The notes below the pieces were generated by a model that worked only from the letters and a program-made list of their open reading frames with translations, was not told where the DNA came from and searched no databases. Shown here piece by piece: positions 1-64,000 of a stretch of DNA of 64,000 nucleotides (position 1 is its first letter; every line of letters starts with the position of its first letter). A program made the position numbers and the translations under genes. Origin of the DNA: Bdellovibrionales bacterium CG10_big_fil_rev_8_21_14_0_10_45_34 (lineage in GTDB: Bacteria > Bdellovibrionota > Bdellovibrionia > Bdellovibrionales > 1-14-0-10-45-34); contig PEZS01000011.1 in the NCBI GenBank assembly GCA_002778785.1, positions 1 to 64,000 on the forward strand. Reading direction: 5' to 3'.

Positions 1-90
1 AATCTAGACAAAGCCTTGGATTAAGAATCTAGACAAAGCCTTGGATTAAGAATCTAGACAAAGCCTTGGATTAAGAATCTAGACAAAGCT
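1..90. repeat. 25-bp tandem repeat, about 3.6 copies
   Basis: Three complete 25-bp units and a partial fourth follow one another without spacers. Each begins AATCTAGACAAAGCC and ends TTGGATTAAG; the last diverges after AATCTAGACAAAGC. The array begins at or before the window edge, so the copy number is a minimum. It lies just downstream of murF (minus strand), where mraY usually follows in a dcw cluster. The complete units look identical, which suggests recent expansion or active slippage. I see no open frame through it and no terminator hairpin. Confidence 0.9.
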
Positions 91-105
91 TTGCGGGCTT
101 ACAAA

Positions 106-1524
106 TCAATCGAGTTGAGCGAGGACTCGCTCGAGTTTCATTCCACGGGAACCCTTAAGAACAATTAAATCATCTGCTTCAAGGCGACTCTTTAAAGACA
201 TGGTCAGCGACTCATCAAAAGACTCAGTGGCTGCGAAATCGCCCGAAGGGTAGATTTCTTTGTAAGCTTCCTCAAATTCTTTGTAAGGACTTCCGTAGAA
301 CCACACAAAATCAAACTTCAGTTCAGCAATCTGTCTTGCAATAGACCTGTGCATCTCTGCCGAGTGTGAACCAAGCTCTAACATTTCACCCAAGACGGCG
401 TATCTCCTCCCGCGAACCTTTATGCGTGACAAATTTTCTAAGAGCGCAAGAACACTCTCTGGATTAGCATTGTAACCATCAAACACGACTCGGGCTCCGC
501 CCTTGAGCTTCATGACTTGGTTTCTGCCCCACTCTGTTTTGCATCCACTGAGTGACTTCCAAATTATATCTGGTTCAACCCCCGCTGCCAAAGCCACGCA
601 AGCTGCTGCCATGATATTGTAAACATTTTGTCTTCCGAAGATTGGTATCTTTACCCGACCTGGCTCACCGCCAATACGGCCCGCGATTTCAACATGATCA
701 AAGGTAGAAACCACATCTCTTAGGTGAACTGCCGCTGCCGGGTCGTAGTAACTAAAAGTCAAAACACGATCGTCTTTGCCAGCAAATCTTGCAGAAGCCG
801 CGTGTCGGTTCATCATTTCGCGAGTGTGCGGATTGTCGAGATTATAGATACGCCGAGCGTTGTCTTTAGCTCCTAAATAAATTTCTTCCTTCGCTTTTGC
901 TATGGCCTCAACCGAACCCAAGTTTTCAATATGACCGCTACCAACCATCGTTACGACAACCACATCAGGCTGAGCTATTGTGCAAAGCTCCGTGATTTCT
1001 CCTGCGTGATTCATACCCATTTCTACGATGACCACTTTGGCTTCTGCCGAAGTCGATAACAATGTGAGAGGAAGCCCTATGTGATTGTTGAAGCTACCTT
1101 TAGCATAATTTGTCGCAAATTTCTGAGACACCAAATGAGCACAAAAGGTCTTTGTTGTTGTTTTGCCGTTAGAGCCGGTAATTGCTAGTACCTGAAATTT
1201 GTTTTTAATTCGCCATCTTTGTGCCAAAAGCTGAAGAGACTTTAACGTGGACTCTACCGATACGACCAAATTATCTGGAAAATACGTCACAAGTTTTTGC
1301 GCCATCTGAGGGTCATCCACGACCACACCAAGTGCCCCCTTTTTAAGAGCCTCTTCAGCAAACCGATTGCCATCAAAGTTGGGACCACTTAACGCAAAAA
1401 ACAAATGGCCAGCCACCTCGCTGCGAGTGTCTGTGGTGACGCCCAAAAAGTTTTCTTCTTTTGTGGGGTTTTCACCGCCCAATTGTTCTTTAACCCAGGC
1501 TACAGGAATCATTAGTTTACTCAT
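106..1524 (-). CDS. murF: UDP-N-acetylmuramoyl-tripeptide--D-alanyl-D-alanine ligase MurF
   Basis: MurF adds D-Ala-D-Ala to UDP-MurNAc-tripeptide in the cytoplasm, the last soluble step of peptidoglycan precursor synthesis. The Mur-ligase P-loop is visible as ITGSNGKTTTKTF near residue 115, followed by the central-domain motif VEMGMNHAGEI. Length (472 aa) is normal for MurF. I chose the ATG at 1522-1524 (MSKLMIPVAW) because AGAGGG sits ten bases upstream; an in-frame start 15 codons earlier lacks such support. MurF normally follows murE directly, but here about 710 bp carrying an opposite-strand toxin-antitoxin module separates them, so murF may need its own promoter. A candidate on the minus strand is TTGATA near 1620 with TACTAT about 16 bp on. 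Identification is firm; the promoter is tentative. Confidence 0.95.
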   Translation of the reverse strand: MSKLMIPVAWVKEQLGGENPTKEENFLGVTTDTRSEVAGHLFFALSGPNFDGNRFAEEALKKGALGVVVDDPQMAQKLVTYFPDNLVVSVESTLKSLQLLAQRWRIKNKFQVLAITGSNGKTTTKTFCAHLVSQKFATNYAKGSFNNHIGLPLTLLSTSAEAKVVIVEMGMNHAGEITELCTIAQPDVVVVTMVGSGHIENLGSVEAIAKAKEEIYLGAKDNARRIYNLDNPHTREMMNRHAASARFAGKDDRVLTFSYYDPAAAVHLRDVVSTFDHVEIAGRIGGEPGRVKIPIFGRQNVYNIMAAACVALAAGVEPDIIWKSLSGCKTEWGRNQVMKLKGGARVVFDGYNANPESVLALLENLSRIKVRGRRYAVLGEMLELGSHSAEMHRSIARQIAELKFDFVWFYGSPYKEFEEAYKEIYPSGDFAATESFDESLTMSLKSRLEADDLIVLKGSRGMKLERVLAQLD

Positions 1525-1611
1525 TTCGCAATTGCCCTCTGTTCGGCTACGAATCCCAAGACTGACCACCTTTGGTTCGTAGGTCAGTTAGTCTATAGTA
1601 GCTTGAGGTTA

Positions 1612-1625
1612 AAACTTATCAACTT
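1612..1625. repeat. att-like direct repeat, left copy (duplicated murE 3' end)
   Basis: AAACTTATCAACTT occurs here and again at 2259-2272 inside the last codons of murE. Similarity extends on both sides with small gaps (TTGAGGTT before, TTCTTAC versus TTCCTTGC after), so this looks like a decayed duplicate of the murE 3' end. The two copies bracket the HigBA module, as expected if the module entered at the 3' end of murE and left a duplicated end behind. No recombinase gene is nearby. Confidence 0.55.
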
Positions 1626-1647
1626 TCTTACACCAGGGTAGTTCAAA

Positions 1648-1918
1648 ATGATCCAACACGCCAATAAGTCGGACAATTTAAAGTCGCTAAGTGCACGGGG
1701 CATCCATAAAAAGGATAGTTCGGCGCAAGCTTCAGGCACTGGATTCCGCTATAGAGGTTTCAGATTTAAAGGCTCCGCCAGATAACAGGCTCGAAGCTTT
1801 AAAAGGAAATTTGACTGGCTATTATAGTATTCGCGTAAATGACCAATGGCGATTGATTTTTAAGTGGAGTGCTAAAGACAAGGGTCCGATAAATGTTGAT
1901 ATTGTGGATTGCCATTAA
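1648..1918 (+). pseudogene. higB: HigB/RelE-type toxin, frameshifted
   Basis: HigB toxins are ribosome-dependent mRNA interferases of the RelE/ParE superfamily. The C-terminal two thirds read in one frame from about 1709 and contain the family signature: a basic helix RRKLQALDSA, then PPDNRLEALKGNLTGYYSIR, NDQWRLIFKW and the end VDIVDCH. The N-terminal 21 residues (MIQHANKSDNLKSLSARGIHK) read in a different frame from the ATG at 1648. The frames meet at a run of five A at 1708-1712; with four A the gene would give one continuous protein of about 89 aa, a normal HigB length. A shorter product could start at the GTG at 1691, but it would lack the N-terminal strand. It is either a pseudogene, a sequencing error in a homopolymer, or, less likely, a frameshift-regulated toxin. 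Confidence 0.7.
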
Positions 1919-1934
1919 GAAAGGGAACTCGTTT

Positions 1935-2228
1935 GTGAGAAGAATAATCAAAAACCCCATTACTCCGGGCGAGATGTTGAAGGAAGAGTTTTTAATTCCT
2001 TTGAAGCTGACACAAAGGCATTTCGCCAACCATATTGGGGTGGATACCAAAACTATTAATCGGGTTGTGAAAGGCCGAACTGCACTAACCCCGGAGTTAG
2101 CGGTAAAGTTTGCAGCGGCATTTTCCATGAACGCTGAATTTTGGCTGAACCTACAACATGCAGTGGATTTGTGGAAAATTCACAAATCCGGAAAAAATCT
2201 ACCGAAGCCTTTAATCAAGGCCAGTTAA
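1935..2228 (+). CDS. higA: HigA-type antitoxin, XRE helix-turn-helix
   Basis: The 97-aa product has the HigA layout: an N-terminal NPITPGEMLKEEFLIPL segment followed by an XRE helix-turn-helix (LTQRHFANHIGVDTKTINRVVKGR) and ALTPELAVKFAAAFSMNAEFWLNLQ, as in the HigA/VapI family. HigA antitoxins neutralise HigB and repress their own operon. I chose the GTG at 1935 because AAGGGA lies about ten bases upstream and the preceding residues fall outside the family pattern. It begins 16 bp after the toxin stop, the toxin-first order typical of higBA. The module points against the surrounding dcw genes. Confidence 0.9.
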   Translation: MRRIIKNPITPGEMLKEEFLIPLKLTQRHFANHIGVDTKTINRVVKGRTALTPELAVKFAAAFSMNAEFWLNLQHAVDLWKIHKSGKNLPKPLIKAS

Positions 2229-2237
2229 AGGTACGTG

Positions 2238-3728
2238 CTAGCTAGAGGTTTGAGCTAGAAACTTATCAACTTCCTTGCGATCTGAAAAATTCAAGCGTTG
2301 AGATCCAATGATTTGATACTCCTCATGGCCCTTGCCCGCGATAAGTAGAGTGTCGCCTTCCGAAAGTCGGTGAAGTGCTTTTGATATAGCCTTTGCTCTA
2401 TCTACTTCATTAAAAATAGGTTTGTCAGTTTTTGGTAGCCCCGATGCAATCTCTTTAATGATCGCATCAGGATCTTCTGTGCGAGGATTATCTGAAGTGA
2501 TCCAAACCTCGTCGGCAAATCTTTCAGCAATTTTTGCCATTATCGGTCTCTTTGATCTATCTCTATCTCCGCCGCAACCAAAAAGCGCTACAAGCTTTGA
2601 GCTCGAACGTTTTAGCTGCGACAAAGAGTTCAGCACCTTCTCAAGCGCATCCGGCGAATGCGCAAAGTCAATAATGGCGTGTGCTCCATTCGGAAGTTCA
2701 ACCGTTTCCATTCGGCCCTTTACGCTGCTAAGACTTCCTAAAACGGATGCCACTTCTTTTGCCGAAAATCCATTTGCGCAAAGACCGGCAAACACAGCCG
2801 CCGCGTTCCAAGCATTAAACGCCCCGGTCAGCGTAGTTTTAATTTGATGACTTCCCCAGGGAGACTCTAGAGAAAATGTGGTTTCACCAATTCGGCACCG
2901 CATGTCTTCAATTTGTATCTTTTGACCCGTAAGACGCTCATTGTTGGTACTTCCAACCCAATAGACCTTCTGAGAATTGTCACATTTTACTTTTCTCACC
3001 CATTCGTCATCAGAGTTAAGTATAACGACTCCGCCTTGAACCAAATATTGAGAAATCAGGCGCTCCTTCGCTTCAAAGTAGGTTTGCATGGTTTTGTGAT
3101 AGTCTAAATGATCCAGGGTCAAATTTGTAAAGACCGCTGTGTTCACGAAGACTCCTTCAATTCTCTTCTGAACAAGAGCGTGGCTCGAGGCTTCAAAGGC
3201 CAAATCCGTTGCTCCCAGCTTTTTCATTTGAAAAATTCTGCGGTGAAAATCAATAACCCCAGGAGTGGTGAGCTCTGTTGGCCAACTGTGAGCCTTTAAC
3301 CGGTGCCCAACCGTACCAATGACGCCACAAGATCTTCCCATGTTGTTTAAGGCAGACTCCAAGTAATGAGTGAGAGATGTCTTGCCGTTAGTTCCTGTTA
3401 CAGCCCAGACGGTGAGCGCTTGTCTTGCTTCTTTTGTTGAAAAAAATCGTGAAGCCAATTCTGGCTTTAAAAGGGACGTATTTTTAGTCTGATAAACGGC
3501 TCCGCGAAAACTCCCCAGTTCTATGGGCCAATCTTCTAAAAGAACACAGGCCGCCTGAGAAAGGTCTTTAATAAATTTATGAGAATCAAAACGCTCTCCT
3601 TTTGAGGCGATAAAAAGGGCTCCCTCAGAAACGTTACGTGAGTCATCGGCAATGTCGGTCACTTCGATATCACCATTTCCTTTAACAATCTTTACTGGAA
3701 GATTTTTTAACAGATCGTTCACCAACAC
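2238..3728 (-). CDS. murE: UDP-N-acetylmuramoyl-L-alanyl-D-glutamate--2,6-diaminopimelate ligase MurE
   Basis: MurE adds the third stem-peptide residue to UDP-MurNAc-L-Ala-D-Glu in the cytoplasm. Visible motifs are the P-loop TGTNGKTSLTHY near residue 112, the central motif FEASSHALVQKR, and WITSDNPRTEDPDAII near the C-terminus. The DNPR motif is characteristic of MurE enzymes that add meso-diaminopimelate, pointing to Gram-negative-type peptidoglycan. The 496-aa length is normal. The start is a GTG at 3728, preceded by AGTAGGG at a suitable distance; TTG and GTG codons follow immediately, so a one- or two-codon shift is possible. It lies 135 bp after ftsI. Its last 14 or so codons are partly duplicated at 1612-1625 beyond the HigBA insertion. 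Confidence 0.96.
   Translation of the reverse strand: MLVNDLLKNLPVKIVKGNGDIEVTDIADDSRNVSEGALFIASKGERFDSHKFIKDLSQAACVLLEDWPIELGSFRGAVYQTKNTSLLKPELASRFFSTKEARQALTVWAVTGTNGKTSLTHYLESALNNMGRSCGVIGTVGHRLKAHSWPTELTTPGVIDFHRRIFQMKKLGATDLAFEASSHALVQKRIEGVFVNTAVFTNLTLDHLDYHKTMQTYFEAKERLISQYLVQGGVVILNSDDEWVRKVKCDNSQKVYWVGSTNNERLTGQKIQIEDMRCRIGETTFSLESPWGSHQIKTTLTGAFNAWNAAAVFAGLCANGFSAKEVASVLGSLSSVKGRMETVELPNGAHAIIDFAHSPDALEKVLNSLSQLKRSSSKLVALFGCGGDRDRSKRPIMAKIAERFADEVWITSDNPRTEDPDAIIKEIASGLPKTDKPIFNEVDRAKAISKALHRLSEGDTLLIAGKGHEEYQIIGSQRLNFSDRKEVDKFLAQTSS
2259..2272. repeat. att-like direct repeat, right copy (within murE 3' end)
   Basis: This 14-bp AAACTTATCAACTT lies in the final codons of murE (encoding EVDKFL on the minus strand) and matches 1612-1625 exactly. 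It is the intact copy; the left copy is non-coding. Together they flank the higBA genes. Confidence 0.55.
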
Positions 3729-3863
3729 TTCTAGACCCTACTCCAACCAATCAGTAATTCTAACAGATACCCACTTTAGCCTCTGACTACAAAATACACC
3801 TATTCAGCAAATATGTTAGCCACTATTGCAGAGGATATATTGGCGACTTCAGCAAGAGGCTCT

Positions 3864-5852
3864 TCATTCGAAAAACACTTGAAGCGTCGTATTCCTGGCG
3901 AAACTTTCTCCTGCCGGAGGCGATTGGCTGGTAACCTGGCCGCTTCCGTAAAAATTTACGGATCCACTCAGGCTGCGAACTCTTTCTGCAACCTCGCGAA
4001 GGCTAAGGCCTTTTAAATCGGGAACAACCTCGGCCCCGTCCGAAGTCCTTTTTGATTCTTTTGAAGCAGACCCAACAAGTTGCTCTGCTGAGCCCGCAGT
4101 TCCGGCCTTCAAATGAGCGACTTCGCCTGAGGGCGATGGCTTAATCTGAAAAGCCTCCGATAAAAACTGACTGATCGCTTCGCTTTCAACTTCAACTCGA
4201 GGCACACCAAGCTTTCTCATAGTATAACCAGCGACTTTCGAAAAAAGAGGAGCCGCCGTTTCCGAAGCATAATAGACGCCCTTAGGCGTATCGATTGCTA
4301 CAAAAATGACCGCCTTAGGATTTTGCGCTGGTAAGAAACCAATAAAGCTAGAGATGTAGGCCCCTTTTTCATACCCGCCGTTAATAAGATCTGGCTTTTG
4401 CGCGGTACCCGTTTTACCTGCGACAGGATAGCCTTTTACCTGTGCCGACTTGCCCGTTCCCTCGGCCGACGTCACTCCCAACAACATGTAGGTTAATGCT
4501 AAGGCTTGGCTTTTAGAAAGCACCCGCCGGGAGCGAATTCTCGGTTCGCCGGCGTCTTCTTCGTTTGCAACAAGAAACGGTTCACTAAGCATCCCGCCAT
4601 TTGCAATGGCCGCATACCCATTTGTTATTTGAAGAGCATTCACGGCGACTCCCTGTCCAAAGGAGATGTTGCTTAAACGAATCTTACGCCAAGGAGGGCG
4701 AGAAAGAATTCCACCAACCTCTCCTAAAAACTCTGTCGAACTGGCTTTACCAAAGCCAAAATCTAAGAGCGCACTAAAGAGACGTTCATCTCCAATTCGA
4801 AAGGCCATTTTTGTTGTGCCGATGTTTGATGATTTTTGTATAATCTCATTGACCGTCAACATCTTAAACTTATGCTTTTGATCGGCTTCTCGTATGAAAT
4901 GCTTTCCTATTTGAAACTGACCGTCTTCGCAATCAAACACTGAATTGGGCAATATTTTTTTATCTCTTAGACCGGCCGCAACCGTAAAAATTTTGAAAGT
5001 ACTTCCCGGCTCGAAAATATCGGCTACGACCCGATTCTTTCGTAATTCTGCACTCACACTTTTTGCTGAGTTGAGATCGAAAGAAGGGTAGTTCGCCATA
5101 GCCATGACTCCAGAATTTTCGGGATCCAATATTATGCCGAACGCGCCTTTTGCTTGGTGTCTCATCACAGCGAGTTCCAGTTGGCGCTCCAGATAGTACT
5201 GAAGGTCGCGATCTAAAGTGAGGTTCAAAGAGCGTCCATCATGCCTCTTCGTAAAATCGCTTGCCTCTACAAAGAGCGGTCGTCCTCGAGCGTCCCGCTG
5301 TACAGTCAGATCTCTAGGATCCCCTTTAAGTACCGAGTTAAACTGCTTCTCAACCCCTTCAAGACCTTGTGACTCTGACCCCACAAAGCCAAGCACATGT
5401 GCAGCCAATGGCCCATTTGGGTAAACTCTCTTTGATTCCTCAATAAATCCCACTCCTTGAAGGTTAAGAGCTTCAATCGCCTTCTTTTGTTGTAGAGTGA
5501 GTCTTCGAGCCAGCCAAACAAATCTTTTCTTTTTATTTGCAGTGGCTTTTCGAATCTCTTTTTCTGAGAGCTTAATCAGGGGTGCAATTTTTTTAGCAAA
5601 GGTTTTCTGAGACTCGATCAAGAAGCTATCAGCGAACAAGGAGTGAGCTGGCACTGACACTGCCAACTCCTTTCCGCTACGATCAAAAATGTCTCCACGA
5701 AGTGCCGGAAGCGTGATTTTTGTCTCGTACTGTTTTGTGCTTTGTCGATCTAAGCGAGCGTCGGAGCCAAATTTAATATAGAAGCCTCTTAGCAAAAGGC
5801 CTGCCCAGGCTATAGTGAATGCCAAAAATAAAAGGATTTGTCTTGTTTTCAC
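3864..5852 (-). CDS. ftsI: Peptidoglycan DD-transpeptidase FtsI (PBP3) with C-terminal PASTA domain
   Basis: Class B penicillin-binding protein that cross-links septal peptidoglycan in the periplasm. Order: membrane anchor at residues 5-25, pedestal/dimerisation domain with the LRGDIFDRSG motif near 50-60, transpeptidase domain with serine motif STFK at 284-287, SSN at 341-343 and KTGT at 480-483, then a PASTA domain at about 608-662 (VVPDLKGLSLREVAERV). PASTA domains bind peptidoglycan or muropeptide-like ligands and are commoner in Gram-positive PBPs and Spo/FtsI of some deltaproteobacteria than in E. coli FtsI. All catalytic residues are present. The GTG start at 5852 overlaps the ftsL stop (GTGA), indicating translational coupling. 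Confidence 0.95.
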   Translation of the reverse strand: MKTRQILLFLAFTIAWAGLLLRGFYIKFGSDARLDRQSTKQYETKITLPALRGDIFDRSGKELAVSVPAHSLFADSFLIESQKTFAKKIAPLIKLSEKEIRKATANKKKRFVWLARRLTLQQKKAIEALNLQGVGFIEESKRVYPNGPLAAHVLGFVGSESQGLEGVEKQFNSVLKGDPRDLTVQRDARGRPLFVEASDFTKRHDGRSLNLTLDRDLQYYLERQLELAVMRHQAKGAFGIILDPENSGVMAMANYPSFDLNSAKSVSAELRKNRVVADIFEPGSTFKIFTVAAGLRDKKILPNSVFDCEDGQFQIGKHFIREADQKHKFKMLTVNEIIQKSSNIGTTKMAFRIGDERLFSALLDFGFGKASSTEFLGEVGGILSRPPWRKIRLSNISFGQGVAVNALQITNGYAAIANGGMLSEPFLVANEEDAGEPRIRSRRVLSKSQALALTYMLLGVTSAEGTGKSAQVKGYPVAGKTGTAQKPDLINGGYEKGAYISSFIGFLPAQNPKAVIFVAIDTPKGVYYASETAAPLFSKVAGYTMRKLGVPRVEVESEAISQFLSEAFQIKPSPSGEVAHLKAGTAGSAEQLVGSASKESKRTSDGAEVVPDLKGLSLREVAERVRSLSGSVNFYGSGQVTSQSPPAGESFARNTTLQVFFE

Positions 5853-6163
5853 AAATCGACTTCTGGCCTTTGTGCTCTCATGATCTGAACGGAAAGACTC
5901 CTTCCTTGTATCTTTTCGATAGATTGGTTGAGTCTCTCGATTCTCTCTGGAGCTGCCAAATTCGCGAGCTCAGATTTTTTTTCTCGGTTGGCCTGAAATA
6001 ATAACTTTTCACTTTGGCTGAGTTTCAAAAGTTGGTAACCCATTCGGCGATTTTCAAGCTTCAGAGTTGCAACTAAAAACACCCCTGAAAGACACATTGT
6101 TACCGCCAAGAGCATTGAGCGGGTTTGGTACTTCCCTTGCGATGAATAGGTATTGTCTTTCAT
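5849..6163 (-). CDS. ftsL: Cell division protein FtsL-like
   Basis: A 104-aa bitopic membrane protein with the FtsL layout: a short basic cytoplasmic N-terminus, one membrane span (about residues 16-36, SMLLAVTMCLSGVFLVATL) and a periplasmic heptad-like coiled coil (LLKLSQSEKLLFQANREKK). FtsL bridges FtsQ/FtsB and FtsW/FtsI at the division site. Sequence conservation in this family is low, so the call rests on position between rsmH and ftsI, size and topology. Both ends overlap the neighbouring genes by four bases. Confidence 0.88.
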   Translation of the reverse strand: MKDNTYSSQGKYQTRSMLLAVTMCLSGVFLVATLKLENRRMGYQLLKLSQSEKLLFQANREKKSELANLAAPERIERLNQSIEKIQGRSLSVQIMRAQRPEVDL

Positions 6164-7041
6164 AGAGCTACTCCTTTTTGAAACATTCGCAGCTTGGCGC
6201 TACGACTGCGGGGATTGCTATTTGTTTCTTCCTTCGATGCGATAATTACTTTTTTATTTATTAGACGGCCATGACTTGGTACAAACTCTTTGAGTTTGTA
6301 TTTAACCAAACGATCTTCACTAGAATGAAATGTAATAATGATAAGTAAGCCCTCGCTCTTTAACGAAGAGATCGCGTGTGGGATAGCTTCTCTTACCTGA
6401 TCAAGCTCACTGTTAACCTCCATTCGAAGGGCAAGAAAATATATTGTCGCCGGATGATGTCCGCGCTGTCGCCAACCGGCCGCTCGGGCTATAACCTTTG
6501 CAAGCATCTCGGTTGTTTCAATGGCACATACTTGCCTTGCTTCAACTATGGCCTTTGCAACTCGGCGTGATCCCCTTGCTTCTGCATTTTTGTAAAACAT
6601 GTTTGCAAGGTCCTCTTGCTCCCATGTGTTCACAATGTCGTAAGCAGTTAAGTTAGTCGAAGTGTCCATACGCATATCAAGCCTACCAGGCTTATTGAAA
6701 CTAAAACCTCGCTCTGCTTCATCAAGCTGCGGAGAGCTCACACCAAGATCAAACAGAATAGCGTCAAATGTCTCTTTTGGTACGCTCTGCACGTAATCAG
6801 AAAAAGTCGCTTTAACGAGAACTAGCTTTTCTCTTTGAATCCACTCTGAGAAGTGTTCCTTTGCAAAATCAATCGCAGTGTTATCCCTATCAACTGCAAC
6901 CACTTTAGAATCTGGAAAGGCCTCCAAGAATGCTCGGGTGTGCCCTCCTCGTCCAAATGTTCCATCAAGTATTGTCGTGGGCGGCGTAGACATATTTTTC
7001 ATCTCAGAGATGATTTCATTCAAGAGTACCGGAATATGCAT
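6160..7041 (-). CDS. rsmH: 16S rRNA (cytosine(1402)-N(4))-methyltransferase RsmH
   Basis: RsmH (MraW) methylates N4 of C1402 in 16S rRNA using S-adenosylmethionine. Family marks are the start MHIPVLLNEI, the SAM-binding loop LDGTFGRGGHTRAFLE, VDRDNTAIDFA, the segment FDLGVSSPQLDEAERGFSF followed by GRLDMRMD, and near the C-terminus IITFHSSEDRLVKYKLKEF. Length is 293 aa from the ATG at 7039-7041. I prefer this start to one 17 codons upstream because the family begins with MHxPVLL, and GGAAG lies about nine bases before it inside the end of mraZ. Confidence 0.96.
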   Translation of the reverse strand: MHIPVLLNEIISEMKNMSTPPTTILDGTFGRGGHTRAFLEAFPDSKVVAVDRDNTAIDFAKEHFSEWIQREKLVLVKATFSDYVQSVPKETFDAILFDLGVSSPQLDEAERGFSFNKPGRLDMRMDTSTNLTAYDIVNTWEQEDLANMFYKNAEARGSRRVAKAIVEARQVCAIETTEMLAKVIARAAGWRQRGHHPATIYFLALRMEVNSELDQVREAIPHAISSLKSEGLLIIITFHSSEDRLVKYKLKEFVPSHGRLINKKVIIASKEETNSNPRSRSAKLRMFQKGVAL

Positions 7042-7042
7042 T

Positions 7043-7501
7043 TTAAGATACTTCCGCAAAAAAGCCGGCGATGTTTCCGGCATTCTGTTCAAAACCCTTT
7101 ACGAGTTCTTCATGAACAATAGACCACTCCGCCTGAGACCAAATTTCTATTTTGTTGCCCATTCCTACCATGACTAGACTATCCTCTAGTTTTGCGTAAC
7201 CCCTGAGGGTGGGTGGTACGAGAATGCGGCCATTACTGTCAGAACTAATCTTTGTGGCTGAACTGACATAAAACCTGAGAAAAGCTTGCACTTCAGGGCG
7301 CAGCGAAGGCAAATCATTAAAACGTGATTCGAGCTTGGACCATTCAGTTTCGGTAAAAAAATCAAGGTACGGGCGTTTTTGATAGACGGCATTCGCCAAA
7401 ATAAATTGGCCGTCGCAAAGAGTTCGCCACGACTGAGGCAAGACGAAACGTCCTTTCTGATCGATTTTCGACTCGAGACGCCCTCGGAAGCTTGCAACCA
7501 T
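7043..7501 (-). CDS. mraZ: Transcriptional regulator MraZ
   Basis: First gene of the division cluster. MraZ is a DNA-binding protein with two SpoVT/AbrB-like swapped-hairpin halves, and it binds repeats in its own promoter. The two halves are visible: residues about 1-50 (FRGRLESKIDQKGRFVLPQSW) and 80-130 (SSATKISSDSNGRILVPPTL), each with the DxKGR / DxxGR signature. Length 152 aa is typical. Operator-like repeats lie 67-91 bp upstream of the start. Confidence 0.95.
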   Translation of the reverse strand: MVASFRGRLESKIDQKGRFVLPQSWRTLCDGQFILANAVYQKRPYLDFFTETEWSKLESRFNDLPSLRPEVQAFLRFYVSSATKISSDSNGRILVPPTLRGYAKLEDSLVMVGMGNKIEIWSQAEWSIVHEELVKGFEQNAGNIAGFFAEVS

Positions 7502-7567
7502 TCGTGGTTTCCTTTAATCGGTCCATCCTGGACCTGAACATTTATCGTCGCACACTTTGGGATTTCC

Positions 7568-7592
7568 AACCACGATTTCCCACCTTTTACCA
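7568..7592 (-). promoter_or_regulatory. MraZ operator: three TGGNN boxes with 10-bp period
   Basis: On the minus strand, TGGTA, TGGGA and TGGTT start exactly 10 bp apart (plus-strand 7588-7592, 7578-7582, 7568-7572). MraZ of E. coli, Mycoplasma and others binds TGGGN repeats separated by five-base spacers, and this matches that architecture with one consensus and two near-consensus boxes. The position, just upstream of mraZ, fits autoregulation of the dcw cluster. The -35/-10 hexamers were not assigned. Confidence 0.7.
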
Positions 7593-7691
7593 CCGAAGAT
7601 CTAGCTTCGAAAAATGCCCACTTGGAGACCTGCGTCGTTTTTGTTTAGACTAAAGGGGAGGCTCGCCTCCAAAAGAGGGTACTATTATTTC

Positions 7692-8627
7692 ATGATTCGT
7701 TGTCCTAAGTGCAACTTCCTACAACCAAAGGACCGGTACTGCGCCAACTGCGGCGTCGACGTAGACGCGTTTGTACCAAGTCCCCCTACTCTAGGGATTA
7801 AGATTCGCTCGAATCATATTCTTTATGCGACTCTTGCTCTTGGCGTGTTGATGTTTTTGTTTTGGTTTGTGAGTGTCAATCGCCCAGCGACCGATCGAAT
7901 ATCTGATTTTGCGCAAAAGTCATTTGAGTCTGAAGCGCCCAGTGCCGTGGAGGTTGTAGTTGAAACTTCGCCACCAAGAGATATCTCGCCCACAAACACC
8001 GAACAAGTCGAAACAAGAAGTAAGGAGCCCCTGGGCGAGAAGATTGAAGGGCTCACTGTTGATGATGTTCGGTCACCCTCACTAACTCAGCGTGCCGCCA
8101 TTCGATTGACCTTTGCCGAAATTCCTTGGGAGGCTCTCAGGCAGGTTGCTGGTTTTGCCCAAGGTTCGCAGAGTGGTTTTTTTAGAGACGCGAGAATTCA
8201 GATCCTTTCAATGGTCAGAGAGACGGACTCCGCAAGACAGTTTAGATACTTAGAGACGCGAGAGCTTGGTGTTTTACCGGAGGGACCGACCACCATTAGT
8301 ATCGATTTTGAAAAGGAAACATTTTTGAGCCTCGACATTATTTCATCTTATGTCGACGACGAAGCCACGCGAATCGAAGCTGACTTGATTGTCGTTCCAA
8401 CCTCCAAGGTGCCTCAACTTCTGCCAATCACGAGATACAATCGCGGCACTCTTGTCGGAGGCGGTGGGCTCTACTTTGTAGGCCTCTTTCCTAGATTTAA
8501 CATCAAAGACATAGCCGAAAACAAGGCCATTGCCGAGCACCCACTTCTGAAGGTTTTGACCTCTCAGAATTATCAAGAAGGTGTTACAGAGCTCGTACTT
8601 TTGATCGAGGCCGTACCCACTCCTTAA
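7692..8627 (+). CDS. Zinc-ribbon membrane protein of unknown function
   Basis: I do not recognise a family beyond the domains. The ATG at 7692 gives 311 aa starting MIRCPKCNFLQPKDRYCANCG, a four-cysteine zinc ribbon (CPxC ... CxxC). A single membrane span follows at about residues 47-64 (ILYATLALGVLMFLFWFV), then a roughly 240-residue soluble domain probably outside the cytoplasm. The spacing of AGAGGG to the ATG supports the start, and an upstream extension would be arginine-rich and unlike it. The gene is divergent from mraZ. The C-terminal domain (APSAVEVVVETSPP linker onward) shows no catalytic motif I can name. Confidence 0.8.
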   Translation: MIRCPKCNFLQPKDRYCANCGVDVDAFVPSPPTLGIKIRSNHILYATLALGVLMFLFWFVSVNRPATDRISDFAQKSFESEAPSAVEVVVETSPPRDISPTNTEQVETRSKEPLGEKIEGLTVDDVRSPSLTQRAAIRLTFAEIPWEALRQVAGFAQGSQSGFFRDARIQILSMVRETDSARQFRYLETRELGVLPEGPTTISIDFEKETFLSLDIISSYVDDEATRIEADLIVVPTSKVPQLLPITRYNRGTLVGGGGLYFVGLFPRFNIKDIAENKAIAEHPLLKVLTSQNYQEGVTELVLLIEAVPTP

Positions 8628-8800
8628 GATTTCAGCCTTTGGTTGCACCAGGTAAAATGCCTTTATCGTATTGATGCACCAAAGCGATCCCAAGTTCTTT
8701 CTGAGAGCGGTCGAAAGAAACAGAAACTGTAGCTTTTAAGGCAGCCGACTTGCGCAATCCCCCCCTTTAAAGTTATGAACTTCAACAGGAGTGACAAAAA

Positions 8801-9589
8801 ATGCAAGATTCGAGATTTGATAGGCACTGCTATGGTGAAAACTTTTATTTAGTAAAAGACACCTACCTTCGAACACTTTTAGCAAGACTTTGCACGCCTG
8901 ACTGCGTGCAGCCAGAGATCAATCATTTGGTAGAGACTATCTATCGAGGACTCCTCAGCTACACTATCAATCAATTCTTTGCGACGGAGCTCACAGAGCT
9001 TGCCACCCGAATGACGGCCAGCCATACAGACATCAAACTGAAAGAAGAAATGGTAATCCGCAAACAAAGAGCTGTTGCTGTAAACTTGGCAAGAGCGGGA
9101 ACCTATCCATCTCACATTTGTTACCAACATCTCAATGAAGTGCTTGAACCAAATCTTGTCAGGCAAGATCACATACTCGCCGCTCGGCTGACGAATGAGT
9201 CTCACCAAGTGACGGGTACTTTTGTTGGCGGCACGAAAATTGGCGGAGACATTCAAGACGCAATCGTTTTGATACCTGATCCGATGGGTGCCACTGGCAA
9301 CACATTGGTGTCGGCGATTGAACACTACAACAAAAACGTTGAGGGTGATCCTAAGCATTATGTTGCACTTCATCTCATTGTAACTCCCGAATATTTGAAG
9401 AAGGTTTACCACACGCATCCCAAGCTTAAGATTGTGTCACTCAGGCTCGACAGGGGTCTGTCTTCGCCCGATATTTTAAGAACTCTACCTGGCACTCACT
9501 GGGATAGGGAGCGTGGCCTTAACAACCAGCAGTACATTGTTCCAGGCGGCGGGGGCTTCGGGGAGATTTTGAACAACTCCTATGTTTAA
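8801..9589 (+). CDS. upp: Uracil phosphoribosyltransferase-like protein
   Basis: Type I phosphoribosyltransferases of the Upp family make UMP from uracil and PRPP. The PRPP-binding loop is seen as VLIPDPMGATGNTLVSAI at about residues 163-180, matching the DPMLATGxT motif of UPRTs, and the C-terminal flexible segment ends PGGGGFGEILNNSYV, resembling the uracil-binding GDxGDR end but altered. At 262 aa it is about 50 residues longer than E. coli Upp, with the extra length N-terminal. CAGGAG precedes the ATG by nine bases. The next gene, hpt, is also a base-salvage PRTase. Substrate is inferred from the family. Confidence 0.85.
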   Translation: MQDSRFDRHCYGENFYLVKDTYLRTLLARLCTPDCVQPEINHLVETIYRGLLSYTINQFFATELTELATRMTASHTDIKLKEEMVIRKQRAVAVNLARAGTYPSHICYQHLNEVLEPNLVRQDHILAARLTNESHQVTGTFVGGTKIGGDIQDAIVLIPDPMGATGNTLVSAIEHYNKNVEGDPKHYVALHLIVTPEYLKKVYHTHPKLKIVSLRLDRGLSSPDILRTLPGTHWDRERGLNNQQYIVPGGGGFGEILNNSYV

Positions 9590-9716
9590 TTTTTGGCGCA
9601 GTTGTATTCTTGGTCGATCGCCAAATGGCCGACCTGCGATACTTACGAGGCACAAGGAGTGAGTTGCGTTTCAGGGCAAATGGTATAGAGTAGGGCTTTT
9701 GCTGCTAGGAGGGGCT

Positions 9717-10247
9717 ATGAACCGCTTAAAGATGTCTACACTACTTTCTGAGGCACAGATACGCAATCGTGTTACAGAACTCGGCGCAGAAATTACCAAG
9801 AGGTTCAAAGACAAAGATCTTGTCGCGATTTGCGTACTCAAGGGATCTATTGTTTTTTATTCCGATCTTATTCGTTCGATTGAAACCGATCTCCACTGCG
9901 AGTTTTTTGGTGTTTCAAGTTATCAAAACGGAATGACGTCCTCTGGTGAGGTCAAACTTACACTGGATCTCAACACGCCGATTGAGGGCAAGCACGTCCT
10001 GCTTGTAGAAGATATTGTTGATACAGGTCTTACAATGAATTATCTCATCGACACTCTCAAAGCACGTAAGCCTGCAGGTCTTCAGACTGCCACCCTCTTG
10101 CTAAAGCCCGGTGCTTTGAAAACCAAGGTAGACCTCGATTACGTTGGTTTTGAGATCTCTAACGAATTTGTCGTCGGTTATGGGTTAGACTATCAAGGTT
10201 TTCATAGAAATCTTCCGTACATCGCTCAAGTTGAAAGTTTAAATTAA
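9717..10247 (+). CDS. hpt: Hypoxanthine(-guanine) phosphoribosyltransferase
   Basis: Converts hypoxanthine or guanine plus PRPP to IMP or GMP in the cytoplasm. The PRPP loop is VLLVEDIVDTGLTMNYL near residue 97, with the upstream VCVLKGS-type segment (ICVLKGSIVFYSDL) and the C-terminal FVVGYGLDYQGFHRNLPYI, all hallmark of Hpt. The 176-aa length is typical. A near-perfect AGGAGG eight bases upstream fixes the ATG at 9717. The transporter gene starts 5 bp after its stop, so they are probably co-transcribed. Confidence 0.95.
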   Translation: MNRLKMSTLLSEAQIRNRVTELGAEITKRFKDKDLVAICVLKGSIVFYSDLIRSIETDLHCEFFGVSSYQNGMTSSGEVKLTLDLNTPIEGKHVLLVEDIVDTGLTMNYLIDTLKARKPAGLQTATLLLKPGALKTKVDLDYVGFEISNEFVVGYGLDYQGFHRNLPYIAQVESLN

Positions 10248-10252
10248 TACTA

Positions 10253-11512
10253 ATGTGGCGATTTGTAGGGCCCGGTTTACTTATGGCTGGCGCTGCAATC
10301 GGTGTTTCGCACCTTGTACAGTCTACGCGTGCTGGCGCAAGTTTTGGATGGAGCCTTACAGCGCTTGTTCTAGCCGCCAATCTGTTCAAGTATCCTTTCT
10401 TTGAATTCGGTCACAGATTTGCAAGCTTAACCGGCAAGACTCTCCTTGAAGGCTACAAGGAGCAGGGTCGTTTTTATCTCTATACATTCTTAGGTCTAAA
10501 CATAGTTACTTCGGTTGTGAGTGTTGCGGGCGTAGTCATTGTGACAGCGGCGCTTGCTGAAAACCTGCTCCCCGGTTTGTTTTCAATACCCACGTGGAGC
10601 GCCTTATTAATTACGATAAGTCTCGTCATTTCGCTTGTCGGGCAGTATCGCGCTCTCGACTACTTTATAAAGCTTATGCTAGCCGTACTCTTTATAAGCA
10701 CTGTATGCGCCTTTGCTATAGCCTTTGGAGGCAACACTTTGCCGGGGGCAGAAATTGCCAGCCAAATATTTACCCTACAGAACTCAAAAACCGCCGTTTG
10801 GACGAGCGCTTCTCTTCCGTTTTTAATCGCGCTCATGGGATGGATGCCCGCGCCCATTGAACTTTCGGTTTGGCAATCCATATGGGTACTAGAAATGAAA
10901 GAACAAAAGAAAGAAGACGTACCGCTAAAGGCGGCGTTGTTTGATTTTAATTTTGGCTACGCGATAACTGTTATTTTGGCTCTTTTGTTCATGGGGCTTG
11001 GCGCATTTGTTATGTATAGTAGCCCCGCAGAGTTTTCTCCCAAACCTGCCGAGTTCGCCGCACAAGTTGTGAAACTATTTACTTCGCAGATAGGTCTGTG
11101 GAGCACTCCGTTTATTACAATGGCAGCCATGACGGCAATGATCTCCACAGTTATTACTCTCGTCGATGCTTATCCGAAATCGTTGGCACTCGGATTTGGT
11201 TTGGTCTCTCGCGAGCCCCAAAGTAAAAAAAAGAGTTTTGTTATATGGAGTTTACTTGTCGGGTTCTTCGGGGTCGCGTTGATTTCTTTCTATTCAAATC
11301 GCCTAAAAGAAATGGTGGATCTTGCTACGATTTTGTCTTTCATGTTGGCGCCGATATTTGCTTTTTTAAATTTTAAAATTGTTTTAAGAGATGGTCTCAC
11401 CCGTAACACTCTTCCCGTATGGATCAAAGTGCTCTCAGTACTGGGATTGGTCTTTCTAACCGTCTTCGCAGTTTTGTATTTAGCATCTGTTGTCGCTGGG
11501 CTTGCTAGATGA
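10253..11512 (+). CDS. NRAMP-like transporter with altered metal-site motifs
   Basis: A 419-aa polytopic inner-membrane protein with roughly 11 hydrophobic segments. It opens with VGPGLLMAGAAIGVSH, the position of NRAMP transmembrane helix 1, and contains GWMPAPIELSVWQS at the helix 6 position. In canonical NRAMP Mn/Fe transporters helix 1 carries DPGN and helix 6 carries MPH, which bind the metal. Here the aligned residues are GVSH and APIE, so the usual aspartate, asparagine and methionine ligands are missing. The fold assignment is good; the substrate is not predictable as Mn(II)/Fe(II) and could be Mg(II) or something else. The gene follows hpt by 5 bp. Confidence 0.85.
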   Translation: MWRFVGPGLLMAGAAIGVSHLVQSTRAGASFGWSLTALVLAANLFKYPFFEFGHRFASLTGKTLLEGYKEQGRFYLYTFLGLNIVTSVVSVAGVVIVTAALAENLLPGLFSIPTWSALLITISLVISLVGQYRALDYFIKLMLAVLFISTVCAFAIAFGGNTLPGAEIASQIFTLQNSKTAVWTSASLPFLIALMGWMPAPIELSVWQSIWVLEMKEQKKEDVPLKAALFDFNFGYAITVILALLFMGLGAFVMYSSPAEFSPKPAEFAAQVVKLFTSQIGLWSTPFITMAAMTAMISTVITLVDAYPKSLALGFGLVSREPQSKKKSFVIWSLLVGFFGVALISFYSNRLKEMVDLATILSFMLAPIFAFLNFKIVLRDGLTRNTLPVWIKVLSVLGLVFLTVFAVLYLASVVAGLAR

Positions 11513-11647
11513 ACCTTTTCAGATCTTCTAAAGGTGTGCGCAATCTGAGGGGCGGCATTCCAGACTAAGGTCAGGGCCAATTGCCTCAAATATTTGCGTG
11601 CCATAGACTCAGAGTCGCATGAAACAGGCATCTTTCAAGGAGGATCA

Positions 11648-12925
11648 TTGAACTCATTTAGTCGAACAATCGCAGCATTTGTAACCACCACACTTGTCAT
11701 CGCATCTACAGCATACGGAGAAATCGAAGAAGTTCTCTATTGGGCCAAGATCCGGGCAAAAGATAAATTTGAACGAACTGAGATTGTAAATCTCGATGTG
11801 GCTATCGAAGGCCATACAGATGAGTATGTATTTGTTGTAGCTCCGCTCGATGTACTCAGACCCCTTATTGATAGCGGACGAGTAGAAAATTATTTTGAAG
11901 ACTCCTCTGTTGAAAAGCCGTTTCCCGATCGAGATTCCAACTTTCACGACTACATGGAGCTCACCGCTAAGTTAAGCAGTATGGCCGCAGAAAACAAGGA
12001 TCTCGTAAAAGTGTTTTCTATTGGAAAGTCTGTTGAAGGGCGTGAAGTTTGGACGCTGAGAATTTCCGGCTCCTCGGCTCCCGCAGGTTCGCTACCTGCT
12101 ATCTATTTTCTGGGTGCCCACCATGCTAGAGAGCATCTATCTACCGAAATCCCGCTTATGCTCGCCGACCATCTTGTGAAGGCTTACAACTCTAACGATG
12201 AAAAGGTTCGTGCACTTCTTGCAAATCGTGAGGTTTACATTACTCCGCTCGTTAACCCGGATGGTAAACAGTACGACATAGAAAGTGGACGATACAGAAG
12301 CTGGAGAAAGAACCGCAAAGAAAACTCCGGGGGCAGTCGAGGCGTCGACCTCAATCGAAACTATTCATTTGGTTGGGGAGGCGGGGGAGCCAGCACATCT
12401 CAAAGCTCTGACACGTATAGAGGCACTGAAGCCTTTAGCGAACCAGAAACTCAAGCAGTGAAAAGGTTTGTTGAACACCACGAAAACATCACTACGCTTC
12501 TGAGCTTTCACACTTTTTCTGAATTGATTCTTTACCCTTGGGGCCATATTTATGAATCAATTCCCAACGAGCGTGACCTAGCTGTTCATAAAACTATGGC
12601 CGAAACAATGGCTCAATGGAATGGCTACACTCCCCAACAGTCGAGTGATCTTTACATAGCTTCTGGCGATACGACCGATTGGTCTTATGGAGAGCACGGT
12701 ATAGTTTCATTTACTTTCGAACTAGATCCGAAATCTATTTTCAATGGTGGATTTTATCCGGGGCAAGATGTCATACCAAATGTGTTTCGAAAGAATCTGC
12801 AGCCTTGCCTTTACCTTATCGAATACACAGACAACCCTTATCGAGTATTGAGTTCATCGCTTCCGGGTCTCACTTTTCTACGTAGCGCCGGAACAAGTAA
12901 CAGCTCGAGTAAGTTGAAACTGTAA
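11648..12925 (+). CDS. Exported M14 zinc carboxypeptidase
   Basis: Metallocarboxypeptidases of family M14 remove C-terminal residues from peptides. The zinc and catalytic motifs are all visible: GAHHAREHLSTE (first His and Glu ligands), LVNPDGKQY, VDLNRNYSFGWGG, the third ligand in SFHTFSELILYPWG and the catalytic glutamate in FTFELDP. A TTG start at 11648 is fixed by AAGGAGG just upstream and gives a signal peptide of about 23 residues ending ASTAYG. The product (425 aa) should act in the periplasm or outside the cell, plausibly in digestion of host or prey protein. Its last 88 bp overlap the convergent transporter gene. Confidence 0.93.
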   Translation: MNSFSRTIAAFVTTTLVIASTAYGEIEEVLYWAKIRAKDKFERTEIVNLDVAIEGHTDEYVFVVAPLDVLRPLIDSGRVENYFEDSSVEKPFPDRDSNFHDYMELTAKLSSMAAENKDLVKVFSIGKSVEGREVWTLRISGSSAPAGSLPAIYFLGAHHAREHLSTEIPLMLADHLVKAYNSNDEKVRALLANREVYITPLVNPDGKQYDIESGRYRSWRKNRKENSGGSRGVDLNRNYSFGWGGGGASTSQSSDTYRGTEAFSEPETQAVKRFVEHHENITTLLSFHTFSELILYPWGHIYESIPNERDLAVHKTMAETMAQWNGYTPQQSSDLYIASGDTTDWSYGEHGIVSFTFELDPKSIFNGGFYPGQDVIPNVFRKNLQPCLYLIEYTDNPYRVLSSSLPGLTFLRSAGTSNSSSKLKL

Positions 12926-14340
12926 TTAAAGAATATTGCCAAGAGGGCTGCAGGGACGGCTCCGGCAAGCACGAGCGCCATATTGTTGATGGTCAAACCA
13001 GATATAATTGGCGCTCCTAAACCTCCAGCTCCAATCAAAGCAGCGAGCGTCGCCGTGCCAGTTGTTACCAACACAGCCGTGCGAATTCCTGACAGTAAAC
13101 TCGCCATGCTAAGTGGTAGCCTTACAATCATTAGCGTCTGCCAGCGGTTAAACCCTAAGGCATGCGACACTTCTATCAACTGAGTCGGCACGTTCGACAG
13201 CCCGAGAATAGCACCAGAGACAATTGGCAGAAGTGCGTAGAGAAACAAAGCTACAAAGGCTGGCAGCTTTCCAATCCCAAATACAGGGATCAAAAAAGTC
13301 AAAAGAGCCAGTGAAGGAATAGTCTGAAAAAAACCAGCCGTAGCAACAACAAAAGATTTGAGAGTCGACCTTTCAAAAACAATTATTGCGAGTGGAATCC
13401 CAGTGAAAAAGGCTACGAGAACCGGAATAAGGACGAGTTGTAAGTGCTCCTTGAGTCTTTCGAAAATGAGCGACCACGGTATGGTTTCAAAAAAACCTTT
13501 TCTCTTCTTAGAAATTTCCTCATCGGTCAAATCTCCGGTTAAAAAGTACTTTGCCACAGCTGCAACTGTTTCTTTGCTGTTTTCTACTTTTACATTGAGC
13601 AGCTGCATGGTGGCCTCATCAAGGGTGCCTTCAAGCTGCCTCAGTAAGCGCCTGGCCTCATCATCTAGACTGCTTCGAAACGCAACACCTGCTCTATAGT
13701 TTCCAAAGACTCCAAGATCATCCTCAAGTATAACATGTGCGATTTTGGCAAGGCTTGCGTCGGTTGTGTAAATATCGATCAGGTCAACTTTACCAGACTC
13801 GAACGCCCTATAGGCTAAAGTGTGCTCCATCGATTCGACCCTAAGAGAGGTGGGCCATTTGTACACTTCTTTTACTTTTTCAAATCCGTCGGGTCTTTGA
13901 AGAAACTCGTGACTAAGTCCCACGCGTAGCCTATTGGGGTCGACTTGCGAGAGTTTTGTCCACCCTGTTGCGCTGAACACCTCCTGTGAAATCGCCAGTG
14001 CGTAGGAATTTTCAAAGCCAAGAGAAAAACCAAACTCCACTCCTGACTGCGCGAGTTTCTCTGCTAGATTCTTCTGGTTTGTATGAAGAAAGTTAATGAG
14101 AGTTCCATCGTACTCTGGATAAAGATCAATCTCTGCCGCCTGAAGTGCCGAAAGAGCCACCCCCGTACCGCCCATTCCGAAGCTTCTTTCCACGCTAACT
14201 CCGCCGGCTTCAAGGTGCTGAGCGATGATTTCTGCAACAATCAAACCTTCGGTGAAATTCTTTGCGCCGATTTCAACTGAGGAAAACAGCGCGGGAGTTA
14301 GTAGGAATGCAGCTAAGGCAAATATCCGTGCGCGGTTCAT
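12838..14340 (-). CDS. Osmoprotectant ABC transporter: substrate-binding protein fused to permease
   Basis: The N-terminal 270 or so residues form an OpuAC/OsmF-type binding domain (VEIGAKNFTEGLIVAEII, LYPEYDGTLINFLH, LIDIYTTDASL). A linker leads to a permease domain of about six spans with the ABC permease EAA-type loop (QLIEVSHALGFNRWQTLMIVRLPLS). Family members import glycine betaine, choline or related quaternary amines. Fusion of the two parts is known in this subfamily; binding-domain-first order places that domain in the periplasm after a signal or anchor. I favour the ATG at 14340 (500 aa) because GAGGAG precedes it, though a GTG at 14358 overlaps the ATPase stop. Convergent 88-bp overlap with the M14 gene. 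Confidence 0.9.
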   Translation of the reverse strand: MNRARIFALAAFLLTPALFSSVEIGAKNFTEGLIVAEIIAQHLEAGGVSVERSFGMGGTGVALSALQAAEIDLYPEYDGTLINFLHTNQKNLAEKLAQSGVEFGFSLGFENSYALAISQEVFSATGWTKLSQVDPNRLRVGLSHEFLQRPDGFEKVKEVYKWPTSLRVESMEHTLAYRAFESGKVDLIDIYTTDASLAKIAHVILEDDLGVFGNYRAGVAFRSSLDDEARRLLRQLEGTLDEATMQLLNVKVENSKETVAAVAKYFLTGDLTDEEISKKRKGFFETIPWSLIFERLKEHLQLVLIPVLVAFFTGIPLAIIVFERSTLKSFVVATAGFFQTIPSLALLTFLIPVFGIGKLPAFVALFLYALLPIVSGAILGLSNVPTQLIEVSHALGFNRWQTLMIVRLPLSMASLLSGIRTAVLVTTGTATLAALIGAGGLGAPIISGLTINNMALVLAGAVPAALLAIFFNYSFNLLELLLVPALRRKVRPGSDELNTR

Positions 14341-14354
14341 TCCGTAGTTTCTCC

Positions 14355-15080
14355 TCACAGATTCAGCACTTGCGACTTCACAAACTTAGAAACAAATTCG
14401 TCAGATGGATGAGAGACAATATTCTCAAATGTGTCTGACTGGAGGCACTCACCCATGCGAAATAAACTCACTGAATGAGAAAGAATAGCTGCCTGAGCGA
14501 GGTCGTGAGTGACCAATACGACTGTCTTATTGAGTTTCAAAAACAGATCTTTCAGAGACGCTCGAAGTTCTGCCTTTACAAGTGGGTCCAAGGCCGACAT
14601 GGGTTCATCAAGTAAAAGAACTTGTGGGTCTGTCATAAGGGCGCGGGCCAAAGCCACTCTCTGCCTTTGCCCGCCACTGAGCTCAAGAGGATAATACTCA
14701 AGTAGGCGAATTGGCAAAAACAACATATCAAAGAGTTCATTTGCCTTCTGTTCACAACTCCCGTGAAGCTTTAACATTCGACTTTGAATTTCAAGATTCT
14801 TCTCTACGGTCATGTGCGGAAACAGTCCACCATCTTGAGGTACAAAAGCTATTTTCTCGGCCCCCGATGCCAATCGAAACTTCTCGACTGGCATGCCGTC
14901 AATCAACACCTCGCCGCTATCGGGCTTGGTGATTCCTGCAATAATTCTCAAGAGAGTGCTTTTGCCAGAACCACTTGAACCCAAGATTACATGAGTCCTA
15001 CAACTAGGGATTTCTAAGCTCACATCTTTAAGAGCATAAAAGTTTTCAAAAGCTTTGGTGACATTCTTGACGGTGATCAA
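14355..15080 (-). CDS. Osmoprotectant ABC transporter ATP-binding protein
   Basis: A 241-aa ABC ATPase: Walker A GSSGSGKST near residue 35, Q-loop FVPQDGGLFPHMTV, signature LSGGQRQRVALARAL, Walker B VLLLDEPMSALDP and the H-loop VTHD. The FVPQDGGLFPHMTV and MSALDP features fit glycine-betaine/osmoprotectant (OpuCA/OsmV) ATPases, which power the fused permease encoded immediately downstream. CBS domains often found at the C-terminus of OpuCA are absent, so no built-in ionic-strength sensor is present. Start is a TTG at 15080 overlapping the preceding stop. Confidence 0.92.
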   Translation of the reverse strand: MITVKNVTKAFENFYALKDVSLEIPSCRTHVILGSSGSGKSTLLRIIAGITKPDSGEVLIDGMPVEKFRLASGAEKIAFVPQDGGLFPHMTVEKNLEIQSRMLKLHGSCEQKANELFDMLFLPIRLLEYYPLELSGGQRQRVALARALMTDPQVLLLDEPMSALDPLVKAELRASLKDLFLKLNKTVVLVTHDLAQAAILSHSVSLFRMGECLQSDTFENIVSHPSDEFVSKFVKSQVLNL

Positions 15081-16681
15081 TCCGCGCCAAGACCTGGTAT
15101 TACTAGTTGCTGACCCACTCTTAACATTCGGGGCGAAGCCAATTCGTTAACATCCATAATGCCTCTCACTGAAACTCCAAACTTACGCGCCAGTGCACCT
15201 AAGGTATCGCCACTTTCAACTAAATAGATGCCTCCAAGGCCAACCCTCGATGATTCGCCTTTGTTCGCTTGCGGGGCCGGCAAGAAATCGAGTTGTTCCA
15301 TTGCCACCTGAACAAGTTCTGGTGGAAGCCGAATTGAGTAGCCAGCGGGAATAGGGCGATGCCCGCGCCTAACGGCTTGCTGAAAATAGAGATTGTATTG
15401 AAGTGCCAAATCTTCATTTTCGCCAAAGAAAGCTATTAAATGCTTGAAGTGGAGGGGTCGTTTGAGTCTGATCTCCGCGTATTTCATTTCTGGAGCCCAT
15501 TTCGGTTTTTTGAAAAACTTATCTGCCGCCTCTTCAATCTCTAAAGCTGCCACAAAACAGGAGTAAAAGTTTTGAGAAGCAAAGCCAAACCTTCGAGCAG
15601 TAGCATTCTGAATAATCTCTTCAATGCTTTGAGTCTTCAACTTATCGACAATTCTCTTCACGCCGGCCGGGCCGTGATTGTATGCCGTCAATGCGAGCGG
15701 CCAACTTCCTAAAAGTTTGTAATTCGACTTAAGTTTTTTAGCGGCGGCACGCGATGCTTCTATCGGGTCATTTCTAAAATCGACTATCGTATCCATCTTT
15801 AAATAAATTCGACCTGTCGAGCGAATAAACTGCCAAATGCCACTCGCGCCCACTTTGGATCTTGCATAGATATTAAAAGAGCTTTCGACAAACGGGAGCC
15901 TCGTAAGTTCAAGAGGCAGTCCTTCAGCACGAAAAATACTTTCAATCTCGGGCAAATACTTGCCGCTAAAATACATTCCCATTAAGAATCGGTCTGCTTG
16001 GCCCAATTGAAACCGAATTCGCTTTAAACTTGCAGCCTCTCTAAACTTGTTCTGCCCATCATTGTGCGAAAACATTTGAAAATATCTAAGATCCTCGCCT
16101 TGAAGCTCTTTTGCCTCTTTCGCTTGAGAAATCCTGAGTAACCTGTCGGAGATTTCTTGCTTCTGCACCTTAAGAAGGTCTCTTCTTGCTCGTTGCTTTT
16201 GCCCCTCACTCAGAGCCGAGTTCGAATTGATTTCTCTAAAATCAATGACTCCGTAAACGATCCTCAAATCTTCTGTATCATGAAGCAAACCTTGATCTGT
16301 TGTTACCTGGGAATATATTCTCTTCCAAAAATTCACGCGATGACGGAAGTTTTCAGAAACTTTAAACGTATCTTGATCATAACCTAAAGCGGCTTCTTGC
16401 TTCGAATATGCGGGGGGCATCCACTCTCTGTACTCGCGAGTTAGATCTACGCCGGGTATCTCAATTTCTGGATCGATTTGCTCCTGCGTGAGAAGCTCAG
16501 GGAGCGTATCTTCTGGAGCTTCGACTTCCTCTGTTACCAATGATTTTGAATCCCAGACCTTTGTTGCTTCTTCTAAAGTAGCTTTCATCTTATCTACATT
16601 AAGAGTGCGAATGCCAAGAAAGGCCGGAAGCACGAAAAAACAAATTGTGCTAAATAAAATGCCAAACAGATGTTTCATCAT
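15077..16681 (-). CDS. mltD: MltD-type membrane-bound lytic murein transglycosylase with LysM
   Basis: Cleaves peptidoglycan glycan strands to give 1,6-anhydro-muropeptides. A membrane/signal segment lies at residues 2-22, followed by an acidic, Pro-rich linker, a helical domain, then the SLT catalytic domain with the glutamate in LPFVESSFNIYARSKVGASGIWQF at about 270 and AYNHGPAGV at about 355. A C-terminal LysM domain (YLVESGDTLGALARKFGVS ... GQQLVIPG) binds glycan. 534 aa. The helical domain between signal and SLT is longer than in E. coli MltD. ATG overlaps the dacB stop, so the two wall hydrolases are coupled. Confidence 0.92.
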   Translation of the reverse strand: MMKHLFGILFSTICFFVLPAFLGIRTLNVDKMKATLEEATKVWDSKSLVTEEVEAPEDTLPELLTQEQIDPEIEIPGVDLTREYREWMPPAYSKQEAALGYDQDTFKVSENFRHRVNFWKRIYSQVTTDQGLLHDTEDLRIVYGVIDFREINSNSALSEGQKQRARRDLLKVQKQEISDRLLRISQAKEAKELQGEDLRYFQMFSHNDGQNKFREAASLKRIRFQLGQADRFLMGMYFSGKYLPEIESIFRAEGLPLELTRLPFVESSFNIYARSKVGASGIWQFIRSTGRIYLKMDTIVDFRNDPIEASRAAAKKLKSNYKLLGSWPLALTAYNHGPAGVKRIVDKLKTQSIEEIIQNATARRFGFASQNFYSCFVAALEIEEAADKFFKKPKWAPEMKYAEIRLKRPLHFKHLIAFFGENEDLALQYNLYFQQAVRRGHRPIPAGYSIRLPPELVQVAMEQLDFLPAPQANKGESSRVGLGGIYLVESGDTLGALARKFGVSVRGIMDVNELASPRMLRVGQQLVIPGLGAD

Positions 16682-18123
16682 GAGGCCTTTAGAATATCAG
16701 CAATAATGTCATCGAAACACTGCCAAACGCGACTCACATCAGATATCGACTTTCGATGGTTGTACATTAAGACAAAGGTCAACTCGTCATCAGACTGGGT
16801 CTTCATATATCCCGCTAAGCTCACAATACCAGCATTCTTCATCAAACCCGTTTTGGCTCTCACCTGACGTCGAAACCCGTTTAACCTAGACTTGAGTGTG
16901 CCATCAACCCCCGCTACCGGAAACGAACTTAGAAACTCTGCAAACGTAGAAAAGTCTTTTTGAGTTTGAGCAAGAAATCTTCCGAGTGCCGACGGAGAAA
17001 TTGCGTTTTCTAGCGTCAAACCAGATGGGTTCTCAAAACGGATCTCTGCTTTTGAGAATCCAAGTTGCACCAACTCGGACTGAATCACTTTTATACCTTG
17101 ATCCAAAGATGCCGGCGACTTTGTTTGAGCGGCCAACAACTTCGTCAACATTTCTGCTATATAGTTGTTAGAAAACTTCATCATGTTTTCCACCTGCAGG
17201 CGCAATGGCTCCGACTCAACAAACGCGAGCTCTCGCGCTCCATTTGGTGCCTTTCCGGTTTTTACAGTTCCACCAACTTTGATTCCCCTTTGAAGAAGAA
17301 AACTCTTTAGATTGAACCCCAGCCATATCGGAGGATTGGTGATGTTCTTGTAAATAACTTTCTCTGGGCAATCTTTTGAAATCGATCCGGAGACTCTAAT
17401 CATATCTCCTATCTTTGAACTTCGAGTTCTTTCTACGTTGACTTGGCAGTCGCCCCCATTTGTCGTCTTTGCATTATTGACCAGTTCAATGTACTCGCTC
17501 TCGGGATCAATTGTGACTTGCGCTTTTTCACCCGGACGTGTCGGCCTCACAAAGACGTTGACGGAGTTCCAATTGAACGAGGCGGCGCCCACGGGCGCAT
17601 CGTAGGCGCGATCAACTCGGGAATCTTCGCGAGAGCTCGAAATCCTCACGTCGTCGAAAAGACTATCGTCGATGACAAGATCTCCTTCAATTTCGGTAAT
17701 ATTATTTCTACGAAACTCATTCACGAGATACCACATCTTTTCGGAGACAAAACCCGGGTCTCCGCTACCAACGAAGTAGAGGTTTCCCGAAAGCTTGCCC
17801 GCCTTCTCAGGTGAATTCGAAACCAACTTACTTTTCAACTTCACTGAAGGACCAAGAAGCTTTAAGACGACTCCCGCGGTAATGACTTTCGCAATCGAAG
17901 CCGGCTGAAAGGCTCTTGTCGCATTAACCGAAGTAATGGTTTCGGATTGAGAGTTCCCCACCCAAAGCCCGAGCTCGCTTTTGTCGATCTTGTACTTCTT
18001 AAGCGTCTTTTCTATCTGTGAGGCAAGCTGCGAATTCGTCGCTCCCTGAGCAATCGAGTCAAAAAAAGAAACAATAAAAAATGAGAACACCAGGATAAAC
18101 GACAGTCGCAACGAAAACATCAT
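16678..18123 (-). CDS. dacB: D-alanyl-D-alanine carboxypeptidase/endopeptidase (PBP4, family S13)
   Basis: Periplasmic low-molecular-weight PBP that trims and opens peptidoglycan cross-links. The signal peptide covers about residues 1-27 (LSFILVFSFFIVSFFDSIAQG). Active-site motifs are FQPASIAKV (serine and lysine of SxxK near residue 78), MKFSNNYIAEML (SxN) and RAKTGLMKNAG (KTG). Length 481 aa and the insertion between SxxK and SxN match family S13. Two adjacent ATG codons make the first residue uncertain by one. It heads the minus-strand group dacB-mltD-ABC ATPase-permease. Confidence 0.95.
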   Translation of the reverse strand: MMFSLRLSFILVFSFFIVSFFDSIAQGATNSQLASQIEKTLKKYKIDKSELGLWVGNSQSETITSVNATRAFQPASIAKVITAGVVLKLLGPSVKLKSKLVSNSPEKAGKLSGNLYFVGSGDPGFVSEKMWYLVNEFRRNNITEIEGDLVIDDSLFDDVRISSSREDSRVDRAYDAPVGAASFNWNSVNVFVRPTRPGEKAQVTIDPESEYIELVNNAKTTNGGDCQVNVERTRSSKIGDMIRVSGSISKDCPEKVIYKNITNPPIWLGFNLKSFLLQRGIKVGGTVKTGKAPNGARELAFVESEPLRLQVENMMKFSNNYIAEMLTKLLAAQTKSPASLDQGIKVIQSELVQLGFSKAEIRFENPSGLTLENAISPSALGRFLAQTQKDFSTFAEFLSSFPVAGVDGTLKSRLNGFRRQVRAKTGLMKNAGIVSLAGYMKTQSDDELTFVLMYNHRKSISDVSRVWQCFDDIIADILKAS

Positions 18124-18295
18124 TAGAACTTCCCTCTTTGATCGACCATAAGCCTGTCTTAAGAAAACACCACCAAAAATCTCGATCCGCCTTTTGACTG
18201 CTTTTTATTTTATACAGTAGCATGTATTTTGTATTTTTATCTAGGGGTTGTGCAACAGCCTTTATACAGAATGTCCACTCTAGTCAGGAGCCCAA

Positions 18296-19819
18296 GTGAA
18301 TTTAAAGTTTATCTCGAATAGTTTCGTTTTTTTATCTGCGCTTTTTATACTTAGCGGATGTTTTTCAAAACGTCAGACTCCAGCCAACGACTCTCTGGTC
18401 GTCGCTATTTCAGCTGGACCAAGAACTCTAGACCCTCGATATTCTACCGACGCAGTTGGGCAGCGAATGAATTCATTGATTTTTAACTCTTTCGTGCGCC
18501 TTGGGCCAGAGCTAAAGATAGTTGGCGATGCCGCTAAATCCTGGAAGTACGCGAACAAAGTATACACATTTGAAATGGTTCCTGATCTCAATTTTTCTGA
18601 CGACACTAAGCTAACTTGTGATGACATCCAGTTTAGCGTTGCCGAGTATCAAAAAACAAACAGTCCTTTTCAGTCTGCTTTTTCAATGATTAAAAAGGTT
18701 GAGTGTGACTTCTCAGCGACCCCATCAATAGTAAAGTTTCATCTGTCGACGTTCTCAGCGACGCTTTTAACAGATCTAACAAACCTTAAGCTTCTACCTA
18801 AAGGTATCGTCAACAAATTCGGAGACGACTTTGCAGATCACCTTATCGGCACTGGAAGCTACAAACTCATAAAAAGAACAGAACAAGAGATTATTTTTGA
18901 AGCACGCAAGAATCATCCAATCATTACACCCCATATACCCAATCTCGTTTTTAAGATTGTAAAAGACGATTCAACTCGATTCTTAAAGCTTAGAAGCGGC
19001 GCCATCGATATTATCCAGTCGGATTTGCCTCCAAATAAGATTGCGGAGCTAGAGAGTAACAGTGATTTTACCGTCCACAAGGTCTCCGGCCCCTCGATGG
19101 ATTACATACTTGTGAACCTCAAAGACTCACGGCTAGCAGAAGTAAACCTAAGAAGGGCAATATCTCAAGCTATCAATCGTGATGAGATCGTAAAATTTAA
19201 ACTCAGCGGGCTTGCCCTGCCTGCCAGCGGCATTTTAAGCCCAAAGAATCCTTTTGCTGATGAGCAGCTTCAACCACCGACCTACTTGCCTTCAGAGTCG
19301 AAAAAGTTGGTTGCGGATTTAGATCTTAAAAACAAAGCCTTTTCACTAAAGACATCGAACAATCCTCAAGCGATTGAAAATGGCAAAGTGATAGCCGCTC
19401 AGCTTGAGAGCATTGGCTTAAAGATTGAACTTCAGAGTTTTGAGTGGGGTACATTCTATAACGATATCAAAAATGGTAACTTTCAGCTGGCGACTATGAG
19501 ATGGGTTGGTGCCACTGACCCAGATATTTACCGACTCGCTTTTCACTCGAAAGAACTGCCCCCAGGCAGGAATCGGGGAAGCTATAAGAACGAGGCACTC
19601 GACCTACTTCTAGATAAAGGTCTAGAGATCGAAGAAGAAGGCGCGCGCAAAACACATTACCACAAAGTTCAGAGAATCATTTTTGAAGATCTGCCGATAA
19701 TTCCTTTGTGGTACGACACTCTTGTGTCGGTTGTGTCGATCCGTGTAGACGGCTATGTGCCTCCGCTGAATGGAGATTATTCTCCGTACGCAAGAGTCAC
19801 AAAACCCGGGGGACCTTAA
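18296..19819 (+). CDS. Peptide/nickel-type ABC substrate-binding lipoprotein (SBP family 5)
   Basis: A 507-aa exported lipoprotein; the lipobox is LSGC at about residues 20-23. Family 5 extracellular solute-binding features are present: GPRTLDPRYSTDAVGQRMNSLIF near the N-terminus, FEMVPDLNFSDDTKLTCDDIQFSV, LRRAISQAINRDEIV, and a C-terminal PIIPLWYDT segment. Such proteins bind oligopeptides or metals for Opp/Dpp-type transporters, but no cognate permease is adjacent, so the binding protein is an orphan here. GTG start at 18296 with CAGGAG upstream. The LspA-like gene begins 3 bp after the stop, an interesting pairing of a lipoprotein with a signal-peptidase-II homologue. Confidence 0.9.
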   Translation: MNLKFISNSFVFLSALFILSGCFSKRQTPANDSLVVAISAGPRTLDPRYSTDAVGQRMNSLIFNSFVRLGPELKIVGDAAKSWKYANKVYTFEMVPDLNFSDDTKLTCDDIQFSVAEYQKTNSPFQSAFSMIKKVECDFSATPSIVKFHLSTFSATLLTDLTNLKLLPKGIVNKFGDDFADHLIGTGSYKLIKRTEQEIIFEARKNHPIITPHIPNLVFKIVKDDSTRFLKLRSGAIDIIQSDLPPNKIAELESNSDFTVHKVSGPSMDYILVNLKDSRLAEVNLRRAISQAINRDEIVKFKLSGLALPASGILSPKNPFADEQLQPPTYLPSESKKLVADLDLKNKAFSLKTSNNPQAIENGKVIAAQLESIGLKIELQSFEWGTFYNDIKNGNFQLATMRWVGATDPDIYRLAFHSKELPPGRNRGSYKNEALDLLLDKGLEIEEEGARKTHYHKVQRIIFEDLPIIPLWYDTLVSVVSIRVDGYVPPLNGDYSPYARVTKPGGP

Positions 19820-19822
19820 TAC

Positions 19823-20839
19823 ATGAATAAACGCCTTTGGCTGCTTTACGTATTTTTTCCACTGAGTCTTGTTCTGTTTATAGATCAAATCACAAAAACG
19901 TGGGCAAGTGATCTTACGCATACACTCAGATTTGGAAAGTTATTTTTCTCACTTCACCACAATTATGGCGCCATACTCGGGCTGTTTTCAGACCTTCCTG
20001 CCGTTCTTCGAGTCGTTTCTCTTTCTACCGGAGGGGCATTTTTAGTTTTCACATTTTTTGTGCTTCAGTACCTCTTACCTACTAAGTTTCCGCACTTACG
20101 AATAGGTATGTCTATATTGCTTGGCGGGATACTCGGAAACGTTCTAGACCGCATTCTCATGGGATATGTGGTCGACTTTATTGCTTTTGATTTTGGAAGA
20201 TGGGTTTCGCCGGTTTTCAATCTGTCAGATGCACTGCAATGGGTTGGTTACATTCTTATTTTTTACGGTTTAATAAGATACGGGCACCAGCTCTGGCCAG
20301 ATAACGACTCTCGAAAACGTTATTGGATTAATCCGAAGTTTCAGCTCGAGTACTCTTTAAAGATGATGGCTGCGGGTCTTGGCTTTTCGATTATTGCACT
20401 TGTTTTTAGTTATACTTATTTTCGAGTAGCCATGATCGAGCTGATCGGTCATCAACCATCTCTTGAAGAAAAGTTTTTAAATCCTTACGTGGTTACTTTC
20501 GGCATTGTGACTTGCGGATTTTTGAGCGTTTTGTTTTTAGTGGGCTTAGTGCTTTCGCACAGAGCAGCAGGTCCCATTTTTGCTTTCGAAAAGTTTCTCG
20601 ACGATCTTATGGCAGGTAAAAAGCGGGTACTCAAACTACGCGCTGGAGATGAGTTTAGGCATTTAGAGGAGCTTTCTTTAAAGCTTGCTGAGCACTTCGG
20701 CAGTGCTGTTGAAGAGCCGCCGACAGAATCTGAATCAGACAAAGACGACACTACCAAGGATGACGTCGCAGCGGATAGCGCATCAGACACTGGTCTGCCC
20801 AACTCAACCAACACCACATCCCGCAAACTCATTGTTTAG
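19823..20839 (+). CDS. Signal peptidase II-like protein fused to HAMP-like domain
   Basis: The N-terminal half (about residues 1-155) is an LspA homologue: FIDQITKTWA, HHNYGAILG, GGILGNVLDR and VFNLSD match the conserved boxes, and both catalytic aspartates (NVLDR, FNLSD) are kept. Asn in NYGAILG is retained although the loop differs from the NxGAAF consensus. The second half adds two more membrane spans (about 175-200 and 225-250) and a cytoplasmic HAMP-like region, RAAGPIFAFEKFLDDLMAGKK followed by DEFRHLEELS, and then an acidic Ser/Asp/Thr-rich tail. A conventional lspA exists at 53684, so this is a second, specialised copy. It may act on lipoproteins such as the adjacent binding protein or serve as a sensor. 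Confidence 0.85.
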   Translation: MNKRLWLLYVFFPLSLVLFIDQITKTWASDLTHTLRFGKLFFSLHHNYGAILGLFSDLPAVLRVVSLSTGGAFLVFTFFVLQYLLPTKFPHLRIGMSILLGGILGNVLDRILMGYVVDFIAFDFGRWVSPVFNLSDALQWVGYILIFYGLIRYGHQLWPDNDSRKRYWINPKFQLEYSLKMMAAGLGFSIIALVFSYTYFRVAMIELIGHQPSLEEKFLNPYVVTFGIVTCGFLSVLFLVGLVLSHRAAGPIFAFEKFLDDLMAGKKRVLKLRAGDEFRHLEELSLKLAEHFGSAVEEPPTESESDKDDTTKDDVAADSASDTGLPNSTNTTSRKLIV

Positions 20840-21118
20840 TGACCATTCGGCGACGGATTCGTTTCGTGTCCCACGTCGTACCAGTAATTCTATTCAGCTC
20901 CCTGAAATCTCTTTTCTCACACCGGCGCTGGGGTTTTTGCTATTTTATCTTGGGACCTTGATAGATGACTTTCAACGTGACCTTACCTGCGGAAAGAGAC
21001 GAGGAAAGCTCATTTACACTTAAATTAGCCCCGTTAAACGCTTGTCGACTTTTGAAACACGAGTGCCCACCACACTTTTCGAATCCATTACATCCGAAAA
21101 CGTTAGACGTTACTCGTG
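20840..21118. other. Intergenic region with dispersed repeat copy 1
   Basis: Between the LspA-like gene and the toxin-antitoxin pair I see no convincing gene. It contains repeat copy 1 at 20888-20946 and several GTTRRRY-type heptamers (21036, 21101 and 21118 areas), which are too common to assign as integron sites. Confidence 0.6.
20888..20946. repeat. Dispersed 59-bp repeat, copy 1
   Basis: Begins TTCTATTCAGCTCCCTGAAA and ends GGGGTTTTTGCTATTTT. It differs from copy 2 (25681-25739) at three of 59 positions and shares its right half with copy 3. All copies lie in intergenic accessory DNA near toxin-antitoxin pairs. No inverted ends or reading frame are obvious. Confidence 0.9.
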
Positions 21119-21430
21119 TTAGGCAACATCAACCATAACTTTGAGTTTCAAACCAGCTTCGTCGACGAGAGATTGAAGTGCTAGCTCAACAAAGCGCTCT
21201 TCAGAATGCCCTAAAGCTCGTGCAAATCTCGCCGCCCGCTCTGGACTAACAGCCTTATTGCCTTTTTCAATGTCGTTTAAATGAGAGCGAGAGATATGTA
21301 GCCGCTTAGCAAACTGAGCCTGCGAAGATTCTTCTCCAAGTCGAATAGATTCCAGCAAGCGCCCTAGTGTGACAGGCCCGCCAGTCAACTTTTCTAAGAA
21401 CTTCCTAGTAGAACTCTTTTTAGTATTCAT
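21119..21430 (-). CDS. XRE-family antitoxin
   Basis: A 103-aa protein with an XRE helix-turn-helix at about residues 42-68 (SQAQFAKRLHISRSHLNDIEKGNK) followed by SPERAARFARALG, as in antitoxins of RelE/HigB-type modules. The ATG at 21428-21430 overlaps the toxin end by 11 bp. It probably binds the toxin through its C-terminal part and represses the operon through the HTH. Toxin-first order is like higBA, though sequence similarity to classical HigA is weak. Confidence 0.85.
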   Translation of the reverse strand: MNTKKSSTRKFLEKLTGGPVTLGRLLESIRLGEESSQAQFAKRLHISRSHLNDIEKGNKAVSPERAARFARALGHSEERFVELALQSLVDEAGLKLKVMVDVA

Positions 21431-21701
21431 GTTTATCAATCCTTTCTACTCGCACGAAAAGAACTGCTCTTCCTGCTAGCCGATAATAAGCGCGGTAGGC
21501 CCGACTCAAACGGACCGAACGGAGTCCTGATAGTTTTCCTTTGAGCAGCTCATCATGATATCCCGGAATCTTTCGAACTTCATCTAATCCACGCTCTTCA
21601 ACATCTTCGACCCAGTTCTGAAAGTTAACGACGATGTGTATGGGGAGCTTCTTCAATTGCTTCTTAACCAAATCCGAGAGTTGAACTTCTGAAATCATCA
21701 A
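21420..21701 (-). CDS. RelE/ParE-superfamily toxin
   Basis: A 93-aa basic protein with the RelE-like pattern: an N-terminal helix (LVKKQLKKLPIHIVVNFQNWV), IPGYHDELLKGKLSGLRSVRLSRAYRAYYRL, and the closing strand VLFVRVERIDKHEY. The GYHDE...LKG...SVRLSRAYRAYYR stretch is the usual core of mRNase-type toxins; the His and Arg/Tyr residues near the end are in the expected place for RelE-like catalysis. Coupled to the XRE antitoxin downstream. Confidence 0.85.
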   Translation of the reverse strand: MMISEVQLSDLVKKQLKKLPIHIVVNFQNWVEDVEERGLDEVRKIPGYHDELLKGKLSGLRSVRLSRAYRAYYRLAGRAVLFVRVERIDKHEY

Positions 21702-21770
21702 GATTCAGCGTACACCCCAAAGGTGTACTTGTCAATGGCCGATTGCGAATCTCGCCTCCGGCGCCGGAGT

Positions 21771-22091
21771 TTATGAAGGAACTGAAGATGAAGCTGACGA
21801 TGCCGGGACAGCGGCCATGGCCAGCTCTTTCGTAGTTGATTTGACCTTCGTCTCTTCAGTACGTTTAGGGTCCGACATTTTCTCTTTTACTCTACTTGTT
21901 TCAGCATCTGCAGCTAAACTGTTTGCTTTAGATAGACCGTTACCCGAATCGATTGACGTTAGCCTATCCGCTTCAGCGCAATTTTTGCCAAACCTTTTGA
22001 TTTCTAGCAATTCTTTGCTGAGATCTGCCATTTCTGCGATGAGTTCGCTCCAGCCCAAAGCTGCGCCCTTGGGACCAAGAAGGCCGCGCAC
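21771..22091 (-). CDS. Hypothetical small protein, doubtful
   Basis: A 106-codon frame starting with GTG. It is rich in Glu, Lys, Ser and Ala (LIAEMADLSKELLEIKRFGK, then an A/S/T-rich end), with a helical, possibly coiled N-terminal half. No Shine-Dalgarno sequence stands out and the start is in a GC-rich stretch unlike its neighbours. A plus-strand frame overlaps it. It may be a remnant or a short real gene; I recognise no family. Confidence 0.3.
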   Translation of the reverse strand: MRGLLGPKGAALGWSELIAEMADLSKELLEIKRFGKNCAEADRLTSIDSGNGLSKANSLAADAETSRVKEKMSDPKRTEETKVKSTTKELAMAAVPASSASSSVPS

Positions 22092-22246
22092 GCGCGCTGC
22101 TCGGCACCCTCAGCTCTGCAGCAGCCCTCGCGCCGAAGCCACACCGCAAAAAATGGCATCAGTCACTTTGATCGGCGAACTTTTGTGCGATCAATGAAAT
22201 TATTGCGCTCACAACCAATCGTCAAAATAAAGTAAACTCTTGGTAG

Positions 22247-23656
22247 ATGCAAAAGTGGCAGTCTTCGAGTTTGCTAAAATATTTAACCGTTCGTAGGCGG
22301 GCGCTTGCTTTTTTCTGGCTCGCTGTTGTTTATTCGTTTTTTACAACAATTGCCTCCCAGGCGCGAGTTGAGACCAGCGTCGTAGCAAGCGTTTCCGGCG
22401 ACTACTGTGCTTCCATTCTTGAGACTCCGGTGGCTGTCTACGTATCTGGAGACGATGGTTCGGCCGTCAAGATCGGCGACCTACATAAAGCTCCGACTCA
22501 AAGCCCAATCCCAACATACGACAAACCCGAAAAGGCCATTAGAATTTTGGCTATCAATGGCCTTCACTTTAGTACCGAGACCCATGCTGAATTCCCAAGG
22601 CGTTACAAACGCAGGCCGATCTTTGATGTCAATGCACTCGCCCACCAAGCACAGGTGCGCAGGCTGCAGCGTTTTAAGGAGATGATCACGAACTCCCAGG
22701 CAGACTTAGTTGTTTTTTCTGAAGCAGTCGATGTCTATGAGTTCTTTACTTTTGTTAGTGACAATCTAAACGGTGCGTACAGCGTCGTCGGCCCGTTTGA
22801 TACCCCACGAGACCTCAGAAATGAATCCATTGGCGACTCCTTAAGTGCCATCTCCAATTATTACAGCAGAGAAAATATTCATCACAAAACATTTCTACTG
22901 GTCAGGAATAGAGCAGATCTCAACAGTGACAAGGTATTTAGAAAGATTGGCTATCAAGAATTGGGTTTTACCGGTAGTGAAGCTCACCGCATCGCCGATG
23001 AGTTTTTGCGGCCACCACCCCTTGTTGGTGTATTTGATGGTGAAGGAAAGTGTCTGTTGATTGTGGCCGGGCTACATCTTAAATCGAGTTTTAGTCGCAA
23101 CAACAATCCAAACGATCGCATCAAAGCAATAGACAAACGTACTCGAGAGATGGCTGCAGCACTCGCAATTGACCAAAAGCTAAGTGCTCATCCTAAATTC
23201 AAAGATGCTACGGTCATTTTTGGCGGTGATATGAACGTGAGCTTAGATATGGGTGCCCCCGAACTTGCTGCTTCAGTTGCACGTGGTTTTGCGGCGCCAC
23301 TTCCTGGATTCTATGAGAACTTTGTCTCCAGCAGCCCAGGCGGACTTCTGCTTTACGATCCACGAATCGTTACTGCCGGGTCCAAATATGAGAACCAAAC
23401 GACGATATCTTGGATAAAAAATGGAATGAAACAGTGGAGTCGTAGCGACGGGTTCTTAGTGCGAACTCCCACGCAGAATCGAGGTGGCGCAATTACAAAC
23501 TCCGGAGCGTCCCCTGCGGTCACAATTGACACGTGGATCCCTGATATCGCCCCACAATACGAAACAGAGTGTGTCCTTGCAGGTCCGAACCGGGTTATTT
23601 GCTGGGATGCCTTTTCTGATCATAATCCTAGTTTTCTCGATGTTTCGATCGACTGA
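22247..23656 (+). CDS. Exported endonuclease/exonuclease/phosphatase-family protein
   Basis: A 469-aa protein with an N-terminal basic and hydrophobic signal (RRRALAFFWLAVVYSFFTTIASQA) and an EEP fold: RILAINGLHFS, then VVFSEAVDVYEF (metal-binding Glu), GGDMNVSLDMG and the C-terminal SDHNPSFLD. The DxN and SDHxP motifs are the catalytic aspartate/asparagine and histidine of DNase I/sphingomyelinase-like enzymes. Substrate could be DNA, a phospholipid or an inositol phosphate. Export suggests attack on external substrates, for example prey DNA or lipids. The signal peptide is long and starts with a weak ribosome-binding site. Confidence 0.85.
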   Translation: MQKWQSSSLLKYLTVRRRALAFFWLAVVYSFFTTIASQARVETSVVASVSGDYCASILETPVAVYVSGDDGSAVKIGDLHKAPTQSPIPTYDKPEKAIRILAINGLHFSTETHAEFPRRYKRRPIFDVNALAHQAQVRRLQRFKEMITNSQADLVVFSEAVDVYEFFTFVSDNLNGAYSVVGPFDTPRDLRNESIGDSLSAISNYYSRENIHHKTFLLVRNRADLNSDKVFRKIGYQELGFTGSEAHRIADEFLRPPPLVGVFDGEGKCLLIVAGLHLKSSFSRNNNPNDRIKAIDKRTREMAAALAIDQKLSAHPKFKDATVIFGGDMNVSLDMGAPELAASVARGFAAPLPGFYENFVSSSPGGLLLYDPRIVTAGSKYENQTTISWIKNGMKQWSRSDGFLVRTPTQNRGGAITNSGASPAVTIDTWIPDIAPQYETECVLAGPNRVICWDAFSDHNPSFLDVSID

Positions 23657-23676
23657 TCGGCAAAATGTTCCCGGTG

Positions 23677-24168
23677 TTAAAGTGAAACGCTAATTGCGCA
23701 ATTCAATGCGTAGCTAGAAAAGAGCCCGCCTTCTTTAATGAAGAGGAGATCTGTGTCTTTAGGATTAGAATTCAGAGTTGCAGTGAGACCCTGAACGGCT
23801 CCTTGAAAAGTGAGCGACTCCCTTGCGCTGTCTCTGGCTTCCAGAGACATGTGTATATTGTTCTTTGCTGTTCGAAGAACACCTCGGAAGGAATTGAACT
23901 CTTCATAAGTCTTGATTCCATTCTTGTAGAAGGTAACTGTGATGGCAGCTCCAACCAAATTTCGATATCCGTCAAACCCGGGCAGGGGCGGTAAATTGGT
24001 CAATTTAACCGTAACGGGACCACTGATGTAGATCTGAGTGCTGCTCGAAGTATCGAGGGAGTTGCAGTTTAACCAACGCACCTCAGATTCTTTAACCGAT
24101 GTGAGTTCATCCGCCGATAGAGCAAGTGATTGTAAGATAAAAAACGCGATGAAAGATAGAGTTCTCAT
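23677..24168 (-). CDS. Small exported protein of unknown function
   Basis: 163 aa with a clear signal peptide (MRTLSFIAFFILQSLALSADE, cleavage around residue 20). The mature part is beta-rich (STQIYISGPVTVKLTNLPPLP, AAITVTFYKNGIKTYEEF, LNCAISVSL) and has two cysteines, one near the N-terminus of the mature protein and one near the end, which could form a disulfide. I recognise no family. Convergent with the EEP-family gene, 20 bp apart. Confidence 0.7.
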   Translation of the reverse strand: MRTLSFIAFFILQSLALSADELTSVKESEVRWLNCNSLDTSSSTQIYISGPVTVKLTNLPPLPGFDGYRNLVGAAITVTFYKNGIKTYEEFNSFRGVLRTAKNNIHMSLEARDSARESLTFQGAVQGLTATLNSNPKDTDLLFIKEGGLFSSYALNCAISVSL

Positions 24169-24197
24169 GGCCCCCCCGTTTGAAGGCCCGTCAAATA

Positions 24198-24512
24198 CTA
24201 TCCTATACAGACGATATCAATGAGAATTTCGAAGTCGATGTCCCAGACACCTCTAGTTTCTTTTTCGACGTGGAATTCAAATATACGGGGTTTTTTGGGG
24301 GGTTTACCTGTCTGGCTGGATCTCTCATACTCAAATCCGTGCGACTCAGCGGTGTCGTGATGAACAAATCCGATTTTAGTTTCGCCTGTAGCCATTTCGC
24401 CGTACTGCTTGCTCTCATGCAGAAAGCCCTTTTCAAGGTTGAAAGCAGATGAGTAGAAGTTCATCGTCTCCTCGACATCATCGACATAAAAAAGTGTATA
24501 TCCGTATTCAAC
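24198..24512 (-). pseudogene. Decayed VOC (glyoxalase/bleomycin resistance) protein gene
   Basis: On the minus strand the frame reads VEYGYTLFYVDDVEETMNFY, then SSAFNLEKGFLHESKQYG and TGETKIGFVHHDTAESHGFEYE. This is the typical first half of a VOC-superfamily protein (FYVDDVxxxxxFYxxAFGL... EYGEM.TG...LGF). No good start codon precedes the VEYGY segment, and the C-terminal half degenerates into IFEFHVEKETRGVWDIDFE and stops early, without the second beta-alpha-beta-beta-beta unit. It is best read as a fragment. Upstream, AIWEGKFVRVVSDDIIEK in another frame may be another remnant. Confidence 0.65.
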
Positions 24513-24913
24513 TTTTTCTCGATAATATCATCAGAAACCACACGCACAAATTTGCCTTCCCAAATGGCCTTTTGGAAAATAAGACCACGCTATAGTCTTT
24601 ATTTTCCAATCTCCGCCTAAGTATTTAAAATATCACGCTTTTATGGCCCTATGTAAAAATAGAGTCATCTGACTGATCTTATTTCCCATTATTGTCCTAT
24701 CTATATGAATATATTAGTCTTTATTCCTGGACAGACACGCCTGTCCGGAGAAATTTCGGAGTTGACCTCAGGGCAGCTCATTCGAGCGATTCGAAAAATT
24801 TTATCTGACACTGAAGGAAATCTTAGCGGTCGAACGCAAGTCAAAGACGCTTATGGATAGGAAGAAAAAGGCTGCAGGTTAATGAATGTTGGCCTCAATC
24901 CTTATGTAAATAG
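24513..24913. other. Intergenic, AT-rich, remnants
   Basis: About 400 bp without a convincing gene. It holds an imperfect inverted repeat at 24574-24607 (GGAAAATAAGAC with GTCTTTATTTTCC, 9-nt loop) and a 51-codon frame at 24705-24860 listed separately. The AT content is visibly higher than in the flanking genes. Confidence 0.5.
24705..24860 (+). CDS. Possible 51-aa protein, uncertain
   Basis: ATG at 24705 to TAG at 24860, product beginning MNILVFIPGQTRLSGEISEL. No Shine-Dalgarno sequence is visible and I recognise no family. It could be a fragment of a longer gene, since it lies in a remnant-rich stretch. Confidence 0.2.
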   Translation: MNILVFIPGQTRLSGEISELTSGQLIRAIRKILSDTEGNLSGRTQVKDAYG

Positions 24914-25309
24914 TCAATGCTTCGTTTTAAATAGCAGTTTCACTATTGAAGAATATGGCATCGAGAAGAAGGACAGATAGATAAGAAGTGCCCCCAATAT
25001 TAAGGAAAGAGCAACCCCGCTGGGCGCCAAAAATGCGTGTACTAGAAATATATTCAAAACTATGGGCGCCAATATCACAAGGGCCAAAGGGACAAAAAAA
25101 CCACTCAGTAGCATGAGCCCACAAACGATTTCTGGCGCCTTGAGAAAGGGCATAAAATAACCCGTAGCCATAAGCCCGTTATTGAAAGTAACAAGACGTT
25201 CGGGTAGATCTGGAGGAACGGGAACCAACTGAAGAAGCCCCGCCAAACCAGATGCAAAAAATATAAAGCCAAGTAAAAGACGAGCAATCAACGGAAACTT
25301 CGCTCTCAT
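24914..25309 (-). CDS. DoxX-like small membrane protein
   Basis: A 131-aa inner-membrane protein with four predicted spans and the DoxX pattern: an N-terminal LIARLLLGFIFFASGLAGLL, then a loop, GLMATGYFMPFLKAPEIVCGLMLLSGFFVPLAL and a final LSLILGALLIYL. The conserved glutamate in span two (APEIVCGL) is kept. DoxX-family proteins are linked to thiol/sulfite stress and membrane redox, but the role here is unknown. ATG at 25309. Confidence 0.8.
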   Translation of the reverse strand: MRAKFPLIARLLLGFIFFASGLAGLLQLVPVPPDLPERLVTFNNGLMATGYFMPFLKAPEIVCGLMLLSGFFVPLALVILAPIVLNIFLVHAFLAPSGVALSLILGALLIYLSFFSMPYSSIVKLLFKTKH

Positions 25310-25849
25310 GTGCCTCCCCTTATCTAAAAACAGATTTCGGAAAAGCCTCTACGCTCATAATGTGTGTGTTACTCGGTCCAAAAGGGCCCGGCGAGATTGA
25401 TCCTCGTGATACTGGATTTTCTGAGCTCACTACAAGGTATGGCTTTTCAAGGTTCACTAAAAAAGCCTACGACACGGGTGTTGTGACAGACAAACCAATA
25501 ACGAGACGGTCTATGTTTTAGGCGAAAAGTTACCACTTTAGTCGGGTGACGATTTTGGAACTCACGCGTCGGTTTTTCAGAATCTGAACTTTCCTGAGTC
25601 CTAACATTGAAACGCCCCAACAAAGGTCATGGCACCATCGCTTTTTAAGTTTTCTATATGGCTGTCTATTTTCAGAATACTTCTATTCAGCTCTCTGAAA
25701 TCTCTTCTCTCACACCGACGCTGGGGTTTTTGCTATTTTCATTTCGAGCATAACACCAAAATGTGAGGACCTGGGACATTACAAAGAATTGCGTTTCAAA
25801 GGTTTTCCACTAGAGGGCCCCATTGTTCGTGGTATTCGAATCCCTACGC
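25310..25849. other. Intergenic region with repeat copy 2
   Basis: About 540 bp between the DoxX and antitoxin genes. It contains dispersed repeat copy 2. A 53-codon frame at 25360-25521 lacks a ribosome-binding site and a recognisable family, and I do not call it. The rest looks like decayed sequence. Confidence 0.5.
25681..25739. repeat. Dispersed 59-bp repeat, copy 2
   Basis: Same length as copy 1, with three substitutions by eye (TTCAGCTCTCTG, TCTTCTCTC, CACCGACG). Similarity to copy 3 continues to the right with TTTCATTTC and GAGGACCT, so the original element may be longer than 59 bp. Confidence 0.9.
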
Positions 25850-26134
25850 TCAAGCGAGTTTCTTGAGTTTGATTTCAGGGAAAAGCCCTACAGCCTCAAC
25901 CAATCTTAAAATTCGATCTAAGGTGACCTTCTGAAGGCTTCCAGAAAGGATTCCTGTAACCGCTGAGCGTGGGAGTTTTGCCCTCTTTGCAAGCTCGGTG
26001 TGGGTTAGCTTTTGCTTTTCAGATTCCTTTTCAACGGCTGCGATAAGTTGTGCTTTTAAGACTGCCTCAATCCCCCGAGATGGAGAAATTCCAAGTTTAC
26101 GGGCTAACTCAATACCTTTTGATTGATGCTTCAT
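25850..26134 (-). CDS. XRE-family antitoxin
   Basis: A 94-aa protein with a central XRE helix-turn-helix (LTHTELAKRAKLPRSAVTGILSGSLQKVTLDRILRLVEAVG), the usual DNA-binding antitoxin of Gp49-like (HigB-1) modules. Its ATG overlaps the upstream toxin stop by four bases. Autorepression of the operon is likely by analogy. Confidence 0.88.
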   Translation of the reverse strand: MKHQSKGIELARKLGISPSRGIEAVLKAQLIAAVEKESEKQKLTHTELAKRAKLPRSAVTGILSGSLQKVTLDRILRLVEAVGLFPEIKLKKLA

Positions 26135-26445
26135 AGTAACTCCTTAATTCGCCTCCTGGCGATTTCAATATTCTGATTTGGTGTGCTTTGGGTCTTCTTT
26201 TTGAATGCGTGAACAAGCCAAATGTCATTTTTCCGAAGAATAAAATACACAACTCGATAAATTCCTAACCGATCTCTAAAACGAAGTTCGTGTGCTCCTG
26301 AATGAATCGATGGCATCGGTCGAGACAACGGCATGGATAATTTTAAGCCCTCATCAAGCCTAGCTAATGCATCAGCTAGGTCTCCCCTAACTTCTTCACT
26401 GAATTCCTTTAGCTCTTTTTTGCACGACTTCAGAATTTGAATCAC
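26131..26445 (-). CDS. Gp49-like (phage-derived) RelE-superfamily toxin
   Basis: A 104-aa basic protein with the Gp49/HigB-like pattern: SEEVRGDLADALARLDEG, then SIHSGAHELRFRDRLGIYRVVYF, and WLVHAFKKKTQSTPNQNIEIARRRIKE. The ELRFRDRxGxYRVxYF and HAFxKKTQxTPxxxIxxAxxR segments are diagnostic for this toxin family. It probably cleaves translated mRNA. Pairs with the XRE gene downstream. Confidence 0.9.
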   Translation of the reverse strand: MIQILKSCKKELKEFSEEVRGDLADALARLDEGLKLSMPLSRPMPSIHSGAHELRFRDRLGIYRVVYFILRKNDIWLVHAFKKKTQSTPNQNIEIARRRIKELL

Positions 26446-26946
26446 ATTCTTAATGTCTCATATTTAAGACATATAGGCAAATCATTTTCGACACCCTGTC
26501 TTTTTGGGAATATAAGTGGGGTTACAAATCAGAAAACGATCCACTTTGTCTTTTGATGCTACCGAATTTACCTCGAGTGCCTTCATGGCCAGGGGGTACA
26601 AAGGAAAGATCGAGTATCTTTAAGCCGATTAACGTCCATGTAGTTGTAAGTGACTATTTTTTTGAGTTCAGGCAGAAAGCCACTCTCACACCGGCGCTGG
26701 GGTTTTTGCTACTTTCATTTCAAACCGAGGACCTTTACACCGATTAACCTTCAAAGAGCGGCCGTATTTCGTTGGCAAATTTCGAACGAATCGATGGGCA
26801 GCTTGTACTGGATGTTAAAATATGGGGACCGTTGACTAAAATTAAAGTGAAAACTAGGGTAGAGGAAATACAGGTACTTGTTGCTCTGTGATCTCTGAAA
26901 TTACAGAAGGGCCCTGAAGCTTGCTTCATCTTAACAAGGGAAGCGT
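26446..26946. other. Intergenic region with repeat copy 3
   Basis: About 500 bp with no gene that I can support. It holds partial repeat copy 3 and an AT-rich stretch ahead of the transglycosylase remnant. Short frames here show no ribosome-binding sites or recognisable motifs. Confidence 0.5.
26683..26717. repeat. Dispersed repeat, partial copy 3
   Basis: Shares CTCTCACACCGGCGCTGGGG and the following TTTTTGCT with copies 1 and 2, then ACTTTCATTTC. The left half is missing or diverged. Lies about 240 bp upstream of the Gp49-like toxin gene. Confidence 0.85.
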
Positions 26947-27286
26947 ATGAGTAGTACTAAAAGGAAAAAACATCCCTGGAGACAATGTCCATTAGGAGAA
27001 CATTGGGTAAGTGAGCATCCGAGAGCCGTTCCAATTTCAGAAAAAAATCCAGATGGTATAACCGTTGTAGATGGACACAGTTTTGGAATGAAATATTCGA
27101 ACCTACAGAACCTCTTGACCCAAACCTAATCAAAGCCCTCATTGCATCCGAATCTGGATTTCGAGTGAACGTCAGTAAGCCATTGCAGAGTATAAAGGCA
27201 TATTGAATCAGCTAGGCAAGGTAGAAAAGGCTGATGAGATCATGAAAAAACTAGAAAAGTATAACGAAAGGCTTCGTAAGAAATGA
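26947..27286 (+). pseudogene. Lytic-transglycosylase-domain protein, internally deleted and frameshifted
   Basis: Three pieces of one family lie in order but in different frames. First, from ATG 26947: KKHPWRQCPLGEHWV, HPRAVPISEKNPDGITVVDG, the N-terminal signature of a family of SLT-domain proteins. Second, from about 27080: WNEIFEPTEPLDPNLIKALI followed by ASESGF, which contains the catalytic glutamate region of the SLT domain. Third, from about 27186: AEYKGILNQLGKVEKADEIM and KKLEKYNERLRKK, the family's C-terminus. Most of the SLT domain between pieces two and three is missing, and part of the segment between one and two. It cannot make an active enzyme. The final TGA (27284-27286) overlaps the ATG of the next gene. 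Confidence 0.75.
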
Positions 27287-27774
27287 AGTACCTAGGGTTT
27301 TTACTATTGTTTTTTATTTTTGAAGGATGTGCTTCTGTGAAAGTTCACAATCGAACAGATATGTTTATTGATATTGAAGCGGAAAGAAAAAACACATGGA
27401 TTGGATGTTCTGATATTGATTCAAAAGAAGAGAATGCATTAATGACTCTTTACCTACTAGAGAATGATACCACTCATGAGTTTATATTTCGAAAAGTGAG
27501 TGATGTAGATTGGTGCTTGAACCTGCAGAAAAAATATCGGGCATTGGCAGGTGGTGTTTCTAAAGTGCGTTTTGTTGGTGTAAGCCCAAGACAGAAAGAT
27601 GCTGAAAACCTCATCACACAGCGCGTTCCAGATAAGTTTAAAAATGCTAAATTTAAGCTTAACTGGACTTTCATTCGCTTGCATACGCCTAAGGGTTGTA
27701 AATCTTATTTCGAAGGTGATTGCCAATCTGAGAATTATTGGGGAGGAACTTTTCCCCCTTCAAACAAGCAATAA
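27283..27774 (+). CDS. Exported (lipo)protein downstream of transglycosylase remnant
   Basis: 163 aa; hydrophobic signal MKYLGFLLLFFIFEGCASVK with a lipobox-like FEGC, so probably a lipoprotein, though the -2/-1 residues are not ideal. The mature part has four further cysteines (WIGCSD, DWCLNL, KGCKSY, GDCQSE), which may pair as disulfides. No family recognised. The start overlaps the end of the transglycosylase remnant by ATGA, so the two were once a coupled pair. That arrangement resembles wall-hydrolase effectors with a periplasmic immunity protein; this is inference only. Codon use is AT-rich compared with its neighbours. Confidence 0.7.
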   Translation: MKYLGFLLLFFIFEGCASVKVHNRTDMFIDIEAERKNTWIGCSDIDSKEENALMTLYLLENDTTHEFIFRKVSDVDWCLNLQKKYRALAGGVSKVRFVGVSPRQKDAENLITQRVPDKFKNAKFKLNWTFIRLHTPKGCKSYFEGDCQSENYWGGTFPPSNKQ

Positions 27775-27819
27775 AAATGGGGGGATACGCCGTATAAATC
27801 AGTGATCTCGGTCGGTACT

Positions 27820-28527
27820 TTAGAAACCCCAGAAGCCGATTCCGCCAAAAACGACCCAGCCTTCGAGATTTTGTGGGCCAAACCAAATGGTTCTGCCAAA
27901 TGCCAAGTTGAGCTCCAAATTCGAAAACAAATAAGCTGCTTCGACATGGGCCTCAGCAACTAAGTTCCACTTCGAATAATCGGCGCGACCAATCTCACTT
28001 GCAAACTTTGTAATTGTTTTCGCTTGATAACCGCCGACTCCGAGCATGGCCCGCCACAAAACTCCACTGCGTAAGCCGTCTTGGTATCCACCTTTTAATC
28101 TGAGCTCATCACGAAAGCTTTCAATAGTAAGGTTGCCGCTTCCACTCGATCGCTGCGCACCAACATACTCAAGCCCCGTTAGCCAATGTGAGTCTGCAAA
28201 ACTTCGAAAGGCAGAAACTCGCATTTCTGGTTCGGTGTCATAGGAACGACCAGACTGCGCTGAAAGAATTCTCTCTGAGCGCTGCAGGCGAAAAAGATAT
28301 TTCTCAGTGGGAATTTGTGTTTTTTCTGGGGGAGTAATGAGTTTGATCCGCGACTCAGCAAGCTCATGACTCTGCCCTGGAACTTTTGATGTTACTGGTA
28401 TGTCGCCTTTTGGCTTTTTACTATCTGTTCCCTGTGCGACAGAATTACTCAGCAACAAACCCACATAAAGTAAAACGCCAACCCGCATGAACAATTGCAA
28501 TGGCCGAATTGAATGCATCAACATCAT
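27820..28527 (-). CDS. Exported, probably outer-membrane beta-barrel-like protein
   Basis: 235 aa with a signal peptide (VGVLLYVGLLLSNSVAQG) and a mature part that ends in alternating hydrophobic strands (LWRAMLGVGGYQAKTITKF, WNLVAEAHVEAAYLFSNLELNLAFGRTIWFG, GWVVFGGIGFWGF). The terminal Phe and the aromatic-rich strands suit an outer-membrane barrel. No family recognised. Its ATG overlaps the stop of the upstream metalloprotease-like gene by four bases, so they are probably made together. Confidence 0.7.
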   Translation of the reverse strand: MMLMHSIRPLQLFMRVGVLLYVGLLLSNSVAQGTDSKKPKGDIPVTSKVPGQSHELAESRIKLITPPEKTQIPTEKYLFRLQRSERILSAQSGRSYDTEPEMRVSAFRSFADSHWLTGLEYVGAQRSSGSGNLTIESFRDELRLKGGYQDGLRSGVLWRAMLGVGGYQAKTITKFASEIGRADYSKWNLVAEAHVEAAYLFSNLELNLAFGRTIWFGPQNLEGWVVFGGIGFWGF

Positions 28528-30104
28528 GGTTGATCTTCACACTTTGGCTCAAAGTAATCGGGGTCGTCACTTCTTAAGAACGCCCGCGTTGATCTACAGC
28601 GATCAATACTTGCCTTCACCTGCGCACCCGGCTCTGAAGTGACAATTGCCTTAGAAACTGTGTTCATAGAAATCAGTTCACCTTTTCTCATTGCCTGTAC
28701 TGCTGGATCTTTTAGAGCCAAATTGAGCCCTTTGTAGTACAAGAGCGCGCTTGTGAGCCTCTCTTGATCTTCAGAAAAGGTATTTACAGAAAAAGGTGTT
28801 ACTCGCTCGGCCGGCTTAAACGGTCCAGAAATTGAAATCATGTAGCGAGCCAATTGAGTGCCCAATCCATATTTCATTTTTCCGACTCCACCAGAGCGCC
28901 CGTTCTTCATAGCTCGCAGCCAAATATTAAAAAGATTTCGGCTACTCGGGCGGTACTCGTCTAGAGGCTTGCCAAGGTCGCGTGCCTTCGATTCGAGAAC
29001 ATCTCCTAAGGAGCGCTCAATGAATCGCGTGTCTTGGCTATAAATCCAGGCAAAAAAGTCAGACTGACCTTCTGAGACTGCCGCAAGAAAGAAGCTATTA
29101 AACTTGCGCGCTTCGTATTGAGTGATGTCTTTTTCTTCGGAGCCAGAAGATTTCCCCTTCTTTCTGTCATCGGCATCAGCTTTTGTTCCGTCTTCATTTC
29201 TCTCGTCGGCATTTCTCTCGTCAGCATTTCTCTCGTCGGCATTTCTCTCGTCAGCCTCTGTATCGGTTTGCTCACTTTTGTTCGTATCTTTAATGTCTTC
29301 GCCTATCTCCTCATGGAAACCAGCAAAGGCGACATCATCGCTTTGTTCGGAAGCATTAGAAAAATTCTCTTTCAAAAAATTCTCAAATCGAAAATCAAGT
29401 AGCTTTGACCACTTCACGCCGGCAAGCAGTTGGTTGAACGAACTGGCTCTTACATGCAAATCATCTGAGTCGGCTTCGCTAACCGAACCAAAAACCATTT
29501 TGTCGAAGATGGCGTGGGCATGCTCGTGAGCAACCACTGCTCCGTTAAACGAAAGAGAGAGGTTTCCATCAAGATCGAATGGCAGGAACATCATTATGTC
29601 TAGCTCTGGAAAGTAGGCCGCGTTTGTTCTGTAACCAGGTGCTGGGGCTGTTTCGACGTAGACTTTTCTCGGGTAGCTGACGACTTTTTGGCCAAATATC
29701 TTCTCTTCAAGTTTTGCAATGCGCTCAATGTGAGCATACACGGCCAATGCCTGAGAACTTATGGCATCAGCAGGAATGTACAGACCCTCTGAAGTTTGAC
29801 TGAGGTTTAGGCGCGTCTTGTCGCTACTTGGCCCGTTAGAACTAAGCTTCGCCGTCACATAAATTTCGGCGGCGGCCCCTTTGGCCTGATAGACATCAGA
29901 GAGCGTCTCTATCTCGATCTCTTGAAGGCTGTATTCGCCAGATATATCTTGCCAAGGCAAAAGGACCTTAACCGGCCCTTGGGTTTCGGCTTTCGGACCG
30001 CAGGATGAAAGAAACGCCCCCCCAATGGTGACCGCAACCAGAACTGTGCCTTTTGAGAGAAAACACACAAGAAGGCCCGCGCAAACGTTTGTCATTTGAT
30101 TCAA
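28524..30104 (-). CDS. Metalloprotease-like lipoprotein with DERNA repeats
   Basis: A 526-aa protein with a hydrophobic export segment ending in a lipobox (GGAFLSSC near residue 35). It contains GAVVAHEHAHAIFDKM, an HExxH zinc motif, and further on AAVSEGQSDFFAWIYS, which fits the downstream EGxxD of gluzincin-type metalloproteases; together these suggest a zinc peptidase. Between the two is a charged linker with four tandem DERNA/DERNE units, coded by 15-bp repeats. TTG at 30104 has AAGGA six bases upstream; an ATG lies three codons in. Activity and substrate are unproven. First gene of a two-gene operon with the barrel-like protein. Confidence 0.75.
   Translation of the reverse strand: MNQMTNVCAGLLVCFLSKGTVLVAVTIGGAFLSSCGPKAETQGPVKVLLPWQDISGEYSLQEIEIETLSDVYQAKGAAAEIYVTAKLSSNGPSSDKTRLNLSQTSEGLYIPADAISSQALAVYAHIERIAKLEEKIFGQKVVSYPRKVYVETAPAPGYRTNAAYFPELDIMMFLPFDLDGNLSLSFNGAVVAHEHAHAIFDKMVFGSVSEADSDDLHVRASSFNQLLAGVKWSKLLDFRFENFLKENFSNASEQSDDVAFAGFHEEIGEDIKDTNKSEQTDTEADERNADERNADERNADERNEDGTKADADDRKKGKSSGSEEKDITQYEARKFNSFFLAAVSEGQSDFFAWIYSQDTRFIERSLGDVLESKARDLGKPLDEYRPSSRNLFNIWLRAMKNGRSGGVGKMKYGLGTQLARYMISISGPFKPAERVTPFSVNTFSEDQERLTSALLYYKGLNLALKDPAVQAMRKGELISMNTVSKAIVTSEPGAQVKASIDRCRSTRAFLRSDDPDYFEPKCEDQP
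29202..29266. repeat. 15-bp coding repeat, four units
   Basis: TTTCTCTCGTCGGCA-type units recur four times (with G/A variation, TCGGCA or TCAGCA), encoding four DERNA/DERNE pentapeptides on the minus strand. Expansion by 15 bp keeps the frame, so the linker length may vary between strains. Confidence 0.85.
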
Positions 30105-30246
30105 AGCACAATCCTTTACTTTTGATCTTTTGTTCCCAGAACGATCTCTGCAAGAAACATCCCGAGTGGAGCTTGCGCCTATTGTCGAATAAAATTCATT
30201 TCACTGCAGTCTTTTCTTTCTTGCTAGAGCAAGTTATAGACAAACC

Positions 30247-32508
30247 GTGAAAGATTTATCAGTTTTACTAAATGGACTAAACCCGACCCAGCGAGAGGCA
30301 GTCCTCCATACCGAAGGCCCGCTGCTCATCGCGGCTGGAGCCGGATCAGGCAAGACTCGAGTTCTCACCCACCGCATGGCCTTTGTCGTCGCCAGTGGGC
30401 TCGCGGGGCCTGAGAACATTTTGGCAGTGACGTTTACAAATAAAGCAGCACGCGAAATGGAGACAAGAGCCGTGCGATTGATGCTCGATCTGGGAATACC
30501 CGTTTACGAGCCCCCTTGGATCAGCACTTTTCATTCTATTGGCGTTCGCATACTGCGGCAGTACGCCGATCGACTGGGTTTTAACAGGCAATTTGTTATC
30601 TACGATTCCGACGATCAGCTATCGATGATCAAACGCTCACTAAAGGCACTCGACATAAGCGACAAGATTTATCCAGCCAAATCAGGGCAAGCATTTATCA
30701 ATCACTGCAAAACCTTGGGCATAGAAGCAGTGGATTCCCACAAGCAGGCAGACGGATACCGAGATCAAACCTTTGTGAAGGTCTACCACCATTATGAAGA
30801 GGCTTTGAAGGTAGCCAATGCCTTCGACTTTGCGGATCTTTTACTTAAGACAAACTCTCTCTTTAACAAGCACCCAGATGTGCTCGAGGCCTATCAAGAA
30901 AGATTTCGCTATCTTTTTGTGGACGAGTATCAAGACACCAATTCTATACAATATGAAATTGTTAAAAAGTTGAGCGCAAAGTCGAAGAACCTTTGCGTGG
31001 TTGGCGACGAAGACCAGTCCATTTATAGCTGGAGAGGCGCGGACATCAGAAACATCATGGAGTTTGAAACAGACTTTGCAAACGCAAGGCTTATCAAACT
31101 CGAGCAAAACTACCGGAGCACCAAAAATATTGTGCGAGCAGCCAGTGGTGTGATCGCCAACAACTCACTTAGAAAACCCAAAGAGCTCTTTACAGATAAT
31201 ACCGATGGATCCCAAGTCTTTGTAAGAGAAGAGTCCACCGACTACGATGAAGCCAAGTACTGTGCCGCTCAGATTCGTCGATGGATGGAGAGTGAATTTG
31301 CTCGCCATAAAGACATCGCCATTTTTTATAGAACGAACGCTCAGTCTCGAGTTCTAGAAGAGCAGCTGAGGGCAGCGTCGATTCCGTACAAACTGATTGG
31401 AGCTGTTCGCTTTTTTGATCGAATGGAAATCAAAGATGCGCTTTCTTACTTAAGACTTGTTTACAACCCCTCGGATGATTTGGCTTTTCTAAGAGCCATC
31501 AACACTCCACCCAGAGGCATTGGTAAAACCTCGTTAGAGCGACTTTCTGCCTTGGCCCAACGCGAAGGTTTACCGCTGTTTCAAGCGGCGCAAATGGCCG
31601 TCAGCCAGACAGAGATACCGAAAAAAGCGCGCAAGGGTTTAGAAGAATTGCTTGTTATTTTAGAGGAGCTTTTTGAGTTCTCACTTCAGGCTAAAGTTTC
31701 CGAACTCTATCAGCGAATGATCCAAAGAACCAAGTACATAGAGTTTCTTAGAAGCCAAGATACCGGTGATGCTGATTCGCGGATTCAAAACCTTGAAGAG
31801 CTTTCAAATGCGTTTGAAGCCTTTGAAAATGAACGAGGAGAAGAGGCAACTCTTGCCGCTTTCTTAGAGGAGATCGCGCTGATATCAGACATCGACAAGG
31901 TTAATCCAGATGAAGACGCCGTAACATTGATGACACTTCATATTTCGAAGGGTCTTGAGTTTCCGTACGTAATAATCATTGGTGTTGAAGAAAGCTTGTT
32001 CCCGTCTTACCGCACTTTTGATTTGATTGACGGAGATGCACTAGAAGAAGAACGAAGACTGGCTTACGTAGGGATGACCCGAGCAGAAAAGGAACTGCAC
32101 CTAACATACACTCGAAGACGCAAAGTTTGGGGGCAGGATCAGTTCAATCCACCAAGTCGTTTTATTTCTGAAATCCCTAAAGAACTTATTAGTTTTTCTA
32201 GCTCCATTTATTCGCCAAGAGGTACTTTTAGTGAAAGACATGGTTTAGGGGCGCGGCCAATTAGCAACTCGAAGAGTACGCCTTCACACTGGGCGGATGA
32301 CCACGCTCAGAATTTTTCAGAGAGTGAAACCGGCTCGGTAGTTAGCATTTTTAGGCCGGGCCTTCGCGTAAGGCATTCTGTGTTTGGATCTGGTACCGTT
32401 TACGGAGTCGAAGGATCTGGCGAAAACATGAAGCTGACAGTAGACTTTGATAATCAACGACTAAAAACCTTAGTCGCCAAATATGCCCGCCTCGAAATTC
32501 TCCGCTAA
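30247..32508 (+). CDS. UvrD/PcrA-type superfamily 1A DNA helicase
   Basis: A 753-aa 3'-5' DNA helicase of repair and replication-restart. Helicase motifs in order: Q-motif LNPTQREAV, Walker A AAGAGSGKTRVLTHR, motif Ia VTFTNKAAREME, Walker B YLFVDEYQDTN, motif III VVGDEDQSIYSWRGAD, motif IV LEQNYRS, then VTLMTLHISKGLEFPYVI and YVGMTRAEKELHLTY. The C-terminus ends with a conserved PcrA-type Tudor-like segment (PGLRVRHSVFGSGTV ... VDFDNQRLKTL) that contacts RNA polymerase in PcrA. GTG start at 30247. Divergent from the metalloprotease gene. Confidence 0.95.
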   Translation: MKDLSVLLNGLNPTQREAVLHTEGPLLIAAGAGSGKTRVLTHRMAFVVASGLAGPENILAVTFTNKAAREMETRAVRLMLDLGIPVYEPPWISTFHSIGVRILRQYADRLGFNRQFVIYDSDDQLSMIKRSLKALDISDKIYPAKSGQAFINHCKTLGIEAVDSHKQADGYRDQTFVKVYHHYEEALKVANAFDFADLLLKTNSLFNKHPDVLEAYQERFRYLFVDEYQDTNSIQYEIVKKLSAKSKNLCVVGDEDQSIYSWRGADIRNIMEFETDFANARLIKLEQNYRSTKNIVRAASGVIANNSLRKPKELFTDNTDGSQVFVREESTDYDEAKYCAAQIRRWMESEFARHKDIAIFYRTNAQSRVLEEQLRAASIPYKLIGAVRFFDRMEIKDALSYLRLVYNPSDDLAFLRAINTPPRGIGKTSLERLSALAQREGLPLFQAAQMAVSQTEIPKKARKGLEELLVILEELFEFSLQAKVSELYQRMIQRTKYIEFLRSQDTGDADSRIQNLEELSNAFEAFENERGEEATLAAFLEEIALISDIDKVNPDEDAVTLMTLHISKGLEFPYVIIIGVEESLFPSYRTFDLIDGDALEEERRLAYVGMTRAEKELHLTYTRRRKVWGQDQFNPPSRFISEIPKELISFSSSIYSPRGTFSERHGLGARPISNSKSTPSHWADDHAQNFSESETGSVVSIFRPGLRVRHSVFGSGTVYGVEGSGENMKLTVDFDNQRLKTLVAKYARLEILR

Positions 32509-32799
32509 TTTTTGTTTTCTGTTAACCAATATCTGGTTTCTTCGCCTGCTCCCTGATTGCTGATTTTGTTCCACGCTTGTTGTTGCCTGTTGTGCTCTCC
32601 CGGCTCTACGAACGAACAGACCGCCTTAAGTCGTTCAATTAAGCCCGCGAAGTGTACAAGAGTTTTACACTTCAAATGGTAAAAACTACGCTCTCCGCAA
32701 ATGGCAGAAGGGTGGTAGAATTTCTTTACTATAAGACCAGTCCGCGTCTATCTGAAACTTCAGGTCGGTAGTCGCATTGTGTCTTTTACGGAGGAAGCT
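32509..32799. other. Intergenic region before hypothetical gene
   Basis: About 290 bp with no gene seen. A TATAAG box near 32744 could be a -10 element for the next gene. The short repeat AGTGTACAAGAGTTTTACACT near 32651 forms a weak, interrupted inverted repeat. Confidence 0.4.
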
Positions 32800-34464
32800 T
32801 TGGCAGCAAAAAAACAGATCCTAGTAGGCTACGTCATAGCTACGTTGGTATTGAGCTTCAGCTTGTTTGCAAGCCCCTCTAAACACTCGCCAAAAACACA
32901 AAGACAGAGCATCTGTTTAGGGCTAATGGGTGACGGCGACCAGAAAAACGCATCATCCCGTATTAGGCCTAAAGCAGACTATGTTAGGCCTTCAAGTGTC
33001 GATAAAGAAACTTTGGGTCTGTTGCTTCAGTTGCAATCTCGCATTGCTACTAAAAATCCAGACTCCCTAGCTCAAGTCATGAAAAAGGGCTTCACGGAAA
33101 ATTGGAGTCCTACAAGAACAGAAAAGGAAGTTCTTAGCTGGCTGGGCAAAACCGTAAACCTAACATCGCTTTGGAAGCCGTTGTTGAGTTCGGGGTTTGA
33201 TACTCGATCTAAGACACAAATATTCAGATTACTTCAAACCTATCAAACTTGGCTTTTTGCTGAAAACAGAAATGAGGTCGAAAGTAGTTTTTTCTATGAA
33301 GAGCTTCGAGAAGTCTCTGTGCTTTTACAGCAACGGCTGAACGGCGCTATTAAAAGCGATTTGTTTAAGTCGAATACTTTACCAAAGAAAAATGTATTTC
33401 TCACAGAAATCGTATCTAAGCTAAAAGGCCTTCTGCCGGCTGCAAATAAGATAACCAATTGGGTTAACGAGGCAGTTGAAAAAGGTACTACAAGGAATGC
33501 TGTTGATTACAAAGACTACGTACTTTTAGGTACGATTTCACCGCTAGCCTTTCAGTTCTTTTACCTCGTCGAACTTACCGAAGCTTTCGCCTCAAATATA
33601 GGTAGACTTCAGTATGAGTCATCTCCGAGTGATGATCAATTTGACGCTGAACTAGAGTCTGAGCAGATCTTGATCTTGATAGATGATGTCGTAAATAACC
33701 TTCCATACATCAAAAAAACCGCTTCGTATGCGAATTGGGCCAAGAAAGTAATGGGTCGCTATCAAACTTCTGAATTTGCTTATTCAGTCTTGGGGGTAGT
33801 GGTCGACTCTATGGAGTTGGTCTTTTTTATGCCCTCGGCTCGGAAGCTTCCTCGTTGGAAGGGACAAGACATTCCATTTTTCGGCATACTGCATCCATTT
33901 AGCATTCGCCCTATTTGGATTACTGATCAAAAACAAGGGTTCGATGCGCAGGAGGCCCCCCCGTTAGAAGTAGCACAACATGATATAGCCCACGCAGAGC
34001 TGCAAGGTCACCCTCGAATTGATGAGCTAAAGTATATTTTGCAGAACATAAATTCGATTCTAGACTGGCGGGATTTTTTCGAAATGGCGAGAAGCCATGC
34101 TACGTCGTTGGCCGAAAACTCTCAAACGCAGGCTGAGTTGTATTCAGTAGGTCAGAGAGTATCTGGGCAGACTATTGCTGATCAAGACAAAGCATCGCAA
34201 CCTGAAATTTCAAGTGATGAATTTTTTGAATCCTTGATGTTGGTCATTTTTTTCTTAGGGCATGAGGAGCCAGGTCAGGATACCTTTTCTTTGGCTAAGC
34301 CCGTTGATTTTTTTCGTGGTCTAGGTGCCCGCGCAATTGAATCAATACATAAGCGCACCTTAGAAGAAAATGATATAAACAGTAATATCGAGAAAGTACG
34401 CTTAAGGGCAGTTCTTCAATATACGAAGCAATGGATAAAGACAGCGACAGTAAAATTCAAGTAG
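32800..34464 (+). CDS. Large exported protein of unknown function
   Basis: 554 aa from the TTG at 32800, chosen because GGAGG lies five bases upstream and it gives a signal-like N-terminus (AAKKQILVGYVIATLVLSFSLFASP). A GTG seven codons earlier is the alternative. The mature protein is alpha-helical with short hydrophobic patches (VLLGTISPLAFQFFYLVEL, VVVDSMELVFFMPSA). The stretch VAQHDIAHAELQGHPR contains histidine and acidic residues but no HExxH. No family recognised. Confidence 0.7.
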   Translation: MAAKKQILVGYVIATLVLSFSLFASPSKHSPKTQRQSICLGLMGDGDQKNASSRIRPKADYVRPSSVDKETLGLLLQLQSRIATKNPDSLAQVMKKGFTENWSPTRTEKEVLSWLGKTVNLTSLWKPLLSSGFDTRSKTQIFRLLQTYQTWLFAENRNEVESSFFYEELREVSVLLQQRLNGAIKSDLFKSNTLPKKNVFLTEIVSKLKGLLPAANKITNWVNEAVEKGTTRNAVDYKDYVLLGTISPLAFQFFYLVELTEAFASNIGRLQYESSPSDDQFDAELESEQILILIDDVVNNLPYIKKTASYANWAKKVMGRYQTSEFAYSVLGVVVDSMELVFFMPSARKLPRWKGQDIPFFGILHPFSIRPIWITDQKQGFDAQEAPPLEVAQHDIAHAELQGHPRIDELKYILQNINSILDWRDFFEMARSHATSLAENSQTQAELYSVGQRVSGQTIADQDKASQPEISSDEFFESLMLVIFFLGHEEPGQDTFSLAKPVDFFRGLGARAIESIHKRTLEENDINSNIEKVRLRAVLQYTKQWIKTATVKFK

Positions 34465-34514
34465 GACTAGTGCACGATTTTAAGGTTCAGTTAAACATTA
34501 CCATGACGAGATTC

Positions 34515-35747
34515 TCACCTAGCATTGCCTAGACCATTGAGGGCCACAGCAAACTTTGATGCTTTGAGCTGACGCCATTCTTCTAGATAGGTTTCGTAGT
34601 CCGAAGGGAGTTTGTGAGAGTCAGCCGGCGGGTCTATATATTCGCTCTCAACGCCATCAAAGCCCATATAGCGTTTATGCCCCGGAGTTTCGTCAATACA
34701 ATGATTCATTTTAATTGGAGTTTTGCCGCCACCACCTGGTAAATCCATCGAAAACTGAGGCATGGCAAGTCCGCTTAAGTGCCCGTAAAGTTCTTGCTGT
34801 ATACTCTCGCTCTCTGCAACTGCAGTGCGTAGATGGTCAGTACCTTCAGAAGGGTCACACTGGAATGCGTAGTAAGGTTTTACTCTTAGATACAGAAGCC
34901 TTCGGCTTAGTGCCTGCACGATCGCTGCATGATTGTTAACGCCATTAAGTAAAACCATTTGATTCAGCACCGGAATTCCGTGATCGACAAATGTTTCAAC
35001 CGATCTAGCGGCTTCCTCGGTGAGCTCGCGTGGGTGATTGAAGTGCACCATTAAATAGACCGGGTTGTGTTTTCTAAGCTCTTTCGCAAGGTCCTCAGTC
35101 ACCCGAAAAGGATTCACAATCGGCATACGTGTGCCAATTCGAATTATCTCCACGTGTTCAATCTTTCGCACTCGCTCAACAAGATTAAGAAGTGGGCCAT
35201 CCGCTAAGGTGAATGGGTCGCCCCCAGAGAAAATGACTTCACGAATACCCGGCCTCGCGGAAATATAAGACAAGGCATCTTCAATTTCTTGCGAAGAGGG
35301 CATTGCTTGATCTTTGCCCGTAAAATGTTTTCGCGTGCAATAGCGACAATATACAGTGCAAAAATCCGTCGCCAAAAAGAGCACGCGATCACTATAGCGA
35401 TGAATAATTCTCGGCGTAGGTTGATTTTTTTTCTCTGCTAAAGGATCGAACATTTGCTGATGGCCCAACTCGAGTTCGTGCGACTGGGGTAGAGCAATCC
35501 GTCTGATCGGGTCGAAAGGATCACCCTCGTTAATCAAAGATGCGTAATAAGGCGTGATTCGGCTTTTGAAAAGAGAACGTCCTTTCTCAAGAGCCGCTTG
35601 CTCAGAATCTGTGAGAAGAAAGTGTTTCTGAAACTCTGACGGCGTAGACAGCGAGTTCTTGGTCTGCCACTTCCAGTCGTGCCAGTCGGCAGGCGATACA
35701 TCTTGCCAATTTTTATGAGGCCGAGCTGGTAGAAAGTGAAACTTCAT
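34515..35747 (-). CDS. kamA: KamA-family radical SAM aminomutase (lysine 2,3-aminomutase-like)
   Basis: 410 aa. The radical SAM cluster motif CTVYCRYCTRKHFTG (CxxxCxxC) lies near residue 125, the glycine-rich FSGGDPFTL follows, and the PLP-binding region (DLPGGGGKTPI) is near residue 330. The family interconverts alpha- and beta-lysine using a 4Fe-4S cluster, SAM and PLP; some members (EpmB) supply beta-lysine for elongation factor P. The C-terminal part is longer than EpmB and fits KamA, although no beta-lysine transferase partner is seen here. ATG at 35747 is supported by GAAGGA four bases upstream. Confidence 0.9.
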   Translation of the reverse strand: MKFHFLPARPHKNWQDVSPADWHDWKWQTKNSLSTPSEFQKHFLLTDSEQAALEKGRSLFKSRITPYYASLINEGDPFDPIRRIALPQSHELELGHQQMFDPLAEKKNQPTPRIIHRYSDRVLFLATDFCTVYCRYCTRKHFTGKDQAMPSSQEIEDALSYISARPGIREVIFSGGDPFTLADGPLLNLVERVRKIEHVEIIRIGTRMPIVNPFRVTEDLAKELRKHNPVYLMVHFNHPRELTEEAARSVETFVDHGIPVLNQMVLLNGVNNHAAIVQALSRRLLYLRVKPYYAFQCDPSEGTDHLRTAVAESESIQQELYGHLSGLAMPQFSMDLPGGGGKTPIKMNHCIDETPGHKRYMGFDGVESEYIDPPADSHKLPSDYETYLEEWRQLKASKFAVALNGLGNAR

Positions 35748-36266
35748 TGTTCCTTCGCCGAAAAACACGCCATTTTACGCCGTTAAAACCAAAATTTAGA
35801 AAAACCTTTGAGTTTCTCGAGACTAACCTAATTGCGCCTTTAGATATTGTAAACAATTGAGTCCGCCTGCGGGCCGCCCAAAAATCATGCTGAACTCTTG
35901 GGCCTCGAAGTTCATTTGAGTCCGGGGGCCTTGCCTCAGTTCTGGTTTAGGCAGCACGGAGGCGAATTCGTCGTTTAGATTTTCGGCCATACGCTTACCA
36001 AAAAAAGGCGGTTTGAGGCGTCTAAAATTTAGACAGGGTTAACTTATTGAAATTATGGGTCTTTTTCTTAGGCCCTTTCGCGACCGATTCCCAGTTCTTC
36101 AAAGGGGGCAAGCTTGCCGGCTCCTTAAAGGTTATTGAAATCCCCAATCTTTTTAGTGGCTTAAAGGGGATTTGGCCCATCTGGAACGAGTATTGGACCT
36201 AAGAATGTTGAGAATGGACTCGTGTGTCTCTCATGGTTTTGAGAGAGGAGAAAAGAGGAGGATACG
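35748..36266. other. Long leader/intergenic region
   Basis: About 520 bp between divergent genes. It contains an inverted repeat at 36020-36034 (GTCTAAA, central A, TTTAGAC), which could be an operator, and an AAATCCCC/GGGGATTT stem at 36138-36145 and 36166-36173 about 95 nt before the next start codon. A strong Shine-Dalgarno AGAGGAGGA ends the region. No gene seen. Confidence 0.5.
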
Positions 36267-38771
36267 ATGAAACGATTAAGAAAACCGATCCAAAGGGTCT
36301 CTAAGGCCTTAGGATTACTGGCGCTTTTTGCGCTAATACCAGATGCGTGGGCGAATACCCAAAGCAATGGTCGATTTGGCGGCAGGGCAGCTCTTAGGGC
36401 ACCGACTACTGGTCCTCAAAGTCCCGCACAATCCGCTCAGCCGACACCGACCAACACAACAAAAGCTACGGGCGTTGTCAGAAGTGGCACAACTACCAGA
36501 TCAACAGGAACCTCGGTTAACGCAGGCTCAGATGCTAGTGCGACAATAAATGGGGCTCAGAGTGGAACACGCCTAAAAGTAAAAGAAGAGGCGAATGGGG
36601 CAGCGGGCAAAAAAGACGGGGACGAAGACAAAAAAACTGCTGCGAAGGAAACTGAGGACGACAGTACACAGAAAAAACCCGAAGCAGCAAAAGTAAAAAC
36701 TCAGCCTGCGCAAGAAAGACCAAGTCCCACTGGCCGCGAAGAGCCAGCAGACCTATCACCATTTAAACCCGTAGGTTCGAATGAATCTGCAGGGGCCGCA
36801 CAAGCTGCTCAAGCCGGTTCTGGCGCTTCAGCAGGCGATGCGGGAACAGCATCGGCTACGATGGATCTGTCAGGACAAAACGGAGCTCGAAAGATCCGTT
36901 TAAAGACTAAAAACGGAATTAACGAATATCTTGTTAGAATCGTAAAATCTAACAATAGCGGTTCAGCGGCCGGCGTCGATTTTGACTTTTCTAACAATAC
37001 GTCCAGAACAGAAACCGACTCGAAGAAAATGTTGGTTGAAGTGCGCTCCACCGCACCCGGGGATACAGAAAACTGTGACAACTGCTTAGTATCCACATTT
37101 GAATTTGCATACATTGGCGAACACGTCACAAACATGGCGAATCTTCTAGACGACGTTTTGACGAGCACTTCTAAAGGTGAAAATGAACAACTGTTAGCCA
37201 AACTTCAAAGTAGCGCCAACCAAATTGAAGAAAATATTACGGCGGCTAAAGCACGCGAAGTGCAAGAAGCTCGTTTAAAGAGAATTCGTGAAGGTGATCC
37301 CGAGACGTGTGAAAAGTTTGCTTCAAAGAGAAGCTTCGCAAAGTCTGGCGATGACGACGACGATGATAAAAAGAGACGCTCAAGATCTCGCAGAAAAACG
37401 CGTGATTCCTACAACTTCGAAGATGGCACCTTTGCTTGTTTATCAGAGATGATGAGATACGCTCAGAACGAGTGCGAGCGCGACGACAAAAGCAACATCA
37501 ACTGCGACGACCGAGCTCAGCAAATAGAAGACTACGCAGTTGGACGCTACTTAGAGATCTATGACGAACTCGAAGGAGTCGACAATGAGACTGCCGCTAA
37601 ACGGAAGCTCTACAACGCCTATGTTGAGAGACGCGCGGGCAACGGTCTCATCGCGAAAAAACGTCTGAGTAGTTTGCAGAACGCATTAAAGACCGAAGAT
37701 GAGGCCACGAAAAAAGAAGCTCTCGCGAAAGAATACCAAGTAGCGATGGTACAAGGTTTAGGCATAAGAACTAAGGCCGTTGAAGATACGAGAGCGATGG
37801 CTGAGGCTATGAGAGCAAATGCGAAACTAAGCAGAGATCTCGGCGATACTGCAGCTGCGGCTTACTACGAAAGTCAGGCAAACATTATTACTCAGCAGGC
37901 AACTGCAATCGCTCAGCAAACTCCAGCCTATATAAACACAGCTTTTAGAACGGTTATGCATCACACATCTGAATTGACGTCACTGTCGACGCAGATAGCT
38001 GCGATGAAAAACCTAGGGTCAGCTGATGATCAAGCAGCCGAGATTTTGGCCGATGCGCAAAACTCAATCGCTTCTTCAAGAACTACCTATGATGCCACTT
38101 TGAATGCCCTGAAGGCGGCTCTGGGGCAGCAGAGTAATCCATCAGGAATTGTGAGTCAGAATCCGCAGAATCCGGTGCAGCCTGGTCAACAGCCCGTGCC
38201 TCAGACTTCTGCATCTAACATGAACATCAACCCAGGACTTTCTCGCGGCGGACTCGGCGGACAACGCTTAAACCAACCGCAAAACCTTGGCAATCAGCAG
38301 GGCTATATTGGTGGTGGACAGTTCGTCAACATGGGCAATATGGGTGGCGGTGGATTCGGCAATGGCGGATTCGGTCGAGGCCTCAATAACGGTGGTATCG
38401 GTGGCTTTGGTAGAGGCAACCAAATGATGGGTGGCTTTGGCAATGCTGGTGGATTTGGCGGTGGCTTTGGCAATCGTGGCTTCAACAATGGTGGATTCGG
38501 CGGTGGTTTCGGAAACCCTGGCATGGGCTTCGGTAATCAGAATTTTAGTGGTAACCAAAATTTTGGAGGCGGCGTTAACGGCGGCTTCCGCCAAGGGCCT
38601 ATGTTCCAGCAGGGTGGATTAATGGCCGGCGGCTTTGGTGGCCCAGGCAACCAACGATTCAACACATTTGGCAACCAGATGGGTGGCTACGGGCTCAACA
38701 ATATGGGAGGTGGATTCCGACCGATGGGTGGATCCATGGGCGGCTTCGGCGGCGGACTCCGTAGATTCTAA
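36267..38771 (+). CDS. Large exported low-complexity protein with Gly/Asn/Phe-rich C-terminus
   Basis: 834 aa. A signal peptide (KALGLLALFALIPDAWA) is followed by a Thr/Ser/Pro/Ala-rich region to about residue 190, then a charged, helical middle (about 200-640) with several cysteines (ENCDNC, PETCEKF, FACLSEM, NECERD, NINCDD), and a C-terminal 165-residue stretch of repeated GGFGN/GGGFG/NNGG motifs. The tail resembles prion-like, phase-separating or adhesive low-complexity sequence. A basic-acidic patch (GDDDDDDKKRRSRSRRK) lies in the middle. I recognise no family. AGAGGAGGA precedes the ATG, and a terminator follows, so it is probably a single-gene transcript made in quantity. Confidence 0.85.
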   Translation: MKRLRKPIQRVSKALGLLALFALIPDAWANTQSNGRFGGRAALRAPTTGPQSPAQSAQPTPTNTTKATGVVRSGTTTRSTGTSVNAGSDASATINGAQSGTRLKVKEEANGAAGKKDGDEDKKTAAKETEDDSTQKKPEAAKVKTQPAQERPSPTGREEPADLSPFKPVGSNESAGAAQAAQAGSGASAGDAGTASATMDLSGQNGARKIRLKTKNGINEYLVRIVKSNNSGSAAGVDFDFSNNTSRTETDSKKMLVEVRSTAPGDTENCDNCLVSTFEFAYIGEHVTNMANLLDDVLTSTSKGENEQLLAKLQSSANQIEENITAAKAREVQEARLKRIREGDPETCEKFASKRSFAKSGDDDDDDKKRRSRSRRKTRDSYNFEDGTFACLSEMMRYAQNECERDDKSNINCDDRAQQIEDYAVGRYLEIYDELEGVDNETAAKRKLYNAYVERRAGNGLIAKKRLSSLQNALKTEDEATKKEALAKEYQVAMVQGLGIRTKAVEDTRAMAEAMRANAKLSRDLGDTAAAAYYESQANIITQQATAIAQQTPAYINTAFRTVMHHTSELTSLSTQIAAMKNLGSADDQAAEILADAQNSIASSRTTYDATLNALKAALGQQSNPSGIVSQNPQNPVQPGQQPVPQTSASNMNINPGLSRGGLGGQRLNQPQNLGNQQGYIGGGQFVNMGNMGGGGFGNGGFGRGLNNGGIGGFGRGNQMMGGFGNAGGFGGGFGNRGFNNGGFGGGFGNPGMGFGNQNFSGNQNFGGGVNGGFRQGPMFQQGGLMAGGFGGPGNQRFNTFGNQMGGYGLNNMGGGFRPMGGSMGGFGGGLRRF

Positions 38772-38823
38772 TCAGCTATACTTTTCAGCTTTGATCACTC
38801 AATGAAGAGTGTGTCTTTCTCTC

Positions 38824-38862
38824 GCCGGTGATGATGAAAACTCATCACCGGCTCTCCTTTTT
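38824..38862 (+). terminator. Rho-independent terminator
   Basis: An 11-bp perfect stem, GCCGGTGATGA (38824-38834) with TCATCACCGGC (38842-38852), a 7-nt loop and then TCTCCTTTTT. It ends the transcript of the Gly-rich protein gene. Confidence 0.9.
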
Positions 38863-38929
38863 CACCAACAAACAATTTAACTTTCGATCTTGAGGACGAG
38901 CATTGTTCTTTCTGCGAAGTAAAATGAAG

Positions 38930-38967
38930 TTTTAAAGAAAAATCCCGGGGAGGTAACCCACCCCGGG
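38930..38967 (-). terminator. Rho-independent terminator for the porin-like gene
   Basis: On the minus strand CCCGGGG and CCCCGGG (38961-38967 and 38944-38950) form a GC stem followed by ATTTTTCTTTAAAA. It lies about 60 bp after the porin-like stop. Confidence 0.8.
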
Positions 38968-39029
38968 CCACTGCTTCGTTGCAATTCAAACTTTAGATGT
39001 AAACTCTAGCTGTAAATCCTAAGATGCTT

Positions 39030-40520
39030 TCAAAACGAAACTGCAACACCTGTCATTAAACCATAAGTAAATTCTTTTTTGTAATTATTAATTCCGCCTG
39101 CGTAAGCATCACCAGGAAATAACAGACCTAAGTTGGTTGACCAAGTTGTGCGCTCGTCGGGTTTGTAATCAAGCCCCATATCTACTTCAAATCCTAAATT
39201 CTTTTGGGCGTCGACTCCCACAAGCTGAACCTGATTCAAAGTTGCATAGATAAATTTAAATTTTCCAAGCCATTTATCAGAAAAATTCAACTCAAATCCG
39301 GGCGCGAAGAAGACAGTATTGGTAAGTGTATCAATATCGGCTGTATCGGCGGGGTTTTTAGCGGAATTACTTCGGCTAGATCCTACCCAAGACTGCGTAC
39401 CAAGCAGGTCGAAAGATCCCAATTGATGATTGAACATCAACATAGCAACATTGAAGTTTCGATCCGCAAGAAAGCCTTCATATCTTTCAACTGTATCTGG
39501 ATTGTCACCTGTTAACATACCTGCATCGAGTGTCCACTTCCAATTTGACGACTCGGCTTTGTAACCCAATTTAGCCACCGCCCCAAAAGCATCAATGCCA
39601 ACATCGCTGCCGGCTGTGTTTGTCAGTCCCGTACTGCCTTGTTGAAAGGCGAACTCGACAGCAACATTGAGATCCCCTAGCTTTCGATCAATGTAAAAGT
39701 TGAAATCCTTGATGTTGTATTCACCGGTCCGGTTAAACGTGTTATTGCCGTAGGGTCCATCGGTACCTTTAGTGCCGGCGTCATGATCTCCTTGAGTTGC
39801 CGTACGGCTATGAAAAAAGCCTCCCACAGCAAGATTGGAATCTGGATTGTCATACTGCACCTGTATGTTCACGTCGTTCACGTCATCCTGACGATCCAAA
39901 GAGCCCTCGCGAACCTTTCCGTACATCGGAAAAAACGTCATTTGACCTGCAACAACTCTGAATCCCACGAGATCAAGAGTGTCTAGCCAATGATCGAAAA
40001 CTCCTCGTCCGGCGTTATGAGTTAGGCCAAGACCAAATTGAATAGGCGCTCTGCCGGCGATGAACTGACCATACTCATTCGTCCAAGTCATATAGAGATG
40101 ATTAACGACGAGTGATTCTGAATTCATCGTTTGTGCATTAACTGCATTGCACTGATAGGCACCATTAGTAGGGGTCGAACAGTTGGGGTTCGTGTCCGGA
40201 TAGACTGTTGAGTTACCAACGCCTTGTCCAAAAAACTGGCCCATCTGAGAGTTGGGGTAGTTTGGCGAGTTAAAGATGTCGAAGCGAGAGAAAACACTCA
40301 CCCCATCTGAAACAACAATCTTGGGCTCAAGCACTAAGTGATGCTGAAAGTAAGTCTTTTGTTTGTAAGAGTTTTTATCTAAAAGGGGATTATCTAGCAG
40401 CAGTCCTTCAAATCGATAAATGCCTTGCCAGGAGATATCTCCCGCCAAGGTCGCCTCGGTTGCCAAAAACGCTGTTGAAGCGACAATTCCTCTTACTGCC
40501 CATTTTTTAATTTCTCTCAT
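39030..40520 (-). CDS. Outer-membrane porin-like beta-barrel protein
   Basis: 496 aa with a signal peptide (residues 1-26, ending ATLAGD). The mature part is made of many alternating strands with aromatic girdles (SWQGIYRFEGLLLDN, YFQHHLVLEPKIVVSDGVSVFSRFDIF, WKWTLDAGMLTGDN, FKFIYATLNQV) and ends in VAVSF, the C-terminal phenylalanine typical of BAM substrates. It probably folds as a large barrel, about 20 strands by length. Substrate unknown. Own terminator downstream. Confidence 0.82.
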   Translation of the reverse strand: MREIKKWAVRGIVASTAFLATEATLAGDISWQGIYRFEGLLLDNPLLDKNSYKQKTYFQHHLVLEPKIVVSDGVSVFSRFDIFNSPNYPNSQMGQFFGQGVGNSTVYPDTNPNCSTPTNGAYQCNAVNAQTMNSESLVVNHLYMTWTNEYGQFIAGRAPIQFGLGLTHNAGRGVFDHWLDTLDLVGFRVVAGQMTFFPMYGKVREGSLDRQDDVNDVNIQVQYDNPDSNLAVGGFFHSRTATQGDHDAGTKGTDGPYGNNTFNRTGEYNIKDFNFYIDRKLGDLNVAVEFAFQQGSTGLTNTAGSDVGIDAFGAVAKLGYKAESSNWKWTLDAGMLTGDNPDTVERYEGFLADRNFNVAMLMFNHQLGSFDLLGTQSWVGSSRSNSAKNPADTADIDTLTNTVFFAPGFELNFSDKWLGKFKFIYATLNQVQLVGVDAQKNLGFEVDMGLDYKPDERTTWSTNLGLLFPGDAYAGGINNYKKEFTYGLMTGVAVSF

Positions 40521-40600
40521 TGCATTACCTTTCTCTTAGGCGCGCTTTTCGCCTTCGCGTCACCAAGATAACTAAATCTCAATTTTACTTTTAGTACGGC

Positions 40601-41242
40601 TTACTCGGTCACTCCAATAATGTCCGTCTCTTTAATAAATAAGAACGGACGCCCTTGCATCTGCACTTCAGTGCCGGAGTATTTGCTAAAGAAAACTCTA
40701 TCCCCTACTTCGACGTCAAGCGGCCGGATATTGCCTTTTTTACTTCTTAGACCTCTACCCACCGCAACCACTTCACCAATATTTGGCCGCTCAAGAGCCG
40801 TCTCTGGAATGAATAGGCCTCCGGGAGTTTTTACTTCAGCTTCTAGTTTTTCTAAAACGACATAGTCCCAAAGCGGAGAAAAAAAATTTGCTGCTGCCTT
40901 GCCCAGCCTGCCGGCCACGGCTCTCTGAGGTTTTGAAGAAGCAGCTTTTTTCGAAGCCTTCGCTGACACCTTTTTAGCACTCGCTTTTGCTACATTCTTC
41001 GGAGCGCTTGTTTTCACCGACGTTTTTTTAGCACTCGTTTTTACACTTGGCTTTGCACTCGATTTTGCATTCGATTTGGCATTCGCCTTTCCCTTCGATT
41101 TGGCATTCGCCTTTACGCTAACGCTCGCTTTCTTGCTACCAACTTTAGAACTTGCTTTCACAGGGGATTTTTTTGAAACAGATTTTTTTTTCGCTGTCGT
41201 TTTCTGACTCGCCTTAGACTGAGATTTGCTCTTTTTAGCCAT
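40601..41242 (-). CDS. GroES (co-chaperonin) domain with histone H1-like N-terminal tail
   Basis: 213 aa. The C-terminal 95 residues are a complete GroES/Cpn10 fold: PLWDYVVLEKLEAEVKTPGG, the mobile loop GGLFIPETALERPNIGEVVA that contacts GroEL, and LDVEVGDRVFFSKYSGTEV. The N-terminal 115 residues are almost only Lys, Ala and Ser (KKKSVSKKSPVKASSKVGSK, KANAKSKGKANAKSNAKSSA), like the tail of histone H1 or chlamydial Hc proteins and expected to bind nucleic acid. The frame is continuous from ATG 41242, just after DUF507 overlap. Canonical GroES has no such tail. It may direct a chaperonin cap to the nucleoid; this is inference. No groEL gene lies in this window. Confidence 0.88.
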   Translation of the reverse strand: MAKKSKSQSKASQKTTAKKKSVSKKSPVKASSKVGSKKASVSVKANAKSKGKANAKSNAKSSAKPSVKTSAKKTSVKTSAPKNVAKASAKKVSAKASKKAASSKPQRAVAGRLGKAAANFFSPLWDYVVLEKLEAEVKTPGGLFIPETALERPNIGEVVAVGRGLRSKKGNIRPLDVEVGDRVFFSKYSGTEVQMQGRPFLFIKETDIIGVTE

Positions 41243-41501
41243 GACGATTTGTCTCCTCTTGATAATACTTTGCAAAGAGTGTTTCCCACTCCATGCTGCC
41301 TTCAATAACATTTCTTTTTAAACTGCGAATCTTGGCCCTGACGGTTTCGTCAATTCGTTCATCTTCATCAACAAACTGAGCAAGAACTCTTTTAGCCGCT
41401 CTAAAAGCGCCGTCTTCGTCGGAGTAGTCTACGAGATCGTCATCCCATACGGAGTCCACGATGAGTCTAGCCAATACGGATTGCCGCGATTCTGAAATCA
41501 T
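41235..41501 (-). CDS. DUF507-family protein, second copy
   Basis: 88 aa. It matches the DUF507 pattern: N-terminal SRQSVLARLIVDSVWDDDLV, a central helix DGAFRAAKRVLAQFVDEDERIDETVRAKIRSLKR and the end GSMEWETLFAKYYQEE. DUF507 proteins are small helical proteins of unknown function common in deltaproteobacteria and Aquificae. Its ATG overlaps the first DUF507 stop, and the next gene starts within its 3' end, so the three are co-translated. Confidence 0.85.
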   Translation of the reverse strand: MISESRQSVLARLIVDSVWDDDLVDYSDEDGAFRAAKRVLAQFVDEDERIDETVRAKIRSLKRNVIEGSMEWETLFAKYYQEETNRHG

Positions 41502-41776
41502 AAAATGAACTTTCTCTCTTCGGCGATTTTCTTTTTTACCATTTGAAGCATTTTGTGCCTGTCGAAAGCTCCCGGATTTTGAGCTTCTAAATCGTCCACC
41601 ATCTTTTGAGCCGCGAAAACAATTTGTCTTTCTTCATCGATATTGTCTGTCACGGCTTTAATCGATCTTTGAATGACTTTTTCTTTTGGTGCTTTGTAGG
41701 TCACAATCGACTGCCCCTCAAGGCTTTCAAAAACATTGCGAACCAATCGCTCAACTTGAACTTTTGAAATTTTCAT
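41498..41776 (-). CDS. DUF507-family protein, first copy
   Basis: 92 aa from the ATG at 41774-41776, chosen because DUF507 proteins begin MKISKxxVExL. The body has VERLVRNVFESLEGQSIVTY and KVIQRSIKAVTDNIDEERQIV, ending KMLQMVKKKIAEERKFIL. The neighbour is a second member of the same family, so the pair may form a heterodimer. The promoter region is shared with the divergent PBP gene (about 40 bp). Confidence 0.85.
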   Translation of the reverse strand: MKISKVQVERLVRNVFESLEGQSIVTYKAPKEKVIQRSIKAVTDNIDEERQIVFAAQKMVDDLEAQNPGAFDRHKMLQMVKKKIAEERKFIL

Positions 41777-41817
41777 CGCTTTGACTAAACGTTCGCCAAC
41801 TTCTATTGTCAAGGTGG

Positions 41818-44124
41818 ATGAATCATCAAAGGCTACGAATCTTTTTGATTGCCGCAGTTTTGACGCTCGCGGTTAGTACAGTTTTAACTTGGCTCTGGTT
41901 AAGCAGCCTCGAAAAACTTATTGAAGAGCGCTTAGAATCCAAAAAGTTTAGCTCAACTGTTGAACTCTTTGCCGCCCCCGGAAGGTTGGTGAGGGGCCAG
42001 TCCATAACCTTGCTGCAAGTAATGACTGACTTAAAACGTCTCGGCTACACGGAACGCAAAGGCATTCAAACGCTTCAAAGCAAAGAGTTCCAGGTGCCCC
42101 CTTCTGATGTTTGCCTCGAAGACCTCCCGGACGGCTCAGAAGCAGAATTTGTCTCTTCCTGCATAGATATTGCTGGTCCAACTGTCGATGAGTCGCAAGC
42201 GCCATTATCCATCTATCGCGTTTATTTTTCTCAGGCGAGTCAGTCAGTGATCTCTATCGAAGACAGGCAAAGCCGCACGGAAGAGCCTTTTTTTGAATTG
42301 GAACCCGAACCCTTTGCCCAATTTGCGCAAGGCCGACCTATTTTGAAAACTTACCGCGAGCTCGGGGAGACTCCTCCGCTTTGCCTCAATGCGATTTTGG
42401 CCATTGAGGATAAAGAATTTTTGGAGCACAAAGGGTTCAACATTACATCTATCGCTAGGGCATTTTTTAAAAACCTCAAAGCGGGAAGGGTTACCCAAGG
42501 CGGAAGCACAATCACCCAACAGCTTGTCAAAAACTACTTTCTAACCCCCGAGAAAAGCTACACGCGAAAGGCCAAAGAGTTCGCCATCGCTATTTTGCTA
42601 GAAACCAGAGAAAGCAAAGACGAGATTCTCGAAAGCTATATCAATGAAATCTACATGGGTCAAAACGGAGCCTTCGAGGTGAGAGGCTTTGGTGCCGCTA
42701 GTGAATTCTATTTTAACAAGGATCTTTCTCGTATTGATCTTGCGGAGTGCGCACTACTAGCAGCAATTATTAATAGCCCCGGTAGGTTCAATCCATTTAA
42801 ACATCCTGAAGATGCGACGGAGCGACGAAACCGGGTTCTTGATCTTATGAAAGAGCTCGGCATGATCCGCGAAGACGAGTGGAAGCTTGCCGTAGAGAAA
42901 ACTTTACCGCAAGAGCGCGTAGCACTTTTAAAGGAGCCGGCTCCTTATTACGTGCAAGCGGTGATGGGGTGGCTCGAAGAAAGAGAGCTCATCAGCGAAG
43001 GGGGAATTCAAGTTTTTACATCGATGAATATTCAGGCCCAACAAGCAGCGCAAGAGGCTGTCGCTAGAGGCATTTCGCAACTCGAAAAGCGAAAGACTAT
43101 TAGCAAGCTAAAAGAAGGCGGCAAAACGCTTGAAGCTAGCTTTGTTGCCTCTGACCCAATTACCGGTGACATCATCGCCCTGGTCGGTGGACGCGACTAC
43201 CGTAAATCACAGTTTAATCGAGCCATCCAAGCGAAACGCCAGGTTGGATCTGTCATGAAACCCATAGTCTACTTGGCAGCCTTGGAGCAATTGGATTCAC
43301 AAGGCAACGTTTATACGCCGATCACACTTATTTCTGATGAAAAATTCACGCTAAAAACAGGACCAAACACATGGTCTCCAAAAAACTATGACGGCAAGGC
43401 TCATGGGCTTATTCCTCTGTTTTATGCCCTTAAAGAATCCCTTAATATTGCGACCGCACGGCTAGGGAATGAAGTCGGACTCGATAACATTCTTTCGCTC
43501 GCGAGGGATTTAGGAGTGACATCGCAACTTCAAGCTCTACCCTCTCTCACCTTAGGAGCGTTTGAAATGACGCCACTAGAAGTGCTGCAAGCATATTCCA
43601 CTCTAGCGAGGCAAGGCAAAAAGGCCGAACTCAGTTTAGTGCGAAAGGTTGTGAGCGACGAAGGTCACATCATATACCGAAGTCCACTGAATCGTGAGCA
43701 AGTTTCCATTCCGCAAAAGGTTGCGGTGATCATCGCGATGTTGAAACAAGTTATAAATTCGGGTACCGGCCAGGTTGTTAAACTTCTTGGTTTCAGCATG
43801 CCAGCTGCAGGAAAAACCGGCACAACAAGCGACTACAAAGACACTTGGTTTGCGGGTTTCACACCATTTGTGACAGCGGTATCTTGGGTTGGGTACGACG
43901 ATAATACTCCGACCGGGCTCTCGGGTGCTAGTGGAGCAGCTCCTATTTGGGCTGACTTTATGAAGCAGTTCGCAGCGCGATATCCGCCAAACGATTTTAA
44001 GTGGCCAGAAGGTACTGAGCTGCGCGAGTTGAGCGTAGAAGACCAATTGAGTCTTGGAATAGTTCCGGGCGAAAATGAAATCTTGAATCCCGTCGAACTT
44101 CTTTTTGAAACCAACCCCTACTAG
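41818..44124 (+). CDS. Class A penicillin-binding protein (PBP1B-like glycosyltransferase/transpeptidase)
   Basis: Bifunctional enzyme that polymerises and cross-links peptidoglycan, anchored in the inner membrane (span at about residues 5-25). A UB2H-like segment follows (FAAPGRLVRGQSITLLQV), then the GT51 domain with the catalytic glutamate in AIEDKEFLEHKGFN and GGSTITQQLVKNYFL, and the transpeptidase domain with SxxK in GSVMKPIVYL, SxN in KESLNIA and KTGTT. The UB2H-like domain suggests the PBP1B branch, which binds an outer-membrane activator (LpoB) in E. coli. ATG at 41818 taken as start; a TTG four codons earlier is possible. 768 aa. Confidence 0.94.
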   Translation: MNHQRLRIFLIAAVLTLAVSTVLTWLWLSSLEKLIEERLESKKFSSTVELFAAPGRLVRGQSITLLQVMTDLKRLGYTERKGIQTLQSKEFQVPPSDVCLEDLPDGSEAEFVSSCIDIAGPTVDESQAPLSIYRVYFSQASQSVISIEDRQSRTEEPFFELEPEPFAQFAQGRPILKTYRELGETPPLCLNAILAIEDKEFLEHKGFNITSIARAFFKNLKAGRVTQGGSTITQQLVKNYFLTPEKSYTRKAKEFAIAILLETRESKDEILESYINEIYMGQNGAFEVRGFGAASEFYFNKDLSRIDLAECALLAAIINSPGRFNPFKHPEDATERRNRVLDLMKELGMIREDEWKLAVEKTLPQERVALLKEPAPYYVQAVMGWLEERELISEGGIQVFTSMNIQAQQAAQEAVARGISQLEKRKTISKLKEGGKTLEASFVASDPITGDIIALVGGRDYRKSQFNRAIQAKRQVGSVMKPIVYLAALEQLDSQGNVYTPITLISDEKFTLKTGPNTWSPKNYDGKAHGLIPLFYALKESLNIATARLGNEVGLDNILSLARDLGVTSQLQALPSLTLGAFEMTPLEVLQAYSTLARQGKKAELSLVRKVVSDEGHIIYRSPLNREQVSIPQKVAVIIAMLKQVINSGTGQVVKLLGFSMPAAGKTGTTSDYKDTWFAGFTPFVTAVSWVGYDDNTPTGLSGASGAAPIWADFMKQFAARYPPNDFKWPEGTELRELSVEDQLSLGIVPGENEILNPVELLFETNPY

Positions 44125-44128
44125 TACC

Positions 44129-45253
44129 TCAAGAAAAGATACTTTTTTTAATTTCTGATGCAATGGCCTTAGAGACTGGTAGTCCGGCAATTACTTCGCT
44201 AAAGTGCCACGCACCTGGTCGATTCATTTCTAAAAAATAGTAAACACCGCTCGACGTTTTCAACAAATCGAAACAGGCATACTGCAGGCCTCGCACTTTT
44301 AAAAAATCTCGCAAGGCTCTTCGCACTTTTGCAGGAAGCTCTAGTGGCTCCATCTTTAAATTTTCTAACGGATGAGTTCTCCAGTCTCTGAACGAATTTG
44401 ATTTCGGATTCACGATAGAAATTTTGTGACCGTAGACTTTATTCCCGCAAGCGACGCATCTGATATCTTGGGCATTCTTGATATGTTGCTGCAAAAATAC
44501 AGGGCCCAGTTCCACCGCTTTTTGAAGCCCCCTCAGGTTCTTTACGAGCTTTGGCGAAAAAACCTTAACACCTTCTTTGGTGTGTCTTGCGCGAAAACCC
44601 ATTTCTTTTATTAAGGCCTCTCCACCAAAATCATGTAGGTAGTTTTCCAGCGAAGCAAGATCTCTTGTACGCACAGACTTGGGTGTTTTTAGCCCCAGCT
44701 TTTTTGATAAACGTAAATCTGCGATCTTCTCTTGTGCTTCATCTCCGAGCAGCGAAGGCCTCGCCGGAAACCATGTGATTGCGGCTAACTGGCGCTCTAT
44801 GGAGCGAAGAATAATTTGCCACTTTTTTAAAAACTGCCATTCAACATACGTCAGGTCGCTGTCTTCTTGAAGCACGTCCATAAAACCTGGCCGCCTATAA
44901 AAAACAGCCTTAAATGCTTCGAGTGGGATTTTCTTCGAGCCGAGTAAAATCGATAGGCTCTGACTAGCAGTTTCAAAAATGTCTGATTCAAAAATAAAAT
45001 TATCTAAGTTGATCGCTACAAAAGGAACATCTAACTCTACTAAGTCACGAATAACTAAAGCAGTTTCTGGATCATCACTGCCAAGTACGAGCAAATGGGA
45101 TTTGCTGCGATTTGGACTCCATCGGTGAATCCACCCCTGACGACCCTCCAGCATGGAATGTGAATCCGCCCGCAATGCACCTGATGCTTTCTTGGCTTTT
45201 CCTATTCTATGCGATTTTTGCGCTGTCGATTTCTTGGATGTTGGCTTGGGCAT
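44129..45253 (-). CDS. ATP-grasp ligase, MvdC/MvdD (graspetide synthetase)-like
   Basis: 374 aa. After a basic N-terminal tail, the sequence follows the MvdC/MvdD type: LLVLGSDDPETALVIRDLVE, then VFYRRPGFMDVLQ, and an ATP-grasp core (EALIKEMGFRARHTKEG, VFLQQHIKNAQDIRCVAC) with the metal-binding end YYFLEMNRPGAWHFSEV and GLPVSKAI. Those ligases form ester or amide side-chain links in ribosomal peptides (microviridins and other graspetides). A short peptide gene of 44 codons lies about 150 bp upstream on the other strand. The NxxGQW-type end is altered to NRPGAW. Another member of the ATP-grasp superfamily (e.g. a glutamate ligase) cannot be excluded. Confidence 0.82.
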   Translation of the reverse strand: MPKPTSKKSTAQKSHRIGKAKKASGALRADSHSMLEGRQGWIHRWSPNRSKSHLLVLGSDDPETALVIRDLVELDVPFVAINLDNFIFESDIFETASQSLSILLGSKKIPLEAFKAVFYRRPGFMDVLQEDSDLTYVEWQFLKKWQIILRSIERQLAAITWFPARPSLLGDEAQEKIADLRLSKKLGLKTPKSVRTRDLASLENYLHDFGGEALIKEMGFRARHTKEGVKVFSPKLVKNLRGLQKAVELGPVFLQQHIKNAQDIRCVACGNKVYGHKISIVNPKSNSFRDWRTHPLENLKMEPLELPAKVRRALRDFLKVRGLQYACFDLLKTSSGVYYFLEMNRPGAWHFSEVIAGLPVSKAIASEIKKSIFS

Positions 45254-45403
45254 TCAGTGATCATATACTCCCAAACTGATCCTCGCACTCAATTTGGCTA
45301 AGTTTTTGCAGGTAATAGATTAATCCGGGCCATTTGAGGGCCTATTGACACCACCTCGATAGGTGAAGTGAAGAGAACAGCGTGCAATTGCGGAGGTAAA
45401 TAC

Positions 45404-45538
45404 GTGAAGACAAATAGAAAGCTAAATGGCCTTAGAAAAAAAATTAAGACAGTGAAAAGCCAGTCTGTCGTTTTGAGCCCAGTTCCAAGAAATGGCTATG
45501 CTGCCGGGGTCATTCTGACCAACCCAGCTTCGGACTAG
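45404..45538 (+). CDS. 44-aa peptide (leader or precursor candidate)
   Basis: GTG at 45404 with a strong GGAGG seven bases upstream, to TAG at 45536-45538. The product begins with a lysine-rich segment (MKTNRKLNGLRKKIKTVKSQ) and continues SVVLSPVPRNGYAAGVIL, ending TNPASD. No signal peptide or family recognised. It lies between the divergent ATP-grasp gene and the CHASE2 kinase gene, 36 nt ahead of the terminator-like hairpin. Two readings fit: a precursor peptide modified by the ATP-grasp ligase, or a leader peptide of the kinase operon. The core lacks the repeated TxxE-type motif of known graspetides. Confidence 0.55.
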   Translation: MKTNRKLNGLRKKIKTVKSQSVVLSPVPRNGYAAGVILTNPASD

Positions 45539-45574
45539 CGAAAGATTTACTCTAGTAAATCGATAAAACACTGG

Positions 45575-45642
45575 AAATCCACGGGAGCCTTGAGGTAAAT
45601 AAAACCTCCAAACAACGAGGCAATACCCGTGGATTTTTTTTT
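45575..45642 (+). terminator. Intrinsic-terminator-like hairpin overlapping the kinase start codon
   Basis: A perfect 11-bp stem pairs AAATCCACGGG (45575-45585) with CCCGTGGATTT (45626-45636), followed by a run of nine T (45634-45642). The GTG start codon of the kinase (45629-45631) lies inside the 3' arm. The 40-nt loop contains an inner GAGGT/ACCTC hairpin (45592-45596 with 45604-45608); the same CCTC could instead pair with the Shine-Dalgarno GAGG at 45617-45620. The element can therefore exist in competing folds that switch transcription termination and ribosome access. Confidence 0.8.
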
Positions 45643-47458
45643 AAGCCGCAGAAAAATCATTTCAACTCTCTTAAAAGTCGCTTTCTGCCTTGGTTTAGCT
45701 GGCCTACTCCTTCAGTTTGACTTCCACTCCATTGAATTTCTCACCTACGACATGCGGGTTCGAACAAGCCCAGCCCCGAGGCTTTCTGATCAGTTGACTC
45801 TCGTCCAAGTCGATCGCGACACGGTTAGAGGCTTGGACCGAAGCCCATCGCCCCTTGATTTACTCACTCTTCTCGAAAATATTTTGCTCGCCCAACCGCG
45901 CGAAATTCTCATATTTCTTTCTGTTCCCGGTCTTCAAGGGACATTTCAAGAGCAAACCAGGCTTGCGCAGTTCTTGCGTGAACATCCCAATATCTTCTTT
46001 ATGGAGGAGGACCTCTTTCTTCCTGGACAAGAAGACCGATTAAATATGTCGCCACCATTCGGTGGTCTCAAAAAAACCTCGGCCCCCATCACAATGGACA
46101 AATACAGTTTTTCAGCAGACGGCGTCACACGAAGGGTGATGTTGAGCTATTTGGGAGAGCCACTCTTTTACGCAAGGTGGGCTAGGCTGATGAATGGCTA
46201 TGAACCGGGCTATCAATTTCGTGGAACGTTTTATTACAAGGAATCTACGCAAGCACTTATTAGATATCACCCTAAGGGATCCTTCAAAACCCTCTCTTTC
46301 TTAGATACGTTAGGTGGTCGATTTAAAGCGGATGATTTTTATACAAAGACCGTTCTTATTGGAGTCGATACCGAGGCAAACACCGAGGATTACATTCAGA
46401 CTCCTTATTCGAGAGACGTAACGGCAATGTCACACCTTGAAGCTCAAGCAAATATGATGGAGACCTTGATAAAAGATCAGGGCATAGCGAAAGTTCCAGA
46501 ATGGTTAAAGTGGTTGATCACTATTTGTGTCTCCTTGGCAACTGGCTATGTTGTATTCTCACTTTCTCCGCTCACAGGTCTGGCTTACCTTGTTAGCCTT
46601 GTACTCACATATTGCGTAGCTTCGTGGGCTTTTTTTGCGGGCTTTGGAGTGTGGATTCCCATGGCTCATCCTTTGCTGGCAGTTGCCATCTGTTACTACT
46701 TTTTTATTCCTTACAGACTGATTAAGGAAAATCAAAAATCCTGGGAGTTTGAACAGAAAAACCGGCTTCTGACCCAAGTGGAGGAGCTCAAAAGTAACTT
46801 TTTGGGCATGATGTCGCATGACTTAAAAACTCCTCTAGCCAGAATTCAGGGACTTGCCGAAGTAGTGCTTACTGAATCAAAATCTTTAGATACGAAACAT
46901 CGCTCCTTGTTAAAGCAGATAGGTCAATCTACAGAGGAGCTCACCCGTTTTATCTCATCGATATTGAGTCTTAACCGGATCGAGAGTAAGGAGCTTAAGC
47001 TCAACCTGCAAAGTAAGGACATCAATGAAATTGTGGGTGAAGTTATTGAGCGGCACCAATTCTTAGCGCAGACGAAAAATATCACGTTTGAGACCTCATT
47101 TGATCCTCTGTTCAGCGTAAAGGTAGATCCAGAACTTATACGACAGGTTGTTAGCAACCTCGTTGAAAATGCTATCAAGTATGGCCCAGAAGACTCAGTG
47201 GTAAGCGTGAAAACCCACGAAGTGAGTGATCAAGTTCTTATTGAAATTTCAGACGAAGGATCTGGAATCCCTCAGCCAGAGCTAGAAAATGTGTTTATGA
47301 AATTCTATCGTAGCCGTGATGCCAAAAGTTCACCAATCAAGGGCACCGGTCTTGGCCTTTATCTTGCTAAATATTTCGTTGAGTTACACCAGGGCCGAAT
47401 ATCGGTGTCAAATCTACCCCAAAAGGGCTGTATTTTTAAGGTGGAGCTCCCGCTTTAG
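45629..47458 (+). CDS. CHASE2-domain sensor histidine kinase
   Basis: 609 aa. First a membrane span (about 8-30), then a periplasmic CHASE2 domain (FLTYDMRVRTSPAPR to about 285) and three spans near 290-365. A HisKA dimerisation helix holds the phosphoryl-accepting His-397 (MMSHDLKTPLARIQG), and the HATPase domain shows NLVENAIKYGPED (N box), DEGSGIP (G1) and GTGLGLYLAK (G2). CHASE2 sensors detect an unknown extracellular signal. Start GTG 45629, with GAGG at eight bases; it lies within the upstream hairpin's 3' arm. The NtrC-type regulator starts 78 bp downstream and is almost certainly its partner. Confidence 0.93.
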   Translation: MDFFLSRRKIISTLLKVAFCLGLAGLLLQFDFHSIEFLTYDMRVRTSPAPRLSDQLTLVQVDRDTVRGLDRSPSPLDLLTLLENILLAQPREILIFLSVPGLQGTFQEQTRLAQFLREHPNIFFMEEDLFLPGQEDRLNMSPPFGGLKKTSAPITMDKYSFSADGVTRRVMLSYLGEPLFYARWARLMNGYEPGYQFRGTFYYKESTQALIRYHPKGSFKTLSFLDTLGGRFKADDFYTKTVLIGVDTEANTEDYIQTPYSRDVTAMSHLEAQANMMETLIKDQGIAKVPEWLKWLITICVSLATGYVVFSLSPLTGLAYLVSLVLTYCVASWAFFAGFGVWIPMAHPLLAVAICYYFFIPYRLIKENQKSWEFEQKNRLLTQVEELKSNFLGMMSHDLKTPLARIQGLAEVVLTESKSLDTKHRSLLKQIGQSTEELTRFISSILSLNRIESKELKLNLQSKDINEIVGEVIERHQFLAQTKNITFETSFDPLFSVKVDPELIRQVVSNLVENAIKYGPEDSVVSVKTHEVSDQVLIEISDEGSGIPQPELENVFMKFYRSRDAKSSPIKGTGLGLYLAKYFVELHQGRISVSNLPQKGCIFKVELPL

Positions 47459-47536
47459 TAATTGAATTGTAATATTTACCATTGTGAAAGGCCTTTAAGT
47501 ATGGGAGCTATGTACGGATTACAGGAAGGTGAAAAC

Positions 47537-49111
47537 ATGCTGCGTGTGCTCGTTGTTGACGATGATGCGGGCTTACGACTATCAGTAGCTTCAGCGCTCA
47601 ACCATACTCGTCGGTTTCACGTAGAAGAAGCGATCGATGGTCTCGATGCCGTTGCTCAGGTTAAGCGGGGCCAGTTTGATCTCGTCATCCTCGATGTCGA
47701 TATGCCAAACTTAAGCGGGCTCGAAGCTCTTCGAGCCATTAAAGAGCACGATCCTCGCATAATTGTGATTATGCTAACAGCATTTGCAAAGATCGATGAC
47801 GCCGTCTCCGCCGTCAAAGAAGGAGCATTTCATTATCTCTCGAAGCCTATAAAAACAGACGAATTGGTTCAGTTGGTGGATCGGGCGTTAAATGCACATG
47901 CGCTCATTAACAGTGCGGCCGGTTCTTCACCAATACTTATTGAAGCTGGAACAAAATTCATCGGTAACTGCAATGAAATGCAAAAAGTGTTCACCATCAT
48001 CGACCGTCTCTCAAAGGTAGACACAGCGGTGATGATTCGCGGGGAGTCCGGTACCGGTAAAGAACTCGTCGCCAGAGCTATCCACTACAATTCAGTTCGT
48101 AAAGATCAAAAATTTGTAGCTATAAACTGTTCAGCCATTCCGGAAACGCTCTTCGAAAGTGAACTTTTTGGCCACGAAAAAGGAGCATTCACCGGAGCTG
48201 ATTCGCGCAAGATTGGAAAGTTTCAATTTGCAGAAGGCGGAACGCTCTTTCTAGATGAGCTTGGCGACATGCCCTTGTTAATGCAGGCAAAGCTTTTACG
48301 TGTTCTACAGGACAAGAGGTTTACGCCTGTTGGATCGAACCGAGAACTTGAGGCCAACGTTCGAATCATTGCTGCCACGAATCGTCCCTTAGAGAAAATG
48401 ATCGAAAAAGGAGAGTTTCGAGAAGATTTGTTTTATCGTCTCAATGTTATCCCGATTTTCCTTCCGTCTTTGAGGGATAGAAAGAACGATATTGAAAATC
48501 TCGTTCAAAACTTTATCCGCAAATTTAACCTTCAACATCAAAAGAAAATTGTCAGCGTGGCACCCGAGGCGATGACTTGCCTGAAGCGCTACGAATGGCC
48601 CGGCAATATTCGCGAACTTGAAAACATTGTTGAGTATGCCTTTATTTGGGAGACTACAAATCAAATTCACCTTTCGTCGCTACCGGAAAAGGTCTTGAAG
48701 GCAAACGGCATTGATCTTTATTCTCTTCAAGAAAGAATGACGCTCACAAACGGCTTAAAGGCGAGCGAAGAGGCTTTGAAAAACACCTCTGCGTCCGGGG
48801 CTTTTTTAAACGCTGAAGGCCAGGGTTTGCCATCTGTGGGTAGTGATGGTGAAAGTCTTGCCGAGGGAAGCGACAACGTTGCAGACACCGATGCGTCGTA
48901 CCAGTTCTTAAGAGGAGAGACTCTTGGGTCTTCTGAGCTAGACTTCAATAGGCAGAAGGAACTTTTCGAAAAAGAGTTTATCATTAAAGCTCTCAAGACG
49001 TTTAAAGGCCGCATCAACCAAACGGCCATTCACGCGAATATCCCAAAGAAAACTCTTCTAAGAAAAATCGAGAAGTACGGGATAGTGGCGAAGGACTACA
49101 TACAAGGCTAA
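47537..49111 (+). CDS. NtrC-family sigma-54-dependent response regulator
   Basis: 524 aa: receiver domain (1-115) with phosphorylation site Asp-53 (VILDVDMP), and conserved LTAFAK and SKPIK; AAA+ domain with Walker A RGESGTGKELVAR, the sigma-54 contact loop HEKGAFTGAD, Walker B GGTLFLDELGDMP; and a Fis-type helix-turn-helix (KTFKGRINQTAIHANIPKKTLLRKI). It should activate sigma-54 promoters on signal from the CHASE2 kinase upstream. An unusual Ser/Gly/Asp-rich linker of about 80 residues separates the AAA+ and HTH domains. ATG 47537 selected because GGAAGGTG lies upstream and the receiver domain begins there. Confidence 0.95.
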   Translation: MLRVLVVDDDAGLRLSVASALNHTRRFHVEEAIDGLDAVAQVKRGQFDLVILDVDMPNLSGLEALRAIKEHDPRIIVIMLTAFAKIDDAVSAVKEGAFHYLSKPIKTDELVQLVDRALNAHALINSAAGSSPILIEAGTKFIGNCNEMQKVFTIIDRLSKVDTAVMIRGESGTGKELVARAIHYNSVRKDQKFVAINCSAIPETLFESELFGHEKGAFTGADSRKIGKFQFAEGGTLFLDELGDMPLLMQAKLLRVLQDKRFTPVGSNRELEANVRIIAATNRPLEKMIEKGEFREDLFYRLNVIPIFLPSLRDRKNDIENLVQNFIRKFNLQHQKKIVSVAPEAMTCLKRYEWPGNIRELENIVEYAFIWETTNQIHLSSLPEKVLKANGIDLYSLQERMTLTNGLKASEEALKNTSASGAFLNAEGQGLPSVGSDGESLAEGSDNVADTDASYQFLRGETLGSSELDFNRQKELFEKEFIIKALKTFKGRINQTAIHANIPKKTLLRKIEKYGIVAKDYIQG

Positions 49112-49215
49112 GAGTCGGCTGGATCGGCTCGGTTTTGTGGAAAACTTTGTGGAACTCGCGTGGAAACCACAAATGCTGTTGATCCAAAAAAAATTGTGAG
49201 CCATTGTTTCTTTTA

Positions 49216-49713
49216 ATGAGTGCTCCACTACCTCCACAAGCTTATACACGAGAAACGCTGTCGCAGGCCTTTTTATGGCTGCAAACACAGCCCGAACATG
49301 TTCGCAAAATGGCTCTGTCTCCTGATCATCTGGTCGCGCTTTACACACGTTCCAAAAGATACGGTGACGGACTCGAAGCTAGTGGCGAAATCCCTAAGGC
49401 CAGTACGGAAGTTTTTAGAAGCCACCTCAAATCCCTCGCCAGCGAACTCCAAAATTTTTCCCCCATCGCTCCGGTCGACCATGAGGTGCGCTCGCAATCG
49501 CCAACTCCACCCACTTCCTTTTTGCATCAACCTGAGGAAACAGATCGTTTCGTGCCCCCCCCTACCTTGCAGTTAGATTCGAAATCATCTCAGCTCGTCG
49601 AACTTGTCAAAGAAGGTCTGGGTCTCACTGTCGATAGCGAGGTCGTAAAGATGCTGATTCATTTAGGGTATCAGAAGCTCCGCCCCTTAGTAGAAGATGG
49701 CAACACAAAGTAA
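49216..49713 (+). CDS. Hypothetical cytoplasmic protein
   Basis: 165 aa from ATG 49216. N-terminal helix (YTRETLSQAFLWLQTQPEHVRKMALSPDHLVALYTRSKRYG), Pro/Ser-rich middle (SPTPPTSFLHQPEETDRFVPPP), C-terminal helical segment (LVELVKEGLGLTVDSEVVKMLIHLGYQKLRPL). No signal peptide, no family recognised. Downstream of the regulator gene with 104 bp between. Confidence 0.7.
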   Translation: MSAPLPPQAYTRETLSQAFLWLQTQPEHVRKMALSPDHLVALYTRSKRYGDGLEASGEIPKASTEVFRSHLKSLASELQNFSPIAPVDHEVRSQSPTPPTSFLHQPEETDRFVPPPTLQLDSKSSQLVELVKEGLGLTVDSEVVKMLIHLGYQKLRPLVEDGNTK

Positions 49714-49830
49714 CTAATTGCCACCGACGGCTTGGTTTGGTCAGACTTGATGACTGTTGCATGAGATTCAAAACAATTAAGGTTACAAGAATGCGCGTAC
49801 GATAAATGCGCGGTCTATAAGCGTTCATCG

Positions 49831-50679
49831 CTACAGCGAGGGCGTTTTCTGGTCAATCGTGATGACCGCATTTACGGCATCGATGTAGCTCGCGTAATGC
49901 GATTTCGCGAAATTCTTTGCAGCACCTCGAGTGATCCAGCTCATCTTGTGGTCATTCTTCAATATAAAAACTCCCACCACAAAAACTCGAACTTTGTCTT
50001 TGTATTGCTTAGCAACTGTTGCACCGTGATTGTAACTCATTTCACCAAAATCCGAGTTTTGATGCCACTCGATGACATAGGTTTTAGATTTTTTAGCTGG
50101 GTCTAACTTTTCGTAATGCCTTACCACTTCTTCAACCGAAAAATCATTAATCACCGGAACATCAATCTTCATTTTTAATACTAATGGGTTTTTGATTTCC
50201 GTTAAAATATCTAAATCTTTAAGCGTTTTTATGTTTTCAAGTAGGCTCTTTAGTATATCTGGGCGACCCATTGCCTTTGATAAATTCTCAAACGGAATAT
50301 TCAGCTCTTGTGAGGCTACAGCGGCAAATGCCGTTCCCGCTTCGAAGTCGAAGTTTAAAACCTTTTTCAAATCTATATACTGACTGCTCAGTGTATCAGA
50401 CCACCGCTCCGGCAAAAGGTGTTGGTAGGTGTCGCCTTCAACAACTTCGGCGATAAAATTAGACACCATTTTGCAATGGACCTCTCGCTCTCCCTCACAA
50501 TTGAGCGCTTCTACTGAATGAGACTTAAAAATATTGACGGACGCGGGGGTTTCAGCTTTATCAACCTTCCGCCCCCCTGCTGAGATGCTGGCATTAGCTT
50601 CGAAACAGATACCGGAAACTGCGAGAAAAGCGAGAAGTAGACTCAAAGAGTTAGTAGACTTGTTTAACTTTGCGTTCAC
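49831..50679 (-). CDS. Exported protein of unknown function
   Basis: 282 aa. GTG start at 50679 chosen for the AGGAGG six to seven bases upstream. Signal peptide (NSLSLLLAFLAVSGICFEANA). The mature part has an alpha/beta pattern (MVSNFIAEVVEGDTYQHLL, SKTYVIEWHQNSDFG, VRVFVVGVFILKNDHKM) and a pair of cysteines near its start (LNCEGEREVHC). I recognise no family. Divergent from ileS. Confidence 0.72.
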   Translation of the reverse strand: MNAKLNKSTNSLSLLLAFLAVSGICFEANASISAGGRKVDKAETPASVNIFKSHSVEALNCEGEREVHCKMVSNFIAEVVEGDTYQHLLPERWSDTLSSQYIDLKKVLNFDFEAGTAFAAVASQELNIPFENLSKAMGRPDILKSLLENIKTLKDLDILTEIKNPLVLKMKIDVPVINDFSVEEVVRHYEKLDPAKKSKTYVIEWHQNSDFGEMSYNHGATVAKQYKDKVRVFVVGVFILKNDHKMSWITRGAAKNFAKSHYASYIDAVNAVITIDQKTPSL

Positions 50680-50870
50680 TTTTTTGGATCCTCCTGAGGC
50701 CACCGACAAATGTCTGATTAAATTTGTATCGGTGCAACATGTCCACCGGAATTTTTCTTCACGAGAATCTTGCCCTGGTCACTCCCGCTCTAAAAGCGCT
50801 GTTTGCTCAATTTGACATTAGGCTCTATGATGGGCCTTCTTGATTTTTTGAGTCGAAAGGACGAAAGACC

Positions 50871-53684
50871 GTGCCGGACGCTGTGAACTACAAAGACACC
50901 ATTTGCCTTCCAAAAACTGACTTCCCGATGAAGGCCGATCTTCATATTAGAGAGCCGCAAATAATCAAAAAGTGGATCGACGAAGACGTGCACGGCAAAA
51001 TGGCCAGCTCGGATAAATCTCAAAACTTCGTTTTTACCGACGGCCCCCCTTACGCTAACGGCGACCTTCATATGGGGCACGCTCTTAATAAAATTCTCAA
51101 AGACATAGTGGTAAAATACCAAAACATGGCCGGAAAGCGCGCCGTTTTTGTTCCCGGCTGGGATTGTCATGGGCTACCTATCGAAATGGCGGTGTTGAAA
51201 TCGCAAGGCGAGAAGGCCAAAACGTTAACTCCTAAAGAGATTCGGGCCCTTTCGCGCAAAGAGGCTCAAAAGTGGATCGACATTCAGATGGAGCAGTTTC
51301 AGCGATTTGGAGTAATTGCCGACTGGAAGCACCCCTATAAAACCATGGACTTCTCTTATGAGGCCGAAATAGTAAGAACGCTGGCTCAGATACTCGAAAC
51401 TGGTTGCTTCTATCGCGGAGAAAAGCCCGTGTACTGGTGTCTCCCACTACAAACTGCCCTCGCCGAGGCAGAAGTTGAGTACCGTGAGCATAAAAGCCCC
51501 TCCATCTACGTCGGATTTGATCTTATCGACAAAGATCGAATTCGGCTTGAGCAAACCTTGGGTATAGATAGCGGGCTTTCGAAAGTGCAGTTCGTGATTT
51601 GGACGACGACACCCTGGACACTACCAGCCAATTTAGCTATCGCCGTTCATCCTGACTTTGATTACGGTTTATTTAAGGCCACAAAAGGCACTAGCGACAC
51701 GAATTTTCAAGAACCACTCGGAGTCGTCATAGCAAAAGATCTCAAAGACACCTTTGAAGCTGAGACCGGTTTGCAAATCACTTTGATCGCTACTTTAAAG
51801 GGGGGCAAACTCGAAGGCTATAGTGCTAACCACCCTTTTGTAGACAGGCAATCCCCCGTACTACTAGGTGACCACGTTACACTGGAATCTGGATCTGGAA
51901 TGGTGCACACAGCGCCAGGTCACGGCTTGGAAGACTATGAGCTGGGTGTGCGCTATGGTCTGGATATATATTCGCCAGTCAATGATTCGGGCCGTTACAC
52001 AAAAGAAGTCCCTCAGTGGGAAGGTCTTAAAGTCTTTGAAGCAAACCCCAAGATCGTTGAAGCGCTCAAAACGAGCGGACACCTCTTGGGACTAAAAGAG
52101 ATTACTCATAGCTACCCTCACTGTTGGCGAACAAAAACGCCTCTGATTTTTAGAGCCACTCCTCAGTGGTTTTTGAAGATGGATGATGACAAGTACCCAA
52201 TCCGAAGGAAAGCTCTCGAAGAAATAGATAAAGTTCGATGGGTGCCTGACTGGGGTATAAACCGAATCAAAGGAATGATCGAAAACCGACCTGACTGGTG
52301 TCTCAGCAGACAGAGATCGTGGGGCGTTCCTATTCCGGTTTTCTACTGCGTGAATTGTTCTGAAGCTCTCGTGTCTCAAGCGGCCATGCTAAGAGTTGCA
52401 GACGCGATCGAAGAAACGGGGATCGATGCCTACCATGATATCGAGGCATCTCGATTTACTTCCGGAGAAACTTGTTCGTCTTGCAAAAGTTCCGACTTTA
52501 GAAAAGGTAACGACATTTTTGATGTTTGGTTTGAAAGCGGCTGCGCATTCTCTGCTGTCCAAAAAAAACGCGAAGCGATGGCAACGCCGGCGGATCTTTA
52601 CTTAGAAGGAAGCGATCAGCATAGAGGCTGGTTTCACACAAGCCTACTTACCTCCGTCGCCGCTGACGGGCATGCGCCCTACAAGCAAGTGCTCACGCAC
52701 GGGTTTGTGATGTATGCCAAGGGCCAAAAAATGAGCAAAAGTTTAGGCAATACGGTTGACCCGCTTGAGGTCATAAAAAAGCATGGTGCGGAGACACTCA
52801 GGCTATGGGCTGCGCACGAGGATTACTCAAAAGACCTGACATTTAATCCCGAGACAGTTCAAAGACTCGTCGAAACCTATCGCCGCCTTCGCAATACAAT
52901 GCGATTTATTCTAGGAAGCCTCAATGAGTTTCAGCTTGTTCGAGATGAAGTCCCTTTTGAAGACTTGTTGGAGCTAGATCGGTGGATGCTATCAAAACTT
53001 GCAAATCTCATTTCGGCCTGCATTAAATCGTATGAATCGTATGAATTCTATAAGATCTACCACGCCATCAATCAGTTTGTAACGGTTGAGCTTTCGTCTC
53101 TTTACATGGACGTTATTAAGGACCGCCTCTACACATGGAAAAGAGACGGCGTTGAGCGACGCTCTTGTCAGACTACATTGTTTTACGTGGGCGAAACGCT
53201 GACTTTGTTACTAGCGCCGATAGTTTCTTTTTTGGCAGAAGAGAGTCATGCCTACTTTGAAAAAGTCAGAACAGGATCTGAATCAGCCGACACTGTGTTT
53301 GTTAAATCGATGCCAAATTTGACGCCCATGTGGCAGAACGAGAAGCTCGACAAAGATTTTGAAGTTATGTGGGAGGTTCGATCACACGTGACAAAGGCTC
53401 TTGAAGAGCTGCGAAACACGAAAGTTATTGGCTCGAGTTTAGAGGCTCAGGTAAGAGTCGAAGTGCCGCCCGAGTTTTTCGCTGCTTTGGATCCTCGAAG
53501 AAACGAGCTCGCACAGTACTTTATAGTTTCTAAAGTGGATTTGACTTCGGGCAATGCGCTAAACATTTCGGCAAAACGGGCCGAGGGCGAGAAGTGCGCA
53601 CGGTGTTGGAATCTTCGAGATGATGTGAATGAGGAGGCGAAATTTCCTGGAGTTTGCGCAAAGTGTGTGCAAGCATTGGCTTGA
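50871..53684 (+). CDS. ileS: Isoleucine--tRNA ligase
   Basis: 937-aa class Ia aminoacyl-tRNA synthetase. The adenylate motif is GDLHMGHALNK at about residue 64 (HMGH), KMSKSLGNT is at about 620, the editing domain includes WTTTPWTLPANLAI and GTVHTAPGHG (here SGMVHTAPGHG), and the C-terminal zinc knuckle has CARCWNLRD and CAKC. The GTG start at 50871 has an AAAGGACG upstream. I saw no T-box leader in the 160 bp before it. Its stop overlaps the start of lspA, so ileS-lspA-lgt are co-translated, as in many bacteria (ileS-lspA pairing is common). Confidence 0.97.
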   Translation: MPDAVNYKDTICLPKTDFPMKADLHIREPQIIKKWIDEDVHGKMASSDKSQNFVFTDGPPYANGDLHMGHALNKILKDIVVKYQNMAGKRAVFVPGWDCHGLPIEMAVLKSQGEKAKTLTPKEIRALSRKEAQKWIDIQMEQFQRFGVIADWKHPYKTMDFSYEAEIVRTLAQILETGCFYRGEKPVYWCLPLQTALAEAEVEYREHKSPSIYVGFDLIDKDRIRLEQTLGIDSGLSKVQFVIWTTTPWTLPANLAIAVHPDFDYGLFKATKGTSDTNFQEPLGVVIAKDLKDTFEAETGLQITLIATLKGGKLEGYSANHPFVDRQSPVLLGDHVTLESGSGMVHTAPGHGLEDYELGVRYGLDIYSPVNDSGRYTKEVPQWEGLKVFEANPKIVEALKTSGHLLGLKEITHSYPHCWRTKTPLIFRATPQWFLKMDDDKYPIRRKALEEIDKVRWVPDWGINRIKGMIENRPDWCLSRQRSWGVPIPVFYCVNCSEALVSQAAMLRVADAIEETGIDAYHDIEASRFTSGETCSSCKSSDFRKGNDIFDVWFESGCAFSAVQKKREAMATPADLYLEGSDQHRGWFHTSLLTSVAADGHAPYKQVLTHGFVMYAKGQKMSKSLGNTVDPLEVIKKHGAETLRLWAAHEDYSKDLTFNPETVQRLVETYRRLRNTMRFILGSLNEFQLVRDEVPFEDLLELDRWMLSKLANLISACIKSYESYEFYKIYHAINQFVTVELSSLYMDVIKDRLYTWKRDGVERRSCQTTLFYVGETLTLLLAPIVSFLAEESHAYFEKVRTGSESADTVFVKSMPNLTPMWQNEKLDKDFEVMWEVRSHVTKALEELRNTKVIGSSLEAQVRVEVPPEFFAALDPRRNELAQYFIVSKVDLTSGNALNISAKRAEGEKCARCWNLRDDVNEEAKFPGVCAKCVQALA

Positions 53685-54187
53685 TGGAAAAGTTTAAATA
53701 CCTATTGCTTCTCACTTCTACAGCCGCCATTGTCGCCCTCGATCAAGCGACAAAAATTTATATTCACACTCACTATCGCTTAGGCGAATCTACAAGTGTT
53801 ATAGAGGATTACTTCAACATCACTTACGTGAGGAACCCTGGCGCCGCCTTTGGTTTTTTGGCCAAAAGCAATCCTGCATTTCGCGAAAACTTCTTTCTCA
53901 TACTACCTCCCCTGCTTATGGCTGTTATTTTATGGCTGCTGCGGGGTACGCCGTTTAAGGAAAGGGTTCAAGTCATCGCACTTTGTCTCGTATTTGGCGG
54001 AGCACTTGGTAACTACATTGATCGGATTCAACATGGTTTCGTCATCGATTTTTTAGACTTCCACTACAAGGGCGTCTACTCTTGGCCGGCGTTTAATGTG
54101 GCCGACATTACAATTGTGACAGGCATATCACTCATGGTTTTAATGAGCTTTCTAGAGCAAAAAAAGAGCGGCAAAGCAAAAGCTTAG
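53684..54187 (+). CDS. lspA: Lipoprotein signal peptidase (signal peptidase II)
   Basis: 167-aa polytopic membrane aspartyl protease that cleaves prolipoprotein signals after lipidation. Motifs: VALDQATKIYI, VRNPGAAFGF, GGALGNYIDRI (catalytic Asp) and PAFNVADI (second Asp). ATG 53684 overlaps the ileS stop (TGATG). This is the conventional copy; the second at 19823 carries extra domains. Confidence 0.96.
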   Translation: MEKFKYLLLLTSTAAIVALDQATKIYIHTHYRLGESTSVIEDYFNITYVRNPGAAFGFLAKSNPAFRENFFLILPPLLMAVILWLLRGTPFKERVQVIALCLVFGGALGNYIDRIQHGFVIDFLDFHYKGVYSWPAFNVADITIVTGISLMVLMSFLEQKKSGKAKA

Positions 54188-54196
54188 GAGGCATTT

Positions 54197-55117
54197 TTGG
54201 GAGAAAGCTTGACTCACTACATTCACAATTTAGACCCAATACTTTTTAGCGCTGGGCCCATCACAGTCCGCTGGTATGGCCTTATGTATTTAGTCGGATA
54301 TGCAGTAGGGTATTTCGTACTTCTCAATCGTTATAAAAAAGGGCTACTGGCATTTAACTCGGAGCAAATTCAAGAGCTCATAACTTATCTACTTATAGGT
54401 ATGATCCTTGGGGCAAGACTTGTTTACGTTCTTGTTTATGACCCGATGAACTTTCTAGAGCACCCAGAAGAAATCATAATGGTGTGGAAGGGCGGACTTT
54501 CTTTTCATGGCGCCGCTATCGGGTTTATCTACGCCATTTACTTGTATGGTAAAAAAACGGGCGTGGGCTTTTTTCACATTAGTGACAGCGTTGTCTTAGG
54601 GGCCGCTCAAGGCATCATTTGGGGAAGGCTCGGCAATTTTATTAACGGTGAACTCTTCGGGAGAACAGGCGACGTTCCGTGGGCGGTTATATTTCCGGGT
54701 GGAGGAGACTTGCCTCGGCATCCCTCACAACTCTATCAAGCTCTAGGTGAAGGGCTTTGTGTCTTCTTGCTTCTTCTGTTCGTTCAAAAAATCGAACGCA
54801 AAAAAGGCATGGCCCCTCTGCCGCTCGAGCAATGGAAACCAGAAGACAGAAAACAAGCTCAGAAGGGTCGTGCTGTCGTTTGGAAGCGCACCGGAGTTCT
54901 AGGTGGTGCTTTTTTAATCCTGTACGGTGTAGCCAGATTTATTGTGGAATTTTTTAGAGAGCCAGATCCTCAACTTGGCTATTTTTTCGGCTGGATGACG
55001 ATGGGGCAAATACTTTGTTTGCTAATGATTTTTGGGGGCGGACTATTACTCCATCGGCGAATCCGTAAGCCAGTTCCAGAAGCTTACCCCTTAGATTTTA
55101 GTCATTTAAAGTCTTAG
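54197..55117 (+). CDS. lgt: Phosphatidylglycerol--prolipoprotein diacylglyceryl transferase
   Basis: 306-aa inner-membrane enzyme that transfers diacylglycerol to lipobox cysteine before LspA acts. Family marks: RWYGLMYLVGYAVGY, GARLVYVLVYDP, GGLSFHGAAIGF with the His of HGAA, GRLGNFINGELFGR and RHPSQLYQALGEG. TTG start at 54197 with TAGGAGG nearby, 10 bp after lspA. Confidence 0.95.
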   Translation: MGESLTHYIHNLDPILFSAGPITVRWYGLMYLVGYAVGYFVLLNRYKKGLLAFNSEQIQELITYLLIGMILGARLVYVLVYDPMNFLEHPEEIIMVWKGGLSFHGAAIGFIYAIYLYGKKTGVGFFHISDSVVLGAAQGIIWGRLGNFINGELFGRTGDVPWAVIFPGGGDLPRHPSQLYQALGEGLCVFLLLLFVQKIERKKGMAPLPLEQWKPEDRKQAQKGRAVVWKRTGVLGGAFLILYGVARFIVEFFREPDPQLGYFFGWMTMGQILCLLMIFGGGLLLHRRIRKPVPEAYPLDFSHLKS

Positions 55118-55130
55118 GAGCCCTTCACTT

Positions 55131-55727
55131 ATGAAAAGTAAGAGCAAAAACAAGGGTCTCGATGGAAAGCAATTAACTAAAAAGAACCGCCCACAAGTGC
55201 GACCAGTTGAATCAGAAATGAAAAATCTGAGTTACAAAATTATTCTTGAAAAGGAAACTTTTAAGTTCTCATGCAGTCACTTTACTATTTTGGCGCCAAA
55301 CAAAGCGGAACGGCTCCATGGCCACAATTACTACCTTAGCTGCGAAATCGGCGTGAACTCCGTCGACAAAGACCTTGGCTTTGCTTTTGATTTAAACACT
55401 ATCAAACCGATACTTAAGCAGATCTGTGATGAACTCGACGAGAGGATTGTCATCGCTGGAGACTCGCCGTATCTAAAAATCAAAAGATCAAAAATCGAAG
55501 TCGAGCTTAGGTTTGCAAGTCGTCGATACGTCTTTCCGAGAAATGAAACAGTCGTTCTTGAAATCTCAAACGTCACTGTCGAAGAACTTTCACGCTGGAT
55601 CCTTGAAAAGCTGATGAAAAAGATCAAAAAGCAATCGATCACACCCAAGATTTCTTGGATAGCTATTGGTCTTGAAGAGAGTAGAGGCCAAAAGGTCATT
55701 GCAAAACTCGCTTTAAGCCATAAATAA
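55131..55727 (+). CDS. 6-pyruvoyl-tetrahydropterin synthase/QueD-family protein
   Basis: 198 aa. After a 30-residue basic tail, the PTPS fold shows FKFSCSHFTILAP and LHGHNYYLSCE, where three histidines bind zinc, FAFDLNTIKPIL, and the C-terminal NVTVEELSRWILEKL and EESRGQK (catalytic Glu). QueD members make 6-carboxytetrahydropterin for queuosine and 7-deazaguanine synthesis, but this protein could be another PTPS subtype. The sequence SHFT...HGHNY matches the family but the usual catalytic Cys position cannot be fixed. The 3' 115 bp are repeated in degenerate form at 57228-57345. Confidence 0.85.
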   Translation: MKSKSKNKGLDGKQLTKKNRPQVRPVESEMKNLSYKIILEKETFKFSCSHFTILAPNKAERLHGHNYYLSCEIGVNSVDKDLGFAFDLNTIKPILKQICDELDERIVIAGDSPYLKIKRSKIEVELRFASRRYVFPRNETVVLEISNVTVEELSRWILEKLMKKIKKQSITPKISWIAIGLEESRGQKVIAKLALSHK

Positions 55728-55728
55728 G
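55613..55728. repeat. Direct repeat, intact copy (end of PTPS gene)
   Basis: The last 115 bp or so of the PTPS gene align with 57228-57345 at about four in five positions by eye, with small gaps. Shared blocks include AAAAAGATCAAAAAG and GAGAGTAGAGGCC. The pair flanks the small AAA+ gene. Confidence 0.8.
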
Positions 55729-55933
55729 TTTGATAGTCTCTTATATTTTTTACACAGCCTTTTGATCAGAATTGTAAATTTATACTTCTGGCCTGAAAAC
55801 GGCTTTTGACCCTGCAAGTCGATTATAAAACTTAATCAAGAGTTTGATTGAGAGTTGATGAAAGGGTGTTGTCTGGGCGGGGTTGCCTCAGTCGCAGATT
55901 AGATTGGAAGTTTAAAAACTAGGGGGGAGTTTC

Positions 55934-57202
55934 ATGAATAGCAATTTTATCGTAAAAACAGTTGGGTTGGCTTCGATATCCTTTCTGACATTGTCAACTT
56001 TTGAAAGTCCGGCTTACGGGGCCCCGCAACTCCCACAGAAAAAAGAGCCCGCTTGCGAAACACTTTTATCTCCTCGTGCGCCTTCTAACAATTTGGCTGA
56101 AAATTTGCCAGCCCTCCAAGACAAAGGGGGGCGCAAGGGTTCACCCAAGTCTTCCACGATTCCATCTAAGAAAAGTTTGATTGATAGACGAAAAAAAGTG
56201 GCGAGCAAACTCAATCTAGTCAATCAAGACGCCTTAGATGAGCTCATTGAAATGGCCTCCAAGGCAGAAGTTTTTAACCGTGCTGATCAAAAACCCATTG
56301 CAACACAGCTACTACTTGGCCCAAAGGGCAGTGGAAAAGATCGCTTTGCAGAAGCTCTTGCAATGTCACTTCATGGTGACAGCAGCAGAATTCTCACAAT
56401 CGACTGCTCTACATCCTTAAGAGAAGGAATCACTCATCGCAAAGGCGCAAATGGCCTTCTAAAGCCCGTTCTAACAACTGAAGATCTGAAGTCAGTCACA
56501 TCCGAAAGCAGCGCAATTTCAATCGTCGTCTTTGATAAAATTGATTCTATAGAAGAACCCGGTGCCCGCGAAGGCTTTGCCAACCTTTTGATCAATAGCC
56601 TTGCGGAAGGCCGAGTGCCTGGCTCTAGTGAACAGGTTGATCTATCTAAAACCTTAATACTTTTCAGGAGCGATCTTGATCCCTTTCAAATAAATACGTC
56701 TCAACCCAATGAGCAGCGCCCACAATACGGTTTTGTGCCTAGCCAATCTACAGGAGAAAGTGAAAAAGGAACGGTAAGTCCCGAAGCTCGAGTCAACGCC
56801 AATATACAATATGTTTTGAGAACTAACTTTTCGCCGACAACACTCAATAATTTGGGTGGCGTTGTATTGTTTGGGTACCTACCTGTTAAGACCCTTGCAC
56901 GATTAGCGAATGAAAGATTCGAGCTGTGGCGTGAAAAAAATAGTGCCATCCTGCGCGGTATTCATATCAACTACAACAGGGCATCCCTCACAACTTGGCT
57001 GGCGCTCAATGCAACAAATGGACAATCCTACGGAACCAAAGACGCCGTAGATTCTATCACCGAGTATTTGCTTATTTCTCAGTTAGAAAAGCAGCTCTTC
57101 AAAGTTGTTTCAAATCCGGCATTTATTAGCTCCTCATCAAAAATAAAGGTGAAAGTTGATGTCAGGGTAGATACTAATGAGCCGGTTGTCACAACCGACT
57201 AA
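55934..57202 (+). CDS. Exported AAA+-like protein with altered ATPase motifs
   Basis: 422 aa. The N-terminus is a typical signal peptide (residues 1-29, KTVGLASISFLTLSTFESPAYGAP with AYG-A cleavage). The AAA+ core has LLLGPKGSGKD at about residues 127-137 and VVFDKIDSIEE at about 197-207. In normal AAA+ ATPases these are GxxGxGK[ST] and DE: here the Walker A ends in Asp and Walker B lacks the catalytic Glu. Similarity to ClpB/ClpX-like segments is limited to this core. ATP is not normally available outside the cytoplasm, so a binding-only or structural role is likely. The next gene is a PrkA-like AAA+ protein, also with an export signal. Confidence 0.7.
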   Translation: MNSNFIVKTVGLASISFLTLSTFESPAYGAPQLPQKKEPACETLLSPRAPSNNLAENLPALQDKGGRKGSPKSSTIPSKKSLIDRRKKVASKLNLVNQDALDELIEMASKAEVFNRADQKPIATQLLLGPKGSGKDRFAEALAMSLHGDSSRILTIDCSTSLREGITHRKGANGLLKPVLTTEDLKSVTSESSAISIVVFDKIDSIEEPGAREGFANLLINSLAEGRVPGSSEQVDLSKTLILFRSDLDPFQINTSQPNEQRPQYGFVPSQSTGESEKGTVSPEARVNANIQYVLRTNFSPTTLNNLGGVVLFGYLPVKTLARLANERFELWREKNSAILRGIHINYNRASLTTWLALNATNGQSYGTKDAVDSITEYLLISQLEKQLFKVVSNPAFISSSSKIKVKVDVRVDTNEPVVTTD

Positions 57203-57227
57203 GAAGCCTCTCTGAAAGAATTCAGCC

Positions 57228-57345
57228 GATAAAAAAGATCAAAAAGTAGTCGATCATCCCCTAAAATTTCTAAGATAGCTGGCGGCCTTGAAAGAGAGTA
57301 GAGGCCGAAAAGTCCTCGCAGAACTAAGGCTTTGTACAAAATAAG
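57228..57345 (+). pseudogene. Degenerate fragment of PTPS gene 3' end
   Basis: Aligns with 55613-55728 (see repeat entry). Frames are interrupted by stops and small indels, so it codes for nothing. Its presence beyond the small AAA+ gene shows duplication of the PTPS end at the time of, or before, the insertion of that gene. Confidence 0.75.
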
Positions 57346-57463
57346 GGTGAGCCTGCCCTTCAAGATTGCCCACGCTTGATCTCACACAAGAGTTTTATCC
57401 GCTGATCACAAAATGTTTCGATAAGTTTTAGAAAAATTTTCAAAACCCATAGGGAAAATTTTC

Positions 57464-57469
57464 TATAAT
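57464..57469 (+). promoter_or_regulatory. Candidate -10 element (TATAAT)
   Basis: TATAAT is a perfect consensus hexamer about 120 bp before the PrkA-like start. A convincing -35 is not seen at 17 bp, so another factor or an extended element may be required. Confidence 0.45.
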
Positions 57470-57589
57470 TCGGCTAGTCATTTACAGGTCGAACTAACCC
57501 GATCTATTTTCCGTCCCTACCAATAGTTTCGGTTTCAATTTGAAACTCTTGAGTAATGAATCAGTTATTAATTTCAGGGAGGGTATCTT

Positions 57590-60352
57590 TTGGCAAAGCC
57601 GATTTCTTTATTATTTGGCAACAAGTTTGAAAAAAACAACCAGGCCCACTCTATTAAAAACCTTAGGAAAAGCCCTTCAAGCGACAATACAAATTATCAA
57701 ATATTTTTAAATTGGGAAACCTCTAGAATTGGAAGGATTTCGAAGATGAACAGAGCAACAAATGCGACATACCATTCGAGCAGTTCCAACCGAATCGCAT
57801 CAAACCCAAATCAAGTTAGAACCAGCCCTACTCTTCGCTCGCTTCTAAGCTTTTGGACGACGTTGTTATTTATCTCAACAATGTCTTTTTTGGCACATGG
57901 GCAGCAAAATGGGGAACCATCGAACTCCTGTGAAATCTTTAGTAGTGCAGATTTTATTTCGGCAAACACAAGTGCCACAGAATCCTTCTACGTAGAAGGA
58001 TCACGACACAGACTCTCAGATCTTCTACGCCCCGGAAAGGCCAACTTAGCAGCAACTAGCCCAATGGTTGTGATGTGGTCTGCGCAAAGAATCTATGCTC
58101 TCTTTACAGCTGTGGCCCCAGAGAGGGTTTGGAGCTCTGGGATTCTACCCACCAAGGTTACCCAATACCCGCTACTTAGCGAGCCGAGGCCAGAGAACGG
58201 TGGACGCTACATCGTTGGTCACAAAGAAACGATTGCCGACATCATGAACCTTCTTGCAATCGCTCGTCTTGACCCTAATTCCAGTGCAGCAAAAAAGGTG
58301 CCTCTACTGGAGGGCACATCGGGAACCGGCAAGACCGAGTTTCTGGACATTTTAGTAAATATCCTTAGAAATCTTTCGACAAAAAACGACACATACAAGT
58401 TTTGGACATTTCGCTTTGTCGACCTTATTAAAATTCCCCAACTCGTCGAGGTTTTGCCAACAGAAAGAAACGCAAGGGGAGAACTTTATATTCCACCCGT
58501 TGAGTCATCTTCACTTCAGTCGCCGCTTTTTTTACTTCCAGAGGCCTTTCAACAGGCTGTATTGGATCAACCAGAGGTCCAGGCGAGCGTCCAACGGATA
58601 TGCAATTGTTCCCCCAAGCCCGTTAACAATCTAGCACCCGGCATGCAGTTTATTGCCAAGAAAATCGTCGAATTCTATACGTCCAAATCAAAGGGCTTTA
58701 CGGAATTAACGCCGGAACAGAGAGCTCGTTTAATGGTGAGTTTCCTAGAGAACCACGTTGAGATTGTCGAGTATGATCCGCGGAATATTGCGAGAATTGA
58801 TGCCCAACCTAAAGATCCGAAGTTTGACCAACTATTTGTTGGAACAGTTGCCATTAACACGGCTTTGGGAAAAATGGATCATCCACTGTCTTATACTTAT
58901 TCTGGGTCGATTCTAAGAAACAATGGACTAATGGTTTTTATGGACGAGCTCCTACGAAACGATCCCTCGCTGCTCGATATGATGTTAGGGCTTATGGAGA
59001 GTCGCAGCTTTCGGATGGGCGGCGCCCCTCAAGTGCGCGTTGATGCTTGGGTAATTGCAGCAACGAATACAGAAAGTGTGGAAGAAGCAAAGTCTGCGGC
59101 TAGTTTGAAAGCCAAATTAGACCGTATGGCGCGCTTTCCAATGGAACTCTTGATACATCCTCTTGAAATCGCTGAAGCAACAATGCTCATGAATGGCGTA
59201 GGTTCATTTGAACAGCGCAGGCTCATTGGTTACGAAGAGCAAAAGGCTGATCTGTACGAAGATGGTTTAGCTAAATGGACCCCGGCAAACATCAAAGAAT
59301 TATTTATTCCTCGCAGCAGTATCCAAACTCAGATTCAGGGTCCTGACAGAAGGTACGCTATTCGCTATCGAACAGCCGATTATTCTGGTGAAAAGATTGT
59401 CGAGATCGCACCGCATGCTTTGACCTTCATGGCGAGCATTGCTAGCGCCACCCGTTCCTCCAACGACGTAGAGAGTGCAGCTCAGCTTTTGAAGGATAGA
59501 ACTAAGCCTGTTTCTTTAAGAGAACCTCTTTTCACAGATTTAGCCCACCGTATACGAATGTACCTTGGCGACGTAGATCGACCACAGAATTCAGTACTCA
59601 CAGAGCTTGCTGATCTTACCAAATTGCTGAAGGAGGGATCCTTTGGAATTTCTCAACGAGACCTTGCTGCAAACTGGTTCGCCGGAGCGATTGGCCGTGC
59701 CGTTGACGATGGCAGCAACACTGTGACAGTAGAAACAATTGCCAAGACCTTCCTCGCAGAACTTGGTACGAAAAAAGATGGAATTACATATCCGAACGAA
59801 GAGGCAAGATTGCGATGGATTGACCTTTCACGCCAAGTTCTACGAGACGTAATTGAGCCAAGAATTAATCAAGACGTCACCGAAGCAATGGCAAGAGGAT
59901 TAGCGTCCGTAGAGAGTGTCTACGATGAAGTGATTCTAGAGATTACTGAGCTTCAAAAAGACAATACAGCAACGCAATACCAAAATGCTGAAGGATCAAT
60001 TATTCCGATAAACAGGAAGAGACTCGAAAAAGTAATGGCTCTCTACACAAAAGAAACTCGGAGAACGTTTAGTATCGCTGAGATCCTAAGTGCCAACTTA
60101 ACTGGAGGCATTGATCGTCATAGAGATACTAACTTGATGACGGCTGTCAGTATGTTCATTACTGAAACAACTTCAGCCCAATACACGATTCAGAATCTCT
60201 TACAGGCGAGAAACAGTGGGGCCTCTGGATCAGACGAGAGTATCCGTGCCCATGAATTGATACGCACCATGATTAGGTACAAAGGTTACAATGAGCATTC
60301 TGCCGTAGAGGCGTTAAAGATAATGCAAGGTTATAAGGTATTGGGTGAGTAG
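57590..60352 (+). CDS. PrkA-like AAA+ protein with export/anchor segment
   Basis: 920 aa. The AAA+ part resembles PrkA-type serine kinases: LLEGTSGTGKTEF (Walker A near residue 242), SYTYSGSILRNNGLMVFMDELLRND (Walker B near 450), WVIAATNTESVEEAKSAASLKAKLDRM, and the C-terminal FSIAEILSANLTGGIDRH region. The insert between Walker A and B is long, as in PrkA. Unlike cytoplasmic PrkA, a hydrophobic segment (SLLSFWTTLLFISTMSFLAHG) precedes the domain. TTG 57590 has a strong AGGGAGGG; ATG 57746 with GGAAGG is an alternative giving a conventional signal peptide. Which start is used decides anchor versus secretion. The Gln/Asn-rich segment after the hydrophobic stretch looks mature-like. Confidence 0.8.
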   Translation: MAKPISLLFGNKFEKNNQAHSIKNLRKSPSSDNTNYQIFLNWETSRIGRISKMNRATNATYHSSSSNRIASNPNQVRTSPTLRSLLSFWTTLLFISTMSFLAHGQQNGEPSNSCEIFSSADFISANTSATESFYVEGSRHRLSDLLRPGKANLAATSPMVVMWSAQRIYALFTAVAPERVWSSGILPTKVTQYPLLSEPRPENGGRYIVGHKETIADIMNLLAIARLDPNSSAAKKVPLLEGTSGTGKTEFLDILVNILRNLSTKNDTYKFWTFRFVDLIKIPQLVEVLPTERNARGELYIPPVESSSLQSPLFLLPEAFQQAVLDQPEVQASVQRICNCSPKPVNNLAPGMQFIAKKIVEFYTSKSKGFTELTPEQRARLMVSFLENHVEIVEYDPRNIARIDAQPKDPKFDQLFVGTVAINTALGKMDHPLSYTYSGSILRNNGLMVFMDELLRNDPSLLDMMLGLMESRSFRMGGAPQVRVDAWVIAATNTESVEEAKSAASLKAKLDRMARFPMELLIHPLEIAEATMLMNGVGSFEQRRLIGYEEQKADLYEDGLAKWTPANIKELFIPRSSIQTQIQGPDRRYAIRYRTADYSGEKIVEIAPHALTFMASIASATRSSNDVESAAQLLKDRTKPVSLREPLFTDLAHRIRMYLGDVDRPQNSVLTELADLTKLLKEGSFGISQRDLAANWFAGAIGRAVDDGSNTVTVETIAKTFLAELGTKKDGITYPNEEARLRWIDLSRQVLRDVIEPRINQDVTEAMARGLASVESVYDEVILEITELQKDNTATQYQNAEGSIIPINRKRLEKVMALYTKETRRTFSIAEILSANLTGGIDRHRDTNLMTAVSMFITETTSAQYTIQNLLQARNSGASGSDESIRAHELIRTMIRYKGYNEHSAVEALKIMQGYKVLGE

Positions 60353-60455
60353 ATTTGTTGACTTAACACTTGGGTAAGTTCTTTCAGTCCCTAGAAGAGG
60401 AGCACGAAAACTACTTTGCACTAAGTTTTACCTTAAGGAAATTTTTGAGGTAGCT

Positions 60456-63400
60456 ATGAAGAATAGAAAGTTTCTCTTTCATTTTGTTTTCGGCCTATCT
60501 GTGTTTTTATCGGCGCTGGGAGAGGCAGGCGAAATCTCTTTAGGTCTCGGCGCGACACCTTTCTTTTTGGTCGACGAATCCGAGAGAAAAATCAATTTAC
60601 CTCTAGGGCTTTACTCCAATGTTGGTAATCTCAGCCAACAGAATTTAATCCTACCAGGTAGGATATCAAAGACCCTAACGGGGTCAGTCTTTGGCCATAT
60701 GCTCGAGACTTCACAAGATCAAAGACCTTTTTCATCTTTTATTGTTGCTGATAATAAACTTTACCTCATCAATTTGTTTAGCCGCTGGTCCACTCCTGCC
60801 TCGCTTATCGACTTTGAGACTGTGCCAGGGCTGGACCCAGTAACTCACCATCATGTTCAAGTTCCACGGATAGGCAACTCAGCAGATTACGAAGTCGCAA
60901 GTCGAGAGGTAAAATCAGAACAGGGATACGTCGTTTTTATTTCTTTCAATTCTCCTAGTCCGTTTGGGCAAGGACTCACTTTTGCTTTCCTGGCAAAGCT
61001 CGACAGTCAAGGGCAACTCATCCGTCCGGATCAGCTTTGGCTCATCGACAACAACTTCCACCAAGGTGAAAGTCTCAAACGTTTCCTGGATACAAGCATC
61101 CAAGTGAGTGACGGTAACTTGGCAATCATTTCCCCACATATCATTCAGATAGCTTTTTCAACTCCGTTAGCAAAAAGAGCACAACAAGGCTTTACCGAAT
61201 ACGGCGCGTGGGCAAAGAGTATGCTTCAAATGATAGCAGCAAATCCCTACCCAGATAGCGGGCATAGCTGGCGCAGTCAGAATCACTCAATGCACTTGCC
61301 AGCCCTTAATGTTTCTACCGGCGAGGTTAAAACACTGAAACCATGGCGAAATCAGTTGCCCCTAGGATCGGGCATTGAACTGTCTTCAAGTGTTGACAGT
61401 GAAAGCAGTCGTGTCAGCACTACAGCATCATACCAGGATTCTCCGATCACCATTGACGGCCGACCTTATCTCACAGGGCAGCTCGAATTTACTCAGAACA
61501 TTATGTTGGCACCCGTTCAGACCGAAGATGGTAGACGAGTGATTTTGGGATGGGGAGACCTTTTGGGCCCCTCAGGCGTCAGTGTTATAAATCTCGGAGT
61601 TGGTAGTTTTCTCACTCAGTTTTCTGTAACCTACGTGGGGCAACAATCTGAGCAACTTCTGTTTTTGATTTCAGAATCTACCGAAAACGAGCAATCTACT
61701 AGCTTAGTGCGCGCCGTTCGATCATCGTCAGGAATCGCAGTTCTCTCGAATAAGAAAATTTCTGAACACTTTTTTCATGCTCACGAATTAAGAAACGGAC
61801 TTGAAGTACCCAACAAACAGGAGATTCAGTCCGCCTTGTTCTCGCCAGAAAGAATTTTAGCGGCTAGAAATAACAGTCGTTCTGAAGAGGCGACTGAACC
61901 ATTTATTGAACTTGCCACTGTCCCCGAGAAATTTGAGTACCGATTTCTCAACCCAACATCAGAAATTTCTCTCAGTAACAACCTAATTTACAAATACTTT
62001 GATGATGGCAGACTACCTCATCGTTACAGTGGTGTTTATATAGCCCAGCAAGGCGCCAAGATCGCCCCACCTCAAATTGGTGAACTGCTGTTAAAAAATG
62101 GCAGTGTTTCACCCGATACTACGAGATCTGAGTTAGACATTTCTCTGTCGTCGACGGCGACCTACTTAGTGCCGGATATCAGAAAGAAACGAGATCAAAG
62201 AAATCGCATAGAAAACCCGACAGGACTTAGTAGCAGCATCTTCGCTATTGACCCTGGCTGGGATTCTGGAGACAACGGGTTTAACTTAGTGGCTTTGCTT
62301 TCAATATCAAATAACGCAAGCGTGCCCCAGAGATTTCAGCCTTTTCGAGTTGATGCAAGTTTCACCAAGCTTCTAAACGTCTCCCAAGTGCTGATTCCCA
62401 AAAGCGATTCAACGGCGACTTTATACATTATCTATTCGGTTGATACTTCCGAGGCTGGCAGCGAGGGCGCCTCAGGCAGGACTCTCTGCAAAATCATCGA
62501 CATCGAGTACTCACATGGTGCCATTAACTCAAATGGTTCAAGAGATGTAATTATTTCGAAAGAGCAAGCCTATCTCGGCACCGATTTAAATGATCGACTC
62601 CATTTGGATCGTTCGGGAAGCTTACTTATCCAGACTGATGGCGCTGAAAAACGCGAGGGTCGAAAAGACATCGTTAGCTTTATGAATCTCTCCGTTGGTA
62701 CACGATTGGAAGTACGAACGAGAGAATTTTCAACTAGCGGCCTTCAATTACTGAGCACTCAGACCGCAGAAGGGGCCGAAGGTTCCGTAGGGTCGCTTAT
62801 ATCGACCTCAAACAACATGATGCAGGAGTCTTGGAAAGTATACGGCCTCATGCAGTTTGCTAAGAGACTTGCAGCCATGGGAATCGATGTCGATTCCACT
62901 TTTAAAAACGTTAAAGGCAGCAATCAGGGCAATGAAAGCAAAGACGGAAATGCGAAGAAGAATAGGACGCAAGTCAAATTTGACCAGCTCCGTGAAACGG
63001 CAAGACGAAAAGTAGCCAACGGTAAAATCCTCATTAAACTAGGGAACGACGGTCGATCCAAATTTTTCTCTGATTTTTTCGAGCACATTGTACGGTTAAA
63101 CTCCCAACGCGGAGAACATGAGTATAGGGACAAGTGGTTAAGGGCATCAGATCTCGGCATTTACTTTTCTGGAAAGGACCTAGATCCACAAGATATCCGC
63201 TTGAATCAAGGAAGAATTCTCACTGATTCTAGCGAACCTACAGCATTGTTTGTCGATTTACGGGGATTACTCGATTGGGTGGAAGGAAGAATTGAGCAAC
63301 AAAGCGAAGATTTCGCGGCAGACCCTGTGAACTCTTCAGACCTGGATTCGATGGCCTCGTCATATAGCGACTCTGCCGCGGGAGTTCAGATGGGCGAAGA

Positions 63401-64000
63401 TGGGCCCTCAGGTGATGAAACTGCTGACTTAAGAGTCAAACTAATTGAGGGAGCGCTAAATCAACTCGTCGGTTCAGACTCAAAATTAACTAACCATGCA
63501 AATACAATTCTTGTGGGAACTTTCGAAGACATTGAGTACATCAATAGCGCGCTCGGTAAAACGGGCAATTCGCTTGATTCTTTTGGCCTCGAGGTAAACT
63601 CGAGTTTTGCCAACAATGTATTTTCAGCTGGCGATCCACAGTCTGGTGAAGTTCCTAGCGCAGTAAAAGATGCGATGGAGCACCCAAGTACTATTACAGA
63701 GGAAAAGATCATTGACTCCGTCTTTGAAGAGCTCAGAAGCGCGGCGACCCCAAATGCGGAAACTGCAGTGAATACGGTGTTCTTAATTCCTGATGAACTG
63801 CTCAGCTACGTTAATCGCATTGTGACAAGTGTATGGGCAGACACACGACCGGCCCGCGCCAGCGAACTTTGGAGTTGTCAAAATTCGCGATTAAAGTTGT
63901 TCCTCGCCTCCTCCGGTCTCGTTTCTGTTTTGGAAGCTTCCAAACAGCCTGCCAATACCTTGGCCTTCGACCATTTAAAACAAATGGACCCCGCTCAGGG
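60456..64000 (+). CDS. Very large exported protein, 3' end outside window
   Basis: ATG at 60456 with GAGG five bases upstream opens a frame that I followed in several places without a stop to the window end (about 1181 codons). A signal peptide (MKNRKFLFHFVFGLSVFLSA ... LGEAG) is clear. The N-terminal 500 residues are beta-rich (WSTPASLIDFETVPG, QGYVVFISFNSPS), possibly propeller-like; the C-terminal visible part is helical with conserved-looking segments (NTILVGTFEDIEYINSALGK, VFLIPDELLSYVNRIV). I recognise no family. It lies 103 bp after the PrkA-like gene and probably belongs to the same unit as the two exported AAA+ proteins. Confidence 0.75.
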   Translation, partial: MKNRKFLFHFVFGLSVFLSALGEAGEISLGLGATPFFLVDESERKINLPLGLYSNVGNLSQQNLILPGRISKTLTGSVFGHMLETSQDQRPFSSFIVADNKLYLINLFSRWSTPASLIDFETVPGLDPVTHHHVQVPRIGNSADYEVASREVKSEQGYVVFISFNSPSPFGQGLTFAFLAKLDSQGQLIRPDQLWLIDNNFHQGESLKRFLDTSIQVSDGNLAIISPHIIQIAFSTPLAKRAQQGFTEYGAWAKSMLQMIAANPYPDSGHSWRSQNHSMHLPALNVSTGEVKTLKPWRNQLPLGSGIELSSSVDSESSRVSTTASYQDSPITIDGRPYLTGQLEFTQNIMLAPVQTEDGRRVILGWGDLLGPSGVSVINLGVGSFLTQFSVTYVGQQSEQLLFLISESTENEQSTSLVRAVRSSSGIAVLSNKKISEHFFHAHELRNGLEVPNKQEIQSALFSPERILAARNNSRSEEATEPFIELATVPEKFEYRFLNPTSEISLSNNLIYKYFDDGRLPHRYSGVYIAQQGAKIAPPQIGELLLKNGSVSPDTTRSELDISLSSTATYLVPDIRKKRDQRNRIENPTGLSSSIFAIDPGWDSGDNGFNLVALLSISNNASVPQRFQPFRVDASFTKLLNVSQVLIPKSDSTATLYIIYSVDTSEAGSEGASGRTLCKIIDIEYSHGAINSNGSRDVIISKEQAYLGTDLNDRLHLDRSGSLLIQTDGAEKREGRKDIVSFMNLSVGTRLEVRTREFSTSGLQLLSTQTAEGAEGSVGSLISTSNNMMQESWKVYGLMQFAKRLAAMGIDVDSTFKNVKGSNQGNESKDGNAKKNRTQVKFDQLRETARRKVANGKILIKLGNDGRSKFFSDFFEHIVRLNSQRGEHEYRDKWLRASDLGIYFSGKDLDPQDIRLNQGRILTDSSEPTALFVDLRGLLDWVEGRIEQQSEDFAADPVNSSDLDSMASSYSDSAAGVQMGEDGPSGDETADLRVKLIEGALNQLVGSDSKLTNHANTILVGTFEDIEYINSALGKTGNSLDSFGLEVNSSFANNVFSAGDPQSGEVPSAVKDAMEHPSTITEEKIIDSVFEELRSAATPNAETAVNTVFLIPDELLSYVNRIVTSVWADTRPARASELWSCQNSRLKLFLASSGLVSVLEASKQPANTLAFDHLKQMDPAQ

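Follow-up and report, generated by a model that had tools for sequence, protein, structure and literature searches.

In nisA/nisB-type lantibiotic operons, an attenuating hairpin lies behind the RiPP precursor gene and the downstream genes are expressed by read-through. The locus described here shares the strong hairpin directly 3' of a putative precursor gene and, as we propose, the expression of downstream genes by read-through, but the downstream gene here is a sensor kinase and the stem contains its start codon. Two-component systems of the NtrC type that have sigma54 promoters share with this locus a GAFTGA activator encoded beside a kinase and promoters of the GG-N10-GC form. However, the sensor here is a CHASE2 protein, and the sigma54 transcript would start with a RiPP precursor or maturase gene. 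Graspetides (omega-ester-containing peptides; ligases MdnC/MdnB, CdnC, PsnB, and PruB) resemble the present system in ligase sequence and predicted fold, in the short precursor beside the ligase, and in the Ser/Thr and Asp/Glu residues near the peptide C terminus. The ligase of this locus, however, is only ~20% identical to them and falls under the curated family cut-offs, the putative precursor is very small, rich in Lys, and devoid of any known core repeat, and the unit is followed by a CHASE2 kinase and an NtrC-type regulator. PapB/nif11-type radical-SAM maturases with ranthipeptide-like precursors that have a C-terminal Cys stand at the corresponding place in 28 orthologous loci, but had no match in the genome studied here in one homology search, run without a positive control. 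The single-Cys C-terminal core (GEGCIPVR, GGGCIPVSG) of these precursors is unlike the repeated Cys motifs known from ranthipeptides. A survey of graspetides described some ATP-grasp loci with histidine-kinase-like ATPases and OmpR-type regulators close by (PMC8939145); when its main text was searched for the terms CHASE, sigma-54, and Bdellovibrio, none of them occurred. No description of a peptide/maturase-kinase-regulator module was found in the freely accessible literature searched.

The window, which is the whole 64,000-nucleotide stretch of DNA analysed, contains a strong hairpin between a small peptide gene and a sensor kinase gene. We read this hairpin, with a probability of roughly 0.7, as a terminator or attenuator that follows a sigma54-activated graspetide-like RiPP precursor gene and passes little kinase mRNA. 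The features of the locus are listed below.

44129..45253, minus strand: ATP-grasp ligase of the graspetide macrocyclase kind, 374 residues, divergent from the peptide gene (profiles, sequence, and predicted fold)
45295..45310, plus strand: putative sigma54 -24/-12 promoter TGGCTAAGTTTTTGCA (GG-N10-GC), score 19/21; predicted transcription start ~45321
45392..45397, plus strand: Shine-Dalgarno GGAGGT of the peptide gene (sequence)
45404..45538, plus strand: 44-codon peptide gene with GTG start and TAG stop, MKTNRKLNGLRKKIKTVKSQSVVLSPVPRNGYAAGVILTNPASD; candidate graspetide-type RiPP precursor
45544..45561, plus strand: small A+T-rich hairpin GATTTACTCTAGTAAATC, located before the terminator
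45573..45642, plus strand: intrinsic terminator/attenuator hairpin with U tract (predicted fold); its 3' arm carries the kinase start codon
45617..45620, plus strand: Shine-Dalgarno GAGG of the kinase gene, base-paired in the predicted fold; 8 nt spacing to the start
45629..47458, plus strand: CHASE2-HisKA-HATPase sensor histidine kinase with GTG start (PF05226, PF00512, PF02518)
47462..49111, plus strand: NtrC-type sigma54-activating response regulator (receiver, AAA with GAFTGA, Fis-type HTH)

The 11-bp stem of the hairpin has no mismatch (AAATCCACGGG at 45575-45585 with CCCGTGGATTT at 45626-45636), and the predicted stem extends to 13 bp once two G-U pairs are counted. The T run at 45634-45642 comprises nine T, the first three of which lie within the 11-bp stem. 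The coordinates in the first-pass annotation of this DNA were correct, and the stem, the nine-T run, the GTG at 45629, the 44-codon ORF at 45404-45538, and its GGAGGT were all confirmed. Folding of 45539-45640 gave -34.9 kcal/mol (z -7.2), which none of 200 shuffles equalled, and the hairpin ranked first in stability among the 118 terminator-like hairpins on both strands of the 64-kb window. The element thus has the sequence character of an intrinsic terminator, that is, a G+C-rich stem followed immediately by a U-rich tract, with a stability far beyond chance. The earlier proposal of a short transcript with a small gene and a terminator hairpin at its end is in this respect borne out by sequence and predicted fold. 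CCTC at 45605-45608 had also been proposed to choose between two GAGG segments (45592-45595 and 45617-45620). In the best fold, however, GAGGU at 45592-45596 pairs with ACCUC and, concurrently, GAGGC at 45617-45621 pairs with GCCUU at 45587-45591, so that both GAGG segments are paired together in one nested structure. A search for a hairpin repeat family in the same genome returned chance matches only. The hairpin is of a familiar kind, and the reading that suits it best is a common transcription terminator or attenuator rather than a new riboswitch.

The GTG start codon of the kinase (45629-45631) sits in the 3' arm of the stem. It is the sole ATG, GTG, or TTG in the kinase frame ahead of the first membrane helix and agrees with the start positions of the orthologs. 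The first-pass annotation had placed this codon and the kinase Shine-Dalgarno sequence within the structure, and fold prediction concurs: both are paired with a probability above 0.96 in the predicted sigma54 transcript and in any transcript with the complete stem. Any transcript that reaches the kinase start from a promoter further upstream has to run through the terminator, and its start codon for the kinase then lies within the stem. Among the loci compared, the overlap of start codon and stem was seen in the window genome alone, and it may be a packing accident. The kinase frame relies on the nine-T run just past the start codon; slippage or an assembly error in 45634-45642 would uncouple the kinase from its only start codon.

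The sigma54-type site upstream of the peptide gene (TGGC-N8-TTGC) has a score that was unreached in 200 dinucleotide shuffles, and sites of this type are conserved in the orthologs. Of 45 orthologous loci, 29 had a site scoring at least 18 ahead of their first gene, versus 108 of 4796 control windows (2.3%); these windows, like the controls for the peptide unit described below, were drawn from the same loci and hence contain some true sigma54 sites. By locus type, such sites were found in all four peptide-type loci, 19 of 26 radical-SAM-type loci, and 6 of 15 kinase-only loci, where they mostly lay ~66-70 nt ahead of the kinase. Since sigma54-type sites precede the operons, the neighboring regulator carries GAFTGA, and rpoN is present in the window genome, the kinase-regulator pair is likely to be autoregulated. 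In five loci of family f4 (L042, L043, L050, L078, and L081), a perfect dyad, GTGTCA-N3-TGACAC, precedes the sigma54 site by 40-130 nt and may be a binding site of the NtrC-type regulator. Dyads of this kind also precede kinases without a sigma54 site (L064 and L072). Neither this dyad nor another shared activator site was found in the window.

The kinase and its NtrC-type regulator are kept as a pair through most of the order, and full-length kinase orthologs were found in most of 59 of its genomes. The regulator orthologs are 58-69% identical and lie directly 3' of the kinase in almost all orthologous loci; the true start of the regulator in the window may be an ATG near 47537. One of two unrelated peptide-modifying systems precedes the kinase in 32 of 47 loci, namely a PapB/nif11-type radical-SAM/SPASM maturase in 28 and an ATP-grasp ligase in 4. 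All 24 peptides encoded between maturase and kinase (a set from which near-copies were excluded) combine a C-terminal Cys with a leader motif resembling IKK. The leader resembles (H/F)IKK(V/I)KP, and the Cys mostly occurs as Cys-x-Pro, with C-terminal examples such as TGEGCIPVR, PGGGCIPVSG, and CVPLST. One such peptide is encoded at 5861-5977 in kinase orientation in locus L053, and further orthologous loci have peptides at equivalent positions. Judged by its anatomy, the combination of radical-SAM maturase and peptides is a RiPP cassette. In most of these loci the gap before the kinase is just 8-40 nt and holds no terminator. Mapping the two labels onto the kinase tree takes a minimum of two changes for ATP-grasp and of three for radical-SAM, which implies gain, loss, or exchange of the cassettes. 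A shared ancestry of the window peptide and the radical-SAM precursors was considered and rejected, as their alignment scores were no better than those of shuffles. A relative of the kinase was also found on an Oligoflexia MAG contig, with no RiPP cassette there; this contig and the character of the genomes suggest that the order is Bdellovibrio-like.

In the window, the protein encoded divergently from the peptide gene matched the NCBIfam profiles TIGR04187, TIGR04185, and TIGR04184, all below the curated cut-offs (for TIGR04187, E 9e-37 and 126.9 bits against a cut-off of 350). Its sequence matches in the PDB were MdnC (E 1e-20), AMdnB, MdnB, PruB, and CdnC, and the best 30 solved folds for its model (mean pLDDT 70.9) were all MdnC, AMdnB, PruB, CdnC, MdnB, or PsnB. 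The protein also carries the C-terminal E-x-N motif, within an invariant FLEMNRPG. Predicted fold and motif thus agree with those of a graspetide ligase, at scores below the cut-offs of the named subfamilies matched. Relatives of this protein (E <1e-15) occurred in 5 of 141 genomes of the order, and the same 5 were the ones found among 369 genomes of the phylum. No convincing sigma54 site was found ahead of the ATP-grasp gene, and no exporter or peptidase was seen among the adjoining genes. The peptide itself has 44 residues and is basic and Lys-rich, with Ser/Thr and Asp/Glu close to the C terminus, and has no paralogs in its own genome. The core pattern (S/T)x4(D/E) is present in 4/4 peptides of this type, with a joint shuffle probability of 6e-4 before allowing for the ~10 spacings tried, a modest significance that makes it weak evidence for a graspetide core.

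The small ORF might instead encode a short regulator or leader peptide with no relation to the ATP-grasp enzyme. This would fit the absence of any Pfam or NCBIfam profile match for the peptide and its lack of similarity to the radical-SAM precursors. It would also fit the arrangement in genome G004, where the ligase gene lies on a different contig from the peptide, adjoining a penicillin-binding-protein gene, so that the linkage of ligase and peptide is not absolute. However, the ligase and the peptide unit co-occur exactly: a sigma54 site, a Shine-Dalgarno sequence, and a small basic ORF precede the kinase in 4/4 testable ATP-grasp genomes (those with an assembled kinase upstream region; the contig of the fifth ends there) and in 0/43 other loci. 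In three genomes the ATP-grasp gene is divergently adjacent to the peptide gene, and a clear RiPP cassette occupies the same position in the 28 radical-SAM loci. An ORF unrelated to the ligase is on this evidence distinctly unlikely, and we suggest from its sequence and setting that the 44-codon ORF is probably a graspetide-type RiPP precursor. The hairpin behind it admits other functions, one of which is suggested by the remaining ATP-grasp loci. The gap between peptide and kinase holds a stable hairpin without a U tract in L047 (z -3.6), a stable one with a short U tract in L080 (z -3.2), and no stable hairpin in L069. The presence of stable hairpins in two of these three loci speaks for the main reading. 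Their lack of a full U tract, together with L069, indicates that termination at this position is not conserved, and the window hairpin could act in mRNA 3' stability instead of termination. Its chief role would then be to guard the 3' end of the peptide mRNA as a processing or exonuclease barrier, with the start overlap as a by-product of compact packing and the kinase served by another, weak promoter, for which the sites shortly ahead of the kinase in kinase-only loci show that an own sigma54 site is possible. However, the U tract of the window hairpin is canonical, no other terminator-like hairpin in the 64 kb is as strong, no above-threshold sigma70 match lies between peptide and kinase, and a promoter located there would transcribe the stem anyway. 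We consider such a mainly protective role rather unlikely and prefer termination or attenuation.

The first-pass annotation had gone further and seen in the element a two-state regulatory RNA, controlled by a ligand, a protein, or the ribosome, that toggles between an open form and one that terminates transcription and occludes the start. The appeal of this idea is that the start codon and ribosome site lie wholly within the structure, so that melting would lift read-through and initiation alike. The folding results argue otherwise. Banning the terminator stem costs ~25 kcal/mol over the whole leader, with no rival fold within this range; a fold in which CCUC is forced onto the second GAGG comes out ~5 kcal/mol worse and retains the terminator; and fold analysis of the leader yielded no antiterminator. 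An Rfam search of the element gave no match, whether judged by the gathering score or with the E limit raised to 1. No comparable terminator with the kinase start in its stem was found in the other peptide-gene loci. The orthologs, which are distant relatives, keep the coding sequence and not the start codon in a stem, a pattern that the annotation itself had named as speaking against its proposal. Coupling to translation of the peptide, which had been offered as one means of control, is unlikely because the peptide stop lies 36 nt before the stem and a ribosome there would not cover the stem; this suggestion also overlooked the probable nature of the peptide as a RiPP precursor. A two-state RNA is therefore very improbable, and the hairpin is better regarded as a terminator or attenuator.

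With the hairpin as terminator or attenuator, the locus would operate as follows. The NtrC-type regulator encoded downstream probably activates the putative sigma54 promoter at 45295-45310, which would give a short mRNA of ~320 nt that encodes the 44-residue basic peptide and ends at ~45642. This peptide is probably crosslinked, by graspetide chemistry, by the ligase encoded divergently from it. Those RNA polymerases that read through would yield the kinase-regulator mRNA, in which the kinase start and ribosome site would be paired in the same hairpin, favoring low kinase and bulk peptide. The hairpin could thus serve as a two-level brake, keeping the peptide abundant and the kinase and regulator scarce.

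The modified peptide may in turn be a signal or an output of the two-component system. In a tentative extension to the whole order, which we hold to be possible and less probable than its negation, the kinase would sense a RiPP made from its own sigma54 operon, and the maturing chemistry would have been swapped between lineages (radical-SAM, ATP-grasp, or none). The terminator in the window would then set the gain of a positive loop, throttling kinase synthesis twice, once at termination and once at initiation. Should the peptide be the signal of the kinase, this would be a peptide-communication system with exchangeable chemistry, spread through an order to which the predatory Bdellovibrio group probably belongs. 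The hairpin has in any case led to a conserved two-component system with peptide-modifying systems in front of it, which are probably sigma54-driven by that same pair.

Further genes were seen around these loci. A penicillin-binding protein (transglycosylase/transpeptidase) gene at 41806-44124 of the window adjoins the ATP-grasp gene, as one also does in L069, L093, and L094, and such genes lie near the kinase in many other loci. In L080 (genome G004), a second CHASE2-type protein of 753 aa, ~25% identical to the kinase, is encoded at ~2815-5076 in kinase orientation, and its gene is divergent from the small peptide gene.
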